In this document: in pieces, positions 1-64,000 of the stretch
Position numbering within the stretch: position 1 is the stretch's first letter
Layout: every line of letters begins with the position of its first letter
Translations under genes and position numbers: made by a program
The notes under the pieces: model-generated
Database searches by the model: none
What the model saw: the letters and a program-made list of their open reading frames with translations, nothing else
Told to the model about the DNA's origin: nothing
Origin: Soonwooa buanensis
GTDB taxonomy: Bacteria > Bacteroidota > Bacteroidia > Flavobacteriales > Weeksellaceae
NCBI RefSeq assembly: GCF_900167905.1
Contig: NZ_FUYZ01000005.1
Span: forward strand, 1 to 64,000
DNA length: 64,000 nucleotides
Reading direction: 5' to 3'

Positions 1-88
1 TTTGATAATGCTTTTCCGTTTTGTTGGATTTTACAAATAAATCCAAGGTTAATTTGCTAACATCTACTCCAATAAAAACTTTTTCCAT
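1..88 (-). CDS. IS110-family transposase (DEDD recombinase), N-terminal fragment; gene continues outside the window
   Basis: The 29 visible residues start MEKVFIGVDVSKLTLDLFVK. The G(I/V)D(V)SK(x)TLD pattern is the start of the RuvC-like DEDD domain of IS110/IS1111 transposases, and its first Asp (residue 9) would be the first catalytic acid. The ATG at 86-88 is the only reasonable start. The rest of the protein, including the C-terminal Ser-containing domain, is outside the window, so I cannot say whether the gene is intact. By family knowledge the enzyme would move the element through a circular intermediate, guided by an RNA from the non-coding end. Confidence 0.8.
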   Translation of the reverse strand, partial: MEKVFIGVDVSKLTLDLFVKSNKTEKHYQ

Positions 89-99
89 AACTTTGATTT

Positions 100-410
100 T
101 AAGATTTTAAAGAGAAACTTATCTAGAGCTCAACTCCTTTATAATGGGTTTTAAACCCGAATTTCTATCTGAGTTTATGATAAGAAGTGTTTAAGTCTAA
201 ATCGAAGTATGAGCCACAACTCTGAGTAAATATTAGTTTACTTAAACACTTTTCTCTTTATCTTAAAGTTATCTCTTTTCTTGTTACAAATCTAAAGGAA
301 TAAAAATCTGAAAGATTTTGTATCGAGAAGCTTTAATAATAAGAAAATTAACTTGTTTTCGATACAATTTTCTTCGAAAACCACTCAAGGTGACGTTAAT
401 TTTCTTATCC
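100..410 (-). ncRNA. Candidate structured (bridge-type) RNA in the IS110 non-coding end
   Basis: Several perfect inverted repeats crowd this stretch: 185-195 with 241-251 (11 bp), 303-309 with 313-319 (7 bp, 3-nt loop), 320-326 with 359-365 (7 bp), 341-349 with 366-374 (9 bp) and 339-352 with 395-408 (14 bp). The last two share an arm and so exclude each other. A GGG/CCC palindrome sits at 146-158. Some IS110 elements encode a bridge RNA upstream of the transposase. Transcription from the minus strand is inferred from that; I found a -7-like TAGATTTG on the minus strand at 287-294 but no convincing -33 box. Confidence 0.35.
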
Positions 411-498
411 CGAACTCAGGTTAATCTAAGTTTCAATAATATTTAAATAAAACTATTTTGTTTTTTGTGGTTTTAAATGAAATTTTAAATTTTAAAAA

Positions 499-801
499 AT
501 GAAAATCTATAATCACGATTCTTTTGATAAACCGCAACGTCAGTACGAAGAAGACGTTTTGGTTTTGGAAAAAGAAGACGAAGTCTATAAGTTGGTGTTG
601 TACAATGACGATGTTAATACATTCGATTTTGTAACAGATTGCCTTATTGAGATTTGCAAACATACCTTAGAACAAGCCGAACAATGTACAATATTAGTGC
701 ATTACAAAGGGAAATGTACAGTGAAAACTGGCGATTTGGATTTGTTAAAACCAATGAATCAAATGTTGTCCGAACGCGGATTAACCTGTGAAATTTTATA
801 A
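499..801 (+). CDS. clpS: ATP-dependent Clp protease adaptor ClpS
   Basis: This 100-residue protein has the ClpS core from about residue 27: KLVLYNDDVNTFDFV carries the NDD-x-(N/H)T signature that forms the N-degron pocket, followed by the helical segment and the C-terminal strand ending in GLTCEIL. ClpS binds the ClpA/ClpC N-domain and delivers substrates with destabilising N-terminal residues to ClpP in the cytoplasm. Residues 1-26 form a slightly long acidic tail of the kind used to reach the ATPase. It is a single gene that converges on the DUF4230 gene, with a shared terminator at 824-852. The insertion sequence lies about 70 bases or more upstream, so its promoter may be affected. Confidence 0.93.
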   Translation: MKIYNHDSFDKPQRQYEEDVLVLEKEDEVYKLVLYNDDVNTFDFVTDCLIEICKHTLEQAEQCTILVHYKGKCTVKTGDLDLLKPMNQMLSERGLTCEIL

Positions 802-823
802 AAGAATTTAATTTTTAAACATA

Positions 824-852
824 AAAAAGTCCCGAACAATTCGGGACTTTTT
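824..852. terminator. Bidirectional intrinsic terminator between clpS and the DUF4230 gene
   Basis: A 13-bp perfect stem (824-836 with 840-852) with a 3-nt loop, an A run on the left and a T run on the right. It serves both converging genes. Confidence 0.9.
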
Positions 853-855
853 GTT

Positions 856-1464
856 TTATAAATCAGGAAGTTTGATTGTGTTGGTTCGGTCTTCAATTTT
901 ATAATTGAGTGCTTTTGCGAGAACAAAAATCTCGTTAAGATTATCGATTAATTGTTTGTTACCTTCTTGTTTTAGTTTGGTATAATCAATGTTTTTCTCC
1001 ATGTTTTTCTTCGCAGAATCCATAATGCCGTTGATGTCAGCTTGGCTAAAACGGTTGATCGCGTAATCGTCCATAAAGTGGATTTTAACATCAGGAAAAA
1101 CCTTGATGTCCGCTTGTGGAAGCGCGTCAATCACCAATTTTTTGTTAACTGTGTCGACATCAATTTTCATCTTTTTTAAGTCATAAGAAACCTGTGCTTT
1201 TGCTGTTGTATAAAGCACCATTTCTTTAGGCAAGACATCATAACCGCCAATCGAAAAAGCCTTGCTTTTATGCGTTTGGAAACTAGAAAAATCCTGTTCC
1301 ATAACCACCATTTTGTTCATTTTGGTGATTTGGTTGGTCAGTAGATAATAATCTTTGTTGATGACGGCGCCTTCTTCTTTGTGGCAGCCTTTCCACGCTA
1401 ATAGACAAAAAATGGTTAGAAGAATTCCAACCACAAAAGATAATATTGTATTAATATTTTTCAT
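856..1464 (-). CDS. DUF4230 family membrane-anchored protein
   Basis: The protein has 202 residues, with one hydrophobic N-terminal segment (about 7-25, INTILSFVVGILLTIFCLLA) and a long soluble part that resembles DUF4230, a family of unknown function common in Bacteroidota and Firmicutes. The segment after the membrane anchor (residues about 40-190) has the family pattern of a beta-rich start and helical end (DAKKNMEKNI, then QLIDNLNEIF). It probably faces the periplasm. The start overlaps the end of the thioredoxin-like gene by 14 bases, so the two are translationally linked in the operon MazG-like, thioredoxin-like, DUF4230. The function is unknown. Confidence 0.8.
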   Translation of the reverse strand: MKNINTILSFVVGILLTIFCLLAWKGCHKEEGAVINKDYYLLTNQITKMNKMVVMEQDFSSFQTHKSKAFSIGGYDVLPKEMVLYTTAKAQVSYDLKKMKIDVDTVNKKLVIDALPQADIKVFPDVKIHFMDDYAINRFSQADINGIMDSAKKNMEKNIDYTKLKQEGNKQLIDNLNEIFVLAKALNYKIEDRTNTIKLPDL

Positions 1465-2023
1465 TAACCTCTGGTGCTAATTTGGTTTGACCTTTCTTTT
1501 TTAAAATATTTAAGAGATCTTTTTCCAAGAATCCAGATTCAGGATATTCAATAATTCTGCCAACTTCGTTTCCATATTTTTTAACGATAAAAGTTGGTAC
1601 TCTTTGGATATTAAAAAGTCCTTCTTCACCGTTTGGAGATTCTTTTTTGCGATTAACAGTGATAATTTGGATTTTGTTATGATTGACACCTGCTGCATCC
1701 ATAATCTTCATAAAACGAGGGAACTCTCGATGACTATCGCCACACCAAGTTCCTAAAAATACGATGTAAGAATAACCCGAAACCTTCTCTTTTTTAAGCG
1801 CTTTTAAGCTTTCTTCATCTATTTTGTAATCGTTGTATTCTTTGTCATACCAATCCGAAAACGGTTCTTTTTTAAACTGTTCCAAAGTCTGTTCACCTAA
1901 TAACATTTTGCCGTCAGATTGTGTGTCAACTTCGCGGTTAACGACAACTTTTTGTGCGAAACAACTTTGCATGCTTAATGCTAAAGCACCAAATAACATT
2001 AGTTTTGAAATTGATTTTATCAT
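1451..2023 (-). CDS. Thioredoxin-family lipoprotein with a WCGDS (single-cysteine) site
   Basis: The N-terminus is a lipoprotein signal ending ALSMQSC, with Cys21 as the likely lipidated residue. The thioredoxin fold starts near residue 70: a strand (YSYIVFLGTW) leads into W93-C94-G95-D96-S97. The second active-site cysteine is replaced by Ser, so this is a CxxS-type site that cannot do ordinary disulfide exchange by itself. The cis-proline region is visible as IQRVPTFIV. WCGDS proteins are frequent in flavobacteria and are annotated only as thioredoxin family. It sits in the envelope and lies 17 bases downstream of the MazG-like gene. A role in thiol or glutathione chemistry is inference only. 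Confidence 0.82.
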   Translation of the reverse strand: MIKSISKLMLFGALALSMQSCFAQKVVVNREVDTQSDGKMLLGEQTLEQFKKEPFSDWYDKEYNDYKIDEESLKALKKEKVSGYSYIVFLGTWCGDSHREFPRFMKIMDAAGVNHNKIQIITVNRKKESPNGEEGLFNIQRVPTFIVKKYGNEVGRIIEYPESGFLEKDLLNILKKKGQTKLAPEVNEKY

Positions 2024-2040
2024 CTTTTTGTTTTTTTTAA

Positions 2041-2505
2041 TTAAGATAGAAGAGACTTAAGGTCAGCAGGTGAGTAGTTGATACTTTTCAAAACTTTGTT
2101 GTCTTCTTTGCGATAAACATTAAATTTTTCGCCTGATTTTTCGAAGAAAACATCAACACCTTTGTCTTGATAATTTTTAACTGTTGCTTCTGCTTCTTCC
2201 TCTGTAGAACAAGCTTTTGACATGTTAGAACGTTGCACCTCGTCGAAAAGTTCCACAAATTTGTCACCCATCCCGAATTCTAAAACTGCACCAGAAAGTA
2301 CATATTGAAGATCACAAAGTGCATCTGCAATTTCTACCAAATCATTATCAGCAATCGCTTGTTTTAGCTCGTTAAGTTCTTCTTGTAAAAGACTAACTCT
2401 TAGATCGCAACGTTCTTTTGACGGAATTTGTGGCGTATCCAGAATTGGTGCTTTAAAGGTTTTATGAAATTCTCCTACTTGGTTCAAGCTATCTATTTTG
2501 TCCAT
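2041..2505 (-). CDS. MazG-like / phosphoribosyl-ATP-type nucleoside triphosphate pyrophosphohydrolase
   Basis: The 154-residue protein starts at MDKIDSLNQV; a longer reading frame begins at 2565, but a -7 box (2525-2532) lies between the two, so I chose 2505. The all-alpha NTP pyrophosphohydrolase core is visible: LLQEELNELKQAI supplies the ExxE motif (about residues 42-46) and EIADALCDLQYV the ExxD motif (58-61), the acidic residues that bind Mg2+. Such enzymes split (d)NTPs or related compounds to the monophosphate and PPi. The substrate is not evident from sequence. It is the first gene of the operon with the thioredoxin-like and DUF4230 genes. Confidence 0.8.
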   Translation of the reverse strand: MDKIDSLNQVGEFHKTFKAPILDTPQIPSKERCDLRVSLLQEELNELKQAIADNDLVEIADALCDLQYVLSGAVLEFGMGDKFVELFDEVQRSNMSKACSTEEEAEATVKNYQDKGVDVFFEKSGEKFNVYRKEDNKVLKSINYSPADLKSLLS

Positions 2506-2524
2506 TTTTTTATAAAAGTTTAAG

Positions 2525-2532
2525 CAAATATA
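2525..2532 (-). promoter_or_regulatory. -7 box (TATATTTG) of the MazG-like operon
   Basis: On the minus strand TATATTTG matches the Bacteroidota TAnnTTTG box and ends 19 nt before the ATG at 2505. No -33 TTG is found at the usual distance. It supports the shorter start. Confidence 0.5.
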
Positions 2533-2551
2533 ATGATTAAGGTGCAAAGAA

Positions 2552-2578
2552 AAAGACCGAAACAATTTTCCGGTCTTT
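2552..2578 (-). terminator. Intrinsic terminator of the acyl-CoA dehydrogenase gene
   Basis: An 8-bp stem (2552-2559 with 2571-2578), GC-rich at its core, is flanked by A and T runs. It lies downstream of the minus-strand acyl-CoA dehydrogenase gene and just upstream of the MazG-like operon promoter region. Confidence 0.75.
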
Positions 2579-2656
2579 ATTTTTATTTAAAATCTTTTGG
2601 TTTTAGTTTACAATCATAGAATCATAAATTAAAACTCTTTGATCAAAAATGTATTT

Positions 2657-3793
2657 CTATTTTGTGATATCTCTTCCGATAACCAATCTTTGGATTTCTG
2701 AAGTCCCTTCACCAATTGTACAAAGTTTAGAATCTCTGTAGAATTTCTCAGCAGGGAAGTCCTTCGTATAACCGTAACCACCGAAGATTTGTACCGCATT
2801 ATTAGAGATTCTTACACAAGCTTCAGATGCATAAAGTTTTGCCATTGCGCCTTCTTTAGTCATTGGTTTTTTAGCCATTTTTAAAGTTGAAGCTCTTTGG
2901 ATCAAAAGTTCAGAAGCATCGATTTCTGTTGCCATATCAGCTAACATAAAGTTAATCGCTTGGAATTCTGAAATTGATTTCCCGAATTGTTGTCTTTCTT
3001 TAGCGTATTTAAGAGCGGATTTGTAAGCGCCTCTCGCAGTTCCTAAAGATAAAGCAGCGATAGAAATTCTACCACCATCCAAGATTTTCATCGCTTGTTT
3101 GAAACCTTCTCCAACTTCGCCCAATCTGTGAGAATCTGGTACACGTACATTATCAAAAATAAGCTCAGCTGTTTCTGAAGCACGCATTCCTAATTTATTT
3201 TCTTTTTTACCAGAAGAGAAACCTGGCATTCCTTTTTCTAAAACGAAAGCTGTAGAATTATTTTTAGCGCCTTTTTCTCCTGTTCTTGTCATAACAACAG
3301 CAATATCACCAGAAATTGCATGTGTGATAAAGTTTTTAGCACCGTTGATAACCCACTCGTCACCATCTTTAACCGCAGTTGTTGACATACCTCCAGAGTC
3401 AGATCCTGTGTTATGCTCTGTAAGTCCCCAAGCTCCGATAACTTTACCAGAAGCTAGTTGTGGAAGCCACTTCATACGTTGTTCTTCGTTCCCGAATTCG
3501 TAGATGTGGTTAGTACAAAGAGAATTGTGTGCTGCTACAGACAGTCCAATTGATGGATCAACTTGAGAAATTTCGTCTAAAATTGCTACATACTCGTGAT
3601 ATCCAAGTCCAGAACCTCCGTATTGTTCAGGAATAACAATTCCCATAAAGCCCATTTCGCCTAGTTGATGAAAAAGATCTTTTGGAAAAGTTTGACTTTC
3701 GTCCCATTCCATAATATTTGGGCGGATATTTTTTTCTGCAAATTCTCTAGCCGTTTCAGCGACCATTTTTAAACTGTCGATAGTATTGTCCAT
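2657..3793 (-). CDS. Acyl-CoA dehydrogenase
   Basis: At 378 residues it has normal length for the family. The FAD-binding signature AWGLTEHNTGSDSGG lies in the middle domain, ARGAYKSALKYAKERQQFGK in the C-terminal helical domain, and the C-terminus carries GGYGYTKDF followed by GEGTSEIQR, whose first Glu after GE-G context corresponds to the catalytic base of short/medium-chain acyl-CoA dehydrogenases. The enzyme oxidises acyl-CoA to trans-2-enoyl-CoA, passing electrons to ETF. No other beta-oxidation genes lie nearby, and the chain-length preference is not visible. It is a single gene with its own promoter and terminator. Confidence 0.95.
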   Translation of the reverse strand: MDNTIDSLKMVAETAREFAEKNIRPNIMEWDESQTFPKDLFHQLGEMGFMGIVIPEQYGGSGLGYHEYVAILDEISQVDPSIGLSVAAHNSLCTNHIYEFGNEEQRMKWLPQLASGKVIGAWGLTEHNTGSDSGGMSTTAVKDGDEWVINGAKNFITHAISGDIAVVMTRTGEKGAKNNSTAFVLEKGMPGFSSGKKENKLGMRASETAELIFDNVRVPDSHRLGEVGEGFKQAMKILDGGRISIAALSLGTARGAYKSALKYAKERQQFGKSISEFQAINFMLADMATEIDASELLIQRASTLKMAKKPMTKEGAMAKLYASEACVRISNNAVQIFGGYGYTKDFPAEKFYRDSKLCTIGEGTSEIQRLVIGRDITK

Positions 3794-3810
3794 ATTAATT
3801 TTTTGAATCC

Positions 3811-3840
3811 CAAATATAACTCAATTTAGAAAGGAGACAA
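3811..3840 (-). promoter_or_regulatory. Promoter of the acyl-CoA dehydrogenase gene
   Basis: Minus strand: TTG (3838-3840), 19-bp spacer, TATATTTG (3811-3818). This is the Bacteroidota -33/-7 arrangement. The predicted leader is about 12 nt. Confidence 0.7.
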
Positions 3841-3979
3841 AATTTTTCTTTTTAATGCTTAAGTTTTAGTTTATTAAAGTATTAGTAGTTAGTTTATTAG
3901 CTTTTAATAATATATTAATAATGTGTTTCAGTTTTCCAATAGATAATTATTTATCTTTAACGCCCTATAATTTTAGAGT

Positions 3980-5812
3980 ATGAAAAAACTTTATTTTGGA
4001 TTATTAATTCTACCAAGTTTGTTTTTTGGTCAAACAGGTGATTATTACAATGGTACCGAAAATCTTTCTGGTTACCAATTAAAATCAAAACTACACGACA
4101 TTATTTCTGCCAAACCTATTAGCTGGAATTATGGTGATTTGCAAACTTTCTATGCGACGACGGATGTAGATCGTTATTACGAAAAGGATGGAAGTTTGTT
4201 GGATATGTATTCTGAAATTCCGACTGGTCCAGATGCTTATGTATACAATTTTAGTCAAATGATTGGCTCTGCTAATGCCGAAGGTCTTGGCTGGAATCGT
4301 GAGCATGTTATGCCTCAAAGTTCCTTCAATAGCAATTATCCAATGTATTCGGATTTGTTTTTTGTGATTCCGACGGATGCAAGAATCAATCAGTTGAGAA
4401 GTAATTATCCGTACGGAATAGTGGGATCAACAATTTTTCATACTTTTACGAATACTTCAAAAATTGGGAATAGTGCAGTACCAAACGCAACTTACACAGG
4501 TCGAGTTTATGAACCAATTAACGAATTTAAAGGTGATATAGCTAGGTCTTTACTTTATTTTGCTGTTCGTTATGAAGGCAAGTTGGGAAATTTTAATTTT
4601 GATACAAACGCAGATCCTACAAAAGATCAAAACCCTTTGAATGGCAGCGAGGAGCAAGCTTTTGAAAAATGGTACATCCAGATGTTGATTAATTGGCATA
4701 ATCTAGATCCTGTTTCGCAAAAAGAAATTGATCGTAACAATTACGTTTATCAAATTCAGAAAAATAAAAATCCTTTTATCGATCACCCAGAATGGGTTAA
4801 TTCAATTTGGAATCAAACTGTTGCGACAACTGCGCCACAAGCGGTTTCGGATTTAGTAACAACCAAAACTTCTGCGTATTTTGCTAGTTTGCAATGGATA
4901 CCAAGTCAAGATCCAACGGTTATCGGTTATGAAGTTTACCAAGACGGAACGTTAATCGGTAAAACTTCTTCTAATAAATATGTTGCCAATCGTTTAACAC
5001 CATTAACGACTTATAACTTCAGCGTTATTGCATATAATAATGCTTATTTGAAAAGTCCGCAAAGTAATATGCTATCAACCACGACTTTGGAAAATGATGC
5101 CTACGCCAGCGATTTGATGATTGATAAATATATCGAAGGGACGTCTAATAATCGTGCTTTAGAAATTAAAAACCTTACTGGACACGATATCGATCTCAAA
5201 AATTATCGTTTATCTGCGCAATATAAAAGTGGCGCAAACTACTATTTTGAAAAACCATTAGAACTAGAAGGAATTTTGCCACATGGGGAAAGTTTTGTAG
5301 CAATTAATCCTAATGCAACTTTGTCGTGTTATCCAACGGAAAATGCAAGATTCCAATCGGCGTCGCCAGCTTTGACATTTTCGGGTTACAATTATGTAGA
5401 GCTTAACTATAAAAATTTCCCTGTTGATGCGATTGGTAATAAAGGGATTGATAATACGAATACGGATAAATCTTTGTATCGTTTGGCAAGTGTTAAAAAT
5501 CCGACCAAAACTTATGATGTCGCAGAATGGCAATCTTATCCAAAAGATTATTGTCAGAATTTAGGATCTTTGGCGACACAAGATGTGAGTTTGTTGGCAA
5601 ATACAAGCATCTATCCAAATCCAGTTTTAGATATTTTGAATGTTAAATCAGATCAAATTATTGTCAATTTCCAGATTCTAGATTCTATGGGAAGATTGGT
5701 GAAATCAGGAACTTTGAATGCTAAAAATGCTTCAGTAAATGTTGCTAATCTGTCTGCTGGTGTGTATTTCTTAAAATTGGACGACAAAGTTCAGCAGTTT
5801 ATCAAGAGATAA
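3980..5812 (+). CDS. Secreted endonuclease I family protein with Fn3, lamin-tail and T9SS sorting domains
   Basis: A 610-residue modular exported protein. Residues 1-17 are a signal peptide. The endonuclease I (His-Me finger) domain spans about 25-265, with the motif NREHVMPQSSF at 106-116 (His109 the likely catalytic base). A fibronectin III domain follows (about 282-370), then a lamin-tail domain (about 372-520, with NRALEIKNLTGHDIDLKNY), then a T9SS type A sorting tail starting SIYPNPVLDIL (about 540-610). It should be sent to the cell surface or medium by the type IX system and degrade DNA or RNA for nutrients or biofilm remodelling. It is a stand-alone gene. Confidence 0.92.
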   Translation: MKKLYFGLLILPSLFFGQTGDYYNGTENLSGYQLKSKLHDIISAKPISWNYGDLQTFYATTDVDRYYEKDGSLLDMYSEIPTGPDAYVYNFSQMIGSANAEGLGWNREHVMPQSSFNSNYPMYSDLFFVIPTDARINQLRSNYPYGIVGSTIFHTFTNTSKIGNSAVPNATYTGRVYEPINEFKGDIARSLLYFAVRYEGKLGNFNFDTNADPTKDQNPLNGSEEQAFEKWYIQMLINWHNLDPVSQKEIDRNNYVYQIQKNKNPFIDHPEWVNSIWNQTVATTAPQAVSDLVTTKTSAYFASLQWIPSQDPTVIGYEVYQDGTLIGKTSSNKYVANRLTPLTTYNFSVIAYNNAYLKSPQSNMLSTTTLENDAYASDLMIDKYIEGTSNNRALEIKNLTGHDIDLKNYRLSAQYKSGANYYFEKPLELEGILPHGESFVAINPNATLSCYPTENARFQSASPALTFSGYNYVELNYKNFPVDAIGNKGIDNTNTDKSLYRLASVKNPTKTYDVAEWQSYPKDYCQNLGSLATQDVSLLANTSIYPNPVLDILNVKSDQIIVNFQILDSMGRLVKSGTLNAKNASVNVANLSAGVYFLKLDDKVQQFIKR

Positions 5813-5820
5813 GCTATTTC

Positions 5821-5928
5821 GCTAATATGTGATAAATATAAGTTATTTTGCTAATATTTATTGATTATAATGTTTTTCACTAATATTTTAATTTATAAGC
5901 TTTTTGTATTATATTTTAAAATATTAGC
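5821..5928 (+). promoter_or_regulatory. Operator array of GCTAATATTT repeats upstream of the SatD-like gene
   Basis: Direct copies start at 5821 (GCTAATATG), 5850 (GCTAATATTT) and 5879 (ACTAATATTT), exactly 29 bases apart, and an inverted copy AAATATTAGC lies at 5919-5928, ten bases before the -7 box. The adjacent gene has a C-terminal helix-turn-helix, so autoregulation is a simple reading. Confidence 0.6.
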
Positions 5929-5937
5929 GATTTTTAT

Positions 5938-5952
5938 TATATTTGCATTATG
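5938..5952 (+). promoter_or_regulatory. -7 box TATATTTG placed 4 nt before the ATG (leaderless mRNA predicted)
   Basis: TATATTTG (5938-5945) is followed by four bases and the ATG at 5950. With a start site about four bases after the box, transcription would begin at or next to the A of ATG. No clear -33 TTG is visible; the inverted operator copy occupies that region. Confidence 0.55.
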
Positions 5953-6555
5953 AAAGCGGTCATCACAGGCGATATAATTGACTCTCAAAAATTCGGGGCA
6001 GAAGTTTGGTACAAAGCTTTGCAAGAGATTTTTGAAGGGAAAACTTCGCAAGAGTGGGAAAACTACCGCGGTGACGAGTTTCAGTATCTTATTCCAAATG
6101 CTGAAGATGCTTTTTTAGAGTTTTTAAAAATAAAAGCAGGCATCAAAAAAATCCAAGATTTAGACGTTCGTATCTCGATTGGTTTGGGTGATCAAAATTT
6201 TGTTGCTGATAAAGTGTCACAAAGTAACGGCAGCGCTTTTGTCAATTCTGGACGCAATCTCGAACGTATAAAAGCCGAAAAAATTAATCTTCACATCGCT
6301 TCAGAAAAACCAGAACTTGATGCTCAACTTAACCTTATTTTTAAATGGGTGAGTTTAACCGTTGATAGTTGGAGTGTGATGTCGGCAGAAATCGTTGATT
6401 TGTTTTTGAATAAAAAAGACATCAACCAAGACGAAGCTGCGAAGCAACTTAACTTGACACAATCCTCCATTAGCCAACGTCTAAAACGCGCTAACTACGA
6501 TCTTTTGATGGAAACCGAAGCTTATTATCGACAACTAATCTCTCAGCAAAAATGA
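5950..6555 (+). CDS. SatD-family protein with C-terminal helix-turn-helix (probable transcriptional regulator)
   Basis: The 201-residue protein begins MKAVITGDIIDSQKF, as SatD proteins do, so the start is secure. The N-terminal part (about 1-125) has WENYRGDEFQYLI and VRISIGLGDQ, reminiscent of nucleotidyl-cyclase-like folds. The C-terminal part (about 150-195) has a clear helix-turn-helix, INQDEAAKQLNLTQSSISQR. SatD is known from the Streptococcus acid-tolerance locus; its biochemical role is unclear. The repeats upstream suggest that it controls itself. The stop overlaps the start of the DUF3307 gene by 4 bases, so the two are co-translated, a pairing that may mean joint function. Confidence 0.75.
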   Translation: MKAVITGDIIDSQKFGAEVWYKALQEIFEGKTSQEWENYRGDEFQYLIPNAEDAFLEFLKIKAGIKKIQDLDVRISIGLGDQNFVADKVSQSNGSAFVNSGRNLERIKAEKINLHIASEKPELDAQLNLIFKWVSLTVDSWSVMSAEIVDLFLNKKDINQDEAAKQLNLTQSSISQRLKRANYDLLMETEAYYRQLISQQK

Positions 6556-7253
6556 TTTTTTTACCACTCATATTGGCTCATTTACTCGGAGATTTCGTCT
6601 TCCAGCCAAATGCGTGGGTTAAGGATAAAGAGCAAAAAAAACTAGCAAGTCCATATTTGTACATTCATGTGTTGTTGCACACAATTTTGAGTTTCGTATT
6701 TCTTTGGAATCTTAATTATTGGTGGGTTGCATTGGTTGTTGGCGTAACACATTTTGTGATTGATGCTGCAAAACTTCAGTTTCAAAAAACTAAAAATAAA
6801 CGATTATGGTTTTTCATCGATCAATTTTTACATATTGCAGTAATTGTTGCTTTGAGTTTAATCATTAAACAAAATATAGATTGGAGTATTATCTTTAATG
6901 AAACCAATCTCAAACTATTTACAGCAGCTGTTTTCCTAACGACGCCTTGTTCCATTATCATTAAATTACTGATAAGTTTTTGGACGCCCAATCCACAAGA
7001 TAAAGATTCGGTTCAGACAGATTCTTTAGCCAACGCAGGGAAATATATTGGGATTTTGGAACGATTGATGGTTTTCGTTTTTATAGTTGTTAATCATTGG
7101 GAAGGTGTGGGTTTTATGATTGCTGCGAAGTCGGTTTTTAGATTTAGCGATTTGGCACAAGCTAAACAACGGAAACTGACAGAATATGTATTAATAGGGA
7201 CTTTATTAAGTTTTGGAATCGCAATTTTAACGGGAATTTTGGTTCAGATTTAA
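6552..7253 (+). CDS. DUF3307 domain integral membrane protein
   Basis: The 233-residue protein has six or so hydrophobic segments: 1-20, 38-56, 58-74, 86-104, 118-140, 172-190 and a final one at 210-232. The first loop holds the family pattern LAHLLGDFVFQPNAWVKDK. DUF3307 has no known function and in many bacteria sits beside SatD-like genes, as here, where the reading frames overlap by 4 bases. I infer a two-gene unit in which the soluble protein regulates or partners the membrane protein. Confidence 0.8.
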   Translation: MIFLPLILAHLLGDFVFQPNAWVKDKEQKKLASPYLYIHVLLHTILSFVFLWNLNYWWVALVVGVTHFVIDAAKLQFQKTKNKRLWFFIDQFLHIAVIVALSLIIKQNIDWSIIFNETNLKLFTAAVFLTTPCSIIIKLLISFWTPNPQDKDSVQTDSLANAGKYIGILERLMVFVFIVVNHWEGVGFMIAAKSVFRFSDLAQAKQRKLTEYVLIGTLLSFGIAILTGILVQI

Positions 7254-7267
7254 ACCAATTATTTCCG

Positions 7268-7275
7268 TAAATTTG
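7268..7275 (+). promoter_or_regulatory. -7 box (TAAATTTG) of purC
   Basis: TAAATTTG matches TAnnTTTG and lies 39 nt before the purC ATG. No -33 TTG at standard spacing. Confidence 0.45.
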
Positions 7276-7314
7276 TATAGAAATAAATTAAAAGTAAAAA
7301 AGTAAAAAGAATAA

Positions 7315-8034
7315 ATGGAAAAGAAAGAAATGCTTTATGAAGGTAAAGCAAAACAAGTTTTCGCAACAGACAAAGCTGACGAAGTAGTTGTAAGATACAA
7401 AGATGATGCAACAGCTTTCAATGCACAAAAGCGTGGTTCTTTCGCTAGAAAAGGCGAATTAAACAATGCTATTTCAACTTTAATTTTCGAATATTTAGCA
7501 AAAAATGGAATCCCGACACACTTTATCGAAAAGCTTGGTGACATCGAGCAATTGGTGAAAAAAGTGGACATTATTCCGTTGGAAATGGTGGTGCGTAACT
7601 ATGTTGCAGGAAGTATGGCGCAACGTCTTGGTGTCGAAGAAGGTCTTAAATCGCCAGTAACTATTTTTGATCTTTGCTACAAAAAAGATGAGTTGGGAGA
7701 TCCGCTAATCAACGATCATCACGCTGTATTTTTGGGCGCTGCATCTTATGATGAACTAAAAGAAATGTACGCTTTAACGGACAAAATCAACCAATTGTTG
7801 ATTGCTCTATTTGATAAAATGAATATTATCCTTGTCGATTTTAAAATCGAATTAGGAAAAACTTCGGACGGGAAAATTGTTTTAGCAGACGAAATTTCAC
7901 CAGATACTTGTCGTCTTTGGGATAAAGATACGATGAAGAAGTTGGACAAAGACCGTTTCAGAAGAGATCTTGGAGAAGTTACAGAAGCTTACGAAGAGAT
8001 ATATGATAGATTACAAAAAGCAGTTAATTCATAA
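7315..8034 (+). CDS. purC: Phosphoribosylaminoimidazole-succinocarboxamide synthase (SAICAR synthetase)
   Basis: At 239 residues it matches the bacterial enzyme length. Recognisable segments are [15 protein letters not shown] (N-terminal ATP-grasp-like lobe), [10 protein letters not shown] (PurC signature), and [31 protein letters not shown] (C-terminal signature region with the metal/ATP-binding acids). It joins aspartate to CAIR with ATP in purine synthesis. It is followed after 19 bases by purF, so the two form a small purine operon. Regulation by purine level is expected, but I see no riboswitch in the 60-base upstream gap. Confidence 0.97.
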
Positions 8035-8053
8035 GTTCTATAGAAATTAAAAA

Positions 8054-9562
8054 ATGAATTTAGAATTTCAAAACTTCAGTTCGTTACCAAAATATGCGTT
8101 TCAGAATCGCTATAACGAATTCGAAGAATTAAAAAATCAAGAACCAGAAGCTGGCGCTTACCCATTTGACAAAATGGAAGAAGAATGCGGGATTTTTGGT
8201 TTGGTTTCCGACGAAAATACAGACACATTTTCGTTATCACAATTTGGACTTTTTGCATTGCAACATCGTGGGCAAGAAGCTTGTGGTATTACTGTTGGTA
8301 ATGATGGGAAAATGTATTCTATAAAAGATGAAGGTTTGGTTTTGGACGTTTTTAAAACCATCGAAAATCCCGAAACTTTCATGGGAAATTGTGTTATCGG
8401 TCATACGCGTTATACAACAGCTGGCGACAAAAAGAAATACAATTATCAACCTTTCTTTGCAAAGAACGAATATGATCAAATTATCTTATCCATCGCACAT
8501 AACGGAAATCTGACCAATGCCAAACAACTTAAAAAAGAGTTGGAAGAAGAAGGTGTGGTGTTCCGTGCGACTTCGGATTCTGAGGTTATTTTAAGATTAA
8601 TTCAGAAAAACCTAGATCTTGGACTTCGTGGTGCGATTAAAGCAACGATGGAAAAGATTGAAGGTGCTTATTCTGTAGTTGGCGTTACTCGAAATAAATT
8701 CTTTGCGTTCCGTGATTTTAATGGTATTCGACCTTTAGTTTTAGGAGCAATCGACGAAAAAACTTTTGTTGTTGCTTCGGAATCTTGCGCTTTGGATGGC
8801 GTTGGTGCGCAATATGTACGTGATATTCTTCCAGGCGAAATCGTGTATACCAGCGATAACGAAGAAGGGCTTCAATCTTATTTGGTTAAAGAAAACTGCA
8901 CAAATAGAATTTGCTCTTTCGAATATATTTATTTTGCACGTCCTGACTCGATGTTGGAAGGCATCAATGTGCACGAAGTTCGTGAGAAATCTGGTATGAA
9001 AATCTGGGAACAAGCGCCTGTTGAAGCGGATGTTGTGATTGGTGTTCCAGATTCTGGCGTTCCGGCGGCGATTGGTTTTGCAAAAGCTTCGGGAATCCCT
9101 TTCCGTCCAGTGTTGATCAAGAATCGTTATATCGGGAGATCATTTATCATTCCGTCGCAAGAGATGCGCGAGCATTATGTGAATCTTAAACTCAACCCGA
9201 TTGTTTCCGAAATTAAAGATAAACGTGTTGTGATTATCGACGACTCGATTGTTAGAGGAACGACGTCAAAACGTTTGGTTAAAATTCTTAAAAAAGCAGG
9301 TGTTAAGGAAATTCACTTTAGAAGCGTTTCGCCACCAATTATTGCGCCATGTTTCTTAGGAATTGATACGCCGACGAAAGATGATTTAATTTCTGCAAAC
9401 ATGACCAAAGATGAGCTTAGAGATTATCTAGAAGTCGATAGTTTGGAGTTTTTGTCTGTTCCTAATTTGCAAGATATTTTAGGATCTAAGAATCATTGTT
9501 TCGGATGTTTCACAGAAAAATATCCTGTTGAAAAACCAGTAGAAGAAGATTTATTCCAATAA
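8054..9562 (+). CDS. purF: Amidophosphoribosyltransferase
   Basis: The 502-residue protein is a class II glutamine amidotransferase joined to a PRPP transferase. The N-terminal nucleophile is Cys45 in EEECGIFGLVS, preceded by 44 residues that would have to be removed as a propeptide or by choice of the later ATG at 8174 (giving MEEEC). HRGQEACGI, GHTRYTTAG and AHNGNLTNA mark the glutaminase domain, and VVIIDDSIVRGTTSKRLV is the PRPP loop. The C-terminal cysteines (NHCFGCFTEKYP) suggest an iron-sulfur cluster as in the Bacillus type. It catalyses the first committed purine step and is co-transcribed with purC. Confidence 0.96.
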   Translation: MNLEFQNFSSLPKYAFQNRYNEFEELKNQEPEAGAYPFDKMEEECGIFGLVSDENTDTFSLSQFGLFALQHRGQEACGITVGNDGKMYSIKDEGLVLDVFKTIENPETFMGNCVIGHTRYTTAGDKKKYNYQPFFAKNEYDQIILSIAHNGNLTNAKQLKKELEEEGVVFRATSDSEVILRLIQKNLDLGLRGAIKATMEKIEGAYSVVGVTRNKFFAFRDFNGIRPLVLGAIDEKTFVVASESCALDGVGAQYVRDILPGEIVYTSDNEEGLQSYLVKENCTNRICSFEYIYFARPDSMLEGINVHEVREKSGMKIWEQAPVEADVVIGVPDSGVPAAIGFAKASGIPFRPVLIKNRYIGRSFIIPSQEMREHYVNLKLNPIVSEIKDKRVVIIDDSIVRGTTSKRLVKILKKAGVKEIHFRSVSPPIIAPCFLGIDTPTKDDLISANMTKDELRDYLEVDSLEFLSVPNLQDILGSKNHCFGCFTEKYPVEKPVEEDLFQ

Positions 9563-9581
9563 TAAATTTCAGAAATATAAC

Positions 9582-9615
9582 AAAAACAGCGCTTCGATTT
9601 TGAGGCGCTGTTTTT
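9582..9615 (+). terminator. Intrinsic terminator of purC-purF
   Basis: A 14-bp stem (9582-9595 with 9602-9615, one G-T pair), 6-nt loop, then a T run. Confidence 0.9.
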
Positions 9616-9618
9616 TTT

Positions 9619-9728
9619 GAATTAAGAATTAGGAATTAGGAATTAGGAATTAGGAATTAGGAATTAGCTTTACCTTAAACCTTAAACCTTAAACCGTCAA
9701 CCAACAACCAACAACCATCACCCATCAA
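9619..9728. repeat. Heptamer tandem-repeat arrays between purF and the HhH gene
   Basis: Seven copies of a 7-mer occupy 9619-9667 (first GAATTAA, then six GAATTAG). After five bases a second set runs 9673-9728: CCTTAAA three times, then CCGTCAA, CCAACAA twice, CCATCAC and CCATCAA, again in strict 7-base steps. No gene lies here. Such arrays can expand or shrink by slippage. Confidence 0.9.
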
Positions 9729-9741
9729 CCTCAACCAAGAC

Positions 9742-11055
9742 CTATTTCGTGTACCAACGCATTCTCGTTTCGTATTCGGGTTTTAGTTTTAAAAACTTCC
9801 AAATTTTTTCATCATTTGGATATGTTGTTCTGTAGAAGATAATTTTGTCCGCTGAATATTTGAAGTAAGGATGATTTTTCAACCATTCTTCAGGCGCTTC
9901 AACAAGCGTGTGTTTTTGGACATCATCTGTTGAAAATTTACAAGTGTTTATCAACTTTTGCATGAGGTCTTTGTCGATGTTGTAAGTGTCAAGCATTTGT
10001 TGTGTGTTCATAAATCCGCCAAGTTTTTTACGAAAACCAATAAAACTTCCTGCTGCTTTTTCATCAAAACCAAATTCTATCAGTTGTTTAAAAGTAATTT
10101 TATTTAAGTCTAATTTCGAGAAGTCAGTTTCTTGTTTTACAATAATTTTTTCAGAATTTGTTGTTTTAAAATTATTTGGATTGAGAATAATATAAGCTTT
10201 TAAATCATTGAATTTCTCCTCAGAAATCACAAAACACGACTTGAAATCTTCCAAACTGCGAAAACTTCCTTTGAGGTTTTTTTCACGATAATTAACGATA
10301 ACTTGCGCTTGTTTATCACTAAAACCAAGCTTTTCCCAATCGTCGATTTCTAAAAGATTTGGATCAAAATTTTTGTATTTAATTTCTTTTTTAGTTTGAG
10401 TAAAAGCTTTGAAATTTTCAGGCGTTTTTTCAGGAAGAAGTAAATAAGGCTTCATTTGAGAAAACTGTTCATCATTAATGATAAAACAATCTTTAAGCTT
10501 TTCTTTTGATACAAAACTTCCGCCGAGATAGTTTTTATATTTTAAAATCGCTGCGGCTTGCTTTTCCGAAAATCCCATGTTTTGCCAATCTTGTTGCGAA
10601 AGTTTATCAGGATCGAACTTCCTATTTATATTTAAATTTTTTGCAATTTTTGAGTGGCTAGACTCTTCTTTCGGTTCTTTATTTTCCAACAAAATAAATG
10701 CTTCAAGCTCTTTGAATTTTTCTTCTGAGATAGCATAACACTTTTTTAGTTGGTTTTTCGAAACAAAATTTCCACCAACCAAATCTTTGTATTTCAGAAT
10801 GGTTGAAGCTTGCTTTTCTGAAAACCCCAAGTCTTCCCAATCCTCGATGTGTAAGTCATTCGGGTTAAACGGCGTTATTGATTTTTGTGTCTTCTCGGTT
10901 GGTGCAAAAGTCAGATTTTCAATGTTTTCTGAGGATTTAGAAAATTGATTTTTGTAAAAATGGAATGTAATTTGAAGGCTTAAAAGAAACAAACTACTTA
11001 TTAATAAAGCAATTATTTGTTTCCGTCTCATTTGATAGGAGAATTGCGTTTTCAT
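9742..11055 (-). CDS. Tandem helix-hairpin-helix (ComEA-like) repeat protein, membrane anchored
   Basis: The 437-residue protein has one hydrophobic N-terminal segment (about 13-31) and then repeats of about 65 residues. Copies 1-3 share DW-x(2)-(L/M)GFS(E/D)KQA-x(2)-I, a glycine-rich turn (GGNFVSK, GGSFVSK, GSFRSLE) and an (A/I)I(S/N)(E/D)E(K/Q)F core. A fourth, diverged copy has IEFGFDEKAAGSFIGFRKK, and a weak fifth starts EEWLKNHPYF. The unit is the HhH DNA-binding fold of ComEA. Periplasmic or surface DNA binding is inferred from the anchor plus HhH units; the usual flavobacterial homologue is shorter. It is a single gene. Confidence 0.85.
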   Translation of the reverse strand: MKTQFSYQMRRKQIIALLISSLFLLSLQITFHFYKNQFSKSSENIENLTFAPTEKTQKSITPFNPNDLHIEDWEDLGFSEKQASTILKYKDLVGGNFVSKNQLKKCYAISEEKFKELEAFILLENKEPKEESSHSKIAKNLNINRKFDPDKLSQQDWQNMGFSEKQAAAILKYKNYLGGSFVSKEKLKDCFIINDEQFSQMKPYLLLPEKTPENFKAFTQTKKEIKYKNFDPNLLEIDDWEKLGFSDKQAQVIVNYREKNLKGSFRSLEDFKSCFVISEEKFNDLKAYIILNPNNFKTTNSEKIIVKQETDFSKLDLNKITFKQLIEFGFDEKAAGSFIGFRKKLGGFMNTQQMLDTYNIDKDLMQKLINTCKFSTDDVQKHTLVEAPEEWLKNHPYFKYSADKIIFYRTTYPNDEKIWKFLKLKPEYETRMRWYTK

Positions 11056-11211
11056 TTTGTTTGTGTTTACTGTTAAAATTACAATATTTATAGAGAATAT
11101 TTTACTTTTTTACTTTCTTTTTAATTAAGATTAAATTTAATTATGAATATTTCATTGAAATGCTTGTAATGATTTAAAATAAAATTTACAAACACCAAAA
11201 AATAAAAAATT

Positions 11212-11757
11212 ATGAAAAAGTTAGTATTTGTCCTCGCTTCTCTTGCACTTGTTGCGTGTAAAGAGGCGAAAAAAGAAGAGTCGGTAGAAAGTGCATCAAG
11301 TTCTGAGGTTACAAAATCTGAAGAGAAAGCTCCTGATGATACCGCAACACCAAAAGTTGAAGCGCCTATTTCGTTAAGTACAAAATCTTTAGGAGGAGAG
11401 GTGATTTCTGTAATTAAAGCTAAAGTTATTGGTAAAGTTTTGTATGTTGAACTAACTACTAAAGCGGAGAATGCAGATGCGGGGAACACATCACTTCATG
11501 TTATTGATATTGGCGAAATTAATTATGTTGATGATGCTGAAGCAAAAAAACATGACGTTCTAAAAGATGATGAAGGTGTGTATCAAGCTTCACCATTGCA
11601 AACTTCGGGTTCTAGTAGATTGCAGTTTTCAACAAAGTATAAGGCGAGGGAAGTTTTAGTTAGTTTAAAATTTGCTGCACCGCCAGAAACAAGCAAAACG
11701 ATTACGTTAAATATTCCAGATTTTGGTTCGTTTGACTCCATTCCAATAACACGATAG
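11212..11757 (+). CDS. Hypothetical lipoprotein, upstream of OmpA-like lipoprotein
   Basis: A 181-residue protein with a lipoprotein signal (VLASLALVAC, Cys16). A low-complexity acidic/Ser/Lys stretch follows (about 17-60), then a beta-rich domain (about 62-181) with ISVIKAKVIGKVLYVELTTKAENAD and a final VSLKFAAPPETSKTITLNIPDF. I do not recognise a family. It ends two bases before the OmpA-like gene, so the two are an operon and may act together in the envelope. Confidence 0.75.
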   Translation: MKKLVFVLASLALVACKEAKKEESVESASSSEVTKSEEKAPDDTATPKVEAPISLSTKSLGGEVISVIKAKVIGKVLYVELTTKAENADAGNTSLHVIDIGEINYVDDAEAKKHDVLKDDEGVYQASPLQTSGSSRLQFSTKYKAREVLVSLKFAAPPETSKTITLNIPDFGSFDSIPITR

Positions 11758-11759
11758 TC

Positions 11760-12344
11760 ATGAGGTTTTCATATATATTAGCAATGTCTACTTTAGGTTT
11801 TATGGCTTGTACTAAAACTGAAAAAACTACAGTTGTTATCAAATCAGATTCTGTCCAGCAAAATGTTTTGACGGAAAACCAAAGCGAAATTGTTGGCGAA
11901 ACAAAACCGACGACTACAACGGAATCTTCTGACAATGGAGGAAGTAGTTTGACGGGAAGTGTTAGCAACCTTAATATTAAAATAAATTTGTCTGCCGATC
12001 AATTATTTGATTTTGATAAAGCGGTTTTAAAACCTGAAGTTGACGTAGAATTGCAAAAAGCATTTGACGATATCAATGGAAAAACAGAAGCCAATGTTTT
12101 GGTTGTAGGTTACACCGATGCAAAAGGTTCTGACAGTTATAACAAAAGATTATCGGATCAACGAGCGATGGCAGTTAAAAAATGGTTAGAAGATAAAGGT
12201 CTTAAAAATCAAATTTTAACAGAAGGAAAAGGTGCAAAAGATCCAATAGCACCTAATACGAATCCCGATGGATCGGATAATCCTGAAGGACGAGCAAAAA
12301 ATAGACGGGTAGAAATAAAAGTAACCACACAGAAATCTATTTAA
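11760..12344 (+). CDS. OmpA-family lipoprotein (peptidoglycan-binding)
   Basis: The 194-residue protein has a lipoprotein signal (LGFMAC, Cys17), a Thr/Ser-rich linker (about 18-75) and a C-terminal OmpA domain (about 78-190). The domain shows FDFDKAVLKPE, VVGYTDAKGSDSYNKRLSDQRA and NPEGRAKNRRVEIKV, with the Asp and Arg that grip diaminopimelate. It would tie the outer membrane to peptidoglycan. It is paired with the preceding lipoprotein gene. Confidence 0.92.
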   Translation: MRFSYILAMSTLGFMACTKTEKTTVVIKSDSVQQNVLTENQSEIVGETKPTTTTESSDNGGSSLTGSVSNLNIKINLSADQLFDFDKAVLKPEVDVELQKAFDDINGKTEANVLVVGYTDAKGSDSYNKRLSDQRAMAVKKWLEDKGLKNQILTEGKGAKDPIAPNTNPDGSDNPEGRAKNRRVEIKVTTQKSI

Positions 12345-12353
12345 TTTTTAAAC

Positions 12354-12383
12354 AAAAATGCTAACCAAAAAGTTAGCATTTTT
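12354..12383. terminator. Bidirectional terminator between the OmpA lipoprotein and MerR genes
   Basis: A 12-bp perfect stem (12354-12365 with 12372-12383), 6-nt A-rich loop, with A and T runs on the two sides of a converging gene pair. Confidence 0.9.
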
Positions 12384-12384
12384 T

Positions 12385-12726
12385 TTATTCAGGAATCGTG
12401 TCTAAAGATTTTTTTAGCTTTTTAAGTTCAGCTTTTACAAATTCTAAGCGGTCGATTATACTTATAGTTTCAGAAATTTTGGTATTCGTTGTTAACGCGA
12501 TGCGTGCTCCGTCCAACGTATAGCCTTTTTCCTTCACCAAATGGTAAATCATCTTTAAATTTTTGATGTCTTCAGGCGTAAAATATCGGTTTCCTTTTTT
12601 ATTCTTTTTGGGTTTAATAATAGGAAATTCTTGCTCCCAATATCTTATTAAAGAAGTATTTACGTCGAAAGCTTTTGCAACTTCGCCAATAGAATAATAA
12701 AGTTTGTCCGGTAGATTAATTTTCAT
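12385..12726 (-). CDS. MerR-family transcriptional regulator (DNA-binding domain only)
   Basis: The 113-residue protein has the MerR winged helix-turn-helix: YSIGEVAKAFDVNTSLIRYWEQEF then KKNKKGNRYFTPEDIKNL and a second helix pair with KEKGYTLDGARIAL. After residue 80 only a coiled-coil-like dimer helix (RLEFVKAELKKLKKSL) remains; there is no effector-binding domain, so what it senses is unclear. A minus-strand -7 box (TAATTTTG, 12745-12752) lies 18 nt upstream of its ATG. Targets cannot be read from the sequence. Confidence 0.9.
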   Translation of the reverse strand: MKINLPDKLYYSIGEVAKAFDVNTSLIRYWEQEFPIIKPKKNKKGNRYFTPEDIKNLKMIYHLVKEKGYTLDGARIALTTNTKISETISIIDRLEFVKAELKKLKKSLDTIPE

Positions 12727-12759
12727 GAAACAAGTAAATAATTACAAAATTAAGAAAAT

Positions 12760-14067
12760 TTAATAAGCAATTTCCATTTTTACTTTCTTGCCTTTGAGTT
12801 TTTCGTTGGCTAGTTTTTTAATTAAATCTTTTATTTTCTTTCTAGAAATTGCAACGTAGGAAGTCGTGTCTTTCACTTCAATTAAACCAACGTCATCCTT
12901 TTCTAATTCACCTTTCTTCATCAAATAACCAACAATATCTACTTTGTTGATTTTATCTTTTTTTCCTGCGCTGATGTACAAAGTTTCAAACGGTGTTGCG
13001 GCTGGAATTCGAGTTTCGTCATTGACATTAACAACTGGAATATCTTTTTCTAAAAAAGGAAAATTATCGCCTTCTTTCATAATTAAATAGGCAAAACCTT
13101 TCGCGTTCATACGAGCTGTACGTCCGTTTCTATGAATAAACGCATCTTCTTTCGCAGGAAGTTGATAATGAACAATAGATTCCACTTCAGGAATATCCAA
13201 ACCACGAGCTGCCAAATCTGTTGTAATTAAAATTCTCGCCGAATCATTTCTGAACTTCAACAAAGAACGTTCGCGTTCGTCTTGCTCCATTCCGCCGTGG
13301 AAGGTTTCTCTTTCAATTCCCTTTTCACGTAAAAGTTCGGAAATTCTATCAACAGCTTCACGGTGATTACAGAAAATCAAGGTTCTTTTATTTCCGATTT
13401 TACAAATCAAATGGAAAAGTGTATCCAATTTATCTTCGGCTGTTGTCATCACTTTTTTGAAGTGAATATCAGGTTTTGCTTCACCCAATTTCAAAAAGTC
13501 GATGTATTTTTCGTTCTGCAAGCCTGTAAAATCTGGAATTTCTTCCATCGCAGTTGCAGAAGTTAGGATTCGTTGTGAAAGATTTTCCAAAGTCGAAATA
13601 ATAAAACTCATTTCCTCTTGAAAACCAAACTCCAACGATTTATCAAATTCATCCAAAATCAAGGTCTTGATGCTTGACGGATCGAAATTATTTTGTCTTA
13701 AATGATCGGCAACACGACCAGGCGTTCCAATCAAAAGAGCAGGAGCTTCAATCAGATTGTTAGCTTCAATCTTTTTGTCGTGACCACCATAACAAACGGT
13801 CACTTTAAAATCTGTTTTCATGGCTTTAAAAACTTGCTCAATTTGCAAAGCCAATTCACGCGCAGGAACCAAAATTAGAGTTTGAACACCTTTAGTTTTC
13901 GGTTTTAAATTTCGAAGAACGGGAAGCAAGAAAGCTAATGTTTTTCCTGATCCAGTCGGCGAAAGCAAAACAGTATCTTGGTTGTTTTCCGTCGTTTTGT
14001 ATGTTGATTTTTGCATTTGATTCAGCTCCTGAATCTGCAAGTTTTTAAGAATAGATTCTAAATTCAT
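12760..14067 (-). CDS. DEAD-box RNA helicase (DEFD variant) with DbpA-like RNA-binding tail
   Basis: I start the protein at 14067 (MNLESILKNL, 435 residues) because a -7 box sits 4 nt upstream; an in-frame start at 14139 would include the promoter. Helicase motifs appear in order: SPTGSGKT (Walker A), PARELALQ, TPGR, LILDEFDKS (motif II is DEFD, not DEAD), SAT, then RILITTDLAARGLDIPEV and HRNGRTAR in the second RecA domain. The last 80 residues resemble the DbpA C-terminal RNA-binding domain (ETLYISAGKKDKINKVDIVG). DbpA acts on 23S rRNA in large-subunit assembly; that role here is inference. Single gene. Confidence 0.9.
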   Translation of the reverse strand: MNLESILKNLQIQELNQMQKSTYKTTENNQDTVLLSPTGSGKTLAFLLPVLRNLKPKTKGVQTLILVPARELALQIEQVFKAMKTDFKVTVCYGGHDKKIEANNLIEAPALLIGTPGRVADHLRQNNFDPSSIKTLILDEFDKSLEFGFQEEMSFIISTLENLSQRILTSATAMEEIPDFTGLQNEKYIDFLKLGEAKPDIHFKKVMTTAEDKLDTLFHLICKIGNKRTLIFCNHREAVDRISELLREKGIERETFHGGMEQDERERSLLKFRNDSARILITTDLAARGLDIPEVESIVHYQLPAKEDAFIHRNGRTARMNAKGFAYLIMKEGDNFPFLEKDIPVVNVNDETRIPAATPFETLYISAGKKDKINKVDIVGYLMKKGELEKDDVGLIEVKDTTSYVAISRKKIKDLIKKLANEKLKGKKVKMEIAY

Positions 14068-14079
14068 GCTGCAAAGATA
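14065..14079 (-). promoter_or_regulatory. -7 box TATCTTTG 4 nt before the helicase ATG (leaderless mRNA predicted)
   Basis: Minus strand: TATCTTTG (14072-14079), CAGC, ATG (14065-14067). A start site at or next to the A of ATG is expected from the usual box-to-start distance. No -33 TTG at standard spacing. Confidence 0.5.
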
Positions 14080-14189
14080 AGGTTTCGTGTTTAGTTTTAA
14101 GTTTAAGCTTGAAAGTTTAATGTTTTCAAACCGAAACAAAAAAACTTAAAACATTAAATAAAATATATCCTCATGTCAATAAAAAATTG

Positions 14190-14319
14190 TATTTTTGCAC
14201 CACTTTTTATGGAGTGATTTCAGCGAGGTAAATGATTATAAATTAACATCTTCCGAATTTCTTTAGTCCATTTTAGCTGAAACTAAAAAGAAATAGGAAT
14301 ACAAATTAAAATTAGAATT
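14190..14319 (+). promoter_or_regulatory. rpsA promoter box and structured 5' leader
   Basis: TATTTTTG (14190-14197) is a good -7 box, giving a leader of about 115 nt. Inside it TTTCAGC (14218-14224) can pair with GCTGAAA (14276-14282), with three further pairs outside after a 2-nt bulge, closing a loop of about 50 nt that ends 37 nt before the ATG. Autogenous control by S1 is known in other bacteria; here it is inference. Confidence 0.45.
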
Positions 14320-16110
14320 ATGTCAAAAGAGACAAATTCAGCAGAGGTTTTATTAAACCAAAACGTAGCACCAGAACAATTTGATTGGGATTCTTTCGAA
14401 TCAGGTCTTAACGCAGAAGACAGATCAGAGAAAAAAGAATTAGAAGAAATCTACAATGGTTCTCTTAACGATCTTGCAGAAAACGACGTTATCGTTGGTA
14501 AAGTTGTAAGATTGACTGATAAAGAAGCTATCGTTGATATCAACTTCAAATCAGAAGGTGTAATTTCTCTTAACGAATTCCGTTACAACCAAGGTCTACA
14601 AGTAGGTGACGAGGTTGAAGTAATGGTTGACAAAAGAGAAGACAAAACAGGACAATTACAATTATCTCACAGAAAAGCTAGAACGCTTAAAGCTTGGGAT
14701 AAAGTTAATGAGCTTCACGAAACTGGAGAAATCGTTAATGGTTTTGTTAAGTCAAGAACTAAAGGTGGTATGATCGTTGACGTACACGGTATCGAAGCAT
14801 TCTTACCAGGTTCTCAAATCGATGTTAAGCCAATCAAAGATTACGATCAATACGTTGGTAAAACAATGGAATTCAAAGTTGTTAAAATTAACCCTGAGTT
14901 CAAAAACGTTGTTGTATCTCACAAAGCGCTTATCGAAGCTGATATCGAAGGACAGAAAAAAGAAATCATCGCTCAACTTGAAAAAGGTCAAGTTCTTGAA
15001 GGTACTGTTAAGAACATTACTTCTTACGGTGTATTCATCGATCTTGGAGGTGTTGATGGACTTATCCACATCACTGACCTTTCTTGGTCTAGAGTTAACC
15101 ACCCATCAGAAATCCTTGAAGATGGACAAACAGTTAAAGTGGTTATCCTTGACTTCGACGATGAGAAAACAAGAATCCAATTGGGTATGAAGCAATTAGA
15201 AGCACACCCTTGGGATGCTCTAGATGCTAACCTAAAAGTTGGTGATAAAGTTAAAGGTAAAGTAGTTGTTCTTGCTGATTACGGTGCTTTCGTAGAAATC
15301 GCTCCAGGTGTAGAAGGACTTATCCACGTTTCTGAAATGTCTTGGTCAACACACTTAAGATCTGCAGGTGACTTCGTGAAAGTTGGTGATGAGGTTGAAG
15401 CAGAAGTTTTAACTCTTGACAGAGAAGAAAGAAAAATCTCTTTAGGTATCAAACAATTATCTAAAGATCCTTGGGAAAATATCGAAACTAAATATCCAGT
15501 AGGTTCTAAGCATGTAGGAACTGTAAGAAACTTCACTAACTTTGGTGTATTCGTAGAGTTAGAAGAAGGTATCGACGGTCTTATCTACATCTCTGATCTT
15601 TCTTGGACTAAGAAAATCAAACATCCATCTGAGTTCTGCAACGTAGGAGATAAGTTAGATGTTGTTGTATTAGAATTAGATACTCAAGCTAGAAGACTTT
15701 CTTTAGGTCACAAACAACTTCAAGAAAATCCTTGGGATAAATTCGAAACTAAATATGCTGAAGGAACTGTACACACTGGTACTGCAGTAGAAGTTCATGA
15801 TAAAGGAGCTTCTGTACAATTCGAAGATGCTGAAGTTGAAGCATTCTGCCCATCAAGATTATTAGAGAAGGAAGACGGATCTAAAATCAAGAAAGGAGAA
15901 ACTGCTGAGTTCAAAGTAATCGAATTCAACAAAGAATTCAAGAGAGTAGTTGTATCTCACACAGGTATCTTCAGAGACGAGGAGAAAAAAGCTGTAAGAG
16001 AATCATCTAACAAAGCAGTTGCTGGATCTTCTAGCAACGAAGAAAAATCAACTCTTGGAGATATCGACGCTCTAGCAGAATTGAAAAAGAGAATGGAAGA
16101 AGGTAAATAA
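14320..16110 (+). CDS. rpsA: 30S ribosomal protein S1
   Basis: The 596-residue protein holds six S1 (OB-fold) domains at roughly 47-120, 134-205, 222-290, 307-378, 393-466 and 482-547. Domains 3-5 are the most regular, with SYGVFIDLGGVDGLIHITDL, DYGAFVEIAPGVEGLIHVSE and NFGVFVELEEGIDGLIYISD. It helps the 30S subunit bind mRNA. That matters here because Bacteroidota genes rarely have strong Shine-Dalgarno sites and rely more on S1 and unstructured A-rich starts. The charged C-terminal tail (DEEKKAVRESSNK) is typical of the group. It is a single gene with its own leader and terminator. Confidence 0.97.
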   Translation: MSKETNSAEVLLNQNVAPEQFDWDSFESGLNAEDRSEKKELEEIYNGSLNDLAENDVIVGKVVRLTDKEAIVDINFKSEGVISLNEFRYNQGLQVGDEVEVMVDKREDKTGQLQLSHRKARTLKAWDKVNELHETGEIVNGFVKSRTKGGMIVDVHGIEAFLPGSQIDVKPIKDYDQYVGKTMEFKVVKINPEFKNVVVSHKALIEADIEGQKKEIIAQLEKGQVLEGTVKNITSYGVFIDLGGVDGLIHITDLSWSRVNHPSEILEDGQTVKVVILDFDDEKTRIQLGMKQLEAHPWDALDANLKVGDKVKGKVVVLADYGAFVEIAPGVEGLIHVSEMSWSTHLRSAGDFVKVGDEVEAEVLTLDREERKISLGIKQLSKDPWENIETKYPVGSKHVGTVRNFTNFGVFVELEEGIDGLIYISDLSWTKKIKHPSEFCNVGDKLDVVVLELDTQARRLSLGHKQLQENPWDKFETKYAEGTVHTGTAVEVHDKGASVQFEDAEVEAFCPSRLLEKEDGSKIKKGETAEFKVIEFNKEFKRVVVSHTGIFRDEEKKAVRESSNKAVAGSSSNEEKSTLGDIDALAELKKRMEEGK

Positions 16111-16133
16111 TCCTTAATCCACTTTTAAATACT

Positions 16134-16159
16134 AAGCCGCTTCAGAAATGAAGCGGTTT
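16134..16159 (+). terminator. Intrinsic terminator of rpsA
   Basis: An 11-bp stem (16134-16144 with 16149-16159) capped by a GAAA tetraloop, followed by a T run. Confidence 0.9.
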
Positions 16160-16195
16160 TTTTGTGGGATGTTTTTAGGATTCAAAAAATAGGCG

Positions 16196-16203
16196 TAATT
16201 TTG
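16196..16203 (+). promoter_or_regulatory. -7 box (TAATTTTG) of the EamA transporter gene
   Basis: TAATTTTG lies 49 nt before the ATG at 16253, just after the rpsA terminator. No -33 TTG at standard spacing. Confidence 0.45.
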
Positions 16204-16252
16204 TCGCCCTTTGTTTTTAAATATCAAAAAGACATTGGATTAAAAAGAAATT

Positions 16253-17215
16253 ATGCAACAGAATAATGTTTTGAAAGGTGTGATCTTAGTAGGACTAGGA
16301 GCCAGCTTTTATGGGATGTTGGCCACTTTTGTTAAGTTGGCTTACAAAGAAGGGTATACAACAGCCGAAGTAACAACCTCTCAATTTGTTTTGGGGATTT
16401 TAGGGATGCTATTATTAAATCTTTATCAGGCTAAATTTTCTAAAAAAGCTTATCCAAGCATCACTGCAGTTGATAAAAAGAAGTTACTGCTTGCAGGGAC
16501 TTCCATGGGATGTACCAGTTTGTTTTATTATCTAGCGGTACAATATATTAATGTTTCGGTGGCGATTGTGCTATTGATGCAATCGGTTTGGATCAGCGTT
16601 GTTATCGAAGCTTTTATTAAAAAAGAATTACCAAGTCTTCGAAAAATGATTTCTGTCGCAATTGTACTTGCGGGGACACTTTTGGCAACCAACATTATCA
16701 ATCAGGATATTGCAATGGATTGGCGAGGAATTATGTGGGGATTGTTAGCTGCATCGTCGTTTGCTACAACAATGTTTGCTGCTAATACGATTGCAACCTA
16801 TGCGTCGCCACTTCGTAAAACTTTATTCATGCTTTGCGGTGGAGGGATTATTGTAAGTTTGTTTTTATTCTTTGGCCAGATTGGACCTTATTATTTTGAT
16901 GGATTAAAGGCTTTTTATTCTAATTTTTCGGATAATCCTGCTAATATCCGAGCATTTGACTTTAGTATTTTTATTAAATATGGTTTGATTTTATCTTTGT
17001 TTGGAACAATTTTACCACCGATTTTATTTAATTCAGGCTTTCCAAAAGCCGGGTTAGGATTGGGAAGTATTATCAGTTCTATGGAATTACCAGTTTCTGT
17101 TGCCATGGCGTTCATTCTTTTAGATGAAAAAGTAGAAGCCATCCAATGGTGCGGAATTGCAATGATACTATTTGCGATAGTCTTAATGAATCTACCGCAG
17201 AAAAAACTAAATTAA
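16253..17215 (+). CDS. EamA-family (DMT) transporter
   Basis: The 320-residue protein has ten predicted membrane segments in two EamA halves, the layout of the drug/metabolite transporter superfamily. The first half starts GVILVGLGASFYGMLATFVK; the second starts MDWRGIMWGLLAASSFATTM. The segment SIISSMELPVSVAMAFILLDE (near 275-295) is the typical end-of-repeat motif with its conserved P and E. Transported substrate unknown: the family includes amino acid, metabolite and drug exporters. It is a single gene in the inner membrane. Confidence 0.9.
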   Translation: MQQNNVLKGVILVGLGASFYGMLATFVKLAYKEGYTTAEVTTSQFVLGILGMLLLNLYQAKFSKKAYPSITAVDKKKLLLAGTSMGCTSLFYYLAVQYINVSVAIVLLMQSVWISVVIEAFIKKELPSLRKMISVAIVLAGTLLATNIINQDIAMDWRGIMWGLLAASSFATTMFAANTIATYASPLRKTLFMLCGGGIIVSLFLFFGQIGPYYFDGLKAFYSNFSDNPANIRAFDFSIFIKYGLILSLFGTILPPILFNSGFPKAGLGLGSIISSMELPVSVAMAFILLDEKVEAIQWCGIAMILFAIVLMNLPQKKLN

Positions 17216-17320
17216 TAAGCTTTTGCTTTAAATATTATGAAATTCGCTCGTTTTTACTTGCGAATTTTTTTGTTTCTAAAATTTTGATTATCCTTGCAGT
17301 CCTAAATTTAAAATAATTTT

Positions 17321-18079
17321 ATGAAAAAAGTTTTATGTTCTTTAGCAGTCGGGATTGCTGCTTTATCTTTTAGTCAAATTAACGATAACCAAGGTTTTGA
17401 AGTTGATAATGGAAACTATAGTAATGTTAGTTTTTTTAGAAGTAAAACAACACCAGTTTGTGAAGGCTCTTATGCTCTTATCCGTAGTTTTTGGAGCGGT
17501 GGAAAAGTTGGTTCTACGACTTTTTCATCATTTTCGTCTAATGGAGCTTCAATTACTGTCGATTTCAAATACAGAACTTACCTATTGGGTACTTCTGGGA
17601 AAGTAGAAGGAAGTATGAAAGTAGAATATTCTGCCGATGGTGGTACAACCTATACAGAGATAGGAAATTTTACTTTGGATAAAGTGATAACCTGCACAAC
17701 TTTTTCTTACCAGATTCCGCAAGGTGAGGTGCCTAAAAATGCGGGTTTCAAACTTCGTGTTTCTGGAGAGCAAGCTGGGACAGGGGATTTCTATTTAATA
17801 CTTGATGATTTTAAAATTTCCCAAGGTACTTTAGCGGTTTCTGATGTTGCTAAAAATGATGTTAAAATATATCCCAATCCAGTCAAGAATATGTTAATCA
17901 TTAATTCTTCTTCAAAATTGACAGAGGCGAAAATTTCCGATTTCTCTGGTAGGTTGATAAAAGCTGAAAGTTTGAAAGATAATAAAATCGATGTTTCTTC
18001 TCTTAAAGCAGGAAGCTACATGATTACAGTAACCGACGAAAATTCTAAACAAACGACTTCAAAGTTCGTGAAGAATTAA
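17321..18079 (+). CDS. Secreted protein with T9SS sorting domain
   Basis: A 252-residue exported protein: signal peptide to about residue 19 (LAVGIAALSFSQ), a beta-sandwich-like middle (about 25-170) with alternating strands such as ASITVDFKYRTYLLG and VEGSMKVEYSADGGTTYTEI, and a T9SS type A tail from about 181 (VKIYPNPVKNMLIIN ... GSYMITV). The middle resembles carbohydrate- or surface-binding jelly rolls found in such proteins, but I cannot assign a family. It should end up on the cell surface or in the medium. Single gene. Confidence 0.85.
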   Translation: MKKVLCSLAVGIAALSFSQINDNQGFEVDNGNYSNVSFFRSKTTPVCEGSYALIRSFWSGGKVGSTTFSSFSSNGASITVDFKYRTYLLGTSGKVEGSMKVEYSADGGTTYTEIGNFTLDKVITCTTFSYQIPQGEVPKNAGFKLRVSGEQAGTGDFYLILDDFKISQGTLAVSDVAKNDVKIYPNPVKNMLIINSSSKLTEAKISDFSGRLIKAESLKDNKIDVSSLKAGSYMITVTDENSKQTTSKFVKN

Positions 18080-18090
18080 CACTAAATAAT

Positions 18091-18114
18091 AAAGGCTGTC
18101 AATTGACAGCCTTT
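18091..18114. terminator. Bidirectional terminator between the T9SS protein and porin genes
   Basis: A perfect 24-bp palindrome (stem 18091-18100 with 18105-18114, AATT centre), A run left and T run right, between converging genes. Confidence 0.9.
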
Positions 18115-18133
18115 TCGTTTTATAATATCAAAA

Positions 18134-18730
18134 TTAGAATTTATAATTCAATCCAACTTGGAAAGTATTATTTCTGTTTGTATGTTTTTCGTTATTAAGT
18201 GACGTTTCGCCGTCTTTGTTAATATCGGTGAAACCAGCAACATATCTCGCATTAATACCAATATTTTTATTGAAGTTAAATCCAAGACCAAGACCAGCTC
18301 CCATGTTAAAAGAGTTGAAATTATCCTTATCTAGATCTACCGTTTGCGTGTTACCGTTAACTTCACCTTTCGCTTTAGAGCTTACTAAGAATCCAAACTC
18401 AGGTCCTGCCTCTAGGTAGAATTGTGGCGTTGCATTAAACTGGAACATAACAGGTACTGTGATGTAATCTAACTTTAGTGTAGCAGACGCATTATCTGTA
18501 AAGTTAACTTTTGATCCCATTTGGCTATACATAACCTCTGGTTGAATACTGAATTGTTCTGATAAAGGAGCATTCATGAATACACCAGCGTTGAAACCTA
18601 CTTTTGATTTTGTATCCTCGAATCCATCTTTAGATATTGATGAAATGTTAGCTCCCGCCTTGATACCGAATTGTTGTGCGAATGACATTGATCCTACTAC
18701 AACTGCTAATCCTACAAATAACTTTTTCAT
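18134..18730 (-). CDS. PorT-family outer-membrane beta-barrel protein
   Basis: The 198-residue protein has a signal peptide (MKKLFVGLAVVVGSMSFAQ) and a string of amphipathic strands with turns, ending in the outer-membrane motif TFQVGLNYKF, whose final aromatic residue is the BamA-recognised terminus. FGIKAGANISSIS and QPEVMYSQMGSKVNF are typical of the PorT/OmpW-like 'porin family' common in flavobacteria. Eight strands fit the length. It sits in the outer membrane; substrate unknown. It lies downstream of aroB, with 220 bases between them that hold no recognisable signal beyond AT-rich DNA. Confidence 0.88.
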   Translation of the reverse strand: MKKLFVGLAVVVGSMSFAQQFGIKAGANISSISKDGFEDTKSKVGFNAGVFMNAPLSEQFSIQPEVMYSQMGSKVNFTDNASATLKLDYITVPVMFQFNATPQFYLEAGPEFGFLVSSKAKGEVNGNTQTVDLDKDNFNSFNMGAGLGLGFNFNKNIGINARYVAGFTDINKDGETSLNNEKHTNRNNTFQVGLNYKF

Positions 18731-18950
18731 AATATTAAATTTTTAAATTTCAATTTTAAATTTTGTTTTACGCCAAGAGTACTTTCAAATACTTTGCCAA
18801 AATCTTTATTTATTTCGAAATTTAATTCAATTATTCTTCATTATTTGTTAAAATTTTGAGTTTAAAATATTGATATTTAATGGGTTGTAATTTGTTTACA
18901 AAAATGTCAAAAACACTCGAATTTTAGTTGAAAATGATCCCAAATTTTGA

Positions 18951-19994
18951 CTAATTTTTTAAGTTTTTGTAAAAATCTAAGGCTGAAATTAGCTTAGATT
19001 CGCTTACTTTTTGATCAAAAACACCAATTCCTATACCTTCGATTAATGAGAAATTGATGTTGCCATCCGTATTTTTTTTATCATTAAACATCAGCGCCAA
19101 AATATCTTCTTCTTTATATTGAGAAATATCAACATAAGGGAAAAACTTCCTGATATTATTGATGATTTCTAAACTTGTTTCTTCAGTTATTAATTGATTT
19201 AGGTAAGATAAATGCGTCTCGATAATCATGCCCAAAGCCACAGCTTCGCCATGAGGAAGTAATTGATTATTGGCTAAGTAAAGACTTTCGATGGCGTGAC
19301 CAACGGTGTGTCCGAAGTTTAGATTTTTACGAATATTCTGTTCTTTAAAATCTTTTTCGACAACGTCTTGTTTTATTTCTGTACTTCTAAGAATGTAGGG
19401 TTCAAGGTTATTTTCGGATAGTTCTGTTATATTAATTAGATCTTCCCAATGTTTGGCATCTGCGATAAGACCATGTTTTAGCATTTCAGCAAAACCACTC
19501 CTAAGTTGGATAAAATCTAATGTTTTTAAAAATTTAGGATAAATAAAAACCTGCTCACTTTCTGCAAAAGTGCCAATAATATTTTTTAAAAATTGATGAT
19601 CGATTCCAGTTTTTCCACCGATGGAAGCATCACACATCGCTAATAAACTTGTCGGAATATTGATGAATTTAATTCCTCTTTTATAAGTCGACGCCACAAA
19701 ACCGCCCATATCAGTGATAACACCCCCTCCAAGATTGATAACCAAAGCTTTTCTATCAGCTTCAAACTCGGAAAGGATTTCCCAAAGTTGAACTGCCGTT
19801 CCGATATTTTTATGTTCTTCACCAGCTTCTATTTCGATAATCTCAAACGGAACATTGGTTTCCATATTGGCAAGCAAAGTAGGAAGGCAATATTCGTGGG
19901 TGTTTTCGTCAACCAAAATGAATATTTTGCTCGTCGAATTGTCATTTAAAAATTGATTTAATCCCGAGAAATCATCATCTAATAAAGTAATCAT
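18951..19994 (-). CDS. aroB: 3-dehydroquinate synthase
   Basis: The 347-residue protein shows the AroB signature: NLGGGVITDMGGFVASTYKRGI (NAD-binding glycine-rich region), then INIPTSLLAMCDASIGGKTGID, the metal ligands in the segment FGHTVGHAIES and in HGEAVALGM. It converts DAHP to 3-dehydroquinate, the second shikimate step, and so lies one step after the DAHP synthase at 55.3 kb. A minus-strand -7 box (TATTTTTG, 20009-20016) lies 14 nt before the ATG. It is a single gene divergent from the proline dehydrogenase gene. Confidence 0.96.
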   Translation of the reverse strand: MITLLDDDFSGLNQFLNDNSTSKIFILVDENTHEYCLPTLLANMETNVPFEIIEIEAGEEHKNIGTAVQLWEILSEFEADRKALVINLGGGVITDMGGFVASTYKRGIKFINIPTSLLAMCDASIGGKTGIDHQFLKNIIGTFAESEQVFIYPKFLKTLDFIQLRSGFAEMLKHGLIADAKHWEDLINITELSENNLEPYILRSTEIKQDVVEKDFKEQNIRKNLNFGHTVGHAIESLYLANNQLLPHGEAVALGMIIETHLSYLNQLITEETSLEIINNIRKFFPYVDISQYKEEDILALMFNDKKNTDGNINFSLIEGIGIGVFDQKVSESKLISALDFYKNLKN

Positions 19995-20008
19995 AAAATG
20001 CTTTTTTG

Positions 20009-20016
20009 CAAAAATA
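20009..20016 (-). promoter_or_regulatory. -7 box (TATTTTTG) of aroB
   Basis: Minus strand TATTTTTG, 14 nt before the aroB ATG at 19994. Divergent from the proline dehydrogenase promoter 80 bases away. Confidence 0.5.
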
Positions 20017-20094
20017 TGAGAATTTTCATCAAGAATAGGTTTTTAAAATGTATTATTTTTTGGCTTAATCCAAGTTTTAATGCTTAGGAATGCT

Positions 20095-20102
20095 TAATTT
20101 TG
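20095..20102 (+). promoter_or_regulatory. -7 box (TAATTTTG) that fixes the proline dehydrogenase start
   Basis: TAATTTTG sits inside the longer reading frame that begins at 20090. Transcription from it would begin near 20107, so the ATG at 20126 is the likely true start. Confidence 0.5.
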
Positions 20103-20125
20103 AAGATTCAAATTTTATTCAAGAT

Positions 20126-21295
20126 ATGAGTATTTTTAATGATACTAAATTGGCCTTTGCAGATAAAACAGATGCACAACTTAAGAAGGCTTTTTGGATG
20201 TTCAAGGCGATCGAAAATCCAAGTTTGACGAGTGTGGGCGTTTCGATGCTTAACTTTGTGGTTAGAAATAATTTTCCTTTTGTTGACGGTATTGTAAAGC
20301 AAACTTTGTTCGAACAATTTTGCGGTGGCGAGACGCGTGAGGAAAGTATGAAAGTTGTAAAAACTTTATTCAAACATAGGATAGGAAGTATTTTCGATTA
20401 CTCTATCGAAGGAAAAGTTGATGAAGAGACTTTTGATGCTTTTTGTAAAGAAATTAAAGATATTGTTCGTTTTTCTGTTGGTAATCCAGCCATTCCGTTT
20501 GTGGTTTTCAAGCCGACCGCTTTTGGTAGAATCGACTTATATGAAGAAGTAGGAAAGGGCGCAGAGTTGACGACAAGTCAAAAAGCAGAGTGGGAGCGTG
20601 TTGTTAAACGTTTTGATGATGTTTGTAAATTGTGCTACGAAAGCGATAAAAAAGTGATGGTTGATGCAGAGGAAACTTGGATGCAAGGTGCTGCAGATCA
20701 ACTTTGTGAAGAGATGATGGAGAAGTACAATAAGGAAAAACCAATCGTTTGGAATACCATCCAAATGTACCGAACTGGCCGTCTAGAATATATGGCAGAA
20801 CATCTTGAAAGAGCGAAGGAAAAAGGCTACTTCATCGGTTACAAAATCGTTCGTGGCGCTTATATGGAGAAAGAAAGAGCGCGTGCTGCGGAAAAAGGCT
20901 ATCCAGATCCAATCCAACCAAACAAAGAAGCTTCTGATATTAATTACAATGCTGGTATCGACTTTATGATGAATAACCTTGATAGAGTTTCTGCATTTTT
21001 TGGTACGCATAACGAAAAGTCAACCGAGCTAATTATGGACAAAATGCAAGCTAAAGGTTTGGAACACGACAATCCGCATGTATATTTTGGACAATTGTAC
21101 GGGATGAGTGATAATATCAGTTATTATCTTGCGGACAAAGGTTACAATGTTGCCAAGTATCTTCCTTATGGACCTGTGAAAGATGTAGTGCCATATTTGA
21201 CAAGAAGAGCACAAGAAAATACGTCTGTTGCTGGACAAACTGGACGTGAGCTTGGTCTTATCGAAAAAGAATTGAAACGTAGAAAACAAGCTTAA
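20126..21295 (+). CDS. Proline dehydrogenase family protein
   Basis: Starting at 20126 the protein has 389 residues, the usual length for flavobacterial proline dehydrogenase. The FAD-binding TIM barrel is visible: FVVFKPTAFGR, VMVDAEETWMQ, GRLEYMAEHLERAKEKGY, GYKIVRGAYMEKER, FFGTHNEKST, and near the C-terminus VAKYLPYGPVKDVVPYLTRRAQENT with the two Arg that bind proline. The enzyme oxidises proline to pyrroline-5-carboxylate and feeds electrons to quinone. No P5C dehydrogenase gene is in the window. Single gene with its own terminator at 21316-21343. Confidence 0.93.
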   Translation: MSIFNDTKLAFADKTDAQLKKAFWMFKAIENPSLTSVGVSMLNFVVRNNFPFVDGIVKQTLFEQFCGGETREESMKVVKTLFKHRIGSIFDYSIEGKVDEETFDAFCKEIKDIVRFSVGNPAIPFVVFKPTAFGRIDLYEEVGKGAELTTSQKAEWERVVKRFDDVCKLCYESDKKVMVDAEETWMQGAADQLCEEMMEKYNKEKPIVWNTIQMYRTGRLEYMAEHLERAKEKGYFIGYKIVRGAYMEKERARAAEKGYPDPIQPNKEASDINYNAGIDFMMNNLDRVSAFFGTHNEKSTELIMDKMQAKGLEHDNPHVYFGQLYGMSDNISYYLADKGYNVAKYLPYGPVKDVVPYLTRRAQENTSVAGQTGRELGLIEKELKRRKQA

Positions 21296-21315
21296 GTTTT
21301 GTTTTAAACATAAAT

Positions 21316-21343
21316 AAATCCTCATCAGTTTTGGTGGGGATTT
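21316..21343 (+). terminator. Intrinsic terminator of the proline dehydrogenase gene
   Basis: An 11-bp stem with two G-T pairs (21316-21326 with 21333-21343), 6-nt loop, then six T. Confidence 0.85.
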
Positions 21344-21385
21344 TTTGTGTTAAATGAGTATATTTATTTTATCTAAGTTTTAAAA

Positions 21386-23638
21386 ATGAAAAAAATTCTG
21401 CTTTCTGTTGTTGTCTTATTTTTGTCAAGTCAAATTATGGCACAAAATCAATTCATTCCCAAACCAAAAGAAGTCAAAGTTAATGATGGTTTTTTACAAT
21501 TATCCAATGATTTTGTTATTCAAAGTATTGATTCAAATTCAGAAGCAGATTATCTAAAAAATCAACTTAAAAAAAATATTGGAAAAGATTTTAAAATTGG
21601 GAAATCAGGAAAAATTAGATTAGCGGTTCTTCGAATAAAAGAGCCCTCCGATAAGATGGCAGAATCTTATCGTCTTAAAATCGATAAAAACGGAATTTCA
21701 ATCACGGCTTACACCAATATTGGAGTTTTTCGTGGTGTGCAGACACTTTTACAATTGATTGAAGAATATCAATCTGATTTAAAACTTCCTTTTTTAGAAA
21801 TTTCTGACGCGCCCAAATTCGCTTACCGTGGAATGCATCTCGACGTTTGTCGACATTTTTTCACGGTTGAGGAAGTCAAAAAGTATTTGGATTATCTCGC
21901 GATGTACAAATACAACAAATTCCATTGGCATTTAACAGACGACCAAGGTTGGAGAATTGAAATCAAAAAATATCCAAAACTAACTTCTGTTGGCGCTTGG
22001 CGAAATGGTTCGCAAGTCGGAGCTTATTCTGATATGAAGTTTGATGATAAGAAATACGGCGGATTTTACACACAAGAACAAATCAAAGATGTTGTAAAAT
22101 ATGCCGAAAAATTACATATTGATGTTATCCCAGAAATCGAAATGCCGGGTCATGCGCAAGCGGCTTTGGCGGCTTATCCAGAATTGGGATGTACAAAAGG
22201 GCCTCATGAAGTTTGGAAACAATGGGGTGTTTCCGAGGAAATTTTTTGTCCGAAAGAAGAAACTTTTAAGTTTTTAGAAAATGTTTTGGATGAAGTGATG
22301 CCACTTTTTCCGTATCAATACATTCACATTGGAGGTGATGAAGCTCCTAAAATTAGATGGAAACAAAGCGAATTCTGCCAGAATTTAATCAAGAAATTGA
22401 ATTTAAAAGATGAACTCGGTTTGCAAAGCTATTTCATTACGAGAATGGAAAAGTATATCAATTCCAAAGGCAAAAAAATTATCGGTTGGGACGAAATTTT
22501 GGAAGGCGGTTTAGCTCCAAATGCAACGGTTATGAGCTGGACTGGAATTCAAGGTGGCATTCACGCTGCAAAAACTGGCCACAAAGCGATTATGACGCCG
22601 ACTTCTACCAATTATTTCGATTATTATCAAGGAAGTCCAGATACCGAACCTATTGCGATTGGGGGCGATGTGACTTTGAAAAAAGTTTATAATTATAATC
22701 CAATACCAAGTGAATTGTCGGAGGAGGAAGGTGAATTCATTTGGGGAACGCAGGGAAACCTTTGGACAGAATATATTTTGGATTTTAAACATGTGGAATA
22801 TATGATTTTTCCAAGAATGATGGCACTTTCTGAAGTTGCTTGGGGAACTTCAAATCCTTCAGAATATAAAGAATTTGAAAACCGAGTGATTCAGCATTTT
22901 AATATTTTAGATAAAAAAGGAATCAATTATTCAAAAGCGATTTTTGAAGTCAATGGAAACGTTTCTGTTAGCAGTCACGGGAAAGTTTTTTATGATTTAA
23001 GTTCTGCAAAAGACCCTAAAAATATTCGATATACAACCGACGGAACCGAGCCTACAAATGCATCCAATGTTTATAAAGATATTTTAGAAATTTATAAAAC
23101 CGGCACTATAAAATCCGCCTATTTTGAAAACGGACAACGCCTAAGTCCTATTACCACTCAAAATTTTAATTTCTCAAAATCGACTGGGAAATTTATTGAA
23201 TTAGAAAATTCACCTGCCGAAGCTTATAGCACTGGTGGCAAAAATACGTTAGTAGATGGTGTTTTAGGAAATACCAAAAATTATGGCAAAAATTGGTTAG
23301 GCTTCAATGGAACCGACGTGGTAGCCACAATCGATTTTGATGATGAAGCAGAGTTTAGTAATTTAAAATTCAATACTTTGGACAGACAAGGAAGCTGGAT
23401 TTATCTTCCAAAATCGGTAACAATTTCTGTTTCTAATGACGGAAAAACTTTTACAGAAATCAAAAAAGTATCCCAAGACGACATTATTGAAAGCAAAGGA
23501 ATTATGGATATTTCTTTTCCAAAACAAAAGAAAACCTACATTAAAATTTCCATCCAAAATTATGGATTAATTCCCGACGGACAAGCTGGCGCAGGTAACA
23601 AAGCTTGGCTTTTTGTGGATGAATTGTCGGTGAATTAA
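21386..23638 (+). CDS. Beta-N-acetylhexosaminidase, glycoside hydrolase family 20
   Basis: The 750-residue exported enzyme has a signal peptide (to about residue 19), a GH20 N-terminal alpha/beta domain (about 22-145), the GH20 barrel (about 150-500) with NKFHWHLTDDQGWRIEI and the catalytic pair Asp318-Glu319 in HIGGDEAPK, a chitobiase-type C-terminal domain (about 525-595) and an F5/8-type-C-like carbohydrate-binding domain (about 610-750). It removes terminal GlcNAc/GalNAc from chitin fragments or glycans, working in the periplasm or outside. Glycosylasparaginase and beta-mannosidase genes nearby point to N-glycan use. Single gene converging on the next lipoprotein gene. Confidence 0.95.
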   Translation: MKKILLSVVVLFLSSQIMAQNQFIPKPKEVKVNDGFLQLSNDFVIQSIDSNSEADYLKNQLKKNIGKDFKIGKSGKIRLAVLRIKEPSDKMAESYRLKIDKNGISITAYTNIGVFRGVQTLLQLIEEYQSDLKLPFLEISDAPKFAYRGMHLDVCRHFFTVEEVKKYLDYLAMYKYNKFHWHLTDDQGWRIEIKKYPKLTSVGAWRNGSQVGAYSDMKFDDKKYGGFYTQEQIKDVVKYAEKLHIDVIPEIEMPGHAQAALAAYPELGCTKGPHEVWKQWGVSEEIFCPKEETFKFLENVLDEVMPLFPYQYIHIGGDEAPKIRWKQSEFCQNLIKKLNLKDELGLQSYFITRMEKYINSKGKKIIGWDEILEGGLAPNATVMSWTGIQGGIHAAKTGHKAIMTPTSTNYFDYYQGSPDTEPIAIGGDVTLKKVYNYNPIPSELSEEEGEFIWGTQGNLWTEYILDFKHVEYMIFPRMMALSEVAWGTSNPSEYKEFENRVIQHFNILDKKGINYSKAIFEVNGNVSVSSHGKVFYDLSSAKDPKNIRYTTDGTEPTNASNVYKDILEIYKTGTIKSAYFENGQRLSPITTQNFNFSKSTGKFIELENSPAEAYSTGGKNTLVDGVLGNTKNYGKNWLGFNGTDVVATIDFDDEAEFSNLKFNTLDRQGSWIYLPKSVTISVSNDGKTFTEIKKVSQDDIIESKGIMDISFPKQKKTYIKISIQNYGLIPDGQAGAGNKAWLFVDELSVN

Positions 23639-23650
23639 AAATCAAAAATT

Positions 23651-24226
23651 TTATCGCTTTTCCCATTTAGAATTATTTTTAACGAAAAGGAATGTTCTAG
23701 AATCTTCATTGTCAGATTGATTTCGAAGAATGATTTCGACGCTGTCTTTTTTCACTTTTAATGCTTGAATGTCACGAACAGTTTTCTTGATTTTTAAAGA
23801 ATCATTATTAAAATGTTGTGTTGTAGTACTAAATTCGTTATTGAAAGCAGTTCCCGTGAAAAGTATTTTTCCATCAATTGTATATTGCTCGTCAAAACCC
23901 TTTGAAAGATCGATGAAATAAGGATTTTCTTTAATGTGTTTTTGCTCCTCCAGTTTTTCATTTATAGTCGTTTTACCATCATAACGATCGTCATTTCCGC
24001 AAACGCCCAGAATCCTTTGAGTTACTAAAAATAGCGTGTCTTTTGGTGACATTGTTTTAGCAATTTCTTGGATGATTTCACTTTTCAATTGAGTAGAATT
24101 TTCAACTTCGGTTTGTTTTAAGTCTTTGGAACCTGAACCGCAAGCAACTGATACAAAAGCAATGGAGAGAAACTTGAACTGTTTTAGAGAAGCTTTGTAA
24201 ATGTTTAGAAATAAGCATTTCATCAT
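23651..24226 (-). CDS. Hypothetical lipoprotein
   Basis: The 191-residue protein has a signal that ends SIAFVSVACGSGS, with the Cys near residue 29 as the likely lipid anchor. The mature part is charged, with repeated Lys/Glu runs and a final beta segment VEIILRNQSDNEDSRTFLFVKNNSKWEKR. I recognise no family. It is 50 bases downstream of another uncharacterised gene on the same strand, so they may be co-transcribed. Confidence 0.65.
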   Translation of the reverse strand: MMKCLFLNIYKASLKQFKFLSIAFVSVACGSGSKDLKQTEVENSTQLKSEIIQEIAKTMSPKDTLFLVTQRILGVCGNDDRYDGKTTINEKLEEQKHIKENPYFIDLSKGFDEQYTIDGKILFTGTAFNNEFSTTTQHFNNDSLKIKKTVRDIQALKVKKDSVEIILRNQSDNEDSRTFLFVKNNSKWEKR

Positions 24227-24276
24227 TTTTTAGTTTGGATTAGTAATTTGTTTTATAATAGAAAATTTTATTGCAT

Positions 24277-25377
24277 CTATTTATTATTGAGTTTTCTTAT
24301 CACATATACACCTTCGTTATCGTCCGAATTCCATGAGGTTGGATATTTGTAATATAGAAAGGATGGCGTATTTTCTTTTTTGAATTCGTCAGCAACTTCA
24401 AAAATAAAAAAGTCGGTTTCAATAGGATAAAAATTCAGTCCAGCGCCTTTCTGTGCTATCGATTTAAAAGTGATGCTGCTATTTTCGAATTGAAGTTTAT
24501 TAACAGCCGTTCCCGAAAATTGTACAGGAATAATAGTATATGGACCATGTTCTACTTCTTCTTTTTTAAAGTATAAAGTTTTGATGCTGGCGCGTTTACT
24601 ATATTTCAATTTGCTTTCTGGCTCGTTGCTAAAATCGTACTGATTGCCAGACGTAAGATAATCGCTATAACTGTCATTGTGCTGGATGTCTTTTAACAAA
24701 TAAAGTCGATTGAATTTTTGCGGAATTATTTTATTATTCATTTTGTATTGAGGCGTTTTATCCATGCGGTATCCCGAACCATATTCGTTGGTGTACAGAA
24801 CAATCCATTTTCCGTTCTGTCGAAAATATAGCGGTTTTAACCATGCTCTTTTTAGCGATTTTCGAAAACCCCAAAATACAACGTCAGAGGTTTCGTAAAG
24901 ATTTTGAAACGCTAGATCCCAAGCGTCTTTATCCATGTTTCCCTCAGTATTTATGACTTTACTAAATTTCTCCAAATAAGGTTTTTCTTTTGATAAATCA
25001 TAAATTCCGTACCAGCTAACCACGTAAGACGTTGCTTGCGTATAGTCCATGTTATCGGGCATACCATCGGGATCACGCTCATTCATATCCAAATAATATA
25101 ATCTTGTACCTTTAGCGTCCAGTTTTGTAATGGCGTTGCTTTGCGCAATGAGGAAAAAATCATTTTGAGGATCATAGCGGATTTCATTCCAAATCGAACC
25201 TATGACTTTAAAGAGCTCAAAAGTTTTATTTTTCAATGTTTTAGATAAGTCTGGAACACTCTTACCTGACGGCAAAAAAAAATTAAAGTTGACTACGGTG
25301 CATCTGTGTACGAAAAATATGATAAAAGCAATACCTAGCAGTTTTAGAATAATTGGTCGCGTTAGTTGTATTTTCAT
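24277..25377 (-). CDS. Hypothetical membrane-anchored protein
   Basis: From the ATG at 25377 the protein has 366 residues (an earlier in-frame ATG lies at 25401). It has one N-terminal hydrophobic segment (LKLLGIAFIIFFVHRC) and no other membrane helix, so the bulk should be in the periplasm or at the surface. The body is rich in aromatic residues (WYGIYDLSKEKPYLEKF, VVFWGFRKSLKRAWLKPLYF, WIVLYTNEYGSGYRMD) as in carbohydrate- or peptide-handling beta proteins, but I recognise no family or catalytic motif. Confidence 0.6.
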   Translation of the reverse strand: MKIQLTRPIILKLLGIAFIIFFVHRCTVVNFNFFLPSGKSVPDLSKTLKNKTFELFKVIGSIWNEIRYDPQNDFFLIAQSNAITKLDAKGTRLYYLDMNERDPDGMPDNMDYTQATSYVVSWYGIYDLSKEKPYLEKFSKVINTEGNMDKDAWDLAFQNLYETSDVVFWGFRKSLKRAWLKPLYFRQNGKWIVLYTNEYGSGYRMDKTPQYKMNNKIIPQKFNRLYLLKDIQHNDSYSDYLTSGNQYDFSNEPESKLKYSKRASIKTLYFKKEEVEHGPYTIIPVQFSGTAVNKLQFENSSITFKSIAQKGAGLNFYPIETDFFIFEVADEFKKENTPSFLYYKYPTSWNSDDNEGVYVIRKLNNK

Positions 25378-25567
25378 AACGACATCATAAATGTTTAGCA
25401 ATTATGAAGTTAATAATTCTCATTTAATACAAAAGATTTTAAGTGAATAATTTTATTTGTTAAAACAATTTATATTTAAAAAATGCAGCTTTCCAAGTTG
25501 TCGTGATCTATTATTAAATCTAAGGTTTTTATTTGTTTTAAAATAGTAGTAAAACGCTCTCTCATTA

Positions 25568-25575
25568 TAAATTTG
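25568..25575 (+). promoter_or_regulatory. Possible -7 box (TAAATTTG) upstream of the glycosylasparaginase gene
   Basis: TAAATTTG lies 76 nt before the ATG. The rest of the 250-base gap is AT-rich with no clear structure. Confidence 0.35.
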
Positions 25576-25651
25576 TTATCATTTTTAAAATAGATTTTGC
25601 GCAATCCAACAATATGCAGATATTTGTTTAGCACAATTTAAAAATCTTAAT

Positions 25652-26650
25652 ATGAGTTCTTCCAGACGAAAATTTATAAAAAATTCAGCCATTGTTTCAT
25701 CAGCTTTATTGCTAAATCCTCTTGATGTTTTAGCTAGCACTTCAAACATCACAGAACCTAAAACAAGCAACAAACCGATTGTACTGTCGACTTGGGATTT
25801 TGGATTATTAGCTAATGTCGAAGCTTGGAAGATTTTATCAAAAAATGGAAGAGCCTTAGATGCTGTAGAAAAAGGCGTTCGTTTGGTGGAAGACGATCCA
25901 ACCGAAAGAAGTGTAGGTTATGGCGGACGTCCTGACCGCGACGGAAAAGTAACTTTGGATGCTTGTATCATGGATGAAAACTATAATATTGGCTCGGTTG
26001 CAGCTTTGGAACATATCAAAAATCCGATTTCGGTGGCGCGTGCGGTTATGGAAAAAACGCCACATGTGATGTTGGTTGCCGATGGTGCTTTAGAATTTGC
26101 GATTTCGCAAGGTTTTAAAAAAGAAAATCTATTAACGCCAGAATCCGAGAAAGAATGGAAAGAATGGTTAAAAGAAAGTAAATACAAGCCGATTGTCAAC
26201 ATCGAAAATCACGATACAATTGGGATGATTGCTTTGGACGCGAATGGCAATTTGTCGGGCGCTTGTACAACCAGCGGAATGGCTTTCAAAATGCATGGTA
26301 GAGTGGGCGATTCGCCGATTATTGGGGCAGGATTATTTGTCGATAACGAAGTTGGTGCAGCAACTGCAACTGGCCACGGCGAAGAAGTTATAAGAACTGT
26401 CGGGACGCATCTCGTTGTGGAATTAATGCGACAAGGACGAACACCTCAAAAAGCTTGTAAAGAAGCTGTGGAACGTATTGTAAACATCGCAAAACGTCGA
26501 GGAAAAAACTTAAAAGATATCCAAGTTGGCTTTATCGCCTTGAACAAAAAAGGTGAGTATGGCGCATATTGTATTCAGGATGGATTTAGCTTTGCAGTGC
26601 ATGATCAGAAAGGAAATCGATTAGAAAAACCAGAATTTAGTTTAAAATAA
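25652..26650 (+). CDS. N4-(beta-N-acetylglucosaminyl)-L-asparaginase (glycosylasparaginase)
   Basis: The 332-residue Ntn hydrolase precursor starts with a Tat-type signal (SSRRKFIKNSAIVSS). The autocleavage site is Asp188-Thr189 in IENHDTIGM; Thr189 becomes the nucleophile of the beta subunit. STWDFGLLANVEAW, GYGGRPDRDGKVTLDACIMD and the glycine-rich GDSPIIGAGLFVDNEVGAATATGHGE match the well-studied Elizabethkingia (Flavobacterium) enzyme. It cleaves the GlcNAc-Asn bond left after protein breakdown, in the periplasm. Together with GH20 and beta-mannosidase it suggests N-glycoprotein catabolism. Single gene. Confidence 0.95.
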   Translation: MSSSRRKFIKNSAIVSSALLLNPLDVLASTSNITEPKTSNKPIVLSTWDFGLLANVEAWKILSKNGRALDAVEKGVRLVEDDPTERSVGYGGRPDRDGKVTLDACIMDENYNIGSVAALEHIKNPISVARAVMEKTPHVMLVADGALEFAISQGFKKENLLTPESEKEWKEWLKESKYKPIVNIENHDTIGMIALDANGNLSGACTTSGMAFKMHGRVGDSPIIGAGLFVDNEVGAATATGHGEEVIRTVGTHLVVELMRQGRTPQKACKEAVERIVNIAKRRGKNLKDIQVGFIALNKKGEYGAYCIQDGFSFAVHDQKGNRLEKPEFSLK

Positions 26651-26670
26651 ATTTTAATTCAAAGAAAATA

Positions 26671-26704
26671 AAAAATGCCTTGGAAGTTATTCTGAGGCAT
26701 TTTT
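26671..26704 (+). terminator. Intrinsic terminator of the glycosylasparaginase gene
   Basis: A 10-bp stem (26671-26680 with 26695-26704), 14-nt loop, T-rich tail. Confidence 0.75.
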
Positions 26705-26726
26705 GTGTTTTGTGGGCAAATCTTCG

Positions 26727-26758
26727 CCATTCGACAAGTCAAACCAACCATTTGACAA
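26727..26758 (+). promoter_or_regulatory. LytTR-like direct-repeat operator upstream of the exported-protein operon
   Basis: CCATTCGACAA (26727-26737) and CCATTTGACAA (26748-26758) differ at one base and start 21 bases apart, two helical turns. The spacing and the (A)C(C)xTTxGA core resemble the two-site operators of LytTR-type response regulators. They lie 58 nt or more before the first gene. No LytTR gene is in the window. Confidence 0.55.
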
Positions 26759-26815
26759 CTGGTACCGAAACTTAGTAACAAATCTTCTGACATTTAGCCT
26801 ATAAAAACAAGTATC

Positions 26816-27358
26816 ATGAAAACTCAAATTAAACTTTTTATGTTGTTGTTCGGGATTTTGTCAACCAATTTTGTTAAAGCACAAAAAGTCGTTGTTAAAA
26901 AAATACAGAATCTCCCGAAATCTTCAAACATTAAAATCAATAATAATCTTGTAACAATGCAGGTTATTGGCTCGTGGGAAATAACAAATGTGGATGGTCA
27001 TATCTATGTAAAACCTGAAAAAAGCAATATGGAAATCGAAGCGCCACTTAGCTTTTGGATTGGGAAAGTATTTAAGTTTCAAAACAATGGAAAAGTAGAT
27101 GTTGTTAACGGCAATTCGGTGATGATTAGTAGCGATTACACAATTGTTGATAATGGCAAAGCTTTTAGTATTCCGAAATATTGTGGCCAATTTTCGATGC
27201 CATTTTTGGTAACAAATTCGGGACAAAATATGACCATGACGCAAAGCCCAGAATCGTTCTATGCAATCCTAGCTTCGCAAACCAAAATACCTTTGGACAA
27301 AGTGAAAAGCATCTATCGAGTGCCTAGTGATATTGTTTTTCATTTAGTAAAAAAATAA
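26816..27358 (+). CDS. Exported protein of unknown function, paralogue of the protein at 29578
   Basis: A 180-residue protein with a signal peptide (MLLFGILSTNFVKAQ). The mature part starts with a strand-rich region: GSWEITNVDGHIYV, then PLSFWIGKVFKF, then NMTMTQSPESFYAILA, and ends KVKSIYRVPSDIVFHLVKK. The same landmarks appear in the same order in the 168-residue lipoprotein encoded at 29578 (GKWIVDNVDGKLYM, PLNTYWKGKTFYF, NMKLTNLKNDYYQMLV, EIKKMYRVETDVTFNL), so they are duplicates. The G-x-W start recalls lipocalin-like domains. First gene of a six-gene operon of exported proteins; function unknown. Confidence 0.75.
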   Translation: MKTQIKLFMLLFGILSTNFVKAQKVVVKKIQNLPKSSNIKINNNLVTMQVIGSWEITNVDGHIYVKPEKSNMEIEAPLSFWIGKVFKFQNNGKVDVVNGNSVMISSDYTIVDNGKAFSIPKYCGQFSMPFLVTNSGQNMTMTQSPESFYAILASQTKIPLDKVKSIYRVPSDIVFHLVKK

Positions 27359-27386
27359 AATTATTAATAATCTTAAAACACATATC

Positions 27387-28040
27387 ATGAAAAAAACAAA
27401 TGTTATCCTTGCATTATTCCTTGTCGTAATAAGCCAAACATTTTCTGCACAAGAAAAAAGCGGACCTCGAAAAATAGAGAATGTAAAAAAAATAGAGGTA
27501 AAACCAATTATTACAGGACAGGTCATTAAGCTAAGAAAAAAACTAAGTGTCAAATTGGTAAAGGTCTGGCACAAGACCAATTCGTCTTCCAAAGTTAGCC
27601 TAAGTCTTTATGAAGCTATTGCAGTGATGCGCAGTCATACTTTGTTATATCCCTTCCACAGTTCTACATGGAGTTATGCAGAGTTTTGTCCTACTTTTAA
27701 TTTTGGTTATCAACTTGCGCCACAAGCCGCAGAAAAAAATTGTCCTATTGACAATATTCCTCCAGTGGAAGTCACAAGTTCTGCAAATATTGCTAATCTT
27801 GGGATGTCACTTCCTCTTTTAATAACAGATATTGATGATTATACCAATATTATTTTTGCGACTTCTAGCGCCAAAGTTACAATAGCAGACGGACGTTCTT
27901 TTGTCTTGGATCAACAACCTGCCGACGACTATCTTGTTAAATCGCTTTTTAATAAAGGAAAAGTGACGCATTATCGAAACCTAAGTTTTAACAAAGGCGA
28001 AGAGAAAATCATGTTGCAATACGAACTTGAATTGAAATAA
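27387..28040 (+). CDS. Exported protein of unknown function in the same operon
   Basis: The 217-residue protein has a signal peptide (ILALFLVVISQTFSAQ). The mature part has a basic start (GPRKIENVKKIEVKP), then a region with VSLSLYEAIAVMRSHTLL, two cysteines (FCPTF and KNCPID, about 112 and 129) that could pair, and a beta-rich end (KIMLQYELELK). I recognise no family. It is 28 bases after the first gene of the operon and 13 before the next. Confidence 0.68.
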   Translation: MKKTNVILALFLVVISQTFSAQEKSGPRKIENVKKIEVKPIITGQVIKLRKKLSVKLVKVWHKTNSSSKVSLSLYEAIAVMRSHTLLYPFHSSTWSYAEFCPTFNFGYQLAPQAAEKNCPIDNIPPVEVTSSANIANLGMSLPLLITDIDDYTNIIFATSSAKVTIADGRSFVLDQQPADDYLVKSLFNKGKVTHYRNLSFNKGEEKIMLQYELELK

Positions 28041-28053
28041 AAAAAATACTACG

Positions 28054-28740
28054 ATGTTAAATTTTAAAACAATTTCGCTATTTCTTGCACTTTTCTCATG
28101 TTTTGTTTTTGGACAAAAAAAAGAAACAATTCCAAAATGTTTTCAAGAGATTATGGATACAGATCCAACTGCAAACGCTTTGTATAAAGTTGATGTCGAG
28201 GGCGAGAAGCTTTTTATGCTGGTGCACAAACAAAAATTTGCAACACCAGATCGATCATCTCAAGCTTACAAAGATATAAACTGCGAAACCAAAGCACACC
28301 TTAGCTACGGTTATGCTGGATTAATGAAAGGTTCAAAAAAAGGAATTGTAACCGACACTTTGTGGATTCGAGATTTTAATTTGTTGTCGGATAGAGATTT
28401 TTATCAAGTTATTGACGCTCCCAAAAAGATTAATCCGCTTGGTATTTCAAAACAAAATATTGTGAAAGTTTCTTCTAAAAATGGATTGCAAAAATACAAT
28501 AAGAAAGGCGATTTACTTCAAACTTTTAAAATATCAGCTCTTGATAGATACACTGTTAATTTGGATTCAAACAAAATTTCAAAACAAAGAATCTTAAATG
28601 CTCATTTTTTAAAAATAGACAATTCGTATTGGTTTTTTATGGATAATAATTTAGGCTATGTAAGACTAATTAAAACGGATAAGAATGCTAAAACTTTATC
28701 AAATATCATTTATGATTTACAATTTAAAAACTCTAATTAA
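28054..28740 (+). CDS. Exported protein of unknown function in the same operon
   Basis: A 228-residue protein with a signal peptide (SLFLALFSCFVFGQ). The body has two cysteines (PKCFQEI and DINCETK) and a beta-propeller-like or barrel-like run of strands (GIVTDTLWIRDFNLLSD, SYWFFMDNNLGYVRLIK). No catalytic motif or family is evident. The gene is 13 bases after its predecessor and its end is 13 bases before the hydrolase gene, so translation is likely coupled. Confidence 0.65.
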   Translation: MLNFKTISLFLALFSCFVFGQKKETIPKCFQEIMDTDPTANALYKVDVEGEKLFMLVHKQKFATPDRSSQAYKDINCETKAHLSYGYAGLMKGSKKGIVTDTLWIRDFNLLSDRDFYQVIDAPKKINPLGISKQNIVKVSSKNGLQKYNKKGDLLQTFKISALDRYTVNLDSNKISKQRILNAHFLKIDNSYWFFMDNNLGYVRLIKTDKNAKTLSNIIYDLQFKNSN

Positions 28741-28753
28741 AAAAATAATTACC

Positions 28754-29566
28754 ATGAAAACAAAAACACAATTATTCGTCATTATGGCGTCACTTCTAGG
28801 AATTGGAAGTTTTAAAAGTCAAAAAACTATCTCCAAAGAAATAACAGATAGATATTACGAACTTTTAAAAAAGGGAGCTACGAAAAGACCGCTTCCGTTG
28901 CCTAAAGTATACAAGGTTTTGACTAAAGATATCCAAGCAAGTAATTTTAATTACCGAGCATATTACCCAGAGTCGAACAGTGAAAATGCGCGCAGAGGTA
29001 TTATCATTCTTGGTGTTGGCGATGGCGGAAATGTTAATGATGCCTTGTTAAACAATCAATGCGAAGCCATTGCTAAAATGGGATTTGTTGCCATTGTAAC
29101 GACTTATCAAAATGGAAGTTCTTACGCTGACGGCAATATAAAATTCAAACAAAATATTGAGGAAATTATTAGTAAAGAAGCTCCTGCGTACAACATTTCA
29201 AGATCCAATGTTGTTGTAGGAGGCGTTTCTAAAGGAGGTAACCTTAGTCTTGGCATCAGTCTTCCGGGACAGATGGGCAACGGCGGACAACCAATTGAGG
29301 GTATCAAAGGATTAATTATTGAGTGTGGTGGCGGCGACCAATGGAAAGGCAGCGCACTAAAGTTGCCCGTATTGTACATGGCAAATGCAACTGACGCTGC
29401 AACTAACGGTAACGGGACAGATTTCAAAACTGGGATTGAGTCAAACACAAACGCTAATGTTAAAGCTAAAAGTAAATTCCTAATTGCGTCAGGAGAAGGA
29501 CATTGTACCAATGCCGCGGACTACAAAAACTTTATCATCAATAACATTAATTCATTTTTTAATTAA
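28754..29566 (+). CDS. Exported alpha/beta-hydrolase-fold protein
   Basis: I start at 28754 (270 residues, MKTKTQLFVIMASLLGIGSFKSQ is a signal peptide); an earlier in-frame start lies inside the previous gene. The alpha/beta-hydrolase core shows a strand and oxyanion region (RRGIIILGVGDGGN), the nucleophile elbow VVGGVSKGGNLSLG (G-x-S-x-G, Ser near residue 162), a strand VLYMANATDAATN that may carry the acid, and GEGHCTNAADY with the catalytic His. Esterase or dienelactone-type activity is likely but the substrate is unknown. It is the only recognisable enzyme of the operon. Confidence 0.75.
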   Translation: MKTKTQLFVIMASLLGIGSFKSQKTISKEITDRYYELLKKGATKRPLPLPKVYKVLTKDIQASNFNYRAYYPESNSENARRGIIILGVGDGGNVNDALLNNQCEAIAKMGFVAIVTTYQNGSSYADGNIKFKQNIEEIISKEAPAYNISRSNVVVGGVSKGGNLSLGISLPGQMGNGGQPIEGIKGLIIECGGGDQWKGSALKLPVLYMANATDAATNGNGTDFKTGIESNTNANVKAKSKFLIASGEGHCTNAADYKNFIINNINSFFN

Positions 29567-29577
29567 AATATAAGGTT

Positions 29578-30084
29578 ATGAAAAACAATTATTTAAAACT
29601 TATTTTTATTTCGATGTTATGTCTTAGCATTGCTGTTCTTGTGGGTTGCGGTGACAAAACGGATGACGATTTACCGCCGACTATAACTCGAGAAAGTCTT
29701 CGTGGCAAGTGGATTGTTGACAATGTCGACGGCAAACTTTATATGACTGTACCAGGTACGCCCGAGGTCGAAGTCCCTCTGAATACTTATTGGAAAGGCA
29801 AAACATTTTATTTTACCAAAGACAACCGATTGTATTTGTATGATGGTGACATAGAAGTGAACGACATGGGAGAATATAATGTTAACGATAATAAAGTGAC
29901 GGTAACTTGGTATCCCGGCGTGATGACTGTCGAATTATTTAACGATGGAAAAAATATGAAATTGACCAATCTGAAAAATGACTATTATCAAATGTTGGTT
30001 TTTTATACAGGTCAATCTCTTGAAGAAATTAAAAAAATGTATCGCGTTGAGACCGATGTAACTTTTAATCTTCATAAACAATAA
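29578..30084 (+). CDS. Lipoprotein of unknown function, paralogue of the protein at 26816
   Basis: The 168-residue protein has a lipoprotein signal (SIAVLVGCGDKTDD, Cys near residue 24). The mature part mirrors the protein at 26816 in order and spacing of motifs, but this copy is lipid-anchored, whereas the other looks soluble. Such a soluble/anchored pair could share a ligand. The gene is 11 bases after the hydrolase gene. Function unknown. Confidence 0.72.
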   Translation: MKNNYLKLIFISMLCLSIAVLVGCGDKTDDDLPPTITRESLRGKWIVDNVDGKLYMTVPGTPEVEVPLNTYWKGKTFYFTKDNRLYLYDGDIEVNDMGEYNVNDNKVTVTWYPGVMTVELFNDGKNMKLTNLKNDYYQMLVFYTGQSLEEIKKMYRVETDVTFNLHKQ

Positions 30085-30137
30085 ACATATTTTTATTTTT
30101 TAAATTAAATTTGAAGTAATTTTTAAAAACACATACG

Positions 30138-30686
30138 ATGAAATATTTACTTCCTGTTATTTTAATTTTTTGTTTAGCTTGTCAAAATAAAAAAGAGACT
30201 ATTGCTACGGAACCTATTGTTAAAAAAGATTCTGTAAAAGTTGAAACAATGGATCCGCCAAAAATAAACGAAACTTTAGCAAAAGATTGGCTTAAGAAAA
30301 ATATCGAAGCTTTTTTCAAATCCGATAACGATTATGACAAAGCGATGCAAACGATGACCACTAAAGACTATTACGATTACAAAACGGATGCAACCAATGT
30401 TGATTTGGATGTCGATGATGCATTAACACAAGAAGAGTTTGATAAAAAATGGAAATCAAAATTTGATACTAAAAAAGCAGGAATTGGCACCGGATTTTTA
30501 ATTTCTGGTCAAGATTGGCAAGACATCAAAGTCACAAAATCTGATGTAATTAGCCAGAAAAATGATACTCTAATTTTTGATGTTAATATTCGAGATGTTG
30601 GATTTAATGAGAATTATCCGCGCATTATCAAAGTCAAAGCGCAAGATGGCAAGTTTTTAATTGCCGATGTTTTAGAAGATGAATAA
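30138..30686 (+). CDS. Hypothetical lipoprotein, last gene of the exported-protein operon
   Basis: The 182-residue protein starts with a lipoprotein signal (PVILIFCLACQNKKE, Cys near residue 15). The mature part has a helical start (LAKDWLKKNIEAFFKS) and a strand-rich end (DTLIFDVNIRDVGFNENYPRIIKVK), a size and layout like the NTF2-like or DUF3828 folds seen in flavobacterial lipoproteins, although I cannot confirm that. A 53-base gap separates it from the previous gene; the terminator at 30693 follows. Confidence 0.65.
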   Translation: MKYLLPVILIFCLACQNKKETIATEPIVKKDSVKVETMDPPKINETLAKDWLKKNIEAFFKSDNDYDKAMQTMTTKDYYDYKTDATNVDLDVDDALTQEEFDKKWKSKFDTKKAGIGTGFLISGQDWQDIKVTKSDVISQKNDTLIFDVNIRDVGFNENYPRIIKVKAQDGKFLIADVLEDE

Positions 30687-30692
30687 ACCCAT

Positions 30693-30717
30693 AAAGCTTT
30701 CAAATTTTGAGAGCTTT
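30693..30717 (+). terminator. Intrinsic terminator of the exported-protein operon
   Basis: A 9-bp stem with one G-T pair (30693-30701 with 30709-30717), then a T run. Confidence 0.8.
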
Positions 30718-30724
30718 TTCTTTT

Positions 30725-30732
30725 TATATTTG
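30725..30732 (+). promoter_or_regulatory. -7 box (TATATTTG) of cutC
   Basis: TATATTTG ends 14 nt before the ATG at 30747 and overlaps an in-frame GTG, so it supports the later start and a short leader of about 10 nt. Confidence 0.5.
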
Positions 30733-30746
30733 TGAAAAGTCAAATT

Positions 30747-31409
30747 ATGTCAAAAATTGAAATCGCTTGTTTTAACGAAGCTTCTGCACTTTTAGCCATT
30801 CAAGAAAATGTCGATAGAATCGAGCTTTGCGAAGATTATTCTTTGGGCGGCATTACGCCAAATGTCGAAACTTTGCTTAAGTTAAAACAAAAATCAGACG
30901 TACCTATTTATGCCATGATTCGTCCTCGTGGTGGCGATTTTCTTTACAACGAAAAAGAGTTAGAACAAATGAAATCCGACCTTATGATGTTAAAAGAAGT
31001 TGGTGCGGACGGTTTCGTTTTCGGGATTTTGGATGAAAATAATCGTTTCGATTTTGATAAAAATCTAGAAATGATAAGCCACGCAGCAGGTATTCCTTGT
31101 ACATTTCATCGCGCTTTTGACCGCATCGAAAATCAAGAAGAAGCTTTGGAAGATATCATCAAATGTGGTTTTAAAACCATTCTGACTTCTGGCGGCGCAA
31201 GTTCGGCAATGCAAGGTTTGGATAAATTAAAAGAACTTAAAAACTTGGCTGGCGATCGTATCACAATTTTAGTGGGCGGTGGCGTTAGATCAACCAATAT
31301 CGCTGAGTTAAAGCAAAATTTTGATTATTTGCATTCGGCTTGTATTTCGACAGATTCAGAAAATATCGATGTTGAAGAGTTGAGAAAATTACTGCAACAA
31401 CTTAGATAA
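30747..31409 (+). CDS. cutC: CutC family protein (copper homeostasis)
   Basis: The 220-residue TIM barrel is well conserved: SKIEIACFNEASALLAIQ, DRIELCEDYSLGGITPN, IYAMIRPRGGDFLYNEKEL, FVFGILDENNRFDFDKN, FHRAFDRIENQEEALE, ILTSGGASSAMQGLDKLKEL and ILVGGGVRSTNI. CutC has been linked to copper tolerance but its biochemistry is not settled. The start was set by the -7 box and by the family N-terminus. It lies six bases before the beta-mannosidase gene, so they are probably co-transcribed. Confidence 0.92.
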   Translation: MSKIEIACFNEASALLAIQENVDRIELCEDYSLGGITPNVETLLKLKQKSDVPIYAMIRPRGGDFLYNEKELEQMKSDLMMLKEVGADGFVFGILDENNRFDFDKNLEMISHAAGIPCTFHRAFDRIENQEEALEDIIKCGFKTILTSGGASSAMQGLDKLKELKNLAGDRITILVGGGVRSTNIAELKQNFDYLHSACISTDSENIDVEELRKLLQQLR

Positions 31410-31415
31410 TTTGCC

Positions 31416-33896
31416 ATGAAGTTTTTTTCATTCATCATTTTTTTAATAGGATTAAATTTTATGTCGTCTCAATCCACCACGCGAAGTCTTTCTTCCACAA
31501 ACTGGGAATTCAAAAATGTGAAGGATGAAAAATGGCTGAAAGCCTCCGTTCCAGGGACGGTTCATACCGATTTGATGGCTCACAAAATTATTCCAGATCC
31601 TTTTTTAGACGAAAATGAGAAAAAAGTGCAATGGATAGAAAATGAAGATTGGGAATACCGCTGTCATTTTACGATTACAAATAAAGAGTGGAGCAACCTC
31701 AATAAACTCTTGATTTTTGAAGGTTTAGATACGTTTACAGAAATTCACATCAATGGTCGTCCGCTCACGAAAACCTTCAATATGTTTGCGCCAGAAGTTG
31801 TTTATGTGAGCGATTATCTGCGAGAAGGCGAAAATGTTTTGACAATAAAATTTACATCAAGCGTTAAAGAAGGAAAAGAATTAGCCAAAGAAATTCCGTT
31901 TCAGTTGCCTGAAAGTCCGAGAAGTTTGGTTAGAAAAGCCCAATATCAGTTCGGTTGGGATTGGGGACCTCGTTTGGTAACCGCTGGAATTTGGAAAGAT
32001 GTAAAACTCATTACTTGGGACGAAGCCAAAATCGAAAATATTCGAGTTGAACAAAAATCAATAACAGATAAAAAAGCGGATTTGGTTTTTCATACCGAAA
32101 TAGATGCATCTGAAATTGGCGATGACGATTTAGAAAAACTTCAAGTTTCGATTAATGGAAAAATTTATAAAAATTTAAAACTAAAAAGAGAACTCAATAA
32201 AGTTTCGTTTCCTTTTGAAATTAAAAATCCAAAATTGTGGCAACCTAATGGTGTTGGGAAACCAGAAATGTATGATTTTAAAATTTCAGTTATTAATAAA
32301 GGCAAAGTCATCGATTCCCAAACCGAAAGAATCGGACTTCGAACGATTGAATTGGTTCAAGAAAAAGATGAAAAAGGAAAATCTTTTTATTTCAAAGTCA
32401 ACGGAAAACCTTTGTACATCAAAGGAAGTAACTGGATTCCTGCCGACAGTTTTTTGCCAAGAATTACGAAAGAAAAATACCATAAATTAATTGCTGACGC
32501 CAAAGAAGCCAACATGAATATGATTAGAGTTTGGGGTGGCGGAATTTACGAAGACGACGAGTTTTACAAGGCTTGCGACGAAAACGGAATTCTCGTTTGG
32601 CAAGATTTTGCGTTTGCGGGAAGTTTTTATCCAAGCGATGAGCGTTTTCAAGAAAATGTAAAAAATGAAGTTAAAAGCCAAGTAAAACGTTTGCAAAATC
32701 ATCCGTCGTTGGCGTTGTGGTGCGGAAATAATGAAGTGGACGAAGCAATTGTTAATTGGGGTTATCAAAAGCAATTCAAATATTCAAAAGCAGATTCTTT
32801 ACAAGTTTGGAGGGATTACAAAACGATTTTTCATGAAGTAATTCCAAAAACTTTGCAAGAAGTTTCTCCCAATGCGATTTATTGGCCGAGCTCGCCATCG
32901 ATTGGTTGGGGACATAAAGAAAGTTTAACAGAAGGCGATTCGCATTATTGGGGCGTTTGGTGGGGCGAACAACCTTTTGAAATTTACAATGAAAAAGTGC
33001 CGCGTTTCGCTTCGGAATACGGTTTTCAGGGAATGCCAAGTTTGGAAGCAACAAAAGCCATGTTTTCAGGAAAACCTGATTTGAATTTAAAAAATCCAGT
33101 GATTTTAGCCCATCAAAAACATCCAAAAGGTTGGGAAATCATCAATAAATACATGGAAAGGGATTATAAAGTCCCGACCGATTTTGTGCAGTACAATTAT
33201 GTTTCTCAGTTATTGCAAGCTCGCGGAATGCAAATCGCCATCGAAGCGCACCGCCGAAATAAGCCTTACAATATGGGAACTTTAATTTGGCAGCTTAACG
33301 ATTGTTGGCCAGTGGTTTCGTGGTCGGCGATTGACTATTTGGGAAACTGGAAAGCTTTGCATTATCAAACGAAACGGAGTTTTGAACCTCAAATTTTTTC
33401 GATGGAAAAAGAGGGGAATAATTACAAAGTTTTTTTCATTAATGATGATTTTAAGAAGGTTAAAGGTAAATTTAAATTGAGTTTATTGAATTTTAAAGGC
33501 GAAACTATGCAAAGTTTTGACAAAGAAATTTTGGTAAATCAAAATAGTTCAACGCAAGTTTATGACTTCAATAATTTAATTTTTAAAGGGATAACTGATA
33601 AATTAGCCGTTTTAAAAATCGAACTAAAAACTCCCGATAAAATAATTTCTAAATTGCATTTTTTTGTTTCTCCAAAAGACTTAAATCTTCCAAAACCCAA
33701 CATCAAAATCAAGAAAATTTCTCCAACCGAAATTGAAGTTTCCACAGATGTTTTAGCAAAAGATGTTTACTTAATTGGCGATACGCATTTTTCCGATAAC
33801 TTCTTTGATTTACTTCCCAACGAAAAAAGAAAGATTAAACTTTCAAAAACTTTGGATAAAGTTGATGTGATGAGTTTGTGGGATACGATGCAGTAG
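31416..33896 (+). CDS. Beta-mannosidase, glycoside hydrolase family 2
   Basis: The 826-residue exported enzyme begins with a signal peptide (FIIFLIGLNFMSSQ). The sugar-binding jelly roll (about 20-190) has WEYRCHFTITNKEW; immunoglobulin-like and barrel domains follow. Acid/base Glu440 lies in LWCGNNEVDEA and nucleophile Glu534 in RFASEYGFQ. WDWGPRLVTAGIW is typical of beta-mannosidases rather than beta-galactosidases. It removes beta-linked mannose from the non-reducing end, such as the Man-beta-1,4-GlcNAc core of N-glycans. It follows cutC closely. A GC-rich repeat-like element follows it. Confidence 0.93.
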   Translation: MKFFSFIIFLIGLNFMSSQSTTRSLSSTNWEFKNVKDEKWLKASVPGTVHTDLMAHKIIPDPFLDENEKKVQWIENEDWEYRCHFTITNKEWSNLNKLLIFEGLDTFTEIHINGRPLTKTFNMFAPEVVYVSDYLREGENVLTIKFTSSVKEGKELAKEIPFQLPESPRSLVRKAQYQFGWDWGPRLVTAGIWKDVKLITWDEAKIENIRVEQKSITDKKADLVFHTEIDASEIGDDDLEKLQVSINGKIYKNLKLKRELNKVSFPFEIKNPKLWQPNGVGKPEMYDFKISVINKGKVIDSQTERIGLRTIELVQEKDEKGKSFYFKVNGKPLYIKGSNWIPADSFLPRITKEKYHKLIADAKEANMNMIRVWGGGIYEDDEFYKACDENGILVWQDFAFAGSFYPSDERFQENVKNEVKSQVKRLQNHPSLALWCGNNEVDEAIVNWGYQKQFKYSKADSLQVWRDYKTIFHEVIPKTLQEVSPNAIYWPSSPSIGWGHKESLTEGDSHYWGVWWGEQPFEIYNEKVPRFASEYGFQGMPSLEATKAMFSGKPDLNLKNPVILAHQKHPKGWEIINKYMERDYKVPTDFVQYNYVSQLLQARGMQIAIEAHRRNKPYNMGTLIWQLNDCWPVVSWSAIDYLGNWKALHYQTKRSFEPQIFSMEKEGNNYKVFFINDDFKKVKGKFKLSLLNFKGETMQSFDKEILVNQNSSTQVYDFNNLIFKGITDKLAVLKIELKTPDKIISKLHFFVSPKDLNLPKPNIKIKKISPTEIEVSTDVLAKDVYLIGDTHFSDNFFDLLPNEKRKIKLSKTLDKVDVMSLWDTMQ

Positions 33897-33903
33897 TTTT
33901 TTT

Positions 33904-34015
33904 AGGAGCTTTATCACGCTGTCCGCTGTATCTTTGGGCTTGTCGCTCGGACGGCTCCGCTCCGCTCCGCCGCCTCACTCCAACCCAAAGGATGCCGCTT
34001 CCATCGTGGCTAGGG
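33904..34015. repeat. GC-rich element, candidate dispersed repeat
   Basis: This stretch is far richer in GC than the DNA around it. It contains ATCTTTGGG (33930-33938) and CCCAAAGGAT (33983-33992) facing each other, GCTCCGCTCCGCTCCGCCGCC repeats between them (33954-33973), and GAGCTTTATCACGCTG at its start. There is no gene. I have seen similar wording in flavobacterial genomes but know no named family. Confidence 0.5.
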
Positions 34016-34105
34016 ATTTCTCATCCGTAGAAAGTCTGTCCTTTTTTATTGATTTTTCTTGAATCTATAAAATTAGTCTAAACTTTCCTGAAATGTTACA
34101 GAAAT

Positions 34106-34705
34106 TTAGGAAATCCAAATATCTTTAATCTCAGTTATTTTCCAACTAGACTTATTTTTAACAAGATAAATCAGGATTCCCACACCACATTTTGATCCGC
34201 AATTATGTTGTAGCCTTATGACTGCTTTATTTTGTGCGTAGAAAATAGGTTCAGACAAATCATAATCGCCTAAAAAAGTTCTATGTGGTTGATTGTCGTC
34301 AATTGGTAGGGATTTATCAATTCTTTTACCTATTTCTAATTGCCTAAGTTTAGAAAAATCAATATTTTTAGTAGAATAGTTCGGTCGAAACTCTACTATT
34401 AATTGCTCTTCTTTTGAAACACGAAACTCATCAGACGGATTAAGCGTGTCCAGAATGCTTAGTTTTGGAGATAAATAATAAGTAAGACTTTTAGATTTAA
34501 TAAGACTATCTTCAATTCTTTTGGACCTTCCTATTTCTTCTTTTTCGCTAAGTTTTTGTGAAAAGTCATAATATGATAAAAGAATTCCGTAAGTAGAAAC
34601 TTGATCTTTCAAAATCGTATTATAAATTTCATAAGTGTCGTTTTCTTTGTTTTCTGAACAAGATAAAACCAATAACGTTGAAATTAGTAAGACAAAAAAG
34701 CGCAT
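34106..34705 (-). CDS. Hypothetical lipoprotein
   Basis: I start at 34705 (199 residues) because the preceding gene ends at 34710 and the signal MRFFVLLISTLLVLSC begins there; a longer frame starts at 34753 inside dusB. Cys16 is the likely lipid anchor. The mature part is charged and strand-rich, ending CGSKCGVGILIYLVKNKSSWKITEIKD with two cysteines. I recognise no family. It is directly behind dusB and probably co-transcribed. Confidence 0.65.
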   Translation of the reverse strand: MRFFVLLISTLLVLSCSENKENDTYEIYNTILKDQVSTYGILLSYYDFSQKLSEKEEIGRSKRIEDSLIKSKSLTYYLSPKLSILDTLNPSDEFRVSKEEQLIVEFRPNYSTKNIDFSKLRQLEIGKRIDKSLPIDDNQPHRTFLGDYDLSEPIFYAQNKAVIRLQHNCGSKCGVGILIYLVKNKSSWKITEIKDIWIS

Positions 34706-34709
34706 TACT

Positions 34710-35702
34710 TTATGAAAAGCTTTTTTCGGAATAAAAAACTTTTGTCTCTTCAATTAAGTTTTCAACTTCCTCCAAAGTAACAGCTTGTAAAAATTTAGTT
34801 TTAAACTCTTTAAAATGCGGAATACCACGGAAGTAATTGCTGTAATGTTGACGCATTTCCATAAGCCCTGGACGTTCGCCTTTCCATTCTACAGACGATT
34901 CGGCGTGGTTTTTAACGGCCTCTAGTCGATCTGCAATCGTTGGTTCTGGTAAGATTTCGCCAGTTTCAAAATAATGTTTTATCTCATTAAAAATCCAAGG
35001 ATAACCAATGGCACCACGACCGATCATGATACCATCGCAATCGAATTTATTTTTATATTCCAAAGCTTTTTGAGGAGAGTCGATGTCGCCATTTCCAAAA
35101 ATCGGAATTTCAATATTTGGGTTGTTTTTAATTCTCGAAATATGATTCCAATCTGCTTCGCCTTTGTACATTTGGGCGCGCGTTCTTGCGTGGATCGTCA
35201 AGGCTTTGATACCAGTTGCTTGTAGTCTTTCAGCAACTTCATCGATGTTAATGCTGTCCGTATCCCAACCCAAACGAGTTTTAACGGTAACAGGAAGATG
35301 TGTTGAATCCACAACAGCTTTTGTCAAACGTACCATCAGGTCAATATCTTTTAGGACGCCTGCGCCAGCACCTTTGCAAACGACTTTTTTGACAGGACAA
35401 CCAAAGTTGATGTCTACGATATCTGGATTTACAGTTTCCACAATTCTTGCTGACATCGCCATCGCTTCCTCGTCTCCACCAAAAATTTGGATACCAACAG
35501 GTCTTTCGTAATCGAAAATATCAAGTTTTTTTCGGCTTTTTATGGCATCACGAATGAGTCCTTCTGAAGAAATAAATTCTGAATACATCAAATCTGCACC
35601 ATGCATTTTGCAAAGTCTTCTAAAAGGTGGATCCGAAACGTCTTCCATCGGCGCTAGCAAAAGCGGAAAGTCAGGAAGTTCTATATTGCCAATTTTTACC
35701 AT
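34710..35702 (-). CDS. dusB: tRNA-dihydrouridine synthase B
   Basis: The 330-residue flavoenzyme shows the Dus pattern: FPLLLAPMEDVSDPPFRRLC (FMN-binding start), GADLMYSEFISSEGL, VDINFGCPVKKVVCKGAGAG with the catalytic Cys in FGCP, PVTVKTRLGWD, LTIHARTRAQMYKGEADW and FGNGDIDSPQKA with DGIMIGRGAIG at the C-terminus. It reduces a uridine in the tRNA D-loop with NADPH. It is predicted to be read from a leaderless mRNA. Divergent from the cytochrome gene. Confidence 0.94.
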   Translation of the reverse strand: MVKIGNIELPDFPLLLAPMEDVSDPPFRRLCKMHGADLMYSEFISSEGLIRDAIKSRKKLDIFDYERPVGIQIFGGDEEAMAMSARIVETVNPDIVDINFGCPVKKVVCKGAGAGVLKDIDLMVRLTKAVVDSTHLPVTVKTRLGWDTDSINIDEVAERLQATGIKALTIHARTRAQMYKGEADWNHISRIKNNPNIEIPIFGNGDIDSPQKALEYKNKFDCDGIMIGRGAIGYPWIFNEIKHYFETGEILPEPTIADRLEAVKNHAESSVEWKGERPGLMEMRQHYSNYFRGIPHFKEFKTKFLQAVTLEEVENLIEETKVFYSEKSFS

Positions 35703-35714
35703 GCTGCAAAAATA
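35700..35714 (-). promoter_or_regulatory. -7 box TATTTTTG 4 nt before the dusB ATG (leaderless mRNA predicted)
   Basis: Minus strand: TATTTTTG (35707-35714), CAGC, ATG (35700-35702), the same sequence after the box as the helicase gene. No -33 TTG at the usual place. Confidence 0.5.
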
Positions 35715-35839
35715 CGCATTTTTAAAATTTTATTTTCATGCATTTTAAGAGAGAATTTTAGTGTTAAAATAAATTATAATATACCCCGAAATAGGTATTT
35801 TTTCACTAATATTCTTTTTGCAGATTTGCAAACACAAAA

Positions 35840-35940
35840 ACGCAATCACTCATAAAATTGGGACGCAAAATAATCATTGGTTAAAATCGATGATTATTTA
35901 GCAAATTAAAAAAGAGAATGTCATTGACATTCTCTTTTTT
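35840..35940 (+). ncRNA. Candidate small RNA between dusB and the cytochrome gene
   Basis: An intrinsic terminator lies at 35908-35940 with no plus-strand gene upstream, because dusB is transcribed the other way. Just before it a 10-bp stem (35868-35877 with 35890-35899, 12-nt loop) can form. This suggests a transcript of about 100 nt. The promoter is not identified (a near-match CAGATTTG occurs at 35821-35828), so this is a candidate only. Confidence 0.35.
35908..35940 (+). terminator. Strong intrinsic terminator with no obvious upstream gene
   Basis: A 15-bp perfect stem (35908-35922 with 35926-35940), 3-nt loop, T run. It is followed at once by the cytochrome promoter. Confidence 0.85.
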
Positions 35941-35966
35941 TGTTCAAGATACTTTGATTAAATTTG
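35939..35966 (+). promoter_or_regulatory. Promoter of the cytochrome c gene
   Basis: TTTG (35939-35942), 16-bp spacer, TAAATTTG (35959-35966). The spacer is at the short end of the usual range. The ATG at 35982 follows by 15 nt, so an in-frame TTG inside the box is not the start. Confidence 0.5.
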
Positions 35967-35981
35967 TTGAAAAGTAAGATT

Positions 35982-36371
35982 ATGAAAAAAATCCTTTTAG
36001 TAGCAGTTGGTTTGCTAGTTTTTTCTTGTTCAAAGAAAGCTGAGGCAACAGATTCTAAAGAATCAACAACACTTATTGAAGAACCTAAACAAGAAGAAGC
36101 GAAATTAACGCCTTTGGAAGAGGGTAAATCTTTGGTTGAAGGTGCGGATTGTTTGGCTTGTCATAAAGTTAATGAAAAAATGATCGGCCCAGCTTACGAA
36201 GAAGTGGCTGCGAAATACGAAAATACACCCGAAAATATTGACGCGCTTGCCGAAAAAATCATCCAAGGAAGTTCTGGTGTTTGGGGAAATGTCCCTATGG
36301 CTGCACATCCTGGACTTAGTAAAGAAAATGCAAAGTTGATGGCGTCTTATGTTCTAAGCTTGAAGAAATAG
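35982..36371 (+). CDS. Class I c-type cytochrome lipoprotein
   Basis: The 129-residue protein has a lipoprotein signal (LLVAVGLLVFSC, Cys near 16), an acidic linker, and a single-haem domain: GADCLACHKV gives the CxxCH site and NVPMAAHP the axial Met. The spacing and the KIIQGSSGVWG segment match small class I cytochromes (c5/c551-like). It carries electrons in the periplasm; partners are not visible here. The stop lies three bases before the rlmF start, so the two form an operon, although their functions are unrelated. Confidence 0.9.
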   Translation: MKKILLVAVGLLVFSCSKKAEATDSKESTTLIEEPKQEEAKLTPLEEGKSLVEGADCLACHKVNEKMIGPAYEEVAAKYENTPENIDALAEKIIQGSSGVWGNVPMAAHPGLSKENAKLMASYVLSLKK

Positions 36372-36375
36372 TTTG

Positions 36376-37305
36376 ATGTCCGACGAAAAATCAAATCTTC
36401 ATCCTAGAAATCTTCATCGACAAGCTTACGATTTTGATGATTTAATAATCGAAGTTCCAGAGCTTAAACATTATGTTTTCGAAAATAAATTTGGTGCAAA
36501 AACCATTAATTTTAGTATTTCGAAAGCGGTGAAACTTCTGAACAAAGCTTTGCTTCAGAAGTTTTATCATATTAAAGATTGGGATATTCCCGATGCCAAT
36601 CTTTGTCCGCCGATTCCTGGTCGAGCAGATTATGTACATTATTTAGTAGATTTGTTAGCGGAAGATCTTGGTGAAATTCCTAAAAATAAAAATGTCAAAT
36701 TAATAGATATCGGCGTTGGCGCTAATATGGTCTATCCAATTATCGCGAGTCAGTCATACCAATGGCAAGTTTTAGGAACTGACATTAATGAAGCTTCGCT
36801 GGAAAATGCTCAAAAAATATTAAATGCTAATCCTGAACTTTCCAATTTAGTTCAATTAAAAAAGCAGACGAATCCTGATTTCATTTTTAAAAATATAATT
36901 CAGGTAGAAGATAAGTTTACGCTGACAATGTGTAATCCACCTTTTCATAAATCTGAAGAAGAAGCGATAAAAGGAAATTCTCGAAAAACTAAAAATCTTA
37001 ATAAAAACAAAACTCCAAAAGTTAATTTCAACTTTGGAGGTCAACAATCCGAGTTGTGGTGCGATGGTGGCGAATTAGCTTTTGTTACAAAAATGATTAC
37101 AGAAAGTAAAACTTTTTCACAACAAGTTTTATGGTTCACATGTTTGATTTCTAAAAAGGAACATCTTCCGAAACTTTTAGAAAATTTAAAAAAGATAAGT
37201 GTCATCGATGTTAAAGTTATCGACATGGCGCAAGGTCAAAAAATAAGCCGAATTCTGGCTTGGACTTTTATTCCGAAAAACGAAAGAAAATCTTGGACAA
37301 ATTAA
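36376..37305 (+). CDS. rlmF: 23S rRNA (adenine(1618)-N6)-methyltransferase
   Basis: The 309-residue enzyme is recognised by KLIDIGVGANMVYPIIA (SAM-binding glycine loop), the NPPF motif in TMCNPPFHKSEEEA, and NFGGQQSELWCDGGELAFV. It methylates A1618 of 23S rRNA before subunit assembly. The N-terminal segment LHPRNLHRQAYDFDDLI is typical of RlmF. I use the ATG at 36376 rather than the TTG just upstream. It follows the cytochrome gene by four bases. Confidence 0.95.
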   Translation: MSDEKSNLHPRNLHRQAYDFDDLIIEVPELKHYVFENKFGAKTINFSISKAVKLLNKALLQKFYHIKDWDIPDANLCPPIPGRADYVHYLVDLLAEDLGEIPKNKNVKLIDIGVGANMVYPIIASQSYQWQVLGTDINEASLENAQKILNANPELSNLVQLKKQTNPDFIFKNIIQVEDKFTLTMCNPPFHKSEEEAIKGNSRKTKNLNKNKTPKVNFNFGGQQSELWCDGGELAFVTKMITESKTFSQQVLWFTCLISKKEHLPKLLENLKKISVIDVKVIDMAQGQKISRILAWTFIPKNERKSWTN

Positions 37306-37340
37306 TTTAATTCAGTTTAAAAAAAATCTCAGCAAAGCAA

Positions 37341-37371
37341 TTGACCATCAATTCTAAATTCACTAATTTTG
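37341..37371 (+). promoter_or_regulatory. Promoter of lysS
   Basis: TTG (37341-37343), 20-bp spacer, TAATTTTG (37364-37371): a textbook flavobacterial promoter. Leader about 16 nt. Confidence 0.8.
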
Positions 37372-37392
37372 CACGTTATTTAAAATAAGACA

Positions 37393-39087
37393 ATGCAATT
37401 ATCTGAACAGGAAATTATCCGCCGACAAAAGTTAGAAGAGCTCGGCAAAATGGGGATCAATGCATTCCCAGCGGAAGAATACACAATTACTGATACTACA
37501 GAATCTATAAAACAGGATTTTGCAGAGGGTAAACAGGTGAAGATTGCAGGTAGATTAATGTCCAGAAGAATCCAAGGGAAAGCATCTTTTGCGGAACTTC
37601 AAGATTCTAAAGGTCGTATCCAAGTGTATTTTAACCGTGACGAAATCTGTCCGGGAGAAGATAAAGATTTATACAACGAAGTTTACAAAAAGCTTTTAGA
37701 TATCGGTGATATCATCGGTATCGAAGGTGATTTGTTCAAAACTCAAGTAGGCGAAATGACCGTTAATGTTAAGAATTTTATTCTTTTAACAAAGTCGCTT
37801 CGTCCTTTGCCATTGCCAAAAGTGGATGCTGATGGTAATGTTCATGATGGTTTTACCGATCCAGAAATGCGTTACAGACAGCGTTACGCCGATTTAGTAG
37901 TGAATCCTCATGTGAAAGAAATTTTCGTGAAGAGAACAAAATTATTCACTGCGATGCGTAATTTTTTCAATGATGCTGGATATTTCGAGGTTGAAACGCC
38001 AATTTTACAATCGATTCCAGGTGGAGCGGCTGCAAAACCATTTATTACACATCACAATGCTTTAGATATTCCTTTGTATTTAAGAATTGCAAACGAATTG
38101 TATCTTAAAAGATTGATCGTTGGTGGTTTTGATGGTGTTTATGAATTCTCGAAAAACTTCCGTAACGAAGGAATGGACAGAACTCATAATCCAGAATTTA
38201 CAGCCATGGAAATCTATGTAGCTTACAAAGATTACAACTGGATGATGGATTTCACAGAGAAATTATTAGAATTCTGTGCAACGCAAGTTAACGGAACTGC
38301 AGAATCTACTTTTGGTGAACATCAAATTAGCTGGAAAGCGCCGTATCCAAGAGTTTCTATGCAAGAAGCGATTGAAAAATATACAGGTTTCGATATTACT
38401 GGAAAATCTGAACAAGAACTTTTCGAATTTGCAAAATCTATTGGTATCGAAGTAAACGAAACGATGGGTAAAGGAAAATTAATTGATGAAATTTTCGGCG
38501 AGAAATGTGAAGGAAACTTCATTCAGCCGACTTTCATTACAGATTATCCTGTTGAAATGTCGCCTTTAACCAAGAAACATAGAAGCAAAGAAGGTCTTAC
38601 AGAGCGTTTCGAATTGATGGTTTGTGGGAAAGAAATCGCGAATGCTTACTCAGAATTGAACGACCCAATCGATCAAAGAGAGCGTTTTGAAGCGCAAATG
38701 GCGTTGTCTGAAAGAGGAGATGATGAAGCAATGTTTATCGACCAAGATTTCCTAAGAGCTTTAGAGTATGGTATGCCACCAACTTCAGGTTTAGGAATCG
38801 GTATGGATAGATTGATTATGTTCTTAACGAACAACCCATCAATCCAAGAAGTATTGTTCTTCCCTCAAATGAAGCCAGAAAAAGTAGCGCCAACAATTGA
38901 GCTAGGAGAAGATGAAAAGTTAATTCTTGAAATCCTAAAATCTGGAGAGCAAATGCCTTTGAATGACGTAAAAGAGCAAACCAAATTCTCAGGAAAGAAA
39001 TGGGACAAAGCTTCTAAAACTTTAACTAAAAATAACTTGGTAAAAGTGGAAAAAGTAGATGATATTTTGTTGATGAAATTGGCATAA
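37393..39087 (+). CDS. lysS: Lysine--tRNA ligase (class II) with C-terminal extension
   Basis: At 564 residues it is about 60 longer than the E. coli enzyme. The N-terminal OB-fold anticodon-binding domain is at about 50-145 (KIAGRLMSRRIQGKASF), the class II catalytic core at about 160-500 with FRNEGMDRTHNPEF (motif 2) and GLGIGMDRLIMFLT (motif 3). The last 60 residues (NDVKEQTKFSGKKWDKASKTL) look like a small winged-helix appended domain found in flavobacterial LysRS. It charges tRNA-Lys. Single gene with its own promoter and terminator. Confidence 0.97.
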   Translation: MQLSEQEIIRRQKLEELGKMGINAFPAEEYTITDTTESIKQDFAEGKQVKIAGRLMSRRIQGKASFAELQDSKGRIQVYFNRDEICPGEDKDLYNEVYKKLLDIGDIIGIEGDLFKTQVGEMTVNVKNFILLTKSLRPLPLPKVDADGNVHDGFTDPEMRYRQRYADLVVNPHVKEIFVKRTKLFTAMRNFFNDAGYFEVETPILQSIPGGAAAKPFITHHNALDIPLYLRIANELYLKRLIVGGFDGVYEFSKNFRNEGMDRTHNPEFTAMEIYVAYKDYNWMMDFTEKLLEFCATQVNGTAESTFGEHQISWKAPYPRVSMQEAIEKYTGFDITGKSEQELFEFAKSIGIEVNETMGKGKLIDEIFGEKCEGNFIQPTFITDYPVEMSPLTKKHRSKEGLTERFELMVCGKEIANAYSELNDPIDQRERFEAQMALSERGDDEAMFIDQDFLRALEYGMPPTSGLGIGMDRLIMFLTNNPSIQEVLFFPQMKPEKVAPTIELGEDEKLILEILKSGEQMPLNDVKEQTKFSGKKWDKASKTLTKNNLVKVEKVDDILLMKLA

Positions 39088-39109
39088 CAGAATCCTAATG
39101 ATATATTAA

Positions 39110-39135
39110 AAAAAACGAACTTCGGTTCGTTTTTT
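39110..39135 (+). terminator. Intrinsic terminator of lysS
   Basis: An 11-bp perfect stem (39110-39120 with 39125-39135) capped by a TTCG tetraloop, then a T run. Confidence 0.92.
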
Positions 39136-39187
39136 TGTTTCCGATATTTATCCACAGGCATGCTTTTAATTTTATGAATCGCATGAA

Positions 39188-39195
39188 TAATTTTG
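39188..39195 (+). promoter_or_regulatory. -7 box (TAATTTTG) of aspA
   Basis: TAATTTTG, 82 nt before the aspA ATG. A DnaA-box-like TTATCCACA lies at 39148-39156, 31 bases before the box. Confidence 0.4.
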
Positions 39196-39277
39196 TTCAA
39201 AAAAAATCTACAAAAAGAAAGTTTAAAATTTTCCACTTCTTCAAAAATATTTTAACTTTCCACTTTAATTTGATCGT

Positions 39278-40681
39278 ATGACAGACTACAGAATAGAAAG
39301 TGATTTATTAGGAGAATTACAAGTCCCAGCGCAGGCTTATTATGGTGTGCAAACCCAAAGAGCTATTAATAATTTTAAAATTTCTGGACAGACCTTGTCG
39401 CAATTTCCTGAGTTTATTAAAGCTTTAGGTTATGTTAAAAAAGGTGCTGCTAGAACCAATTATGAGCTAGGTTTGCTTGATGAAGAACTTTATCAGTATA
39501 TTGTTAAAGCATGTGATGAGGTTGTTGAAGGTAAATTTGATGATCAATTCCCAATCGATATGATCCAAGGTGGCGCAGGTACATCTGTTAACATGAATGC
39601 TAACGAAGTTATCGCTAACCGTGTTTTAGAAATGATGGGAAAATCACGTGGTGATTATCAATTCTGTTCGCCAAATGACCATATCAATTTATCGCAATCT
39701 ACTAACGACGCATATCCTACAGCTATTAAGATCGCTTTATATAACATGAATGCGATTTTAGTTCAAAAATTAATTAAAACGATTGATGCATTTCGTGCAA
39801 AAGGTGTAGAGTTTAACGATGTTATCAAAATGGGACGAACGCAACTTCAAGATGCTGTTCCGATGACTTTGGGACAGGAGTTTGAAGCTTATGCAGCCAA
39901 TCTTGAAGAAGATATTTCTAAACTAAATAATAACGCACTTCTCTTTGTTGAGATTAATATGGGTGCAACCGCGATTGGTACAGGACTTAATGCGCCACCA
40001 ATGTATGCAAAACGTTGTGCTCTTAACTTGGCCGAAATTACAGGAATGCCGATGGTAACTGCGCCTAACTTGGTGGAAGCTACGCCTGATACAGGATCTT
40101 ACGTTATTTATTCTTCGGCGATGAAGCGTCTAGCAGTTAAGATGTCGAAAATCTGTAACGATCTTCGTTTGTTAGCTTCTGGGCCTAGAGCAGGATTTTT
40201 TGAGATTAATTTGCCTCCAATGCAACCCGGATCTTCAATTATGCCAGGTAAGGTTAATCCAGTAATTCCAGAGGTTGTTAACCAGGTTTGTTATAAAGTG
40301 ATCGGTAACGATTTAACAGTAACATTTGCAGCAGAAGCTGGACAGTTACAACTTAACGTGATGGAGCCTGTGCTTTGTCACGCGATTATGGAAAGCAACA
40401 ACTTTATGAGCAACGCTCTAGATACGCTTCGTGAGAAATGTATTGTCGGTATTACCGCTAATAAAGAGGTTTGTCTTAATATGGTTAAAAACAGTATTGG
40501 TATTGTTACAGCTTTAAATCCGTATATTGGCTACAAAAATTCAACTAAAATTGCTCAAGAAGCTTTAGAAACTGGTAAAAGTGTTTATGATTTGGTGCTA
40601 GAACATCAGATTTTAACACAAGAAAAACTAGATGCTATTCTTGATCCTGCCAATATGTTGACGCCTCATAATTTATTATAA
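39278..40681 (+). CDS. aspA: Aspartate ammonia-lyase
   Basis: The 467-residue fumarase/aspartase-superfamily enzyme shows GTSVNMNANEVIANRVLEMMG, SPNDHINLSQSTNDAYPTAI and the signature GSSIMPGKVNPVIPEVVNQV, which carries the catalytic Ser on the flexible loop. It converts aspartate to fumarate and ammonia. Of the two close families, it is assigned as aspartase rather than fumarase from its overall wording (DLLGELQVPAQAYYGVQTQRA). The stop shares one base with the next gene, so aspA leads an operon with sugar-modifying genes. Confidence 0.93.
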   Translation: MTDYRIESDLLGELQVPAQAYYGVQTQRAINNFKISGQTLSQFPEFIKALGYVKKGAARTNYELGLLDEELYQYIVKACDEVVEGKFDDQFPIDMIQGGAGTSVNMNANEVIANRVLEMMGKSRGDYQFCSPNDHINLSQSTNDAYPTAIKIALYNMNAILVQKLIKTIDAFRAKGVEFNDVIKMGRTQLQDAVPMTLGQEFEAYAANLEEDISKLNNNALLFVEINMGATAIGTGLNAPPMYAKRCALNLAEITGMPMVTAPNLVEATPDTGSYVIYSSAMKRLAVKMSKICNDLRLLASGPRAGFFEINLPPMQPGSSIMPGKVNPVIPEVVNQVCYKVIGNDLTVTFAAEAGQLQLNVMEPVLCHAIMESNNFMSNALDTLREKCIVGITANKEVCLNMVKNSIGIVTALNPYIGYKNSTKIAQEALETGKSVYDLVLEHQILTQEKLDAILDPANMLTPHNLL

Positions 40682-41481
40682 TGTCTAAACTAAAAAAGTT
40701 AGTAAAAGCTACCCAAAATATTATTAGTGAACCGAGTTTGCTCAATCTCGTACTAGATGAGAACTCTGTTCGCGAACAAGAACATTTTCAAAAATATCCT
40801 AATCTAAAGACCTTGCCATTATTGTCTTTTGACGAATTGTTAGGTGTTCCTTTGGATGTGGATGTTGATTTGTTTGTGCTAGATGGAGGCTCTTTACCAA
40901 CAGATATTGCGCTTCTTAAGTCTTTGGCTCAAAATAAGAAAAACTATTTTGAGATCGGAACTTGGCGTGGCGAAAGTGTTTGGAATGTTGCCAAAAACAT
41001 AGATAATTGCTATACGCTTAACCTTTCTAAAAAGGAAATGATGGATTTAGGTTGGAATCCTAAATATGCAGAATTGCATGGCGTTTTGTCGAAAAAGAAT
41101 CCAAATATTAAGCATCTTGAATCAAATACCAAGACTTTTGATTTTAAATCTTTGAATCAAAAATTTGACCTTATTTTTATTGATGGCGATCATTCTTATG
41201 AGATGGTAAAGCACGATACAGAAAAGGTTTTTGAGAATCTAATGCACGAGAATACGATTGTTGTTTGGCACGATTACGCCTACAATCCGGAGAAAGTTAG
41301 ATATGAAGTTTTCAAAGCTATTTTGGATGCCTTACCGACAGAATTTCATCAACATCTATATCATGTCCAAAATACAATGTGTGCCGTTTTTGTAAAAGGA
41401 AATTTTAAAACCAAAACTTTTGAAAGTCCAAAAACGCCAGAATCATTGTTTAAAATTACGGTTAAACAGAATTCATTTTAA
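40681..41481 (+). CDS. Class I SAM-dependent methyltransferase
   Basis: The 266-residue protein has a Rossmann methyltransferase core: YFEIGTWRGESVWNVA (motif I with the glycine loop), then LIFIDGDHSYEMVKHDTE (motif II and the acid that often binds a metal), as in the Methyltransf_24 group of small-molecule or sugar methyltransferases. The substrate is unknown. The start overlaps the aspA stop by one base (TAATG) and the next gene, a glycosyltransferase, starts 11 bases later, so a role in glycan modification is plausible. Confidence 0.8.
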   Translation: MSKLKKLVKATQNIISEPSLLNLVLDENSVREQEHFQKYPNLKTLPLLSFDELLGVPLDVDVDLFVLDGGSLPTDIALLKSLAQNKKNYFEIGTWRGESVWNVAKNIDNCYTLNLSKKEMMDLGWNPKYAELHGVLSKKNPNIKHLESNTKTFDFKSLNQKFDLIFIDGDHSYEMVKHDTEKVFENLMHENTIVVWHDYAYNPEKVRYEVFKAILDALPTEFHQHLYHVQNTMCAVFVKGNFKTKTFESPKTPESLFKITVKQNSF

Positions 41482-41492
41482 TAAAATAAATT

Positions 41493-42344
41493 TTGAAATT
41501 TCTTATCATTATTCCCGCGCACAACGAGGAAGCTTGTATTTTGCAATGTTTGGAGTCTTTGGCTCAACAGAGTTTTCAGGATTTTCGTTGTGTTGTGGTT
41601 AATGATGGCTCAACAGATTCTACTCAAGAATTGGTTGAAAAGTTTTTATTAAAACATCCTAATTTTTGGATTAAAAATCTTCAAAAATCCGAACATCAAC
41701 CTGGTGCTAAAGTTGTCCAAACTTTCGAAAAAGGTCTTCAATACGAAGATTTATCCGATGTAGATATTATTTGCAAATACGATGCAGATATTGTTTTTCC
41801 ACAAGATTATCTTTTTAAAATAAGTCAAGGTTTCGAACAAAATCCCAAATTGGGAATGTTGAGCGGTTTGGTTTATATTCAAAACGAAAAAGGCGATTGG
41901 GTTTTTGAAAATTTGTCCTCAAAAGACCATGTTCGCGGTCCTATTAAAGCTTATCGAAAAGAATGTTTCGAAGCAATGAAGGGACTTCGCGCTGTTTTGG
42001 GTTGGGATAATATCGATGTCATGTTGGCGCAAAAAGCAGGTTGGGAAGTAGCTACAATCAAAGATTTGTGGGTAAAACATCTTCGTCCAACTGCTTATAA
42101 ATACAAAAAACAAAAAGCTGAAAAACTTGGCGAATATTTTTACAATATTGGTTTAGATATTCCTCTGGCGATGATTTCATCAGCAAAATCCGCCATGAAA
42201 TCCAAATCTTTTTCTGAGTTTTTTATTACAATTAAATCTTATTTTAAACAAAATCAAGAGCGTGTTTTGACCAACGACGAGATTCTTTATATTCGTCAAC
42301 TTCGCTGGCAAACGATGTTTAAAAAATATCTAAAATCAAAGTAA
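41493..42344 (+). CDS. Family 2 glycosyltransferase (TTG start)
   Basis: The 283-residue enzyme has the GT2 start KFLIIIPAHNEEACILQCLE, a nucleotide-binding acid in VVNDGSTDST, the DxD-like KYDADIVFP, and a later acid in GWDNIDVMLAQK. No ATG precedes this segment, so a TTG start at 41493 is needed. It lies between the methyltransferase and the next glycosyltransferase with no gap beyond 11 and 1 bases. It should transfer a sugar from a nucleotide sugar to an unknown acceptor at the inner membrane. Confidence 0.88.
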   Translation: MKFLIIIPAHNEEACILQCLESLAQQSFQDFRCVVVNDGSTDSTQELVEKFLLKHPNFWIKNLQKSEHQPGAKVVQTFEKGLQYEDLSDVDIICKYDADIVFPQDYLFKISQGFEQNPKLGMLSGLVYIQNEKGDWVFENLSSKDHVRGPIKAYRKECFEAMKGLRAVLGWDNIDVMLAQKAGWEVATIKDLWVKHLRPTAYKYKKQKAEKLGEYFYNIGLDIPLAMISSAKSAMKSKSFSEFFITIKSYFKQNQERVLTNDEILYIRQLRWQTMFKKYLKSK

Positions 42345-42345
42345 G

Positions 42346-43395
42346 ATGAAGAAAATCGCTTATATTGAACTAGATACGCACGCCGAAATTGCAAAGAATT
42401 TTTACGAACTTTTTAAAGATTCCAAAATCTTTGATGTTGATTTTTATTTGTCGGAGAGAGTTTACAAATTGTTTGATGTTAAGTCAAATTCTGTTAAACT
42501 TTCGGAACCGAGTATTATTTTGGATCAATTATCCAAACAAAAATATGATTTGGTGATTATCGGGACGGCGCACCGTTATTTTAATACATTTTTAGCGATT
42601 CGAGCGAAGTATAATTCAGCGATTATTTGTCACAATCTTAATTTTACAAAAGCTTCAAAAAGTCAATTGTTAAAATCGGTTTTTATCAAAGATTTTCGTT
42701 ATCGATTAAAATTATTATTAAAAGAAAGTCTGTTATCTGCACCAGCTTTGTACCGAAAAGATCAAAGTCTTTTGGTTTTGGATAAAGCTTTTTCCAATGA
42801 GAGATTTCAATATTTAGGTCTATTTTTTAATCAATTTTTAAATGATGAAAATAAAGATGAGGTTTTAAGAATTGTCGTTCCTGGAGCTGCTTCACAAAGT
42901 CGTCGCGATTATTTTCATATTTTAGAAAGTCTAAAAAATCTTAATAATCCAACTTGTAAAGTCGAAGTTATTTTTCTTGGAAAAGCGAATTTTGAGATTC
43001 AACAAGCGATTGATAATTTAAAACCAGTTTTAGATTCGAAAGTTGAAATCATCAGTTTTCAAGAGAAAGTTTCGCAAGCAGATTTTGATGTTTGGATGCA
43101 AAAAGCAGATGTACTTTGGTGTCCTATTCAAAAAGAAACAGAATTTTTGGGCATTCCAGAATTTTATGGAATTTCCAAAATGACAGGAAATATTGGTGAT
43201 GCAATTAAATTCGGAAAACAGGCTGTTTTTCCATTAAATTATCAAACAGACTTAGATTTTATTTATAACGAAATAGAAGATGTTTGGACACAATTTGAAG
43301 ATTTAAAACAGCAAAAACTCAATCAATTTTCTGATTTTTCAAAAGAAAAGATTCGTGAGAAAGCTGAACAGGTTTTATTAAAAATGATAAAATAA
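42346..43395 (+). CDS. Glycosyltransferase-like protein (GT-B fold)
   Basis: The 349-residue protein has a two-half layout: N-terminal KIAYIELDTHAEIAKNFY with a Rossmann-type IIGTAHRYFN region, and a C-terminal half with RIVVPGAASQSRRDYFHIL, a family-4-like LGKANFEIQQAI and EFYGISKMTGNIGDAIKFGK near the expected nucleotide-binding site (E-x7-E pattern replaced by variants). The assignment to GT-B is inferred from this shape and from its place after GT2. It is one base after the GT2 stop and is the last gene of the operon. Confidence 0.6.
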   Translation: MKKIAYIELDTHAEIAKNFYELFKDSKIFDVDFYLSERVYKLFDVKSNSVKLSEPSIILDQLSKQKYDLVIIGTAHRYFNTFLAIRAKYNSAIICHNLNFTKASKSQLLKSVFIKDFRYRLKLLLKESLLSAPALYRKDQSLLVLDKAFSNERFQYLGLFFNQFLNDENKDEVLRIVVPGAASQSRRDYFHILESLKNLNNPTCKVEVIFLGKANFEIQQAIDNLKPVLDSKVEIISFQEKVSQADFDVWMQKADVLWCPIQKETEFLGIPEFYGISKMTGNIGDAIKFGKQAVFPLNYQTDLDFIYNEIEDVWTQFEDLKQQKLNQFSDFSKEKIREKAEQVLLKMIK

Positions 43396-43502
43396 TTCTT
43401 TATTTTTCGATTTCTAAATTTTCAAATTCTTAAAACTAGAATCTATGTTTTTAAGTTTAAGAATTAGCCAGTCAGTCACTTACTAATCCCATAAAAATTC
43501 CC

Positions 43503-43510
43503 TAATTTTG
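43503..43510 (+). promoter_or_regulatory. -7 box (TAATTTTG) of the uvrD operon
   Basis: TAATTTTG lies 23 nt before the ATG at 43534. The short leader can form a 9-bp hairpin (43511-43528 region, TATCCGAAA against TTTTGGATA). Confidence 0.5.
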
Positions 43511-43533
43511 TTATCCGAAATTTTGGATACGAC

Positions 43534-45864
43534 ATGGATTATTTGAAAGGATTAAATGAGTCTCAATACGAAGCAGTTACAACATTAGAAGGGCCGTTGA
43601 TGGTTTTGGCGGGCGCTGGTTCTGGCAAGACGCGTGTGCTGACGATGCGCATCGCGCACCTTATTACAAATGGTGTTGACCCTTTCAATATTTTAGCTTT
43701 GACTTTTACCAACAAAGCGGCGCGCGAGATGAAAGAACGTATCGCAAAAGTTGTTGGCGAAAGTGACGCAAGGTCGCTCTGGATGGGAACTTTTCACTCC
43801 GTTTTTGCAAGATTGTTACGTAGTGAAGCACATTATCTTGGCTTTCCGTCCAATTTTACGATTTACGATACACAAGACAGTCTTAATGTTCTAAAAAAGG
43901 TTTTAAAAGAGATGAATATCGATTCTGATGTTTATAAACCTAAAAAAGTACTGGGACGAATTTCACAATACAAAAATAACCTGATTACGGTTAATGCGTA
44001 CTTCAATAATCCCGAAATAATCGAGGCTGACGAGCGTGCGAATATGAAATTGATGGGCGAAATTTATCGCAAATATGTCGACACTTGTTTCCGATCGGGT
44101 GCGATGGATTTTGATGATTTGTTGTTGAGAACCAACGAGTTGTTGACGAGGTTTCCAGAAGTTTTAGCGAAATATCAAGATCGTTTTCGTTACATTTTGG
44201 TGGATGAGTACCAAGATACTAACCATTCTCAGTATTTGATTGTCAAAGCATTAGCTTCAAAATTTGAAAATATTTGTGTAGTTGGTGATGATGCACAGTC
44301 GATTTACTCTTTCCGTGGTGCGAATATTTACAATATTTTAAATTTCAAAAAAGATTATCCTGACGCGCATACGGTGTCTTTGGAACAAAATTATCGTTCG
44401 ACTCAAAATATCGTGAACGCTGCTAATGTTGTTATTTCTAAAAACTTACAACAGTTTAAGAAAAATGTTTTCAGCGAAAATGAAGAAGGCGAAAAGATCA
44501 AAATCTATCGAAGTCTTTCTGATGCGGATGAAGCGAATTTCGTGGCATCTAATATTTGGGAAATCCGAAATCGTGAGCAACGAAAGTTTGAAGAATTTGC
44601 GATTTTGTATCGTACCAATTCGCAGACACGTGCTTTCGAAGATGCTTTGAGAAAACGAAATATTCCGTATCGTGTGTACGGCGGATTGTCGTTTTATCAA
44701 CGTAAAGAGGTTAAAGATTTAATTGGATATTTACGACTTTTAGTTAACGAAAATGACAGCGAAGCTTTGTTGCGCGTTATCAATTATCCCGCACGAGGTA
44801 TAGGCGAAACGACTCAGAATAAATTGATTGTTTTTGCTGATCAAAATAATATTTCGATTGCGGAACTGCTGAGTAATTTAGGTTTTTATGCGCCAAGATT
44901 AGGACTTAATAATGGTGTTCTTAATAAATTGGGAGAGTTTTGGTCGATGATTAAAGCTTTCCAAGTGATGTTAAAACAAGATAATGTTTATAATGTTGCG
45001 ATGGAAGTTTCGAAGAGAAGTGGATTAATCAAACTTCTAAAAGATGACCAAACGCCAGAAGGAATTTCAAGGGTTGAAAACGTTCAGGAATTGTTAAACT
45101 CGATGCAGGGTTTCTTGGAAGAGCAACAACAATTGGAAGATGGCGACGCAAGTTTGTCAAATTTCCTAGAAAACATCGCACTTTCAGCAGATACACAACG
45201 TAATGATGACGAAGAAGATATGGTGTCGTTAATGACGATTCACCTTTCCAAAGGTTTGGAATTCCCTGTTGTACATTTGGTTGGTTTGGAAGAAAATCTT
45301 TTCCCAAGCTTTATGAGTAGCTCTTCACGAGAAGAATTGGAGGAGGAGAGACGTCTTTTTTATGTGGCATTGACAAGAGCCGAAAAGCAAGCCTTTTTCA
45401 CGTATGCAATTTCGCGTTTCCAATGGGGAAAAATTACGGATGCGGAGCCTTCTCGTTTTTTAAGTGAAATCGATTCGGAGTTTCTAGAATTTATTAATCC
45501 TGCGATGGAGCGCCGTACAATTAACCGTTCGGGACTTAGTTCTTCAATTTTTGATGAAGCGCCATCTGCCGAAACGCCGTTCTTTAAAAAGAAAGAAGCA
45601 AAACGTACGATTGGTTCTACGCCAAAAGAAGAGGCGGTTCCGAAAAATCTAAAACCTGTTGCAACTGCCAGAATCATCAATCCGTCAGGACAATCGTCGC
45701 AAGACATCGAAGTTGGAGATCATGTGAGACACGACAGATTTGGCGTTGGTGAAGTCATTTTCTTAGACGGAACAGATCCGAATAATATAAAAGCTAAAGT
45801 TCATTTCGCGAACGAAGGCGAGAAAAATTTAATTTTAAAATTCGCAAAACTTACGAAGATTTAA
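43534..45864 (+). CDS. UvrD/PcrA-type ATP-dependent DNA helicase
   Basis: The 776-residue SF1 helicase shows the Q motif and Walker A (MVLAGAGSGKTRVLTMR), motif Ia (ALTFTNKAAREMKERI), motif II ILVDEYQDTN, motif III VVGDDAQSIYSFRGA, motif IV LEQNYRST, motif V (VSLMTIHLSKGLEFPVV) and motif VI (VALTRAEKQAF). The C-terminal part (DHVRHDRFGVGEVIFLDG) is the Tudor-like domain seen in PcrA/UvrD and its RNA polymerase contact. It unwinds DNA in excision and mismatch repair and displaces RecA. First gene of a run through lolD, L,D-transpeptidase and radC, all on one strand with short gaps. Confidence 0.95.
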   Translation: MDYLKGLNESQYEAVTTLEGPLMVLAGAGSGKTRVLTMRIAHLITNGVDPFNILALTFTNKAAREMKERIAKVVGESDARSLWMGTFHSVFARLLRSEAHYLGFPSNFTIYDTQDSLNVLKKVLKEMNIDSDVYKPKKVLGRISQYKNNLITVNAYFNNPEIIEADERANMKLMGEIYRKYVDTCFRSGAMDFDDLLLRTNELLTRFPEVLAKYQDRFRYILVDEYQDTNHSQYLIVKALASKFENICVVGDDAQSIYSFRGANIYNILNFKKDYPDAHTVSLEQNYRSTQNIVNAANVVISKNLQQFKKNVFSENEEGEKIKIYRSLSDADEANFVASNIWEIRNREQRKFEEFAILYRTNSQTRAFEDALRKRNIPYRVYGGLSFYQRKEVKDLIGYLRLLVNENDSEALLRVINYPARGIGETTQNKLIVFADQNNISIAELLSNLGFYAPRLGLNNGVLNKLGEFWSMIKAFQVMLKQDNVYNVAMEVSKRSGLIKLLKDDQTPEGISRVENVQELLNSMQGFLEEQQQLEDGDASLSNFLENIALSADTQRNDDEEDMVSLMTIHLSKGLEFPVVHLVGLEENLFPSFMSSSSREELEEERRLFYVALTRAEKQAFFTYAISRFQWGKITDAEPSRFLSEIDSEFLEFINPAMERRTINRSGLSSSIFDEAPSAETPFFKKKEAKRTIGSTPKEEAVPKNLKPVATARIINPSGQSSQDIEVGDHVRHDRFGVGEVIFLDGTDPNNIKAKVHFANEGEKNLILKFAKLTKI

Positions 45865-45879
45865 TTCCTATATTGCAAT

Positions 45880-46545
45880 ATGATTAAAGCTAAAAATATT
45901 CATAAATTTTATGGAAGTTTAGAGGTGCTTCGCGGTGTTGATATCCATATCAAACATGGCGAAGTGGTTTCTATTGTTGGAGAATCAGGTGCTGGTAAAT
46001 CGACATTGTTGCAGATTTTGGGTACTTTGGATACGCCGTCTACACCCAATAAATTTGATACTTCAATTGATTTGGATGGGCAATCTTTTTTAAATATGAA
46101 AGATAAGGAATTGTCAAAATTCCGAAATCAAAATATTGGATTTGTATTTCAGTTTCACCAATTGCTTCCAGAATTTACAGCTTTAGAAAATGTTTTGATT
46201 CCTGCGAGAATTGCAAACAAAAACTTGAAAGAAGCGACAGATAAAGCGATTTCTATTTTTGAAGATCTTAATATCGAAAGTAGAATGCATCACAAACCAG
46301 GACAATTGTCGGGTGGAGAAGCGCAAAGAGTTGCGGTTGCTAGAGCTTTGATCAATTCTCCAAAAATTATCTATGCGGATGAACCGACAGGTAATTTGGA
46401 CTCGAAAAATGCAGACGATTTACATCAATTATTTTTTGATTTAAGAGATAAATACAATCAGACTTTTGTGATTGTAACCCATAACACGATTTTGGCCGAA
46501 AGTACCGACAGAAAGTTGGTGATGAAGGATGGATTAATTGTTTAA
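45880..46545 (+). CDS. lolD: ABC transporter ATP-binding protein, LolD-like
   Basis: The 221-residue protein has Walker [10 protein letters not shown], the signature [15 protein letters not shown], Walker [12 protein letters not shown] and a D-loop/H-loop (THNTILAES). Length, and the [11 protein letters not shown] stretch, match the MacB/LolD family that powers lipoprotein sorting or substrate extrusion across the inner membrane. No permease (LolC/E) gene is adjacent, so the partner must be elsewhere. It lies 15 bases after the helicase gene. Confidence 0.85.
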
Positions 46546-46554
46546 GATTAAAAC

Positions 46555-47139
46555 ATGCGTTCCTTTTTTACATTTTTTGTATTTCTGTTATTGCTTTCTT
46601 GTTCGGATTCGAGTAAAGGGCAAACGAACGCAGATTTAGCATCAAGCAAAAATGTAATTGAATTAAAAAACTTTTTAAAAACCTCAAATTACGATCAAGA
46701 TTTAGCTTTTTTAATTGATTTTACAAAAGCTTCGGGAGAATTTCGTTTTTTTGTTTACGATCTTAAAAATGATAAAATTCTTGAAAAAGGATTGGTCGCT
46801 CACGGTTCTGGTTCAGAAAAAGGAAAAACAAAAAAGGCTCTGAAATTCAGCAACGTAGAAGGTTCTTATTGTTCGTCACTTGGTAAATATGTTGTGGGCG
46901 AAAGTTATGTGGGCGATTTTGGAAAGTCTTACAGATTGTATGGTTTGGACGATTCTAACAGCAATGTGTTCGATCGAGCTATTGTTTTACACAAATTAAA
47001 ATGTGTGCCAGATAAAGAACAAAATGATCCGATTTGTTTTAGTTTGGGATGTCCGATGTTGTCTAATAATTTTTTTAAATTAGTGGAAAAGTATATTGAC
47101 AATTCGTCGAAGAGAATTATTCTGTTAGCTTATAATTAA
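46555..47139 (+). CDS. Murein L,D-transpeptidase catalytic domain lipoprotein (YkuD-type variant)
   Basis: A 194-residue exported protein with a lipoprotein signal (FVFLLLLSC, Cys near 16). The catalytic part includes FFVYDLKNDKILEKGLVAHG, a turn with KFSNVEGSYCSS, IVLHKLKCV and the nucleophile region CFSLGCPML, matching the H...S-x-G-C-P-x-L pattern of the L,D-transpeptidase-like family found in flavobacteria. It would act on peptidoglycan in the periplasm. It is nine bases from its neighbours on both sides. Confidence 0.85.
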   Translation: MRSFFTFFVFLLLLSCSDSSKGQTNADLASSKNVIELKNFLKTSNYDQDLAFLIDFTKASGEFRFFVYDLKNDKILEKGLVAHGSGSEKGKTKKALKFSNVEGSYCSSLGKYVVGESYVGDFGKSYRLYGLDDSNSNVFDRAIVLHKLKCVPDKEQNDPICFSLGCPMLSNNFFKLVEKYIDNSSKRIILLAYN

Positions 47140-47147
47140 TTCAAAAA

Positions 47148-47825
47148 ATGAGTATCAAATTCTTAGCTGAAGATGATCGTCCGCGCGAAAAATTTTTACT
47201 AAAAGGTAAAAATGCGTTGTCGGACTCGGAGTTGCTTGCCATTATTATGGGAAGTGGCAACCGTGACGAATCTGCTGTAGAATTGGCGCGACGTATTTTG
47301 GAAACTGTCGATAACAATTGGCATCAATTGAGTCTTTTGTCTGTTCAAGATTTGATGAAGTTTAAAGGTGTTGGCGAAGCAAAAGCAATTTCCATTGCAA
47401 CAGCTTTAGAAATCGGAAACAGAAAAGCCTTGCAAGAAGTTCCTGATAAAATACAAATTGGCTCTAGTAATGATGCTTACAAGGTTTTTAAGGTTTTTCT
47501 TTCGGAATTAAGACATGAGGAGTTTTGGGTTTTATTTTTAAATCAAAGTAATAAAATCATACATAAATCTTGTTTGTCGCAAGGTGGTATCGCGCAAGCT
47601 GTTGTCGATATTCGATTGTTGTTTCGTTCAGCATTAGAACACGTTGCAACTAGTATTATTGTAGCGCACAATCATCCGTCGGGAAGTCTAAAACCTAGTG
47701 CCGAGGATATTAAAATAACCAAAGAAATAAAAGAAGCAGGAAAATTATTAAAAATTGAACTGCTAGATCATTTGATTCTTTCGCAAAAATCTTATTTCAG
47801 TTTTGCGGACGAAAACATGCTGTAG
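47148..47825 (+). CDS. radC: RadC family protein (JAMM/MPN domain)
   Basis: The 225-residue protein has a helix-hairpin-helix region at the start (LSDSELLAIIMGSGNRDESA, FKGVGEAKAISIATA) and the MPN/JAMM domain at 105-225, with the metal-binding HNHPSGSLKPSAEDI. The family was once linked to DNA repair, but that has been questioned; its true role is unclear. It follows the L,D-transpeptidase gene by eight bases. Confidence 0.92.
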   Translation: MSIKFLAEDDRPREKFLLKGKNALSDSELLAIIMGSGNRDESAVELARRILETVDNNWHQLSLLSVQDLMKFKGVGEAKAISIATALEIGNRKALQEVPDKIQIGSSNDAYKVFKVFLSELRHEEFWVLFLNQSNKIIHKSCLSQGGIAQAVVDIRLLFRSALEHVATSIIVAHNHPSGSLKPSAEDIKITKEIKEAGKLLKIELLDHLILSQKSYFSFADENML

Positions 47826-47827
47826 AT

Positions 47828-48730
47828 ATGATTAAAAAAGTAAAATATCAAGATATTGATTTCGAAAAGTATAAAAAATGTTTAGACATTTCAGTACAAC
47901 GAAAAAGTTATGCTTATCCGCATTATCTTGATGTCGTAGCTGGTAAAGGAAGCTGGGAAATCCTTGTGAAAGGTGATTACGATGCAGTTATGCCAGTGCC
48001 GCTACAAAAAAAAATGGGATTGCAATTCGTGATTCTTCCTAAACTTTGTCAGCAACTTGGTGTGTTTTCAAGGTTTGATAATGCTGAAGTTAATCAAAAA
48101 TTTTATGATGCTTTATGTAAGCATTATGCGGTTTGGTATTATGCTTTTAATGATGTCAATATTTTAAAAACTGATTTAGTTTCAAGGAAGAACTTCTTAA
48201 TTCCTGTAGGTAATTATGAGGAAATTCGACAAAAGTATTCACCAAAAAGAAAACGTAAATTACGATTAGATCAAGAAGTTTTGGAAAATTCTGAACGTAT
48301 TTTGGTCACCGATTTTTCCGAAATTAGAAATTTCATTCAAAATAATAGTACTGGTGTTGAAGGCCAAGATTTAGATGAGTTTATTTTGCGTTTTGAGGAA
48401 TTTCATAAATTAAATTTCGTTAAGTTTTATGGTTTTAAATACCATAACAAATGGATTAATATGATCGCCATGTACGAAGATGACTTTTCGGCGATACTTT
48501 TGGGGACCTTTAATGATAAAGAATTTGTTAAACTTAGTGGTGCTTGCGTTTTAATAGACGACGCTATAAGATTAAATGTTGAACATAGAATATTTGATTT
48601 TGAAGGGAGTGAGCTTCCAAATGTTGAAGAGTTTTTCCGTGGATTTCGCCCAGAACTAAAGCCTTACCATAGTTTTTCGAATCCTAAATCTAAAGTTATC
48701 CAAAAGGCTTTTTTCAAATTGTTTTCTTAG
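47828..48730 (+). CDS. GNAT/FemAB-like acyltransferase-fold protein
   Basis: The 300-residue protein begins two bases after radC. The layout, with an N-terminal YKKCLDISVQRKSYAYPHYLDVV, a middle YSPKRKRKLRLDQEVLE and C-terminal KFYGFKYHNKWINMIAMYEDDFSAILLGTF, resembles FemAB/GNAT-fold proteins that add amino acids or acyl groups. There is no obvious acetyl-CoA loop. Since it lies next to cell-wall genes it may act on peptidoglycan precursors; this is inference. Confidence 0.55.
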   Translation: MIKKVKYQDIDFEKYKKCLDISVQRKSYAYPHYLDVVAGKGSWEILVKGDYDAVMPVPLQKKMGLQFVILPKLCQQLGVFSRFDNAEVNQKFYDALCKHYAVWYYAFNDVNILKTDLVSRKNFLIPVGNYEEIRQKYSPKRKRKLRLDQEVLENSERILVTDFSEIRNFIQNNSTGVEGQDLDEFILRFEEFHKLNFVKFYGFKYHNKWINMIAMYEDDFSAILLGTFNDKEFVKLSGACVLIDDAIRLNVEHRIFDFEGSELPNVEEFFRGFRPELKPYHSFSNPKSKVIQKAFFKLFS

Positions 48731-48810
48731 AATTTTCTAATTTATATTAAGCTTTTGTAAAGCAAATAACTTTTATTAAATATTTTAGTAAAAACAAGCA
48801 TAATTATTAT

Positions 48811-48818
48811 TAATTTTG
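48811..48818 (+). promoter_or_regulatory. -7 box (TAATTTTG) upstream of the 48840 gene
   Basis: TAATTTTG, 21 nt before the ATG at 48840, after a 109-base gap that holds nothing else recognisable. Confidence 0.5.
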
Positions 48819-48839
48819 CAACCTCATTTAAAATGAAAA

Positions 48840-49349
48840 ATGTTCGACTCAGATTATTTTCCTTATGCCGTAACAATCTTGATTGCCATACCTTTTTTGG
48901 TATTCGCAAAACAGTTTGTCTATGGCTTTCTTGACCTTAAAAAGAAGGAATTGCAACTGATCTCGGGGAAATCGAATAACGATATTAAATTGCAAGCTTA
49001 CGAAAGAATGACGCTTTTTCTTGAACGTCTAAAACCTTCGAATCTTGTCATGAAATTTGATAAAAACCTAGCCGTTCATGAGTTTTTATTTTTAGTTGAA
49101 AAAAGTATTAACGAAGAGTTTGAGTACAATGCATCGCAACAATTGTACGTTAGCCAAACCTCGTGGGATAATATTTTGACTTCTAAAAATAATGTCATCC
49201 AGCTACTTCATAAGACTTACGAAAATCTTAGCGAGGACTCAAAACTCGAAGATTTCAAAACTGTATTCTTAATGAATTATGTTAATGATGAAGACTATAT
49301 CAGCGAAAGCATAGACGGCTTAAGAAATGATGTTAATAAGTTAATTTAA
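48840..49349 (+). CDS. Hypothetical membrane-anchored protein
   Basis: A 169-residue protein with one N-terminal membrane helix (YAVTILIAIPFLVFAKQFVYGF), then a charged helical soluble part (LKKKELQLISGKSNNDIKLQAYERM). It resembles a conserved flavobacterial family of unknown function (DUF-type). The gene lies 22 bases before the pyrophosphatase gene, on the same strand, so the two may be co-transcribed. Confidence 0.7.
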   Translation: MFDSDYFPYAVTILIAIPFLVFAKQFVYGFLDLKKKELQLISGKSNNDIKLQAYERMTLFLERLKPSNLVMKFDKNLAVHEFLFLVEKSINEEFEYNASQQLYVSQTSWDNILTSKNNVIQLLHKTYENLSEDSKLEDFKTVFLMNYVNDEDYISESIDGLRNDVNKLI

Positions 49350-49371
49350 AGATAAATAGTTTAATAAAATT

Positions 49372-49983
49372 ATGATTCCAAATTTTAAATCGCATCCTTG
49401 GCACGGAATTGCTGTTGGACCAGATGCGCCAAACGTAGTAACGGTTTTTGTAGAAATCGTACCCTCTGACACGATCAAATACGAAGTAGATAAAGAAACT
49501 GGTTTCCTTAAAGTGGACCGTCCTCAAAAATTTTCTAACATTATTCCTGCGGTTTACGGTTTTGTACCAAGAACTTATTGTGATGAAGAAGTTAAAAAAT
49601 TAGCTATCGAAAGAGGTTCTACAGACGTTACAGAAGGTGATCATGATCCATTGGATATTTTGGTGTTGAGCTCTCACAATATCCATTCAGGCGGACTTTT
49701 GATGGATGCTATTCCAATCGGAGGTTTCAAAATGATTGACAAAGGAGAGGCTGATGACAAGATTATTTCTGTGTTAGTTGACGACCAAGTTTACGGTCAT
49801 ATTCGCGATATTTCAGAACTTCCAAAAGCTGAGGTTTCTAGATTACAACATTACTTTTTGACATACAAAAACTTACCTTTCGAACCTGCAAATTGTAGAA
49901 TCGATGAGATTTACGGTGCTGATCATGCGAAAGAAGTTATTGTAGCTTCTCAAAAAGATTATGCTAAAAATTACGGCGGATAA
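49372..49983 (+). CDS. ppa: Inorganic pyrophosphatase, family I (soluble)
   Basis: The 203-residue enzyme has the family I motif GDHDPLDILV, where the Asp residues bind Mg2+ and PPi. PAVYGFVPRTYCDEEV and PNFKSHPWHG support the assignment. It hydrolyses PPi to two phosphates in the cytoplasm and pulls biosynthetic reactions forward. It is followed by a terminator and by the membrane pyrophosphatase gene, a second and different PPi enzyme, so the window holds both types side by side. Confidence 0.94.
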   Translation: MIPNFKSHPWHGIAVGPDAPNVVTVFVEIVPSDTIKYEVDKETGFLKVDRPQKFSNIIPAVYGFVPRTYCDEEVKKLAIERGSTDVTEGDHDPLDILVLSSHNIHSGGLLMDAIPIGGFKMIDKGEADDKIISVLVDDQVYGHIRDISELPKAEVSRLQHYFLTYKNLPFEPANCRIDEIYGADHAKEVIVASQKDYAKNYGG

Positions 49984-50010
49984 TTTTTAAAATAAAATTT
50001 CAATATTTAT

Positions 50011-50039
50011 AAAAGAGTAGGCATTTTGTCTGCTCTTTT
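50011..50039 (+). terminator. Intrinsic terminator of ppa
   Basis: A 10-bp stem with one G-T pair (50011-50020 with 50030-50039), 9-nt loop, T run. Confidence 0.85.
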
Positions 50040-50197
50040 TGTTTTTAATGGATTTTGTTTAAATTTTAATATAGGATCATTTTTAAATTTCAATAAGATT
50101 TTAAATAAATTTCTAAATTATTGTTTTTGCTTTAGTATTTGATATTTTTTATATATTTATCAAACCAATCACATTTTTAATATTAAAACAATAAACT

Positions 50198-52921
50198 ATG
50201 GATTTATTTTATTTAGTTCCTCTATTTGGAGTAGTCGCCTTATTGTATACTTTTTTTCAGAGTAATTGGGTTAGCAGGCAACCTGCAGGCAATGACCGAA
50301 TGAAAGAAATTAGTGGTTACATCGCCGACGGTGCGATGGCTTTTTTAACCGCAGAATACAAAGTTCTCACTTATTTTGTCATTATTGTTGCCTTATTACT
50401 TGGCTTTATGGGTTTTTCGAATTCTAATTCGCATTGGTCAATCGGTTTAGCTTTCGTTATTGGCGCAGTTTTCAGCGCATTAGCTGGTTTTATCGGTATG
50501 AAAATCGCAACCAAAGCCAATGTTAGAACAGCGGAAGCTGCTAAAACAAGTCTTTCTAAAGCGCTAAAAGTTTCTTTCACAGGCGGTTCTGTTATGGGAA
50601 TGGGCGTTGCTGGTTTAGCGGTTTTAGGTCTTGGTTCATTGTATCTTATTATTAAACATTTGATTGCGCCAGACGCGTTAGTCAATTCTCACGAGATGGA
50701 ACGCGCTATCGAAGTGCTTACTGGTTTCTCGTTGGGAGCAGAATCTATTGCCTTGTTTGCTCGTGTTGGCGGTGGTATTTATACCAAAGCTGCCGATGTT
50801 GGTGCTGATTTGGTAGGGAAGGTAGAAGCGGGTATTCCAGAAGATGATCCTCGAAATCCAGCGACTATTGCCGATAATGTTGGTGATAACGTTGGTGATG
50901 TTGCTGGGATGGGAGCCGATTTGTTCGGATCTTATGTCGCAACCGTTTTGGCAACAATGGTTTTGGGAAGAGAGACTTTATCAGTCGATCAGTTTGGTGG
51001 TTTTGCGCCAATTCTTTTACCAATGTTAATTGCAGGTCTTGGGATTCTTTTTTCAATCTTCGGAACTTTCTTTGTTAAAATAAGCGATTCTGCGGGGCTT
51101 AATCCTTCTAAAGTTCAGAATGCGCTTAACTTGGGTAACTGGGGAAGTATTGTTATCACAGCAATTGCGTGTTACTTTTTGGTTCAATATATTTTACCAG
51201 AAAAAATGATACTTCGCGGTTTTGAGTTTACTCGAAATGGCGTTTTCGGAGCAATTATCGTTGGTTTGGTTGTCGGTACACTTATGAGTGTCATTACAGA
51301 ATATTATACAGCAATGGGCAAACGTCCTGTTAAAAGCATTGTTCGACAATCAAGCACAGGTCACGCGACTAATATTATTGGCGGAATCTCTGTCGGTATG
51401 GAATCTACGATGCTTCCGATTTTAGTTTTAGCTGGAGGAATTTATGGTTCTTATTTGTGCGCAGGACTTTATGGTGTTGCGATTGCTGCTGCGGGGATGA
51501 TGGCGACGACGGCGATGCAACTAGCGATTGATGCTTTTGGTCCGATTGCAGATAACGCTGGCGGAATTGCAGAAATGAGCGAGCTCCCTAGCGAAGTTCG
51601 TGAGAAAACTGACATTCTAGATGCGGTCGGTAATACAACTGCTGCGACTGGTAAAGGTTTTGCGATTGCTTCGGCGGCGTTGACGGCTTTGGCATTATTT
51701 GCGGCATTTGTTGGGATTGCAGGTATTGATGGTATCGATATTTATCGCGCTGATGTTTTGGCAGGATTATTTGTTGGAGCGATGATTCCGTTTATATTTT
51801 CGTCGTTGGCGATTACAGCAGTTGGTAAAGCAGCAATGGCGATGGTTGAAGAAGTTCGACGACAATTCCGTGAAATTCCAGGTATTTTGGAAGGCAAAGC
51901 AAAACCCGAATATGAAAAGTGCGTTGCTATTTCTACAGATGCTTCTATTAAAAAAATGATGCCGCCAGGTGCGATTGCAATTTTATCACCTTTAATTATT
52001 GGTTTTGCTTTTGGTCCCGAAGTTTTGGGCGGATTTTTAGCAGGTGCAACTGTGAGTGGCGTTCTTTTAGGAATGTTCCAAAATAATGCTGGTGGCGCTT
52101 GGGATAATGCTAAAAAATCTTTTGAAAAGGGTGTTGTCGTTAATGGTGAAACTTATTATAAAGGTTCGGATTTACACAAAGCCTCCGTGACAGGCGATAC
52201 AGTTGGTGATCCATTTAAAGATACTTCTGGACCATCAATGAATATTTTAATTAAATTAATGTCGATCGTTTCTTTAGTAATTGCACCAACATTGGCAAAT
52301 ATGTTTGGGGATAAAATTATTAAAGAACGTTTAGAAAAAATTGAAAACCTCAATTCTAAAATGATTTCTGGTTCTGATCAAAAAATTGAAACTATTGAAG
52401 AAAAGCCTGTCGTTTTAGGAACAGTAAATGCTGATGGCGACTTCGTTTACGAACTTGGAGATTTGGAAAAAGTGACATTAAATTCTGGTCAAGAAATTAA
52501 TCTTGGTGCAAATAGCCAACTTTATGATTTGTATAAAAAACTTAAAGTAAAAGATGCTAGTTTAGTTGATAAAACAGCTTGGTTTACAATTGAAAATCTT
52601 TATTTCGAATCGGGAAAAAGTAATTTGAAAGCTTCGTCAGCGACGCAACTTGATAACTTAATTGCGATTATGAAAGATTTTCCTGATTTAAAAATAAAAC
52701 TCGGTGGTTATACCGATAATACAGGCGATGTTGAAGGAAATAAAAAATTATCTTTAGAAAGAGCAAATGCAGCAAAATTAAAGATGACAGAGTCCGGAAT
52801 TGCTGGCGACCGTATCGAAACCGAAGGTTATGGACAAGAGCATCCCGTATGTGAAGCGAATGATACGCCAGATTGTAAAGCCAAAAATCGAAGAATTGAT
52901 GTCCGCGTGACAACATTATAG
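50198..52921 (+). CDS. hppA: Membrane-bound cation-pumping pyrophosphatase fused to a C-terminal OmpA domain
   Basis: The 907-residue protein has about 16 membrane helices (to about 740) with the PPi-site motifs KAADVGADLVGKVEAGIPED and TIADNVGDNVGDVAGMGADL. Ala482 in GNTTAATGK is the residue usual in K+-dependent members; K+-independent ones have Lys there. Gly244 (DLFGSY) replaces the Glu found in Na+-pumps, and Glu182 (GAESIAL) is on a neighbouring helix, like the relocated Glu reported for flavobacterial K+-dependent H+ pumps. After a linker, residues about 795-907 form an OmpA domain (WFTIENLYFESGKSNLKASS, GGYTDNTGDVEGNKKLS, KAKNRRIDVRV). Ion choice is inferred. Confidence 0.9.
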   Translation: MDLFYLVPLFGVVALLYTFFQSNWVSRQPAGNDRMKEISGYIADGAMAFLTAEYKVLTYFVIIVALLLGFMGFSNSNSHWSIGLAFVIGAVFSALAGFIGMKIATKANVRTAEAAKTSLSKALKVSFTGGSVMGMGVAGLAVLGLGSLYLIIKHLIAPDALVNSHEMERAIEVLTGFSLGAESIALFARVGGGIYTKAADVGADLVGKVEAGIPEDDPRNPATIADNVGDNVGDVAGMGADLFGSYVATVLATMVLGRETLSVDQFGGFAPILLPMLIAGLGILFSIFGTFFVKISDSAGLNPSKVQNALNLGNWGSIVITAIACYFLVQYILPEKMILRGFEFTRNGVFGAIIVGLVVGTLMSVITEYYTAMGKRPVKSIVRQSSTGHATNIIGGISVGMESTMLPILVLAGGIYGSYLCAGLYGVAIAAAGMMATTAMQLAIDAFGPIADNAGGIAEMSELPSEVREKTDILDAVGNTTAATGKGFAIASAALTALALFAAFVGIAGIDGIDIYRADVLAGLFVGAMIPFIFSSLAITAVGKAAMAMVEEVRRQFREIPGILEGKAKPEYEKCVAISTDASIKKMMPPGAIAILSPLIIGFAFGPEVLGGFLAGATVSGVLLGMFQNNAGGAWDNAKKSFEKGVVVNGETYYKGSDLHKASVTGDTVGDPFKDTSGPSMNILIKLMSIVSLVIAPTLANMFGDKIIKERLEKIENLNSKMISGSDQKIETIEEKPVVLGTVNADGDFVYELGDLEKVTLNSGQEINLGANSQLYDLYKKLKVKDASLVDKTAWFTIENLYFESGKSNLKASSATQLDNLIAIMKDFPDLKIKLGGYTDNTGDVEGNKKLSLERANAAKLKMTESGIAGDRIETEGYGQEHPVCEANDTPDCKAKNRRIDVRVTTL

Positions 52922-52940
52922 TTAGTAGTTTTGGAAGAGA

Positions 52941-52960
52941 AAGTCGACGAAAGTCGGCTT
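52941..52960 (+). terminator. Intrinsic terminator of the membrane pyrophosphatase gene
   Basis: An 8-bp stem (52941-52948 with 52953-52960, one G-T pair) capped by a GAAA tetraloop, T run after. Confidence 0.88.
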
Positions 52961-52968
52961 TTTTGTTT

Positions 52969-53158
52969 AGAGTCTGTTTAAATTTTATTGCTAAAATTTT
53001 CAGAGCTAATTTGAGATGAATTTTTCGTTTGATACATGAAAATTTAGCAGGCTAAATAAAATATATCAAATTAAAAATTGGCCTAAAGGAGCCTGAAATT
53101 TAGCAAAGATTTTTTGTAGTAGCATTAAAGAACTTCGTTAAAATTTAAAAAAGACTCT
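52969..53158. mobile_element. MITE-like element with terminal inverted repeats
   Basis: AGAGTCTGTTTAAATTTTA (52969-52987) faces the reverse complement of TAAAATTTAAAAAAGACTCT (53139-53158), ignoring a 1-2 base difference in the middle. A second inner pair, TTGCTAAA..TTTTCAG (52987-53003) and CTGAAATTTAGCAA (53092-53105), nests inside. The 190-base unit has no gene. I see no clear target-site duplication at the edges. It occupies most of the 294-base gap between the pyrophosphatase and dnaX genes. Confidence 0.55.
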
Positions 53159-53203
53159 GAGGTTAAAAATTGGATAAAGATTTTAAAATTCAAATATATT
53201 CCC

Positions 53204-53218
53204 TATTTTTGAGCAATG
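53204..53218 (+). promoter_or_regulatory. -7 box TATTTTTG 4 nt before the dnaX ATG (leaderless mRNA predicted)
   Basis: TATTTTTG (53204-53211), AGCA, ATG (53216). No -33 TTG at standard spacing. Confidence 0.5.
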
Positions 53219-54298
53219 GAAAATTTCGTTGTTTCAGCTAGAAAATACCGTCCGCAGGAGTTTGATACAGTTGTTGGTCAATCTCACATTACAGATACTT
53301 TGGAGCATGCAATTGATGAAAATCAATTAGCTCAGGCATTGTTGTTTTGTGGACCTCGTGGTGTTGGTAAAACGACTTGTGCGAGAATTCTGGCAAGAAA
53401 AATTAACGAAAAATCTGGCGCTAGCGATGATGATGGATTTGCTTTAAATATCTATGAGCTCGATGCTGCGTCTAACAACTCGGTAGATGATATTCGAGAA
53501 TTAACGGATCAAGTGCGATTCGCACCACAAGTTGGGAAGTTCAAAGTCTATATTATTGATGAGGTTCACATGTTGTCAACGGCAGCTTTCAATGCTTTTC
53601 TTAAAACTTTGGAAGAACCGCCTGCACACGCAATTTTCATTTTAGCAACAACGGAAAAACACAAGATTATTCCGACGATTTTATCACGTTGTCAGATTTA
53701 CGATTTCAAAAGAATCACCATCGAAGACATCCAAGATCATCTTAGAAAAATAGCTGATAAAGAAGGTGTAACTTACGAAGACGACGCACTTTATATGGTT
53801 GCGCAGAAAGCGGATGGTGCTTTGCGTGACGCTTTGTCGATTTTTGATAGATTGTCAACTTTCTCTCAAAAGAATATTACTTTAGAAAAAGCGGCGGAAG
53901 TTCTTAATATCCTTGACTACGACCAATATCTTAATATTGTTGATTTAGCAAAAGAGAACAAAATTCCAGAAGTGTTAACCGCTTTTGATACCATTGTTAA
54001 AAAAGGATTCGATCCGCATGTTTTTATTGCTGGATTGGGAAGCCATTTCCGTGATTTGATGATGTCGCAAAATCCTCAAACTTTAGCATTAATCGAAGTT
54101 GGGGAGAAGACGAAACAAAAATTCTTTGACCAAAGTCAAAAATGGACGGCGCAACAGTTAATCGACGCCATCGAAATTTGCAACTTTGCGGATATTAATT
54201 ATAAAAATTCTAAAAATCCACGTTTGACTGTCGAGATTGCTTTGATGCAACTTTCGAGTCTTACAGCTGGCTTGGAAGCTAAAAAAAAAAGTTCTTAA
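53216..54298 (+). CDS. dnaX: DNA polymerase III subunit gamma (zero-frame dnaX product)
   Basis: The 360-residue zero-frame product is a clamp-loader ATPase: NFVVSARKYRPQEFDTVVGQ start, Walker A CGPRGVGKTTCARIL, DEVH-type motif VYIIDEVHMLS, sensor region KIIPTILSRC. The zinc-binding cysteine cluster that E. coli DnaX has after Walker A is absent here: NEKSGASDDDGFALNIYEL. The frame ends AKKKSS-stop just after an A10 run. A longer tau form needs a -1 shift into the frame that continues to 54909. The protein is expected to pair with delta and delta-prime subunits encoded elsewhere. Confidence 0.93.
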   Translation: MENFVVSARKYRPQEFDTVVGQSHITDTLEHAIDENQLAQALLFCGPRGVGKTTCARILARKINEKSGASDDDGFALNIYELDAASNNSVDDIRELTDQVRFAPQVGKFKVYIIDEVHMLSTAAFNAFLKTLEEPPAHAIFILATTEKHKIIPTILSRCQIYDFKRITIEDIQDHLRKIADKEGVTYEDDALYMVAQKADGALRDALSIFDRLSTFSQKNITLEKAAEVLNILDYDQYLNIVDLAKENKIPEVLTAFDTIVKKGFDPHVFIAGLGSHFRDLMMSQNPQTLALIEVGEKTKQKFFDQSQKWTAQQLIDAIEICNFADINYKNSKNPRLTVEIALMQLSSLTAGLEAKKKSS

Positions 54299-54329
54299 TA
54301 TTAGCGCCACTTCTTCAAGCTAATCTTAA
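54281..54329 (+). promoter_or_regulatory. Frameshift/slippage signal in dnaX: A10 run plus stem-loop
   Basis: Ten A (54281-54290) followed by G make a slippery site. Four to five bases later a stem forms: 54295-54305 pairs with 54319-54329 (11 bp with one mismatch, 13-nt loop). The zero-frame stop (54296-54298) lies in the stem. The downstream -1 frame stays open from here to 54909. Confidence 0.75.
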
Positions 54330-54909
54330 AACACCAACGACTTCGACGCCACAAGTTCCTCAAAATAAAGTACAAACTGAGGTTAAAAAATCTGCGCCTA
54401 CTTTTCCTGAAGAGCGTCCAAAAGTTGAAAAAGCATCAAAACCTTTGCAACAACAAGCGAAGCCTTCTGAGTTCAGCATTAATGCGTTTATGAACAAGAA
54501 AGAGGAGACGGAAGAGCTTTTTGCACCAGCTGAGGAAGATTTACCAAAAGAGCATTTTTCGCAGCCTGATGTCGAAAGAGAGTGGAAGGCTTTCCTTCTT
54601 AAATTATCGAAAATAGATTCGGTAGCTTATAATGCAATTAACAATTTTAGACTGACAAAAACCCACGAAGATCAAATTGAAGTGTTATTTTCATCTTCAA
54701 CAGCGAAAGCAGAATTCGATAAAGTTGCTGGAGAATTTGTAAATCATTTTAAACATAAAGTGAAAAATTATGGAATAAAGCTTCACTTTAAAGAAGATAA
54801 AACGATTGTTCAGGAAGTGATGACGAAGAAAAAATTATTCGAAAAATTCGCTGAGATTAATCCTGTTCTAAAGGATCTTAACGATTTGATGCGTTTTGAT
54901 TTGACTTAA
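54289..54909 (+). CDS. dnaX: Tau-specific part of dnaX read by a -1 frameshift at the A10 run
   Basis: In the -1 frame the sequence continues from the A10 run as ...KKKFLILAPLLQANLKTPTT, a Pro/Lys-rich linker, then EFSINAFMNKKEETEELFAP and a helical domain (VEREWKAFLLKLSKIDSVAYNAI, then FKHKVKNYGIKLHFKEDK). The first in-frame ATG inside it is at 54490, but nothing suggests a separate gene, and the linker belongs to tau. Joined, the two frames give about 564 residues. The tau tail of other bacteria binds the polymerase core and the replicative helicase. Confidence 0.8.
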   Translation, partial: KFLILAPLLQANLKTPTTSTPQVPQNKVQTEVKKSAPTFPEERPKVEKASKPLQQQAKPSEFSINAFMNKKEETEELFAPAEEDLPKEHFSQPDVEREWKAFLLKLSKIDSVAYNAINNFRLTKTHEDQIEVLFSSSTAKAEFDKVAGEFVNHFKHKVKNYGIKLHFKEDKTIVQEVMTKKKLFEKFAEINPVLKDLNDLMRFDLT

Positions 54910-54956
54910 AATTTTTATCCAAATTTCATTTATTTAAAAAAAATGAAAAAAAATAC

Positions 54957-54985
54957 TTTGTATTTGCTATAAAGTTTTACCTTTG
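54957..54985 (+). promoter_or_regulatory. Promoter of the aromatic leader and DAHP synthase gene
   Basis: TTTG (54957-54960), 17-bp spacer, TACCTTTG (54978-54985). Transcription would start near 54991, some 350 nt before the DAHP synthase ATG. Confidence 0.6.
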
Positions 54986-55063
54986 TCTTGTATTTCTGCC
55001 CAAGTGTGGTAGATGATTTAATCAAAAATAGCTAATAAAACCTTTGTAATAAAGGAATTATCA

Positions 55064-55195
55064 ATGGAATCAAACCATTTTCCATATTCAACAACTTTAG
55101 AATCTGCCTTTACTTTTGGTGGATTGTTTAGCTTTTTTGGTGCTTATTATTTTAGAAATTTTGGAAGTTCTTACCGATATTATTGGTACAGCTAA
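55064..55195 (+). CDS. Aromatic-rich leader peptide (43 residues) upstream of DAHP synthase
   Basis: The ATG at 55064 opens a 43-codon frame that ends at the TAA 55193-55195. It has 8 Phe, 7 Tyr and 1 Trp (16 of 43), and ends GSSYRYYWYS. The codons for YRYYWY lie in a hairpin (55172-55178 with 55182-55188). Twenty-odd bases after the stop comes a second hairpin (55217-55223 with 55229-55235). This is the layout of a leader peptide whose translation senses charged aromatic tRNAs. A 5-bp hairpin (55041-55045 with 55051-55055) sits just before the ATG. Confidence 0.65.
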   Translation: MESNHFPYSTTLESAFTFGGLFSFFGAYYFRNFGSSYRYYWYS

Positions 55196-55216
55196 CTAAA
55201 TTTCTTTCTCAAAAAA

Positions 55217-55235
55217 AAGTGCGTTTTTCGCATTT
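55217..55235 (+). terminator. Candidate attenuator hairpin before DAHP synthase
   Basis: A 7-bp stem with one G-T pair (55217-55223 with 55229-55235) and T5 loop, but only three T follow directly, so it is a weak terminator. A longer T7 tract comes at 55252-55258. Confidence 0.4.
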
Positions 55236-55343
55236 CTGTAATCATTTAAGATTTTTTTAAACGACATTTTTTTGGAAAAGAATTATAAATCCTCATTTAT
55301 AACAGATTAACACGTGTATTAACTCAGCAAATATTTAGATAAA

Positions 55344-56423
55344 ATGAACTTAAACGAACTAGAAAATAATTGGATAAAAGGCTTCGAAAAACCTGTCATT
55401 ATTGCAGGTCCTTGCTCTGCGGAAAGTGAAAGCCAGATGTTGGAAACAGCTAAAAGACTTAAAGAAAGTGATGCCGATGTTTCTGTATTCCGTGCTGGAA
55501 TTTGGAAACCTCGTACCAAGCCAAACGGCTTCGAAGGTGTTGGCGTTATCGGTCTTAATTGGCTTAAAAAAGTGAAAGAAGAATACGGTTTCAAAACGGC
55601 GACGGAAGTGGCAAATGCACACCATGTTTTTGCAGCTTTAGAAGCGGATGTCGATGTCCTTTGGATTGGCGCGCGTTCAACAGTTAATCCTTTCACGGTT
55701 CAAGAAATTGCGCAAGCACTTCGTGGTATTGATAAACCAGTTTTGGTGAAAAATCCAGTGAATCCAGATTTGGCTTTGTGGATTGGTGCCTTAGAAAGAC
55801 TTTTAGGTCAAGATGTTAAAAATTTAGGTGTTATCCACCGCGGTTTCTCAACTTACCAAAAGACAAAATACCGTAATATCCCGAACTGGCAAATTGCTTT
55901 AGACTTCAAACATCAATTCCCGAATATTCCTATGTTTATCGATCCGTCGCATATTTGCGGAAACAGAACTGGATTGGCAGGCGTTACACAGGAAGCTTTC
56001 AATGTTGGTTACGAAGGTGCGATTATTGAAAGTCACTGTAATCCTGATGAAGCGTGGAGTGATGCTTCGCAACAGATTACACCAGAAGTTTTGGCGGATA
56101 TGATTAACAGTATCCAGATTCGTAAATCTGATATTTCTGGTTACGAAGACGAAATGGGAAAACATAGAACTTTGATTAGTGATTTGGATTTCCAATTGAT
56201 CGAGTTGTTGTCGCAACGTATGAAGATTTCTGAGAAAATCGGAACTTTGAAAAAAGAAAATAACATTGCGATTTTCCAGCCAGAACGTTGGAGAATTATT
56301 GCAGATTATGCCGCTCAAAAAGCCAATGAATCTGGGATGAGTCATGAGTTTATCGAAAAAGTTTTCAAAGCGATACATGAAGAATCGATTGAAGTTCAGA
56401 ATAAAATTATGATTAATAAATAA
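55344..56423 (+). CDS. Bifunctional 3-deoxy-7-phosphoheptulonate synthase / chorismate mutase
   Basis: The 359-residue protein joins a type I-beta DAHP synthase (about 1-260, with VIIAGPCSAESESQ, KPRTKPNGFEGVGVIGL, GVIHRGFSTYQKTKYRN, FIDPSHICGNRTGLAGV) to an AroQ-type chorismate mutase (about 275-355, with RTLISDLDFQLIELLSQRMKIS, PERWRIIADYA). A C-terminal mutase is the Porphyromonas-type order, where prephenate inhibits the synthase. It condenses PEP and erythrose-4-phosphate, the first shikimate step, and makes prephenate. The structured leader with an aromatic peptide suggests attenuation on top of feedback. Confidence 0.95.
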   Translation: MNLNELENNWIKGFEKPVIIAGPCSAESESQMLETAKRLKESDADVSVFRAGIWKPRTKPNGFEGVGVIGLNWLKKVKEEYGFKTATEVANAHHVFAALEADVDVLWIGARSTVNPFTVQEIAQALRGIDKPVLVKNPVNPDLALWIGALERLLGQDVKNLGVIHRGFSTYQKTKYRNIPNWQIALDFKHQFPNIPMFIDPSHICGNRTGLAGVTQEAFNVGYEGAIIESHCNPDEAWSDASQQITPEVLADMINSIQIRKSDISGYEDEMGKHRTLISDLDFQLIELLSQRMKISEKIGTLKKENNIAIFQPERWRIIADYAAQKANESGMSHEFIEKVFKAIHEESIEVQNKIMINK

Positions 56424-56445
56424 GCGTTTTTAACGTCAAATTTTT

Positions 56446-56524
56446 AAACTTCACTTCTATGATGTTGATTTTGCGAGAGCGATTAGAAATCCTTAGCTTT
56501 GTCAACGTTCTAAAAGTGAAGTTT
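56446..56524 (+). terminator. Long imperfect hairpin after the DAHP synthase gene (terminator-like, possible repeat)
   Basis: AAACTTCACTT (56446-56456) pairs with 56514-56524, and inside it 56462-56469 pairs with 56501-56508 (two G-T pairs), so the two arms of a 79-base stretch match over some 20 bases. A T6 run follows. The size is larger than for a normal terminator. Confidence 0.6.
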
Positions 56525-56538
56525 TTTATTTAAAATTA

Positions 56539-57465
56539 ATGCAAGGAATCGTCATTAAATCCACGGGAAGTTGGTATCAGGTTTTGGAGGAATCTGAGAA
56601 AAAAATCTACGAAGCACGCATCAGAGGAAAATTCAAATTGATAAAAACCAGATTGACAAATCCTTTGGCAGTGGGCGATTCGGTGGAGTTTACTTTGGAG
56701 CAAGATGACATTGCGTGGATTACTAAAATCTTTCCTCGCAAGAATTATATTATTCGCAAGTCGGTTAATCTTTCTAAAGAAGCGCACATTATCGCTTCTA
56801 ATATGGATTTGGCTTGTATTATTTTTACGCTAAAACATCCTGAGACTTCTTTGGGGTTTCTAGATCGCTTTTTGGCGTGTTGTGAATCTTATGATATAAA
56901 ACCATTAATTTTATTTAATAAAGTTGATGTGTTATCTGATGAAGAGTTGGAAATCTTAAACGAGATGCAAGCAATTTATAATGAAATCGGTTATGATAGT
57001 CTCGAAATTTCTTCTTATGCTCATCTGAATCTTGAAGTTTTAAAAGATTTTATTAAAGATAAAACGTCTTTGTTTTTCGGTCATTCGGGAAGTGGAAAGT
57101 CAACTTTGGTGAATGCTTTGCAACCTGATCTTAATATTAAAACTGGCGAAATATCGGATGTTCACCTTAAAGGAAAACACACGACGACGTTCGCACAAAT
57201 GCACTTTTGGAATTTTGGAGGAAGTGTAATCGATACGCCGGGTGTTCGAGAGTTTGCGCTCATCGATGTTGAAAAAGAGGAGATTCAACATTATTTCCCT
57301 GAGATTTTTAGAATGTCACAGAATTGTAAGTTTCATAACTGTTTACATATTAACGAACCTAAATGTGCGGTTCTCGAAGCTGTCGAAAATGGCGTAATCG
57401 AAGGCAGTCGCTATATCAATTATCTAAAATTGATGGAAGAAGCGGAAGAACAACAAATGAAATAA
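56539..57465 (+). CDS. rsgA: Ribosome small-subunit-dependent GTPase A
   Basis: The 308-residue circularly permuted GTPase has an N-terminal OB fold (GIVIKSTGSWYQVLEE), then G4 FNKVD, G1 GHSGSGKST and G3 DTPGVREF, in permuted order, and a C-terminal zinc region NCKFHNCLHINEPKCAV. It helps late 30S maturation. It is a single gene after the DAHP synthase hairpin. Confidence 0.96.
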   Translation: MQGIVIKSTGSWYQVLEESEKKIYEARIRGKFKLIKTRLTNPLAVGDSVEFTLEQDDIAWITKIFPRKNYIIRKSVNLSKEAHIIASNMDLACIIFTLKHPETSLGFLDRFLACCESYDIKPLILFNKVDVLSDEELEILNEMQAIYNEIGYDSLEISSYAHLNLEVLKDFIKDKTSLFFGHSGSGKSTLVNALQPDLNIKTGEISDVHLKGKHTTTFAQMHFWNFGGSVIDTPGVREFALIDVEKEEIQHYFPEIFRMSQNCKFHNCLHINEPKCAVLEAVENGVIEGSRYINYLKLMEEAEEQQMK

Positions 57466-57511
57466 TTTTTTTATTTCTAAAATGTTTTCAAGTACAATTT
57501 GATAATAAAAA

Positions 57512-57541
57512 AAAGGATAACAACTTGCGTTATTATCCTTT
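57512..57541. terminator. Bidirectional terminator between rsgA and the DUF1015 gene
   Basis: A 9-bp stem (57512-57520 with 57533-57541), with inner pairing possible, and A and T runs on the two sides of converging genes. Confidence 0.78.
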
Positions 57542-57561
57542 GTAATATGTTTAATGTAGAA

Positions 57562-58806
57562 TTATTTCATATCGTACATCATTAATGCTGTGATAAGTTT
57601 TGGTTCGATGTAGGTGCACTTTGGCGGCATCTTAATCTTTTTATCCGATATCTTTATCAAATCTTGAAAGCTTACAGGATAGACTCCAAAACCAGCTTCG
57701 TACTTTCCAGAATCTACTTTTTCCTTAATTCTTTCGATGCTTTCTTTGGTTGAGTTACCTTTGATGTAATCTGTTTTTTCAGCACGTTTTTCTTCGGTAT
57801 CAAGTTTTAAAATCTTTTCAAAAACATACTTTTCGAGCAGATAATGATCCATGTCATTAACTTCTTTCTCGGAAAGACGTATATCGTGTTTAACATGAAG
57901 ACTGTAGAATTTACCATCCAAATACATGCTAATATGGAATTTCTGAGAAGGGTAGTAGATCTCTTCGCCTTTCTCATGGATTTGGAAATCTTGCGCCAAA
58001 GCTTCGAGTAAAGCTTCTTTACCTACACCATTTAGATCTTTTAAAAGTCTATTGTAATCGTGGATTTTAATCGATTGGTTGGATACGATAAAGCTGTATA
58101 CAAAGTTGAAATGTTCGCTGCCAGAATATTTTTTATTTTTTTCGCGAAGACGTTTTGCATGCTCGCCAACACTTCCGATACGGTGGTGACCATCTGCAAT
58201 GTAGAACGAATCGATAGGATCTAATACTTCTTTAAATTGTTGAAGCTTTAGGCGATTGTCAATTTTCCACATTTTGTGTCTTACGCCACGATCATCAAGG
58301 TAGTTAAGGATTGGCACGTTTTTTTGCTCGTGGGACATTAGAAGTTCCACTTTTGCGTTAGCATTATAAGTTAAAAGTACAGGTTCTGCTTGGATGTGTA
58401 CTTTCTCAAGATAATGTGCCATTTTCATTTTACGTTCAGTAATGGTAGACTCATGTTTTTTAATCTTACCATTAAAGAAATCATCGACACTTACTAAACC
58501 AAGAAGACCTCGGAAGCTATGCTTATTTGGCATAATCTGCTCGTACAAGTAGTAAGAAGAATCGTCTTGCATTAATTTTTTTGCATCCAGTAGCTCTTCA
58601 AAGTTGGTGCGAACTTTTCTCAAGTTGCGGTCAACATCTTTAGATTTGCTGACAACAGCAGGTTTTATCATTTGGACATAAGAATCCTCAACGTTGGCTT
58701 TGTTGTTAATTTCGTCCTGCGAATAGTTGTCGAGAGAAGGTGTAGGGAAGATGTCCAAAATCTCTGGACGAGGTCTTACACCTCTAAAAGCTTTGAAAGT
58801 TGGCAT
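57562..58806 (-). CDS. DUF1015 family protein
   Basis: The 414-residue protein has the family start FKAFRGVRPRPEILDIFPTPSLD and the conserved SFYIADGHHRIGSVGEHAKRL. DUF1015 has been suggested to act in serine metabolism or as a phosphorylation-related enzyme; I cannot verify that. Here it overlaps the serA end by one base, which supports a link to serine or phosphoserine metabolism. It is the last gene of that unit. Confidence 0.85.
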   Translation of the reverse strand: MPTFKAFRGVRPRPEILDIFPTPSLDNYSQDEINNKANVEDSYVQMIKPAVVSKSKDVDRNLRKVRTNFEELLDAKKLMQDDSSYYLYEQIMPNKHSFRGLLGLVSVDDFFNGKIKKHESTITERKMKMAHYLEKVHIQAEPVLLTYNANAKVELLMSHEQKNVPILNYLDDRGVRHKMWKIDNRLKLQQFKEVLDPIDSFYIADGHHRIGSVGEHAKRLREKNKKYSGSEHFNFVYSFIVSNQSIKIHDYNRLLKDLNGVGKEALLEALAQDFQIHEKGEEIYYPSQKFHISMYLDGKFYSLHVKHDIRLSEKEVNDMDHYLLEKYVFEKILKLDTEEKRAEKTDYIKGNSTKESIERIKEKVDSGKYEAGFGVYPVSFQDLIKISDKKIKMPPKCTYIEPKLITALMMYDMK

Positions 58807-59765
58807 TATTCTAATTCCTTTTTGATGTTGATGATTTGGTCAGCAAGCTCTAACCCAATACGCTCTTGCGCATCTATGGTATTACCACCAATATGCGGTG
58901 ACAATGATAAAGCTGGATTCATAAGTAGCGGTAATTCTGGTTTTGGTTCGCTTTCGAACACGTCCAAAGCGGCACCAGCTACTTTTCCGTTCTCAATATA
59001 GTCTACTAGAGCCACTTCGTTAATAACACCACCACGCGCTGCATTAGCTATAAAGACGCCATCTTTCATCATTTCGAATTGAGGCGCGTCAATAATATAA
59101 GACTTCAGTTTGCTTGTGTTAACTGTGATAAAGTCTGCTTTTTGTAGGACTTCATCTAAAGTTACAGATTTTATTTCAAACTTTAAGCTTTGACCATCAA
59201 AAAAGTTAAGTTCTACGGCCTCTGTTTTTGGTGTTCTGTTATAAGCAACAATATTCATTCCTAGAGAAATCCCTAGTTTAGCCACTTCTATACCTATTTT
59301 ACCAAGACCAATGATACCTAAAGTTTTTCCTGAAAGTTCATAAGCTTTTGCAAATGATTTTTTAAGGCTATCAAATTTAGTATCACCTTCTAGAGGCATT
59401 AGTCGATTAGACTCGTGAAGGTTTCTCGCTAATGAAAAGAAATGTGCAAAAACCAACTCTGCTACAGATTTGCAAGAAGCAGTTGGTGTGTTAATGACAT
59501 AAAGGCCTTTGTCAATTGCGTATTCTACATCGATATTGTCCATCCCGATACCACCTCTACCAATAATCTTTAGGCTAGGTGCAGCATCGATAAGTTCTGC
59601 ACGTGCTTGCGTTGCACTTCTTACCAATAATACATCAACTTGGTTATCGTTGATGAACTGCGTAAGTTGCTCAGGAGCGACACGATTGGTAAGCACTTCG
59701 ATACCTGCGTCGGTTAGTCTGTCTACTGCGGATTGAGAAATCCCATCATTTGCTAGAACTTTCAT
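58806..59765 (-). CDS. serA: D-3-phosphoglycerate dehydrogenase (2-hydroxyacid dehydrogenase)
   Basis: The 319-residue enzyme has the NAD site KTLGIIGLGKIGIEVAKL, RSATQARAELIDAAPSLKII in the substrate domain, the catalytic Arg in NAARGGVINE, the Glu in DVFESEP and the His in LSPHIGGNT. It lacks the C-terminal ACT domain of the E. coli enzyme, so it should not be serine-inhibited in that way. It makes 3-phosphohydroxypyruvate, the substrate of SerC encoded upstream. A -33/-7 promoter lies in the gap between serA and serC. Confidence 0.92.
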   Translation of the reverse strand: MKVLANDGISQSAVDRLTDAGIEVLTNRVAPEQLTQFINDNQVDVLLVRSATQARAELIDAAPSLKIIGRGGIGMDNIDVEYAIDKGLYVINTPTASCKSVAELVFAHFFSLARNLHESNRLMPLEGDTKFDSLKKSFAKAYELSGKTLGIIGLGKIGIEVAKLGISLGMNIVAYNRTPKTEAVELNFFDGQSLKFEIKSVTLDEVLQKADFITVNTSKLKSYIIDAPQFEMMKDGVFIANAARGGVINEVALVDYIENGKVAGAALDVFESEPKPELPLLMNPALSLSPHIGGNTIDAQERIGLELADQIINIKKELE

Positions 59766-59828
59766 TGTTTAATGTTTGGTGTTGATGATCAGTTGCCTGA
59801 TACGTTCTGTTTAGTTTTTAAAATTGCA

Positions 59829-59859
59829 CAAAAATACGAAAGTTTAAAAAACTAGCCAA
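59829..59859 (-). promoter_or_regulatory. Promoter of serA
   Basis: Minus strand: TTG (59857-59859), 20-bp spacer, TATTTTTG (59829-59836). Leader about 60 nt. Confidence 0.75.
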
Positions 59860-59889
59860 TATTTTTTTGTGAATTCATATTAATATATG

Positions 59890-59924
59890 AAAACGCCCTC
59901 TATTATTGAAAATAGAAGGCGTTT
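59890..59924. terminator. Intrinsic terminator after serC
   Basis: The arms 59890-59897 and 59918-59925 pair, with an inner TATT/AATA stem. The T run is strong on the plus strand and short (TTTT) on the minus strand that serC uses. Confidence 0.7.
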
Positions 59925-59945
59925 TTTTGTAATATCTTTAAAATT

Positions 59946-61004
59946 TTAAGCAAGGTTTTTCATAACATCAACTAAAACCTGTACACTTTCGATTGGCATT
60001 GCGTTATAGATACTTGCTCTATAACCGCCTAGATTTCTGTGTCCGTTAAGTCCGCTAATGCCAGCCGCTTTCCAAGCAGCGTCAAAAGCTTCTTTCTTAC
60101 TTTCATCAGTCAATTTGAAAGACACATTCATTAAAGAACGATCTTCTTTAGCCGCATAACCTTCGAATAATGGATTGTTGTCAATCTCATCATAAAGAAG
60201 TTTTGCTTTAGCTTCGTTTTTAGCTTCAGCAGCGGCGATACCACCATTCTCTTCAAGATGCTTAAGTGTTAAATAAGACACGTAAACTGGGAATACTGGC
60301 GGTGTATTTAACATTGATTCTTTAGCAATGTGTAGACCTAAATCTAAGTAAGATGGCAGATTACGACCTGTTTTACCAAGAATATCTTTTTTAACAACCA
60401 CTAAAACCGCACCTGCAGGTCCCATATTTTTTTGAGCACCAGCATAGATCAAATCAAATTTTGAAAAGTCTAATTGGCGGCTGAAGATGTCAGACGACAT
60501 ATCGCAAACCATAAGAGTATCCACTTCTGGGAAGCTCTTCATTTGTGTTCCGTAGATGGTGTTGTTAGATGTACAGTGGAAGTAGTCATAGTCTGCTCCA
60601 ACTTTGTAATCTTTTGGGATGTAGCTGTAATTATCCTCTTTAGAAGATCCTACTACATCGATGTTACCTACTTTTTTAGCTTCTTTAATAGCGCCAGCTG
60701 CCCACGTCCCCGTATCGGTGTAAGCTGCTTTGCCATTTTCTGTAAGAAGATTCATAGGTGTCATTAAGAACTGAAGACTTGCGCCACCTTGTAGATAAAG
60801 CACTTCGTAGTCATCGCCAAGATTCATTAATCTTTTTACGATGGCTCTTGCTTCGTCCATTACGGCAACAAATTCTTTACTTCTGTGTGAAATTTCTAGC
60901 AAAGAAAGCCCCATGCCGTTAAAATCCAAGATCGCTTCTGAAGCTTTTTTGAAGACTTCTTGTGGAAGGATACTTGGTCCAGCACTGAAATTGTGTTTTT
61001 TCAT
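59946..61004 (-). CDS. serC: Phosphoserine aminotransferase
   Basis: The 352-residue PLP enzyme begins NFSAGPSILPQEV, contains LLEISHRSKEFV, LYLQGGASLQF and the PLP-binding Lys in YAGAQKNMGPAGAVLVV, and ends GLNGHRNLGGYRASIYNAM. It converts phosphohydroxypyruvate to phosphoserine (and acts in pyridoxine synthesis in some bacteria). It is read together with the ferredoxin gene 36 bases upstream. With serA beyond the terminator, two of three serine-pathway genes are here; no serB gene is in the window. Confidence 0.95.
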   Translation of the reverse strand: MKKHNFSAGPSILPQEVFKKASEAILDFNGMGLSLLEISHRSKEFVAVMDEARAIVKRLMNLGDDYEVLYLQGGASLQFLMTPMNLLTENGKAAYTDTGTWAAGAIKEAKKVGNIDVVGSSKEDNYSYIPKDYKVGADYDYFHCTSNNTIYGTQMKSFPEVDTLMVCDMSSDIFSRQLDFSKFDLIYAGAQKNMGPAGAVLVVVKKDILGKTGRNLPSYLDLGLHIAKESMLNTPPVFPVYVSYLTLKHLEENGGIAAAEAKNEAKAKLLYDEIDNNPLFEGYAAKEDRSLMNVSFKLTDESKKEAFDAAWKAAGISGLNGHRNLGGYRASIYNAMPIESVQVLVDVMKNLA

Positions 61005-61040
61005 TTTATTTTATTAGATTTCGGTGTCTAAAGTTAACGA

Positions 61041-61391
61041 TTACTCGTTATGTAGGAAAGCTTTTTTTGCTAATAAAGATTCTTCCGACTCTACATGGTC
61101 GTCATCTGGCACACAACAGTCTACAGGACATACTGCAGCACATTGTGGCTCTTCGTGGAAGCCTTTACACTCTGTACATTTGTCTGACACGATGAAATAA
61201 ACATCGTCGCTAACTGGCTCTTGAGGATCGTTAGCATCTATGGTTAGTCCCGATGTCAACGTTACACGCCCTTCTAGAGTTGTTCCTTCGGAAGCCTTCC
61301 AGTCTACTGCACCTTCATAAATTGCGTTGTTAGGACATTCTGGTTCGCATGCCCCGCAATTAATACATTCATCAGTTATTTTGATAGCCAT
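61041..61391 (-). CDS. 4Fe-4S dicluster ferredoxin
   Basis: The 116-residue protein begins MAIKITDECINCGACEPECP, the first 4Fe-4S cluster motif (CxxCxxCxxxCP), and later has CTECKGFHEEPQCAAVCPVDCC, a second motif with a longer gap. An in-frame ATG at 61418 precedes the true start and lies in the promoter, so I use 61391. It is a small electron carrier in the cytoplasm. It lies upstream of serC on the same strand and may be co-transcribed. The overlapping divergent promoter with the acyl-CoA reductase gene is described separately. Confidence 0.92.
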   Translation of the reverse strand: MAIKITDECINCGACEPECPNNAIYEGAVDWKASEGTTLEGRVTLTSGLTIDANDPQEPVSDDVYFIVSDKCTECKGFHEEPQCAAVCPVDCCVPDDDHVESEESLLAKKAFLHNE

Positions 61392-61413
61392 TGCTATATT
61401 ATTTTTAATTTTG
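61381..61413 (+). promoter_or_regulatory. Promoter of the acyl-CoA reductase gene
   Basis: TTG (61381-61383), 22-bp spacer, TAATTTTG (61406-61413). The -33 element lies in the first codons of the divergent ferredoxin gene. Leader about 23 nt. Confidence 0.6.
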
Positions 61414-61415
61414 TG

Positions 61416-61423
61416 CAAAATTA
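61416..61423 (-). promoter_or_regulatory. -7 box of the ferredoxin-serC unit
   Basis: Minus strand TAATTTTG (61416-61423), two bases from the mirror-image plus-strand box. No -33 TTG at standard spacing (the nearest CAA on the plus strand is at 61451). Confidence 0.45.
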
Positions 61424-61441
61424 CGAAAAATAAGATAAGTA

Positions 61442-62476
61442 ATGATTAATCAAGATAAAATTTATGGACTGACAAAAGTTGGTAGTTTTTTAAACAACTA
61501 TTTAACTCAATCGCCTGATACTTATGATACTAAACAACAAGAATTGCAAGCCATCCTTAAGCGTTCGGAAGTTGAAAACCCTTGGTTCGATGAGGCTAAT
61601 TTGCGTTTTTCTTTAGAAAGTTGGGCATCTTTGCTTAATGCCTCAGCCCTAGAAACGTGGTTGTCGAAGTATCATTTTGAATCAAAAAACAAAAGAGTAG
61701 GCCTTATCTTGGCGGGTAATATCCCTATGGTAGGTTGGCATGACGTGATGTCGGTAATCTTATCTGGTAATATCCCTGTTATTAAACTATCATCTAAGGA
61801 CCGTTGGCTAATTCCTTTTTTGTTAAAACTTTGGAATGACAATGCCGAAGGTGGCATCAGCTATGAGTTGGTAGAAAGGTTAGAGAATTTTGATGCTGTT
61901 ATTGCGACAGGTAGCAACAATACGGCACGTTATCTCGAATATTATTTTAAAGATCATAAAAGCATTATCAGAAAGAACCGAACTTCGGTAGCAGTTGTAT
62001 CGGAAAATGATAGCGACGAGGATCTTAGAAAACTGGCAGATGATATTTTTATCTATTATGGACTAGGTTGTCGTAATGTAACACGATTGCTGATCCCTGA
62101 AGACTATAAACTCGATCGCCTTTTTGAAAACTTTATTGATTACCAATCGATTATTAATCATAATAAATATGCCAATAACTACGATTATAACCGTGCGGTT
62201 TTTCTACTAAATCAAGATAAGTTTTGGGACAATAACTTCGTCATGTTAAAAGAGGATGATAAGTTGTTTAGTCCTTTAGCGGTTATTAATTTTAGTCGTT
62301 ACAAAAGCCTAGATGAGGTTAAGGCTTTTATTAACGATAACGAAGGCGATATACAAGCAGTGGTTACCAATCTAGACTTGGGTACAGAAAGCGTAAAACT
62401 AGGGGAGGCGCAACAACCATCACTAGATACCTACGCTGATAATGTTGATACAATGGCATTTTTGGCAGGATTATAA
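61442..62476 (+). CDS. Acyl-CoA reductase family protein
   Basis: A 344-residue protein of the aldehyde-dehydrogenase-like acyl-CoA reductase (LuxC) group: KRVGLILAGNIPMVGWHDVM is the nucleotide-binding region, DAVIATGSNNTARYLEYYF the next strand, and YYGLGCRNVTRLLIP holds the catalytic Cys. It would reduce an acyl-CoA to an aldehyde, or the reverse. The flavobacterial family is conserved but its substrate is unknown. It is divergent from the ferredoxin gene and single. Confidence 0.85.
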   Translation: MINQDKIYGLTKVGSFLNNYLTQSPDTYDTKQQELQAILKRSEVENPWFDEANLRFSLESWASLLNASALETWLSKYHFESKNKRVGLILAGNIPMVGWHDVMSVILSGNIPVIKLSSKDRWLIPFLLKLWNDNAEGGISYELVERLENFDAVIATGSNNTARYLEYYFKDHKSIIRKNRTSVAVVSENDSDEDLRKLADDIFIYYGLGCRNVTRLLIPEDYKLDRLFENFIDYQSIINHNKYANNYDYNRAVFLLNQDKFWDNNFVMLKEDDKLFSPLAVINFSRYKSLDEVKAFINDNEGDIQAVVTNLDLGTESVKLGEAQQPSLDTYADNVDTMAFLAGL

Positions 62477-62504
62477 AACATTAATTTAAAATTTAATCCA
62501 AACA

Positions 62505-62536
62505 AAAAGGAGAAACTGTAATAAGTTTCTCCTTTT
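62505..62536. terminator. Bidirectional terminator between the acyl-CoA reductase and BamA-like genes
   Basis: A 13-bp perfect stem (62505-62517 with 62524-62536), 6-nt loop, with A and T runs. Confidence 0.9.
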
Positions 62537-62542
62537 ATTTTT

Positions 62543-64000
62543 TTAAAAATCAACCCCGAATCCGAGAGCAATTCTGCCGCCATCGCTAGATCGGAAATAG
62601 CTTGCTTGTACACCAATTTTGTCCAAAGCATTTAGCCAAAGTCCCAGACCAAAAGAGTTGTGCCACTTGTCGGTGATTTCGTTCGGGATCCAAACGCGTC
62701 CGAAGTCAAAACCTGCAAACAAACCTACATTTATTGGTAAATAAGCATTTTTAATAGTTCCTAAATCGAATCTCAAATCTGTGGTTTGATAAAAACTAGA
62801 TTTACCGTAAAAACGATCGAATCTAAATCCTCTCAAGTTTTGATTGCCACCCAAAGTCGCCATTTGGAAGAACTGATAATCGTTGGATAACAGCCATTTT
62901 GCTTCTGCATAAGTGCTGACAATTACTTTTTCGTTGTTGGTGATGTAATGGATAAAACCTAATCCCGTCTCGAAAGTTGGAAGTTTGTTATCCGTGTTTT
63001 CAAGGTTTTGACGATAACTAAACGCCGCCTTGAATTTCATTCCCAAACTTGGATTTACATTTTTGTTTAAATTTTCAAAATCAAATTTTAAATCGATTCC
63101 TGCAAAATGCTGTGTTTTGAAAACTTGGTCATCCACAATATTTGGAAGACTAATGCGACGATTGGCTGTTTTTTCGATTTTAATAGCTTCGTAGGCTAAA
63201 TTTGCGGTAAACCAACTTGCATTTTTCCTCCAATTAATCGAAGGTTTAACATAAAATTCTTTCGCACGGACACGATAAAAATCTTCTTCAAAAATCTTTT
63301 CTTCATTAATTGTTAAATTCCCGTTTCCAAAATAATTTCTGATGAATCGAGAACTCGTAAATCCAGTATTTAAGCCATAATACCAATTACCAACTAATCT
63401 TGGGAAAATGCCTTCGTAAGCAATTTCGTAACCTTTAGAGCCTGTGAAATAGTTGGTTTTGAGATTGTGTTTTGCAGCAAAAGGATTTCGTTTAAAACCA
63501 TTTTTAACAAAACTTGTCGTCATGCCCAGCACAATTTCGTCGTCAGGATTATAACCAAGGTTAGGTGTCGCAGTCCAAAAGCTGTATTTAAGGCGTTTGT
63601 AATTATATTCGTTAAGGTCATAATCATCTGTTAATTTCGCCGACGCATTTTTAGAAATCGTATTATTTTTAGATTTGTAATCATAAATTTTGACACGATT
63701 ATCTCTTTCGATATTGTAGTTGTCATGGTTGAGACCGCCCAAAAGACGCAGTTTAATAGGATTGTTTTGATCACCTTTTACGACTAAATCATCGTCGTCG
63801 CCCAAAGTGTAAACCCAAATTTCTGAAGTTTCATTTTTATTATAAACTTTTTCGAAGGTCAACTCTTCGCCGTCTTTTTTATTTCTAAATATTTTTACTT
63901 GCGTTTCATGATTTGGAAGACGTGTAATTTCGAATCGATCTTTTTTATTAGTTCCTGTCAAAATTACGGTTTTTCTTAACACCTTATAATAATCGGAAGC
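62543..64000 (-). CDS. BamA/TamA-like outer-membrane surface-antigen domain protein, C-terminal part; gene continues outside the window
   Basis: The visible 485 residues are open to the window edge: an internal GTG at 63982 is preceded by six further in-frame codons. After a short N-terminal stretch (VYTLGDDDDLVVKGDQNNPI) come strand-turn repeats and the Omp85 barrel with NQNLRGFRFDRFYGKSSFYQ, TDLRFDLGTI, LFAGFDFGRVW and a final RIALGFGVDF. It resembles the end of a large flavobacterial protein that also has a metallophosphoesterase N-terminal domain; that part, if present, lies outside. It would sit in the outer membrane. Confidence 0.78.
   Translation of the reverse strand, partial: ASDYYKVLRKTVILTGTNKKDRFEITRLPNHETQVKIFRNKKDGEELTFEKVYNKNETSEIWVYTLGDDDDLVVKGDQNNPIKLRLLGGLNHDNYNIERDNRVKIYDYKSKNNTISKNASAKLTDDYDLNEYNYKRLKYSFWTATPNLGYNPDDEIVLGMTTSFVKNGFKRNPFAAKHNLKTNYFTGSKGYEIAYEGIFPRLVGNWYYGLNTGFTSSRFIRNYFGNGNLTINEEKIFEEDFYRVRAKEFYVKPSINWRKNASWFTANLAYEAIKIEKTANRRISLPNIVDDQVFKTQHFAGIDLKFDFENLNKNVNPSLGMKFKAAFSYRQNLENTDNKLPTFETGLGFIHYITNNEKVIVSTYAEAKWLLSNDYQFFQMATLGGNQNLRGFRFDRFYGKSSFYQTTDLRFDLGTIKNAYLPINVGLFAGFDFGRVWIPNEITDKWHNSFGLGLWLNALDKIGVQASYFRSSDGGRIALGFGVDF

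Follow-up and report, generated by a model that had tools for sequence, protein, structure and literature searches.

A conserved aromatic leader peptide before the DAHP synthase gene of Soonwooa buanensis, probably part of an attenuator without a classical terminator

The DAHP synthase gene of Soonwooa buanensis is preceded by a short open reading frame (ORF) which, judged by its conservation in related genomes, is a genuine aromatic leader peptide, and the leader region probably acts as a ribosome-mediated attenuator sensing charged Phe-, Tyr- and Trp-tRNA and controlling the single DAHP synthase. The locus was analysed in a window of 64,000 nucleotides (contig NZ_FUYZ01000005.1, positions 1 to 64,000), on the forward strand of which the promoter, the leader elements and the gene are all located. 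The regulated gene (55344-56423) encodes a family I DAHP synthase fused to a type II chorismate mutase (Pfam PF00793, E 3e-38, and PF01817, E 6e-22) and has dnaX and rsgA as neighbours. A search of the genome found a single DAHP synthase and no class II enzyme; one further match to the DAHP synthase protein, with 30% identity, is presumably the related KDO8P synthase. Since the target is the single DAHP synthase, i.e. the entry enzyme, the presence of codons for all three aromatic residues fits, one leader reading the codons of all three end products being what is expected for the control of a single entry enzyme.

Adjoining the 3′ end of dnaX, the window presents a TTTG element (54957-54960) followed after 17 nt by TACCTTTG (54978-54985). 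This −33/−7 promoter (54957-54985) matches the TTTG/TANNTTTG consensus of Bacteroidetes (PMC6847099) and recurs in the aligned relatives as TTTG-16/17-TATATTTG, in agreement with the promoter-like sequence that the first-pass annotation had placed upstream of the frame. The neighbouring dnaX gene (53216-54909) itself occupies two frames that meet at ten consecutive A, GCTAAAAAAAAAAGTTCTTAA, near 54282-54291: the 0 frame stops after ..EAKKKSS, while another frame runs KKKFLILAPL.. and leads into the C-terminal part. Relatives with enough sequence (L003, L013, L023, L055 and L061) have dnaX arranged in this way too, which suggests programmed frameshifting or transcriptional slippage yielding gamma and tau.

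The leader ORF (55064-55195, ATG to TAA) comprises 43 codons plus the stop codon, translates to MESNHFPYSTTLESAFTFGGLFSFFGAYYFRNFGSSYRYYWYS and contains 8 Phe, 7 Tyr and 1 Trp, the composition first reported for it; no protein family matched it. In the window, the N-terminal half of the ORF is 34% aromatic in frame compared to 22% in base-shuffled sequences, and, the DNA being rich in T, a different reading frame attains 36%. Aromatic richness in the window sequence alone is not decisive, and it is conservation that settles the reality of the frame.

Relatives were collected by searching genome contigs with the protein, and in 79 of the loci found the sequence upstream could be read. A leader is present before the DAHP synthase gene in 73 of these, i.e. 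in 75 loci when the window and the congener L003 are included, and the orthologous frame is open in all 75, which belong to Epilithonimonas, Chryseobacterium and the genus of the window. In the six other loci (Elizabethkingia, Kaistella, Cloacibacterium and one other) no such ORF was found in the gap. The frames have 41-49 codons, begin with ATG, GTG or TTG and stop at a constant position; at the C terminus each carries an aromatic block resembling RNFR-YYRFYWY. Most share RNFRxYYRFYW[YF][CS], and the divergent Chryseobacterium keep an aromatic C-terminal block (SYYRYYWYS, GYYRHYWYS, CYRYYWCR). The N-terminal half varies in sequence and keeps its aromatic richness. Over the 75 loci, this half has an aromatic fraction of 0.35 in its own frame, compared to 0.10 and 0.26 in the other two frames and 0.21 in shuffled sequences. 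Between the closest pairs, substitutions fall mainly on third codon positions (0.52 in the N-terminal part and 0.76 in the C-terminal part).

With 41 non-redundant loci as its basis, a covariance model found one leader copy per genome in 170 genomes, all from the three genera of the family, and no leader beyond those genera among 396 genomes of the order. Three weak additional genomes in this search proved, on inspection of their loci, to be chance matches. Paralogous copies before other genes were not found, the weak matches L139-L143 being in or beside unrelated genes; matches of the H2 motif (see below) in other families, together with L090 and L093, were likewise chance hits in unrelated DNA.

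Within the leader ORF, a hairpin designated H1 (AATCTGCC / GGTGGATT, 55101-55125) is found in nearly all loci and shows many compensated arms, for instance CCGCTAA/TTAGCGG, CTGTC/GACAG and CTATC/GATAG. It was the best-scoring helix in the covariation scan, and the two highest-ranked co-changing pairs of a tree-based scan, which was unbiased and covered ~35,000 column pairs, lie in it. Further downstream, the 7-bp hairpin previously noted at the YRYYWY codons is present as H2 (TACCGAT/ATTGGTA, 55172-55188) over the control codons Tyr-Arg-Tyr-Tyr-Trp, with 96% of cells paired. Segment A (AGAAATTTTGG, 55154-55164), which consists of the codons for Arg, Asn and Phe that precede the control codons, pairs with 55196-55205, i.e. 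with the bases immediately 3′ of the stop codon, which form the first part of segment B. Unaided, RNAalifold predicted A:B, H2 and a downstream hairpin, H5. At the A:B pair 55162:55198, 19 of the 41 loci have C-G and 16 have U-A; in the gene tree, the two positions change jointly along 5 branches, and on 4 of these the change is compensatory (p = 5.5e-4, rank fourth of the ~35,000 column pairs in the tree-based scan). On the side that varies, the change concerns the third position of a Phe codon and leaves the peptide as it is. Swapping the partners gives weaker A:B duplexes than the native ones (permutation 0.0002), and A:B pairs are broken in a few loci (L014, L049 and L022). The open frame, the kept Tyr, Phe and Trp codons and the compensating hairpin changes, which the first-pass annotation had named as the support to look for in related genomes, are all found in these comparisons.

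Segment B (CTAAATTTCTTTCTCAAAAAAA, 55196-55217), directly after the stop codon, can pair either with A or with segment C (TTTTTTTGGAAAAGAATT, 55267-55284). The B:C helix has 13-15 bp and encloses two hairpins: H3 (AAAGTGCG/CGCATTT, 55216-55235), whose pairing is kept while its sequence changes in relatives, and H4 (CATTTAA / TTAAACG, 55243-55263), a weak A+U hairpin before the T run with −0.7 kcal/mol in the window. A:B and B:C are mutually exclusive. In the alignment, 96% of the B:C/H5 cells are paired and mostly invariant. Because B and C are almost invariant, the covariation of B:C is weak (native vs swapped partners, 0.08); such constancy would follow from B having to match two partners, A and C, and C may also owe its conservation to something else. 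In a divergent clade, a C.A mismatch of B:C is repaired (CTTTTC:GAAAAG). H5 (TTATAAAT/ATTTATAA, 55283-55302), predicted by RNAalifold, has a closing pair that is UA, GU, GC or AU; it is an A+U-only hairpin (TTATAAA..TTTATAA) located 40-75 nt 5′ of the start codon and conserved in nearly all loci. Other roles for this region were considered and rejected: a conserved second short ORF over C, because some loci do not retain the TTG-AAA-AGA-ATT frame; a partner for C further downstream (region 4), no such helix appearing in the covariation scans; and a second promoter at C/H5, no TANNTTTG standing at the right spacing in the alignments of relatives.

The switching pairs A:B and B:C, as well as H1, are additions to what had been noted before. 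In constrained folding, B:C formed in 41 of 41 folds with a stalled ribosome, modelled by covering A and the control codons, vs 0 of 41 with the ribosome at the stop codon, the footprint of which was assumed to end exactly at the limit of the A-pairing part of B. The leader thus combines a short ORF rich in codons for the end products, upstream of a biosynthetic gene, with control codons set to choose between exclusive pairings, of which B:C shows weak covariation of its own. According to the proposed mechanism, the transcript would begin at the TTTG/TACCTTTG promoter and the short ORF would be translated. Under a shortage of aromatic amino acids, the ribosome would stall in the Tyr-Arg-Tyr-Tyr-Trp-Tyr block, covering A and opening H2, so that B would be free to pair with C (ON). 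When they are plentiful, the ribosome would reach the stop codon with its footprint over the first part of B and, after its release, B would re-pair with A and leave C free (OFF). We infer that the stalled state is ON because the gene is biosynthetic. The OFF state would most likely end transcription early, through Rho or else at a terminator that is weak and non-canonical. Of this scheme, comparison of the relatives establishes H1, A:B, the conservation of the frame with its aromatic codons and the complementarity that B and C have kept.

One alternative for the output step is that it concerns translation or RNA stability, with C/H5 exposing or hiding a cleavage or ribosome-loading site of the DAHP synthase mRNA. 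The conservation of C and H5, the position of H5 upstream of the start codon and the lack of a terminator among the elements found would agree with this. However, the predicted accessibility of the start region is 0.63 in the stalled state vs 0.62 in the stop state, i.e. shows no difference, which led us to reject sequestration of the start codon, and no covarying helix links C or H5 to the start region. We consider an output of this kind unlikely, though it is the best placed of the alternatives.

Somewhat less probable still is a classical intrinsic attenuator, in which H4 (or H3) and the T run at 55267-55273 would be a weak but sufficient terminator antagonised by B:C. A hairpin followed by T6-T7 does occur in most loci, and H3 reaches ~−9.6 kcal/mol in many Chryseobacterium, followed by TTCCTTT. 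Nevertheless, the best hairpin before T7 has −0.7 kcal/mol in the window and a median of 0 over the 41 loci, whereas two controls from this genome, the his and trp leaders, have hairpins of −14.6 and −11.3 kcal/mol adjoining their T runs. Divergent relatives retain GAAAAGAATT, A:B and H5 but have only TTTC or TTTT in place of the T run, the window and Epilithonimonas are without TTCCTTT behind H3, and B:C can form only once the T run has been transcribed. A G+C hairpin followed by a U tract was not found as OFF structure across the 41 loci, and an intrinsic terminator before the T run was rejected as a conserved feature because its hairpin is weak and the T run decays. The hairpin that the first-pass annotation had placed at 55217-55235, 21 nt past the stop codon, is present as H3; its part as a terminator is not supported, the hairpin being variable, and the poor T tract that had been named as its weak point is borne out, since no conserved T tract lies behind it. 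In the same way, the reading of leader and hairpins as an attenuator is supported as regards the aromatic peptide and the alternative structures coupling ribosome position to expression, and is not supported as regards the classical Rho-independent terminator.

Considering that no canonical terminator is conserved, the output step appears to be non-canonical. Our leading guess is Rho-linked or other non-canonical termination, with mRNA stability ranked next. As to Rho-dependent leader-peptide attenuation of the tna/cor type, a rho gene is present in the genome; the leader region is A+U rich and C-poor, which is atypical for a Rho site. Taken as a whole, the reading that we put forward tentatively, giving it slightly less than an even chance, is an attenuator without a terminator, in which the stalled ribosome would bring about the long B:C helix and, without this helix, the transcript would be open to termination or destruction by Rho or some other factor, the leader serving as an all-aromatic (Phe, Tyr and Trp) sensor for the shikimate entry enzyme in the Chryseobacterium/Epilithonimonas clade only.

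The strong conservation of the C-terminal amino acids (RNFR-YYRFYWY) would also be expected of an arrest peptide of the TnaC type, on which free aromatic amino acids would stall the ribosome at the C-terminal peptide, B:C then being the OFF structure. But RNFR is encoded by segment A and YRFYW by H2, so that the conservation is explained at the RNA level; the N-terminal part shows no sequence conservation beyond its aromatic richness, and the divergent GICYRYYWCR alters the peptide while retaining Y-R-x-Y-W and the pairings. Such a peptide is improbable. That the ORF encodes a functional small protein, its place before DAHP synthase being incidental, would account for the conserved frame and C terminus and is nonetheless most improbable, as it always lies 5′ of the same gene in three genera, varies in its N-terminal half, has synonymous sites held by RNA pairing and lacks a protein family match.

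The attenuator reading, to which we return, would provide a well-supported aromatic leader for DAHP synthase in Bacteroidetes, a phylum with promoters and translation initiation unlike those of the models in which attenuation was elucidated. The missing terminator raises a testable question, i.e. how translation of the leader governs the downstream gene, and the covariance model can be used to annotate the element in 170 genomes.

The window's own genome also contains, outside the window, two classical-looking attenuators. One (L149), upstream of hisG (contig C29, ~342 kb), has the peptide MYNNQLHHYYHHTCTQAS and the terminator TCCCGTTTGAGTAAATCGAACGGGA with a T run; the other (L150), upstream of trpE (contig C11, ~292 kb), has the peptide MNLSLNKNWWWSSKSWSRS and a canonical terminator. 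No leader was seen before pheA in this genome, and ilvD is absent from it. The clear his and trp attenuators indicate that the attenuation principle operates in the lineage. Like them, the DAHP synthase leader places a leader peptide before a biosynthetic gene; unlike them, it is without a strong terminator and T run.

Searches against Rfam families (riboswitches, T-box, RF01692 and others) gave no match to the leader at gathering score, the best sub-threshold hit having E ~0.8 or worse. Elsewhere in the window, a Flavo-1 RNA (RF01705), a widespread flavobacterial motif whose function is not known, lies at 33908-34015 on the reverse strand (58.6 bits), and a sub-threshold copy occurs in L150. 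For amino acid operons of Flavobacterium psychrophilum, control by leader-peptide attenuation has been proposed, with structured 5′ elements before pheA and hisG (PMC9723704), and the Bacteroid-trp motif RF01692, a cis-regulatory trp motif of Bacteroidetes, is in Rfam (PMC2864571); unlike the present leader, these elements precede other genes. The earlier remark that no example had been described in the group is therefore too broad as regards attenuation, and agrees with the literature searched as regards the DAHP synthase leader itself, of which no published description in these bacteria was found.

With the pheL and trpL attenuators of Escherichia coli, the leader shares control codons within the leader ORF and exclusive pairings. 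In E. coli, ribosome position chooses between mutually exclusive RNA pairings, a canonical 3:4 terminator is formed and one amino acid is sensed, whereas the DAHP synthase leader is without a terminator and encodes all three aromatic residues. Control codons in the leader ORF are described for both pheL-pheA and trpL-trpEDCBA (PMC11802643). The closest known case, likened here by its published description, is found in Corynebacterium glutamicum, where the leader aroR precedes the aroF operon for DAHP synthase (Neshat et al. 2014, as given in PMC11802643); this leader contains Phe-Tyr-Phe codons, and a ribosome stalled on it raises expression, Phe limitation acting and Tyr availability not (PMC11802643). 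The present leader differs from aroR in phylum and peptide, in its clustered Phe, Tyr and Trp codons and in having no conserved terminator, and resembles it in placing an aromatic-codon leader peptide upstream of a DAHP synthase gene.
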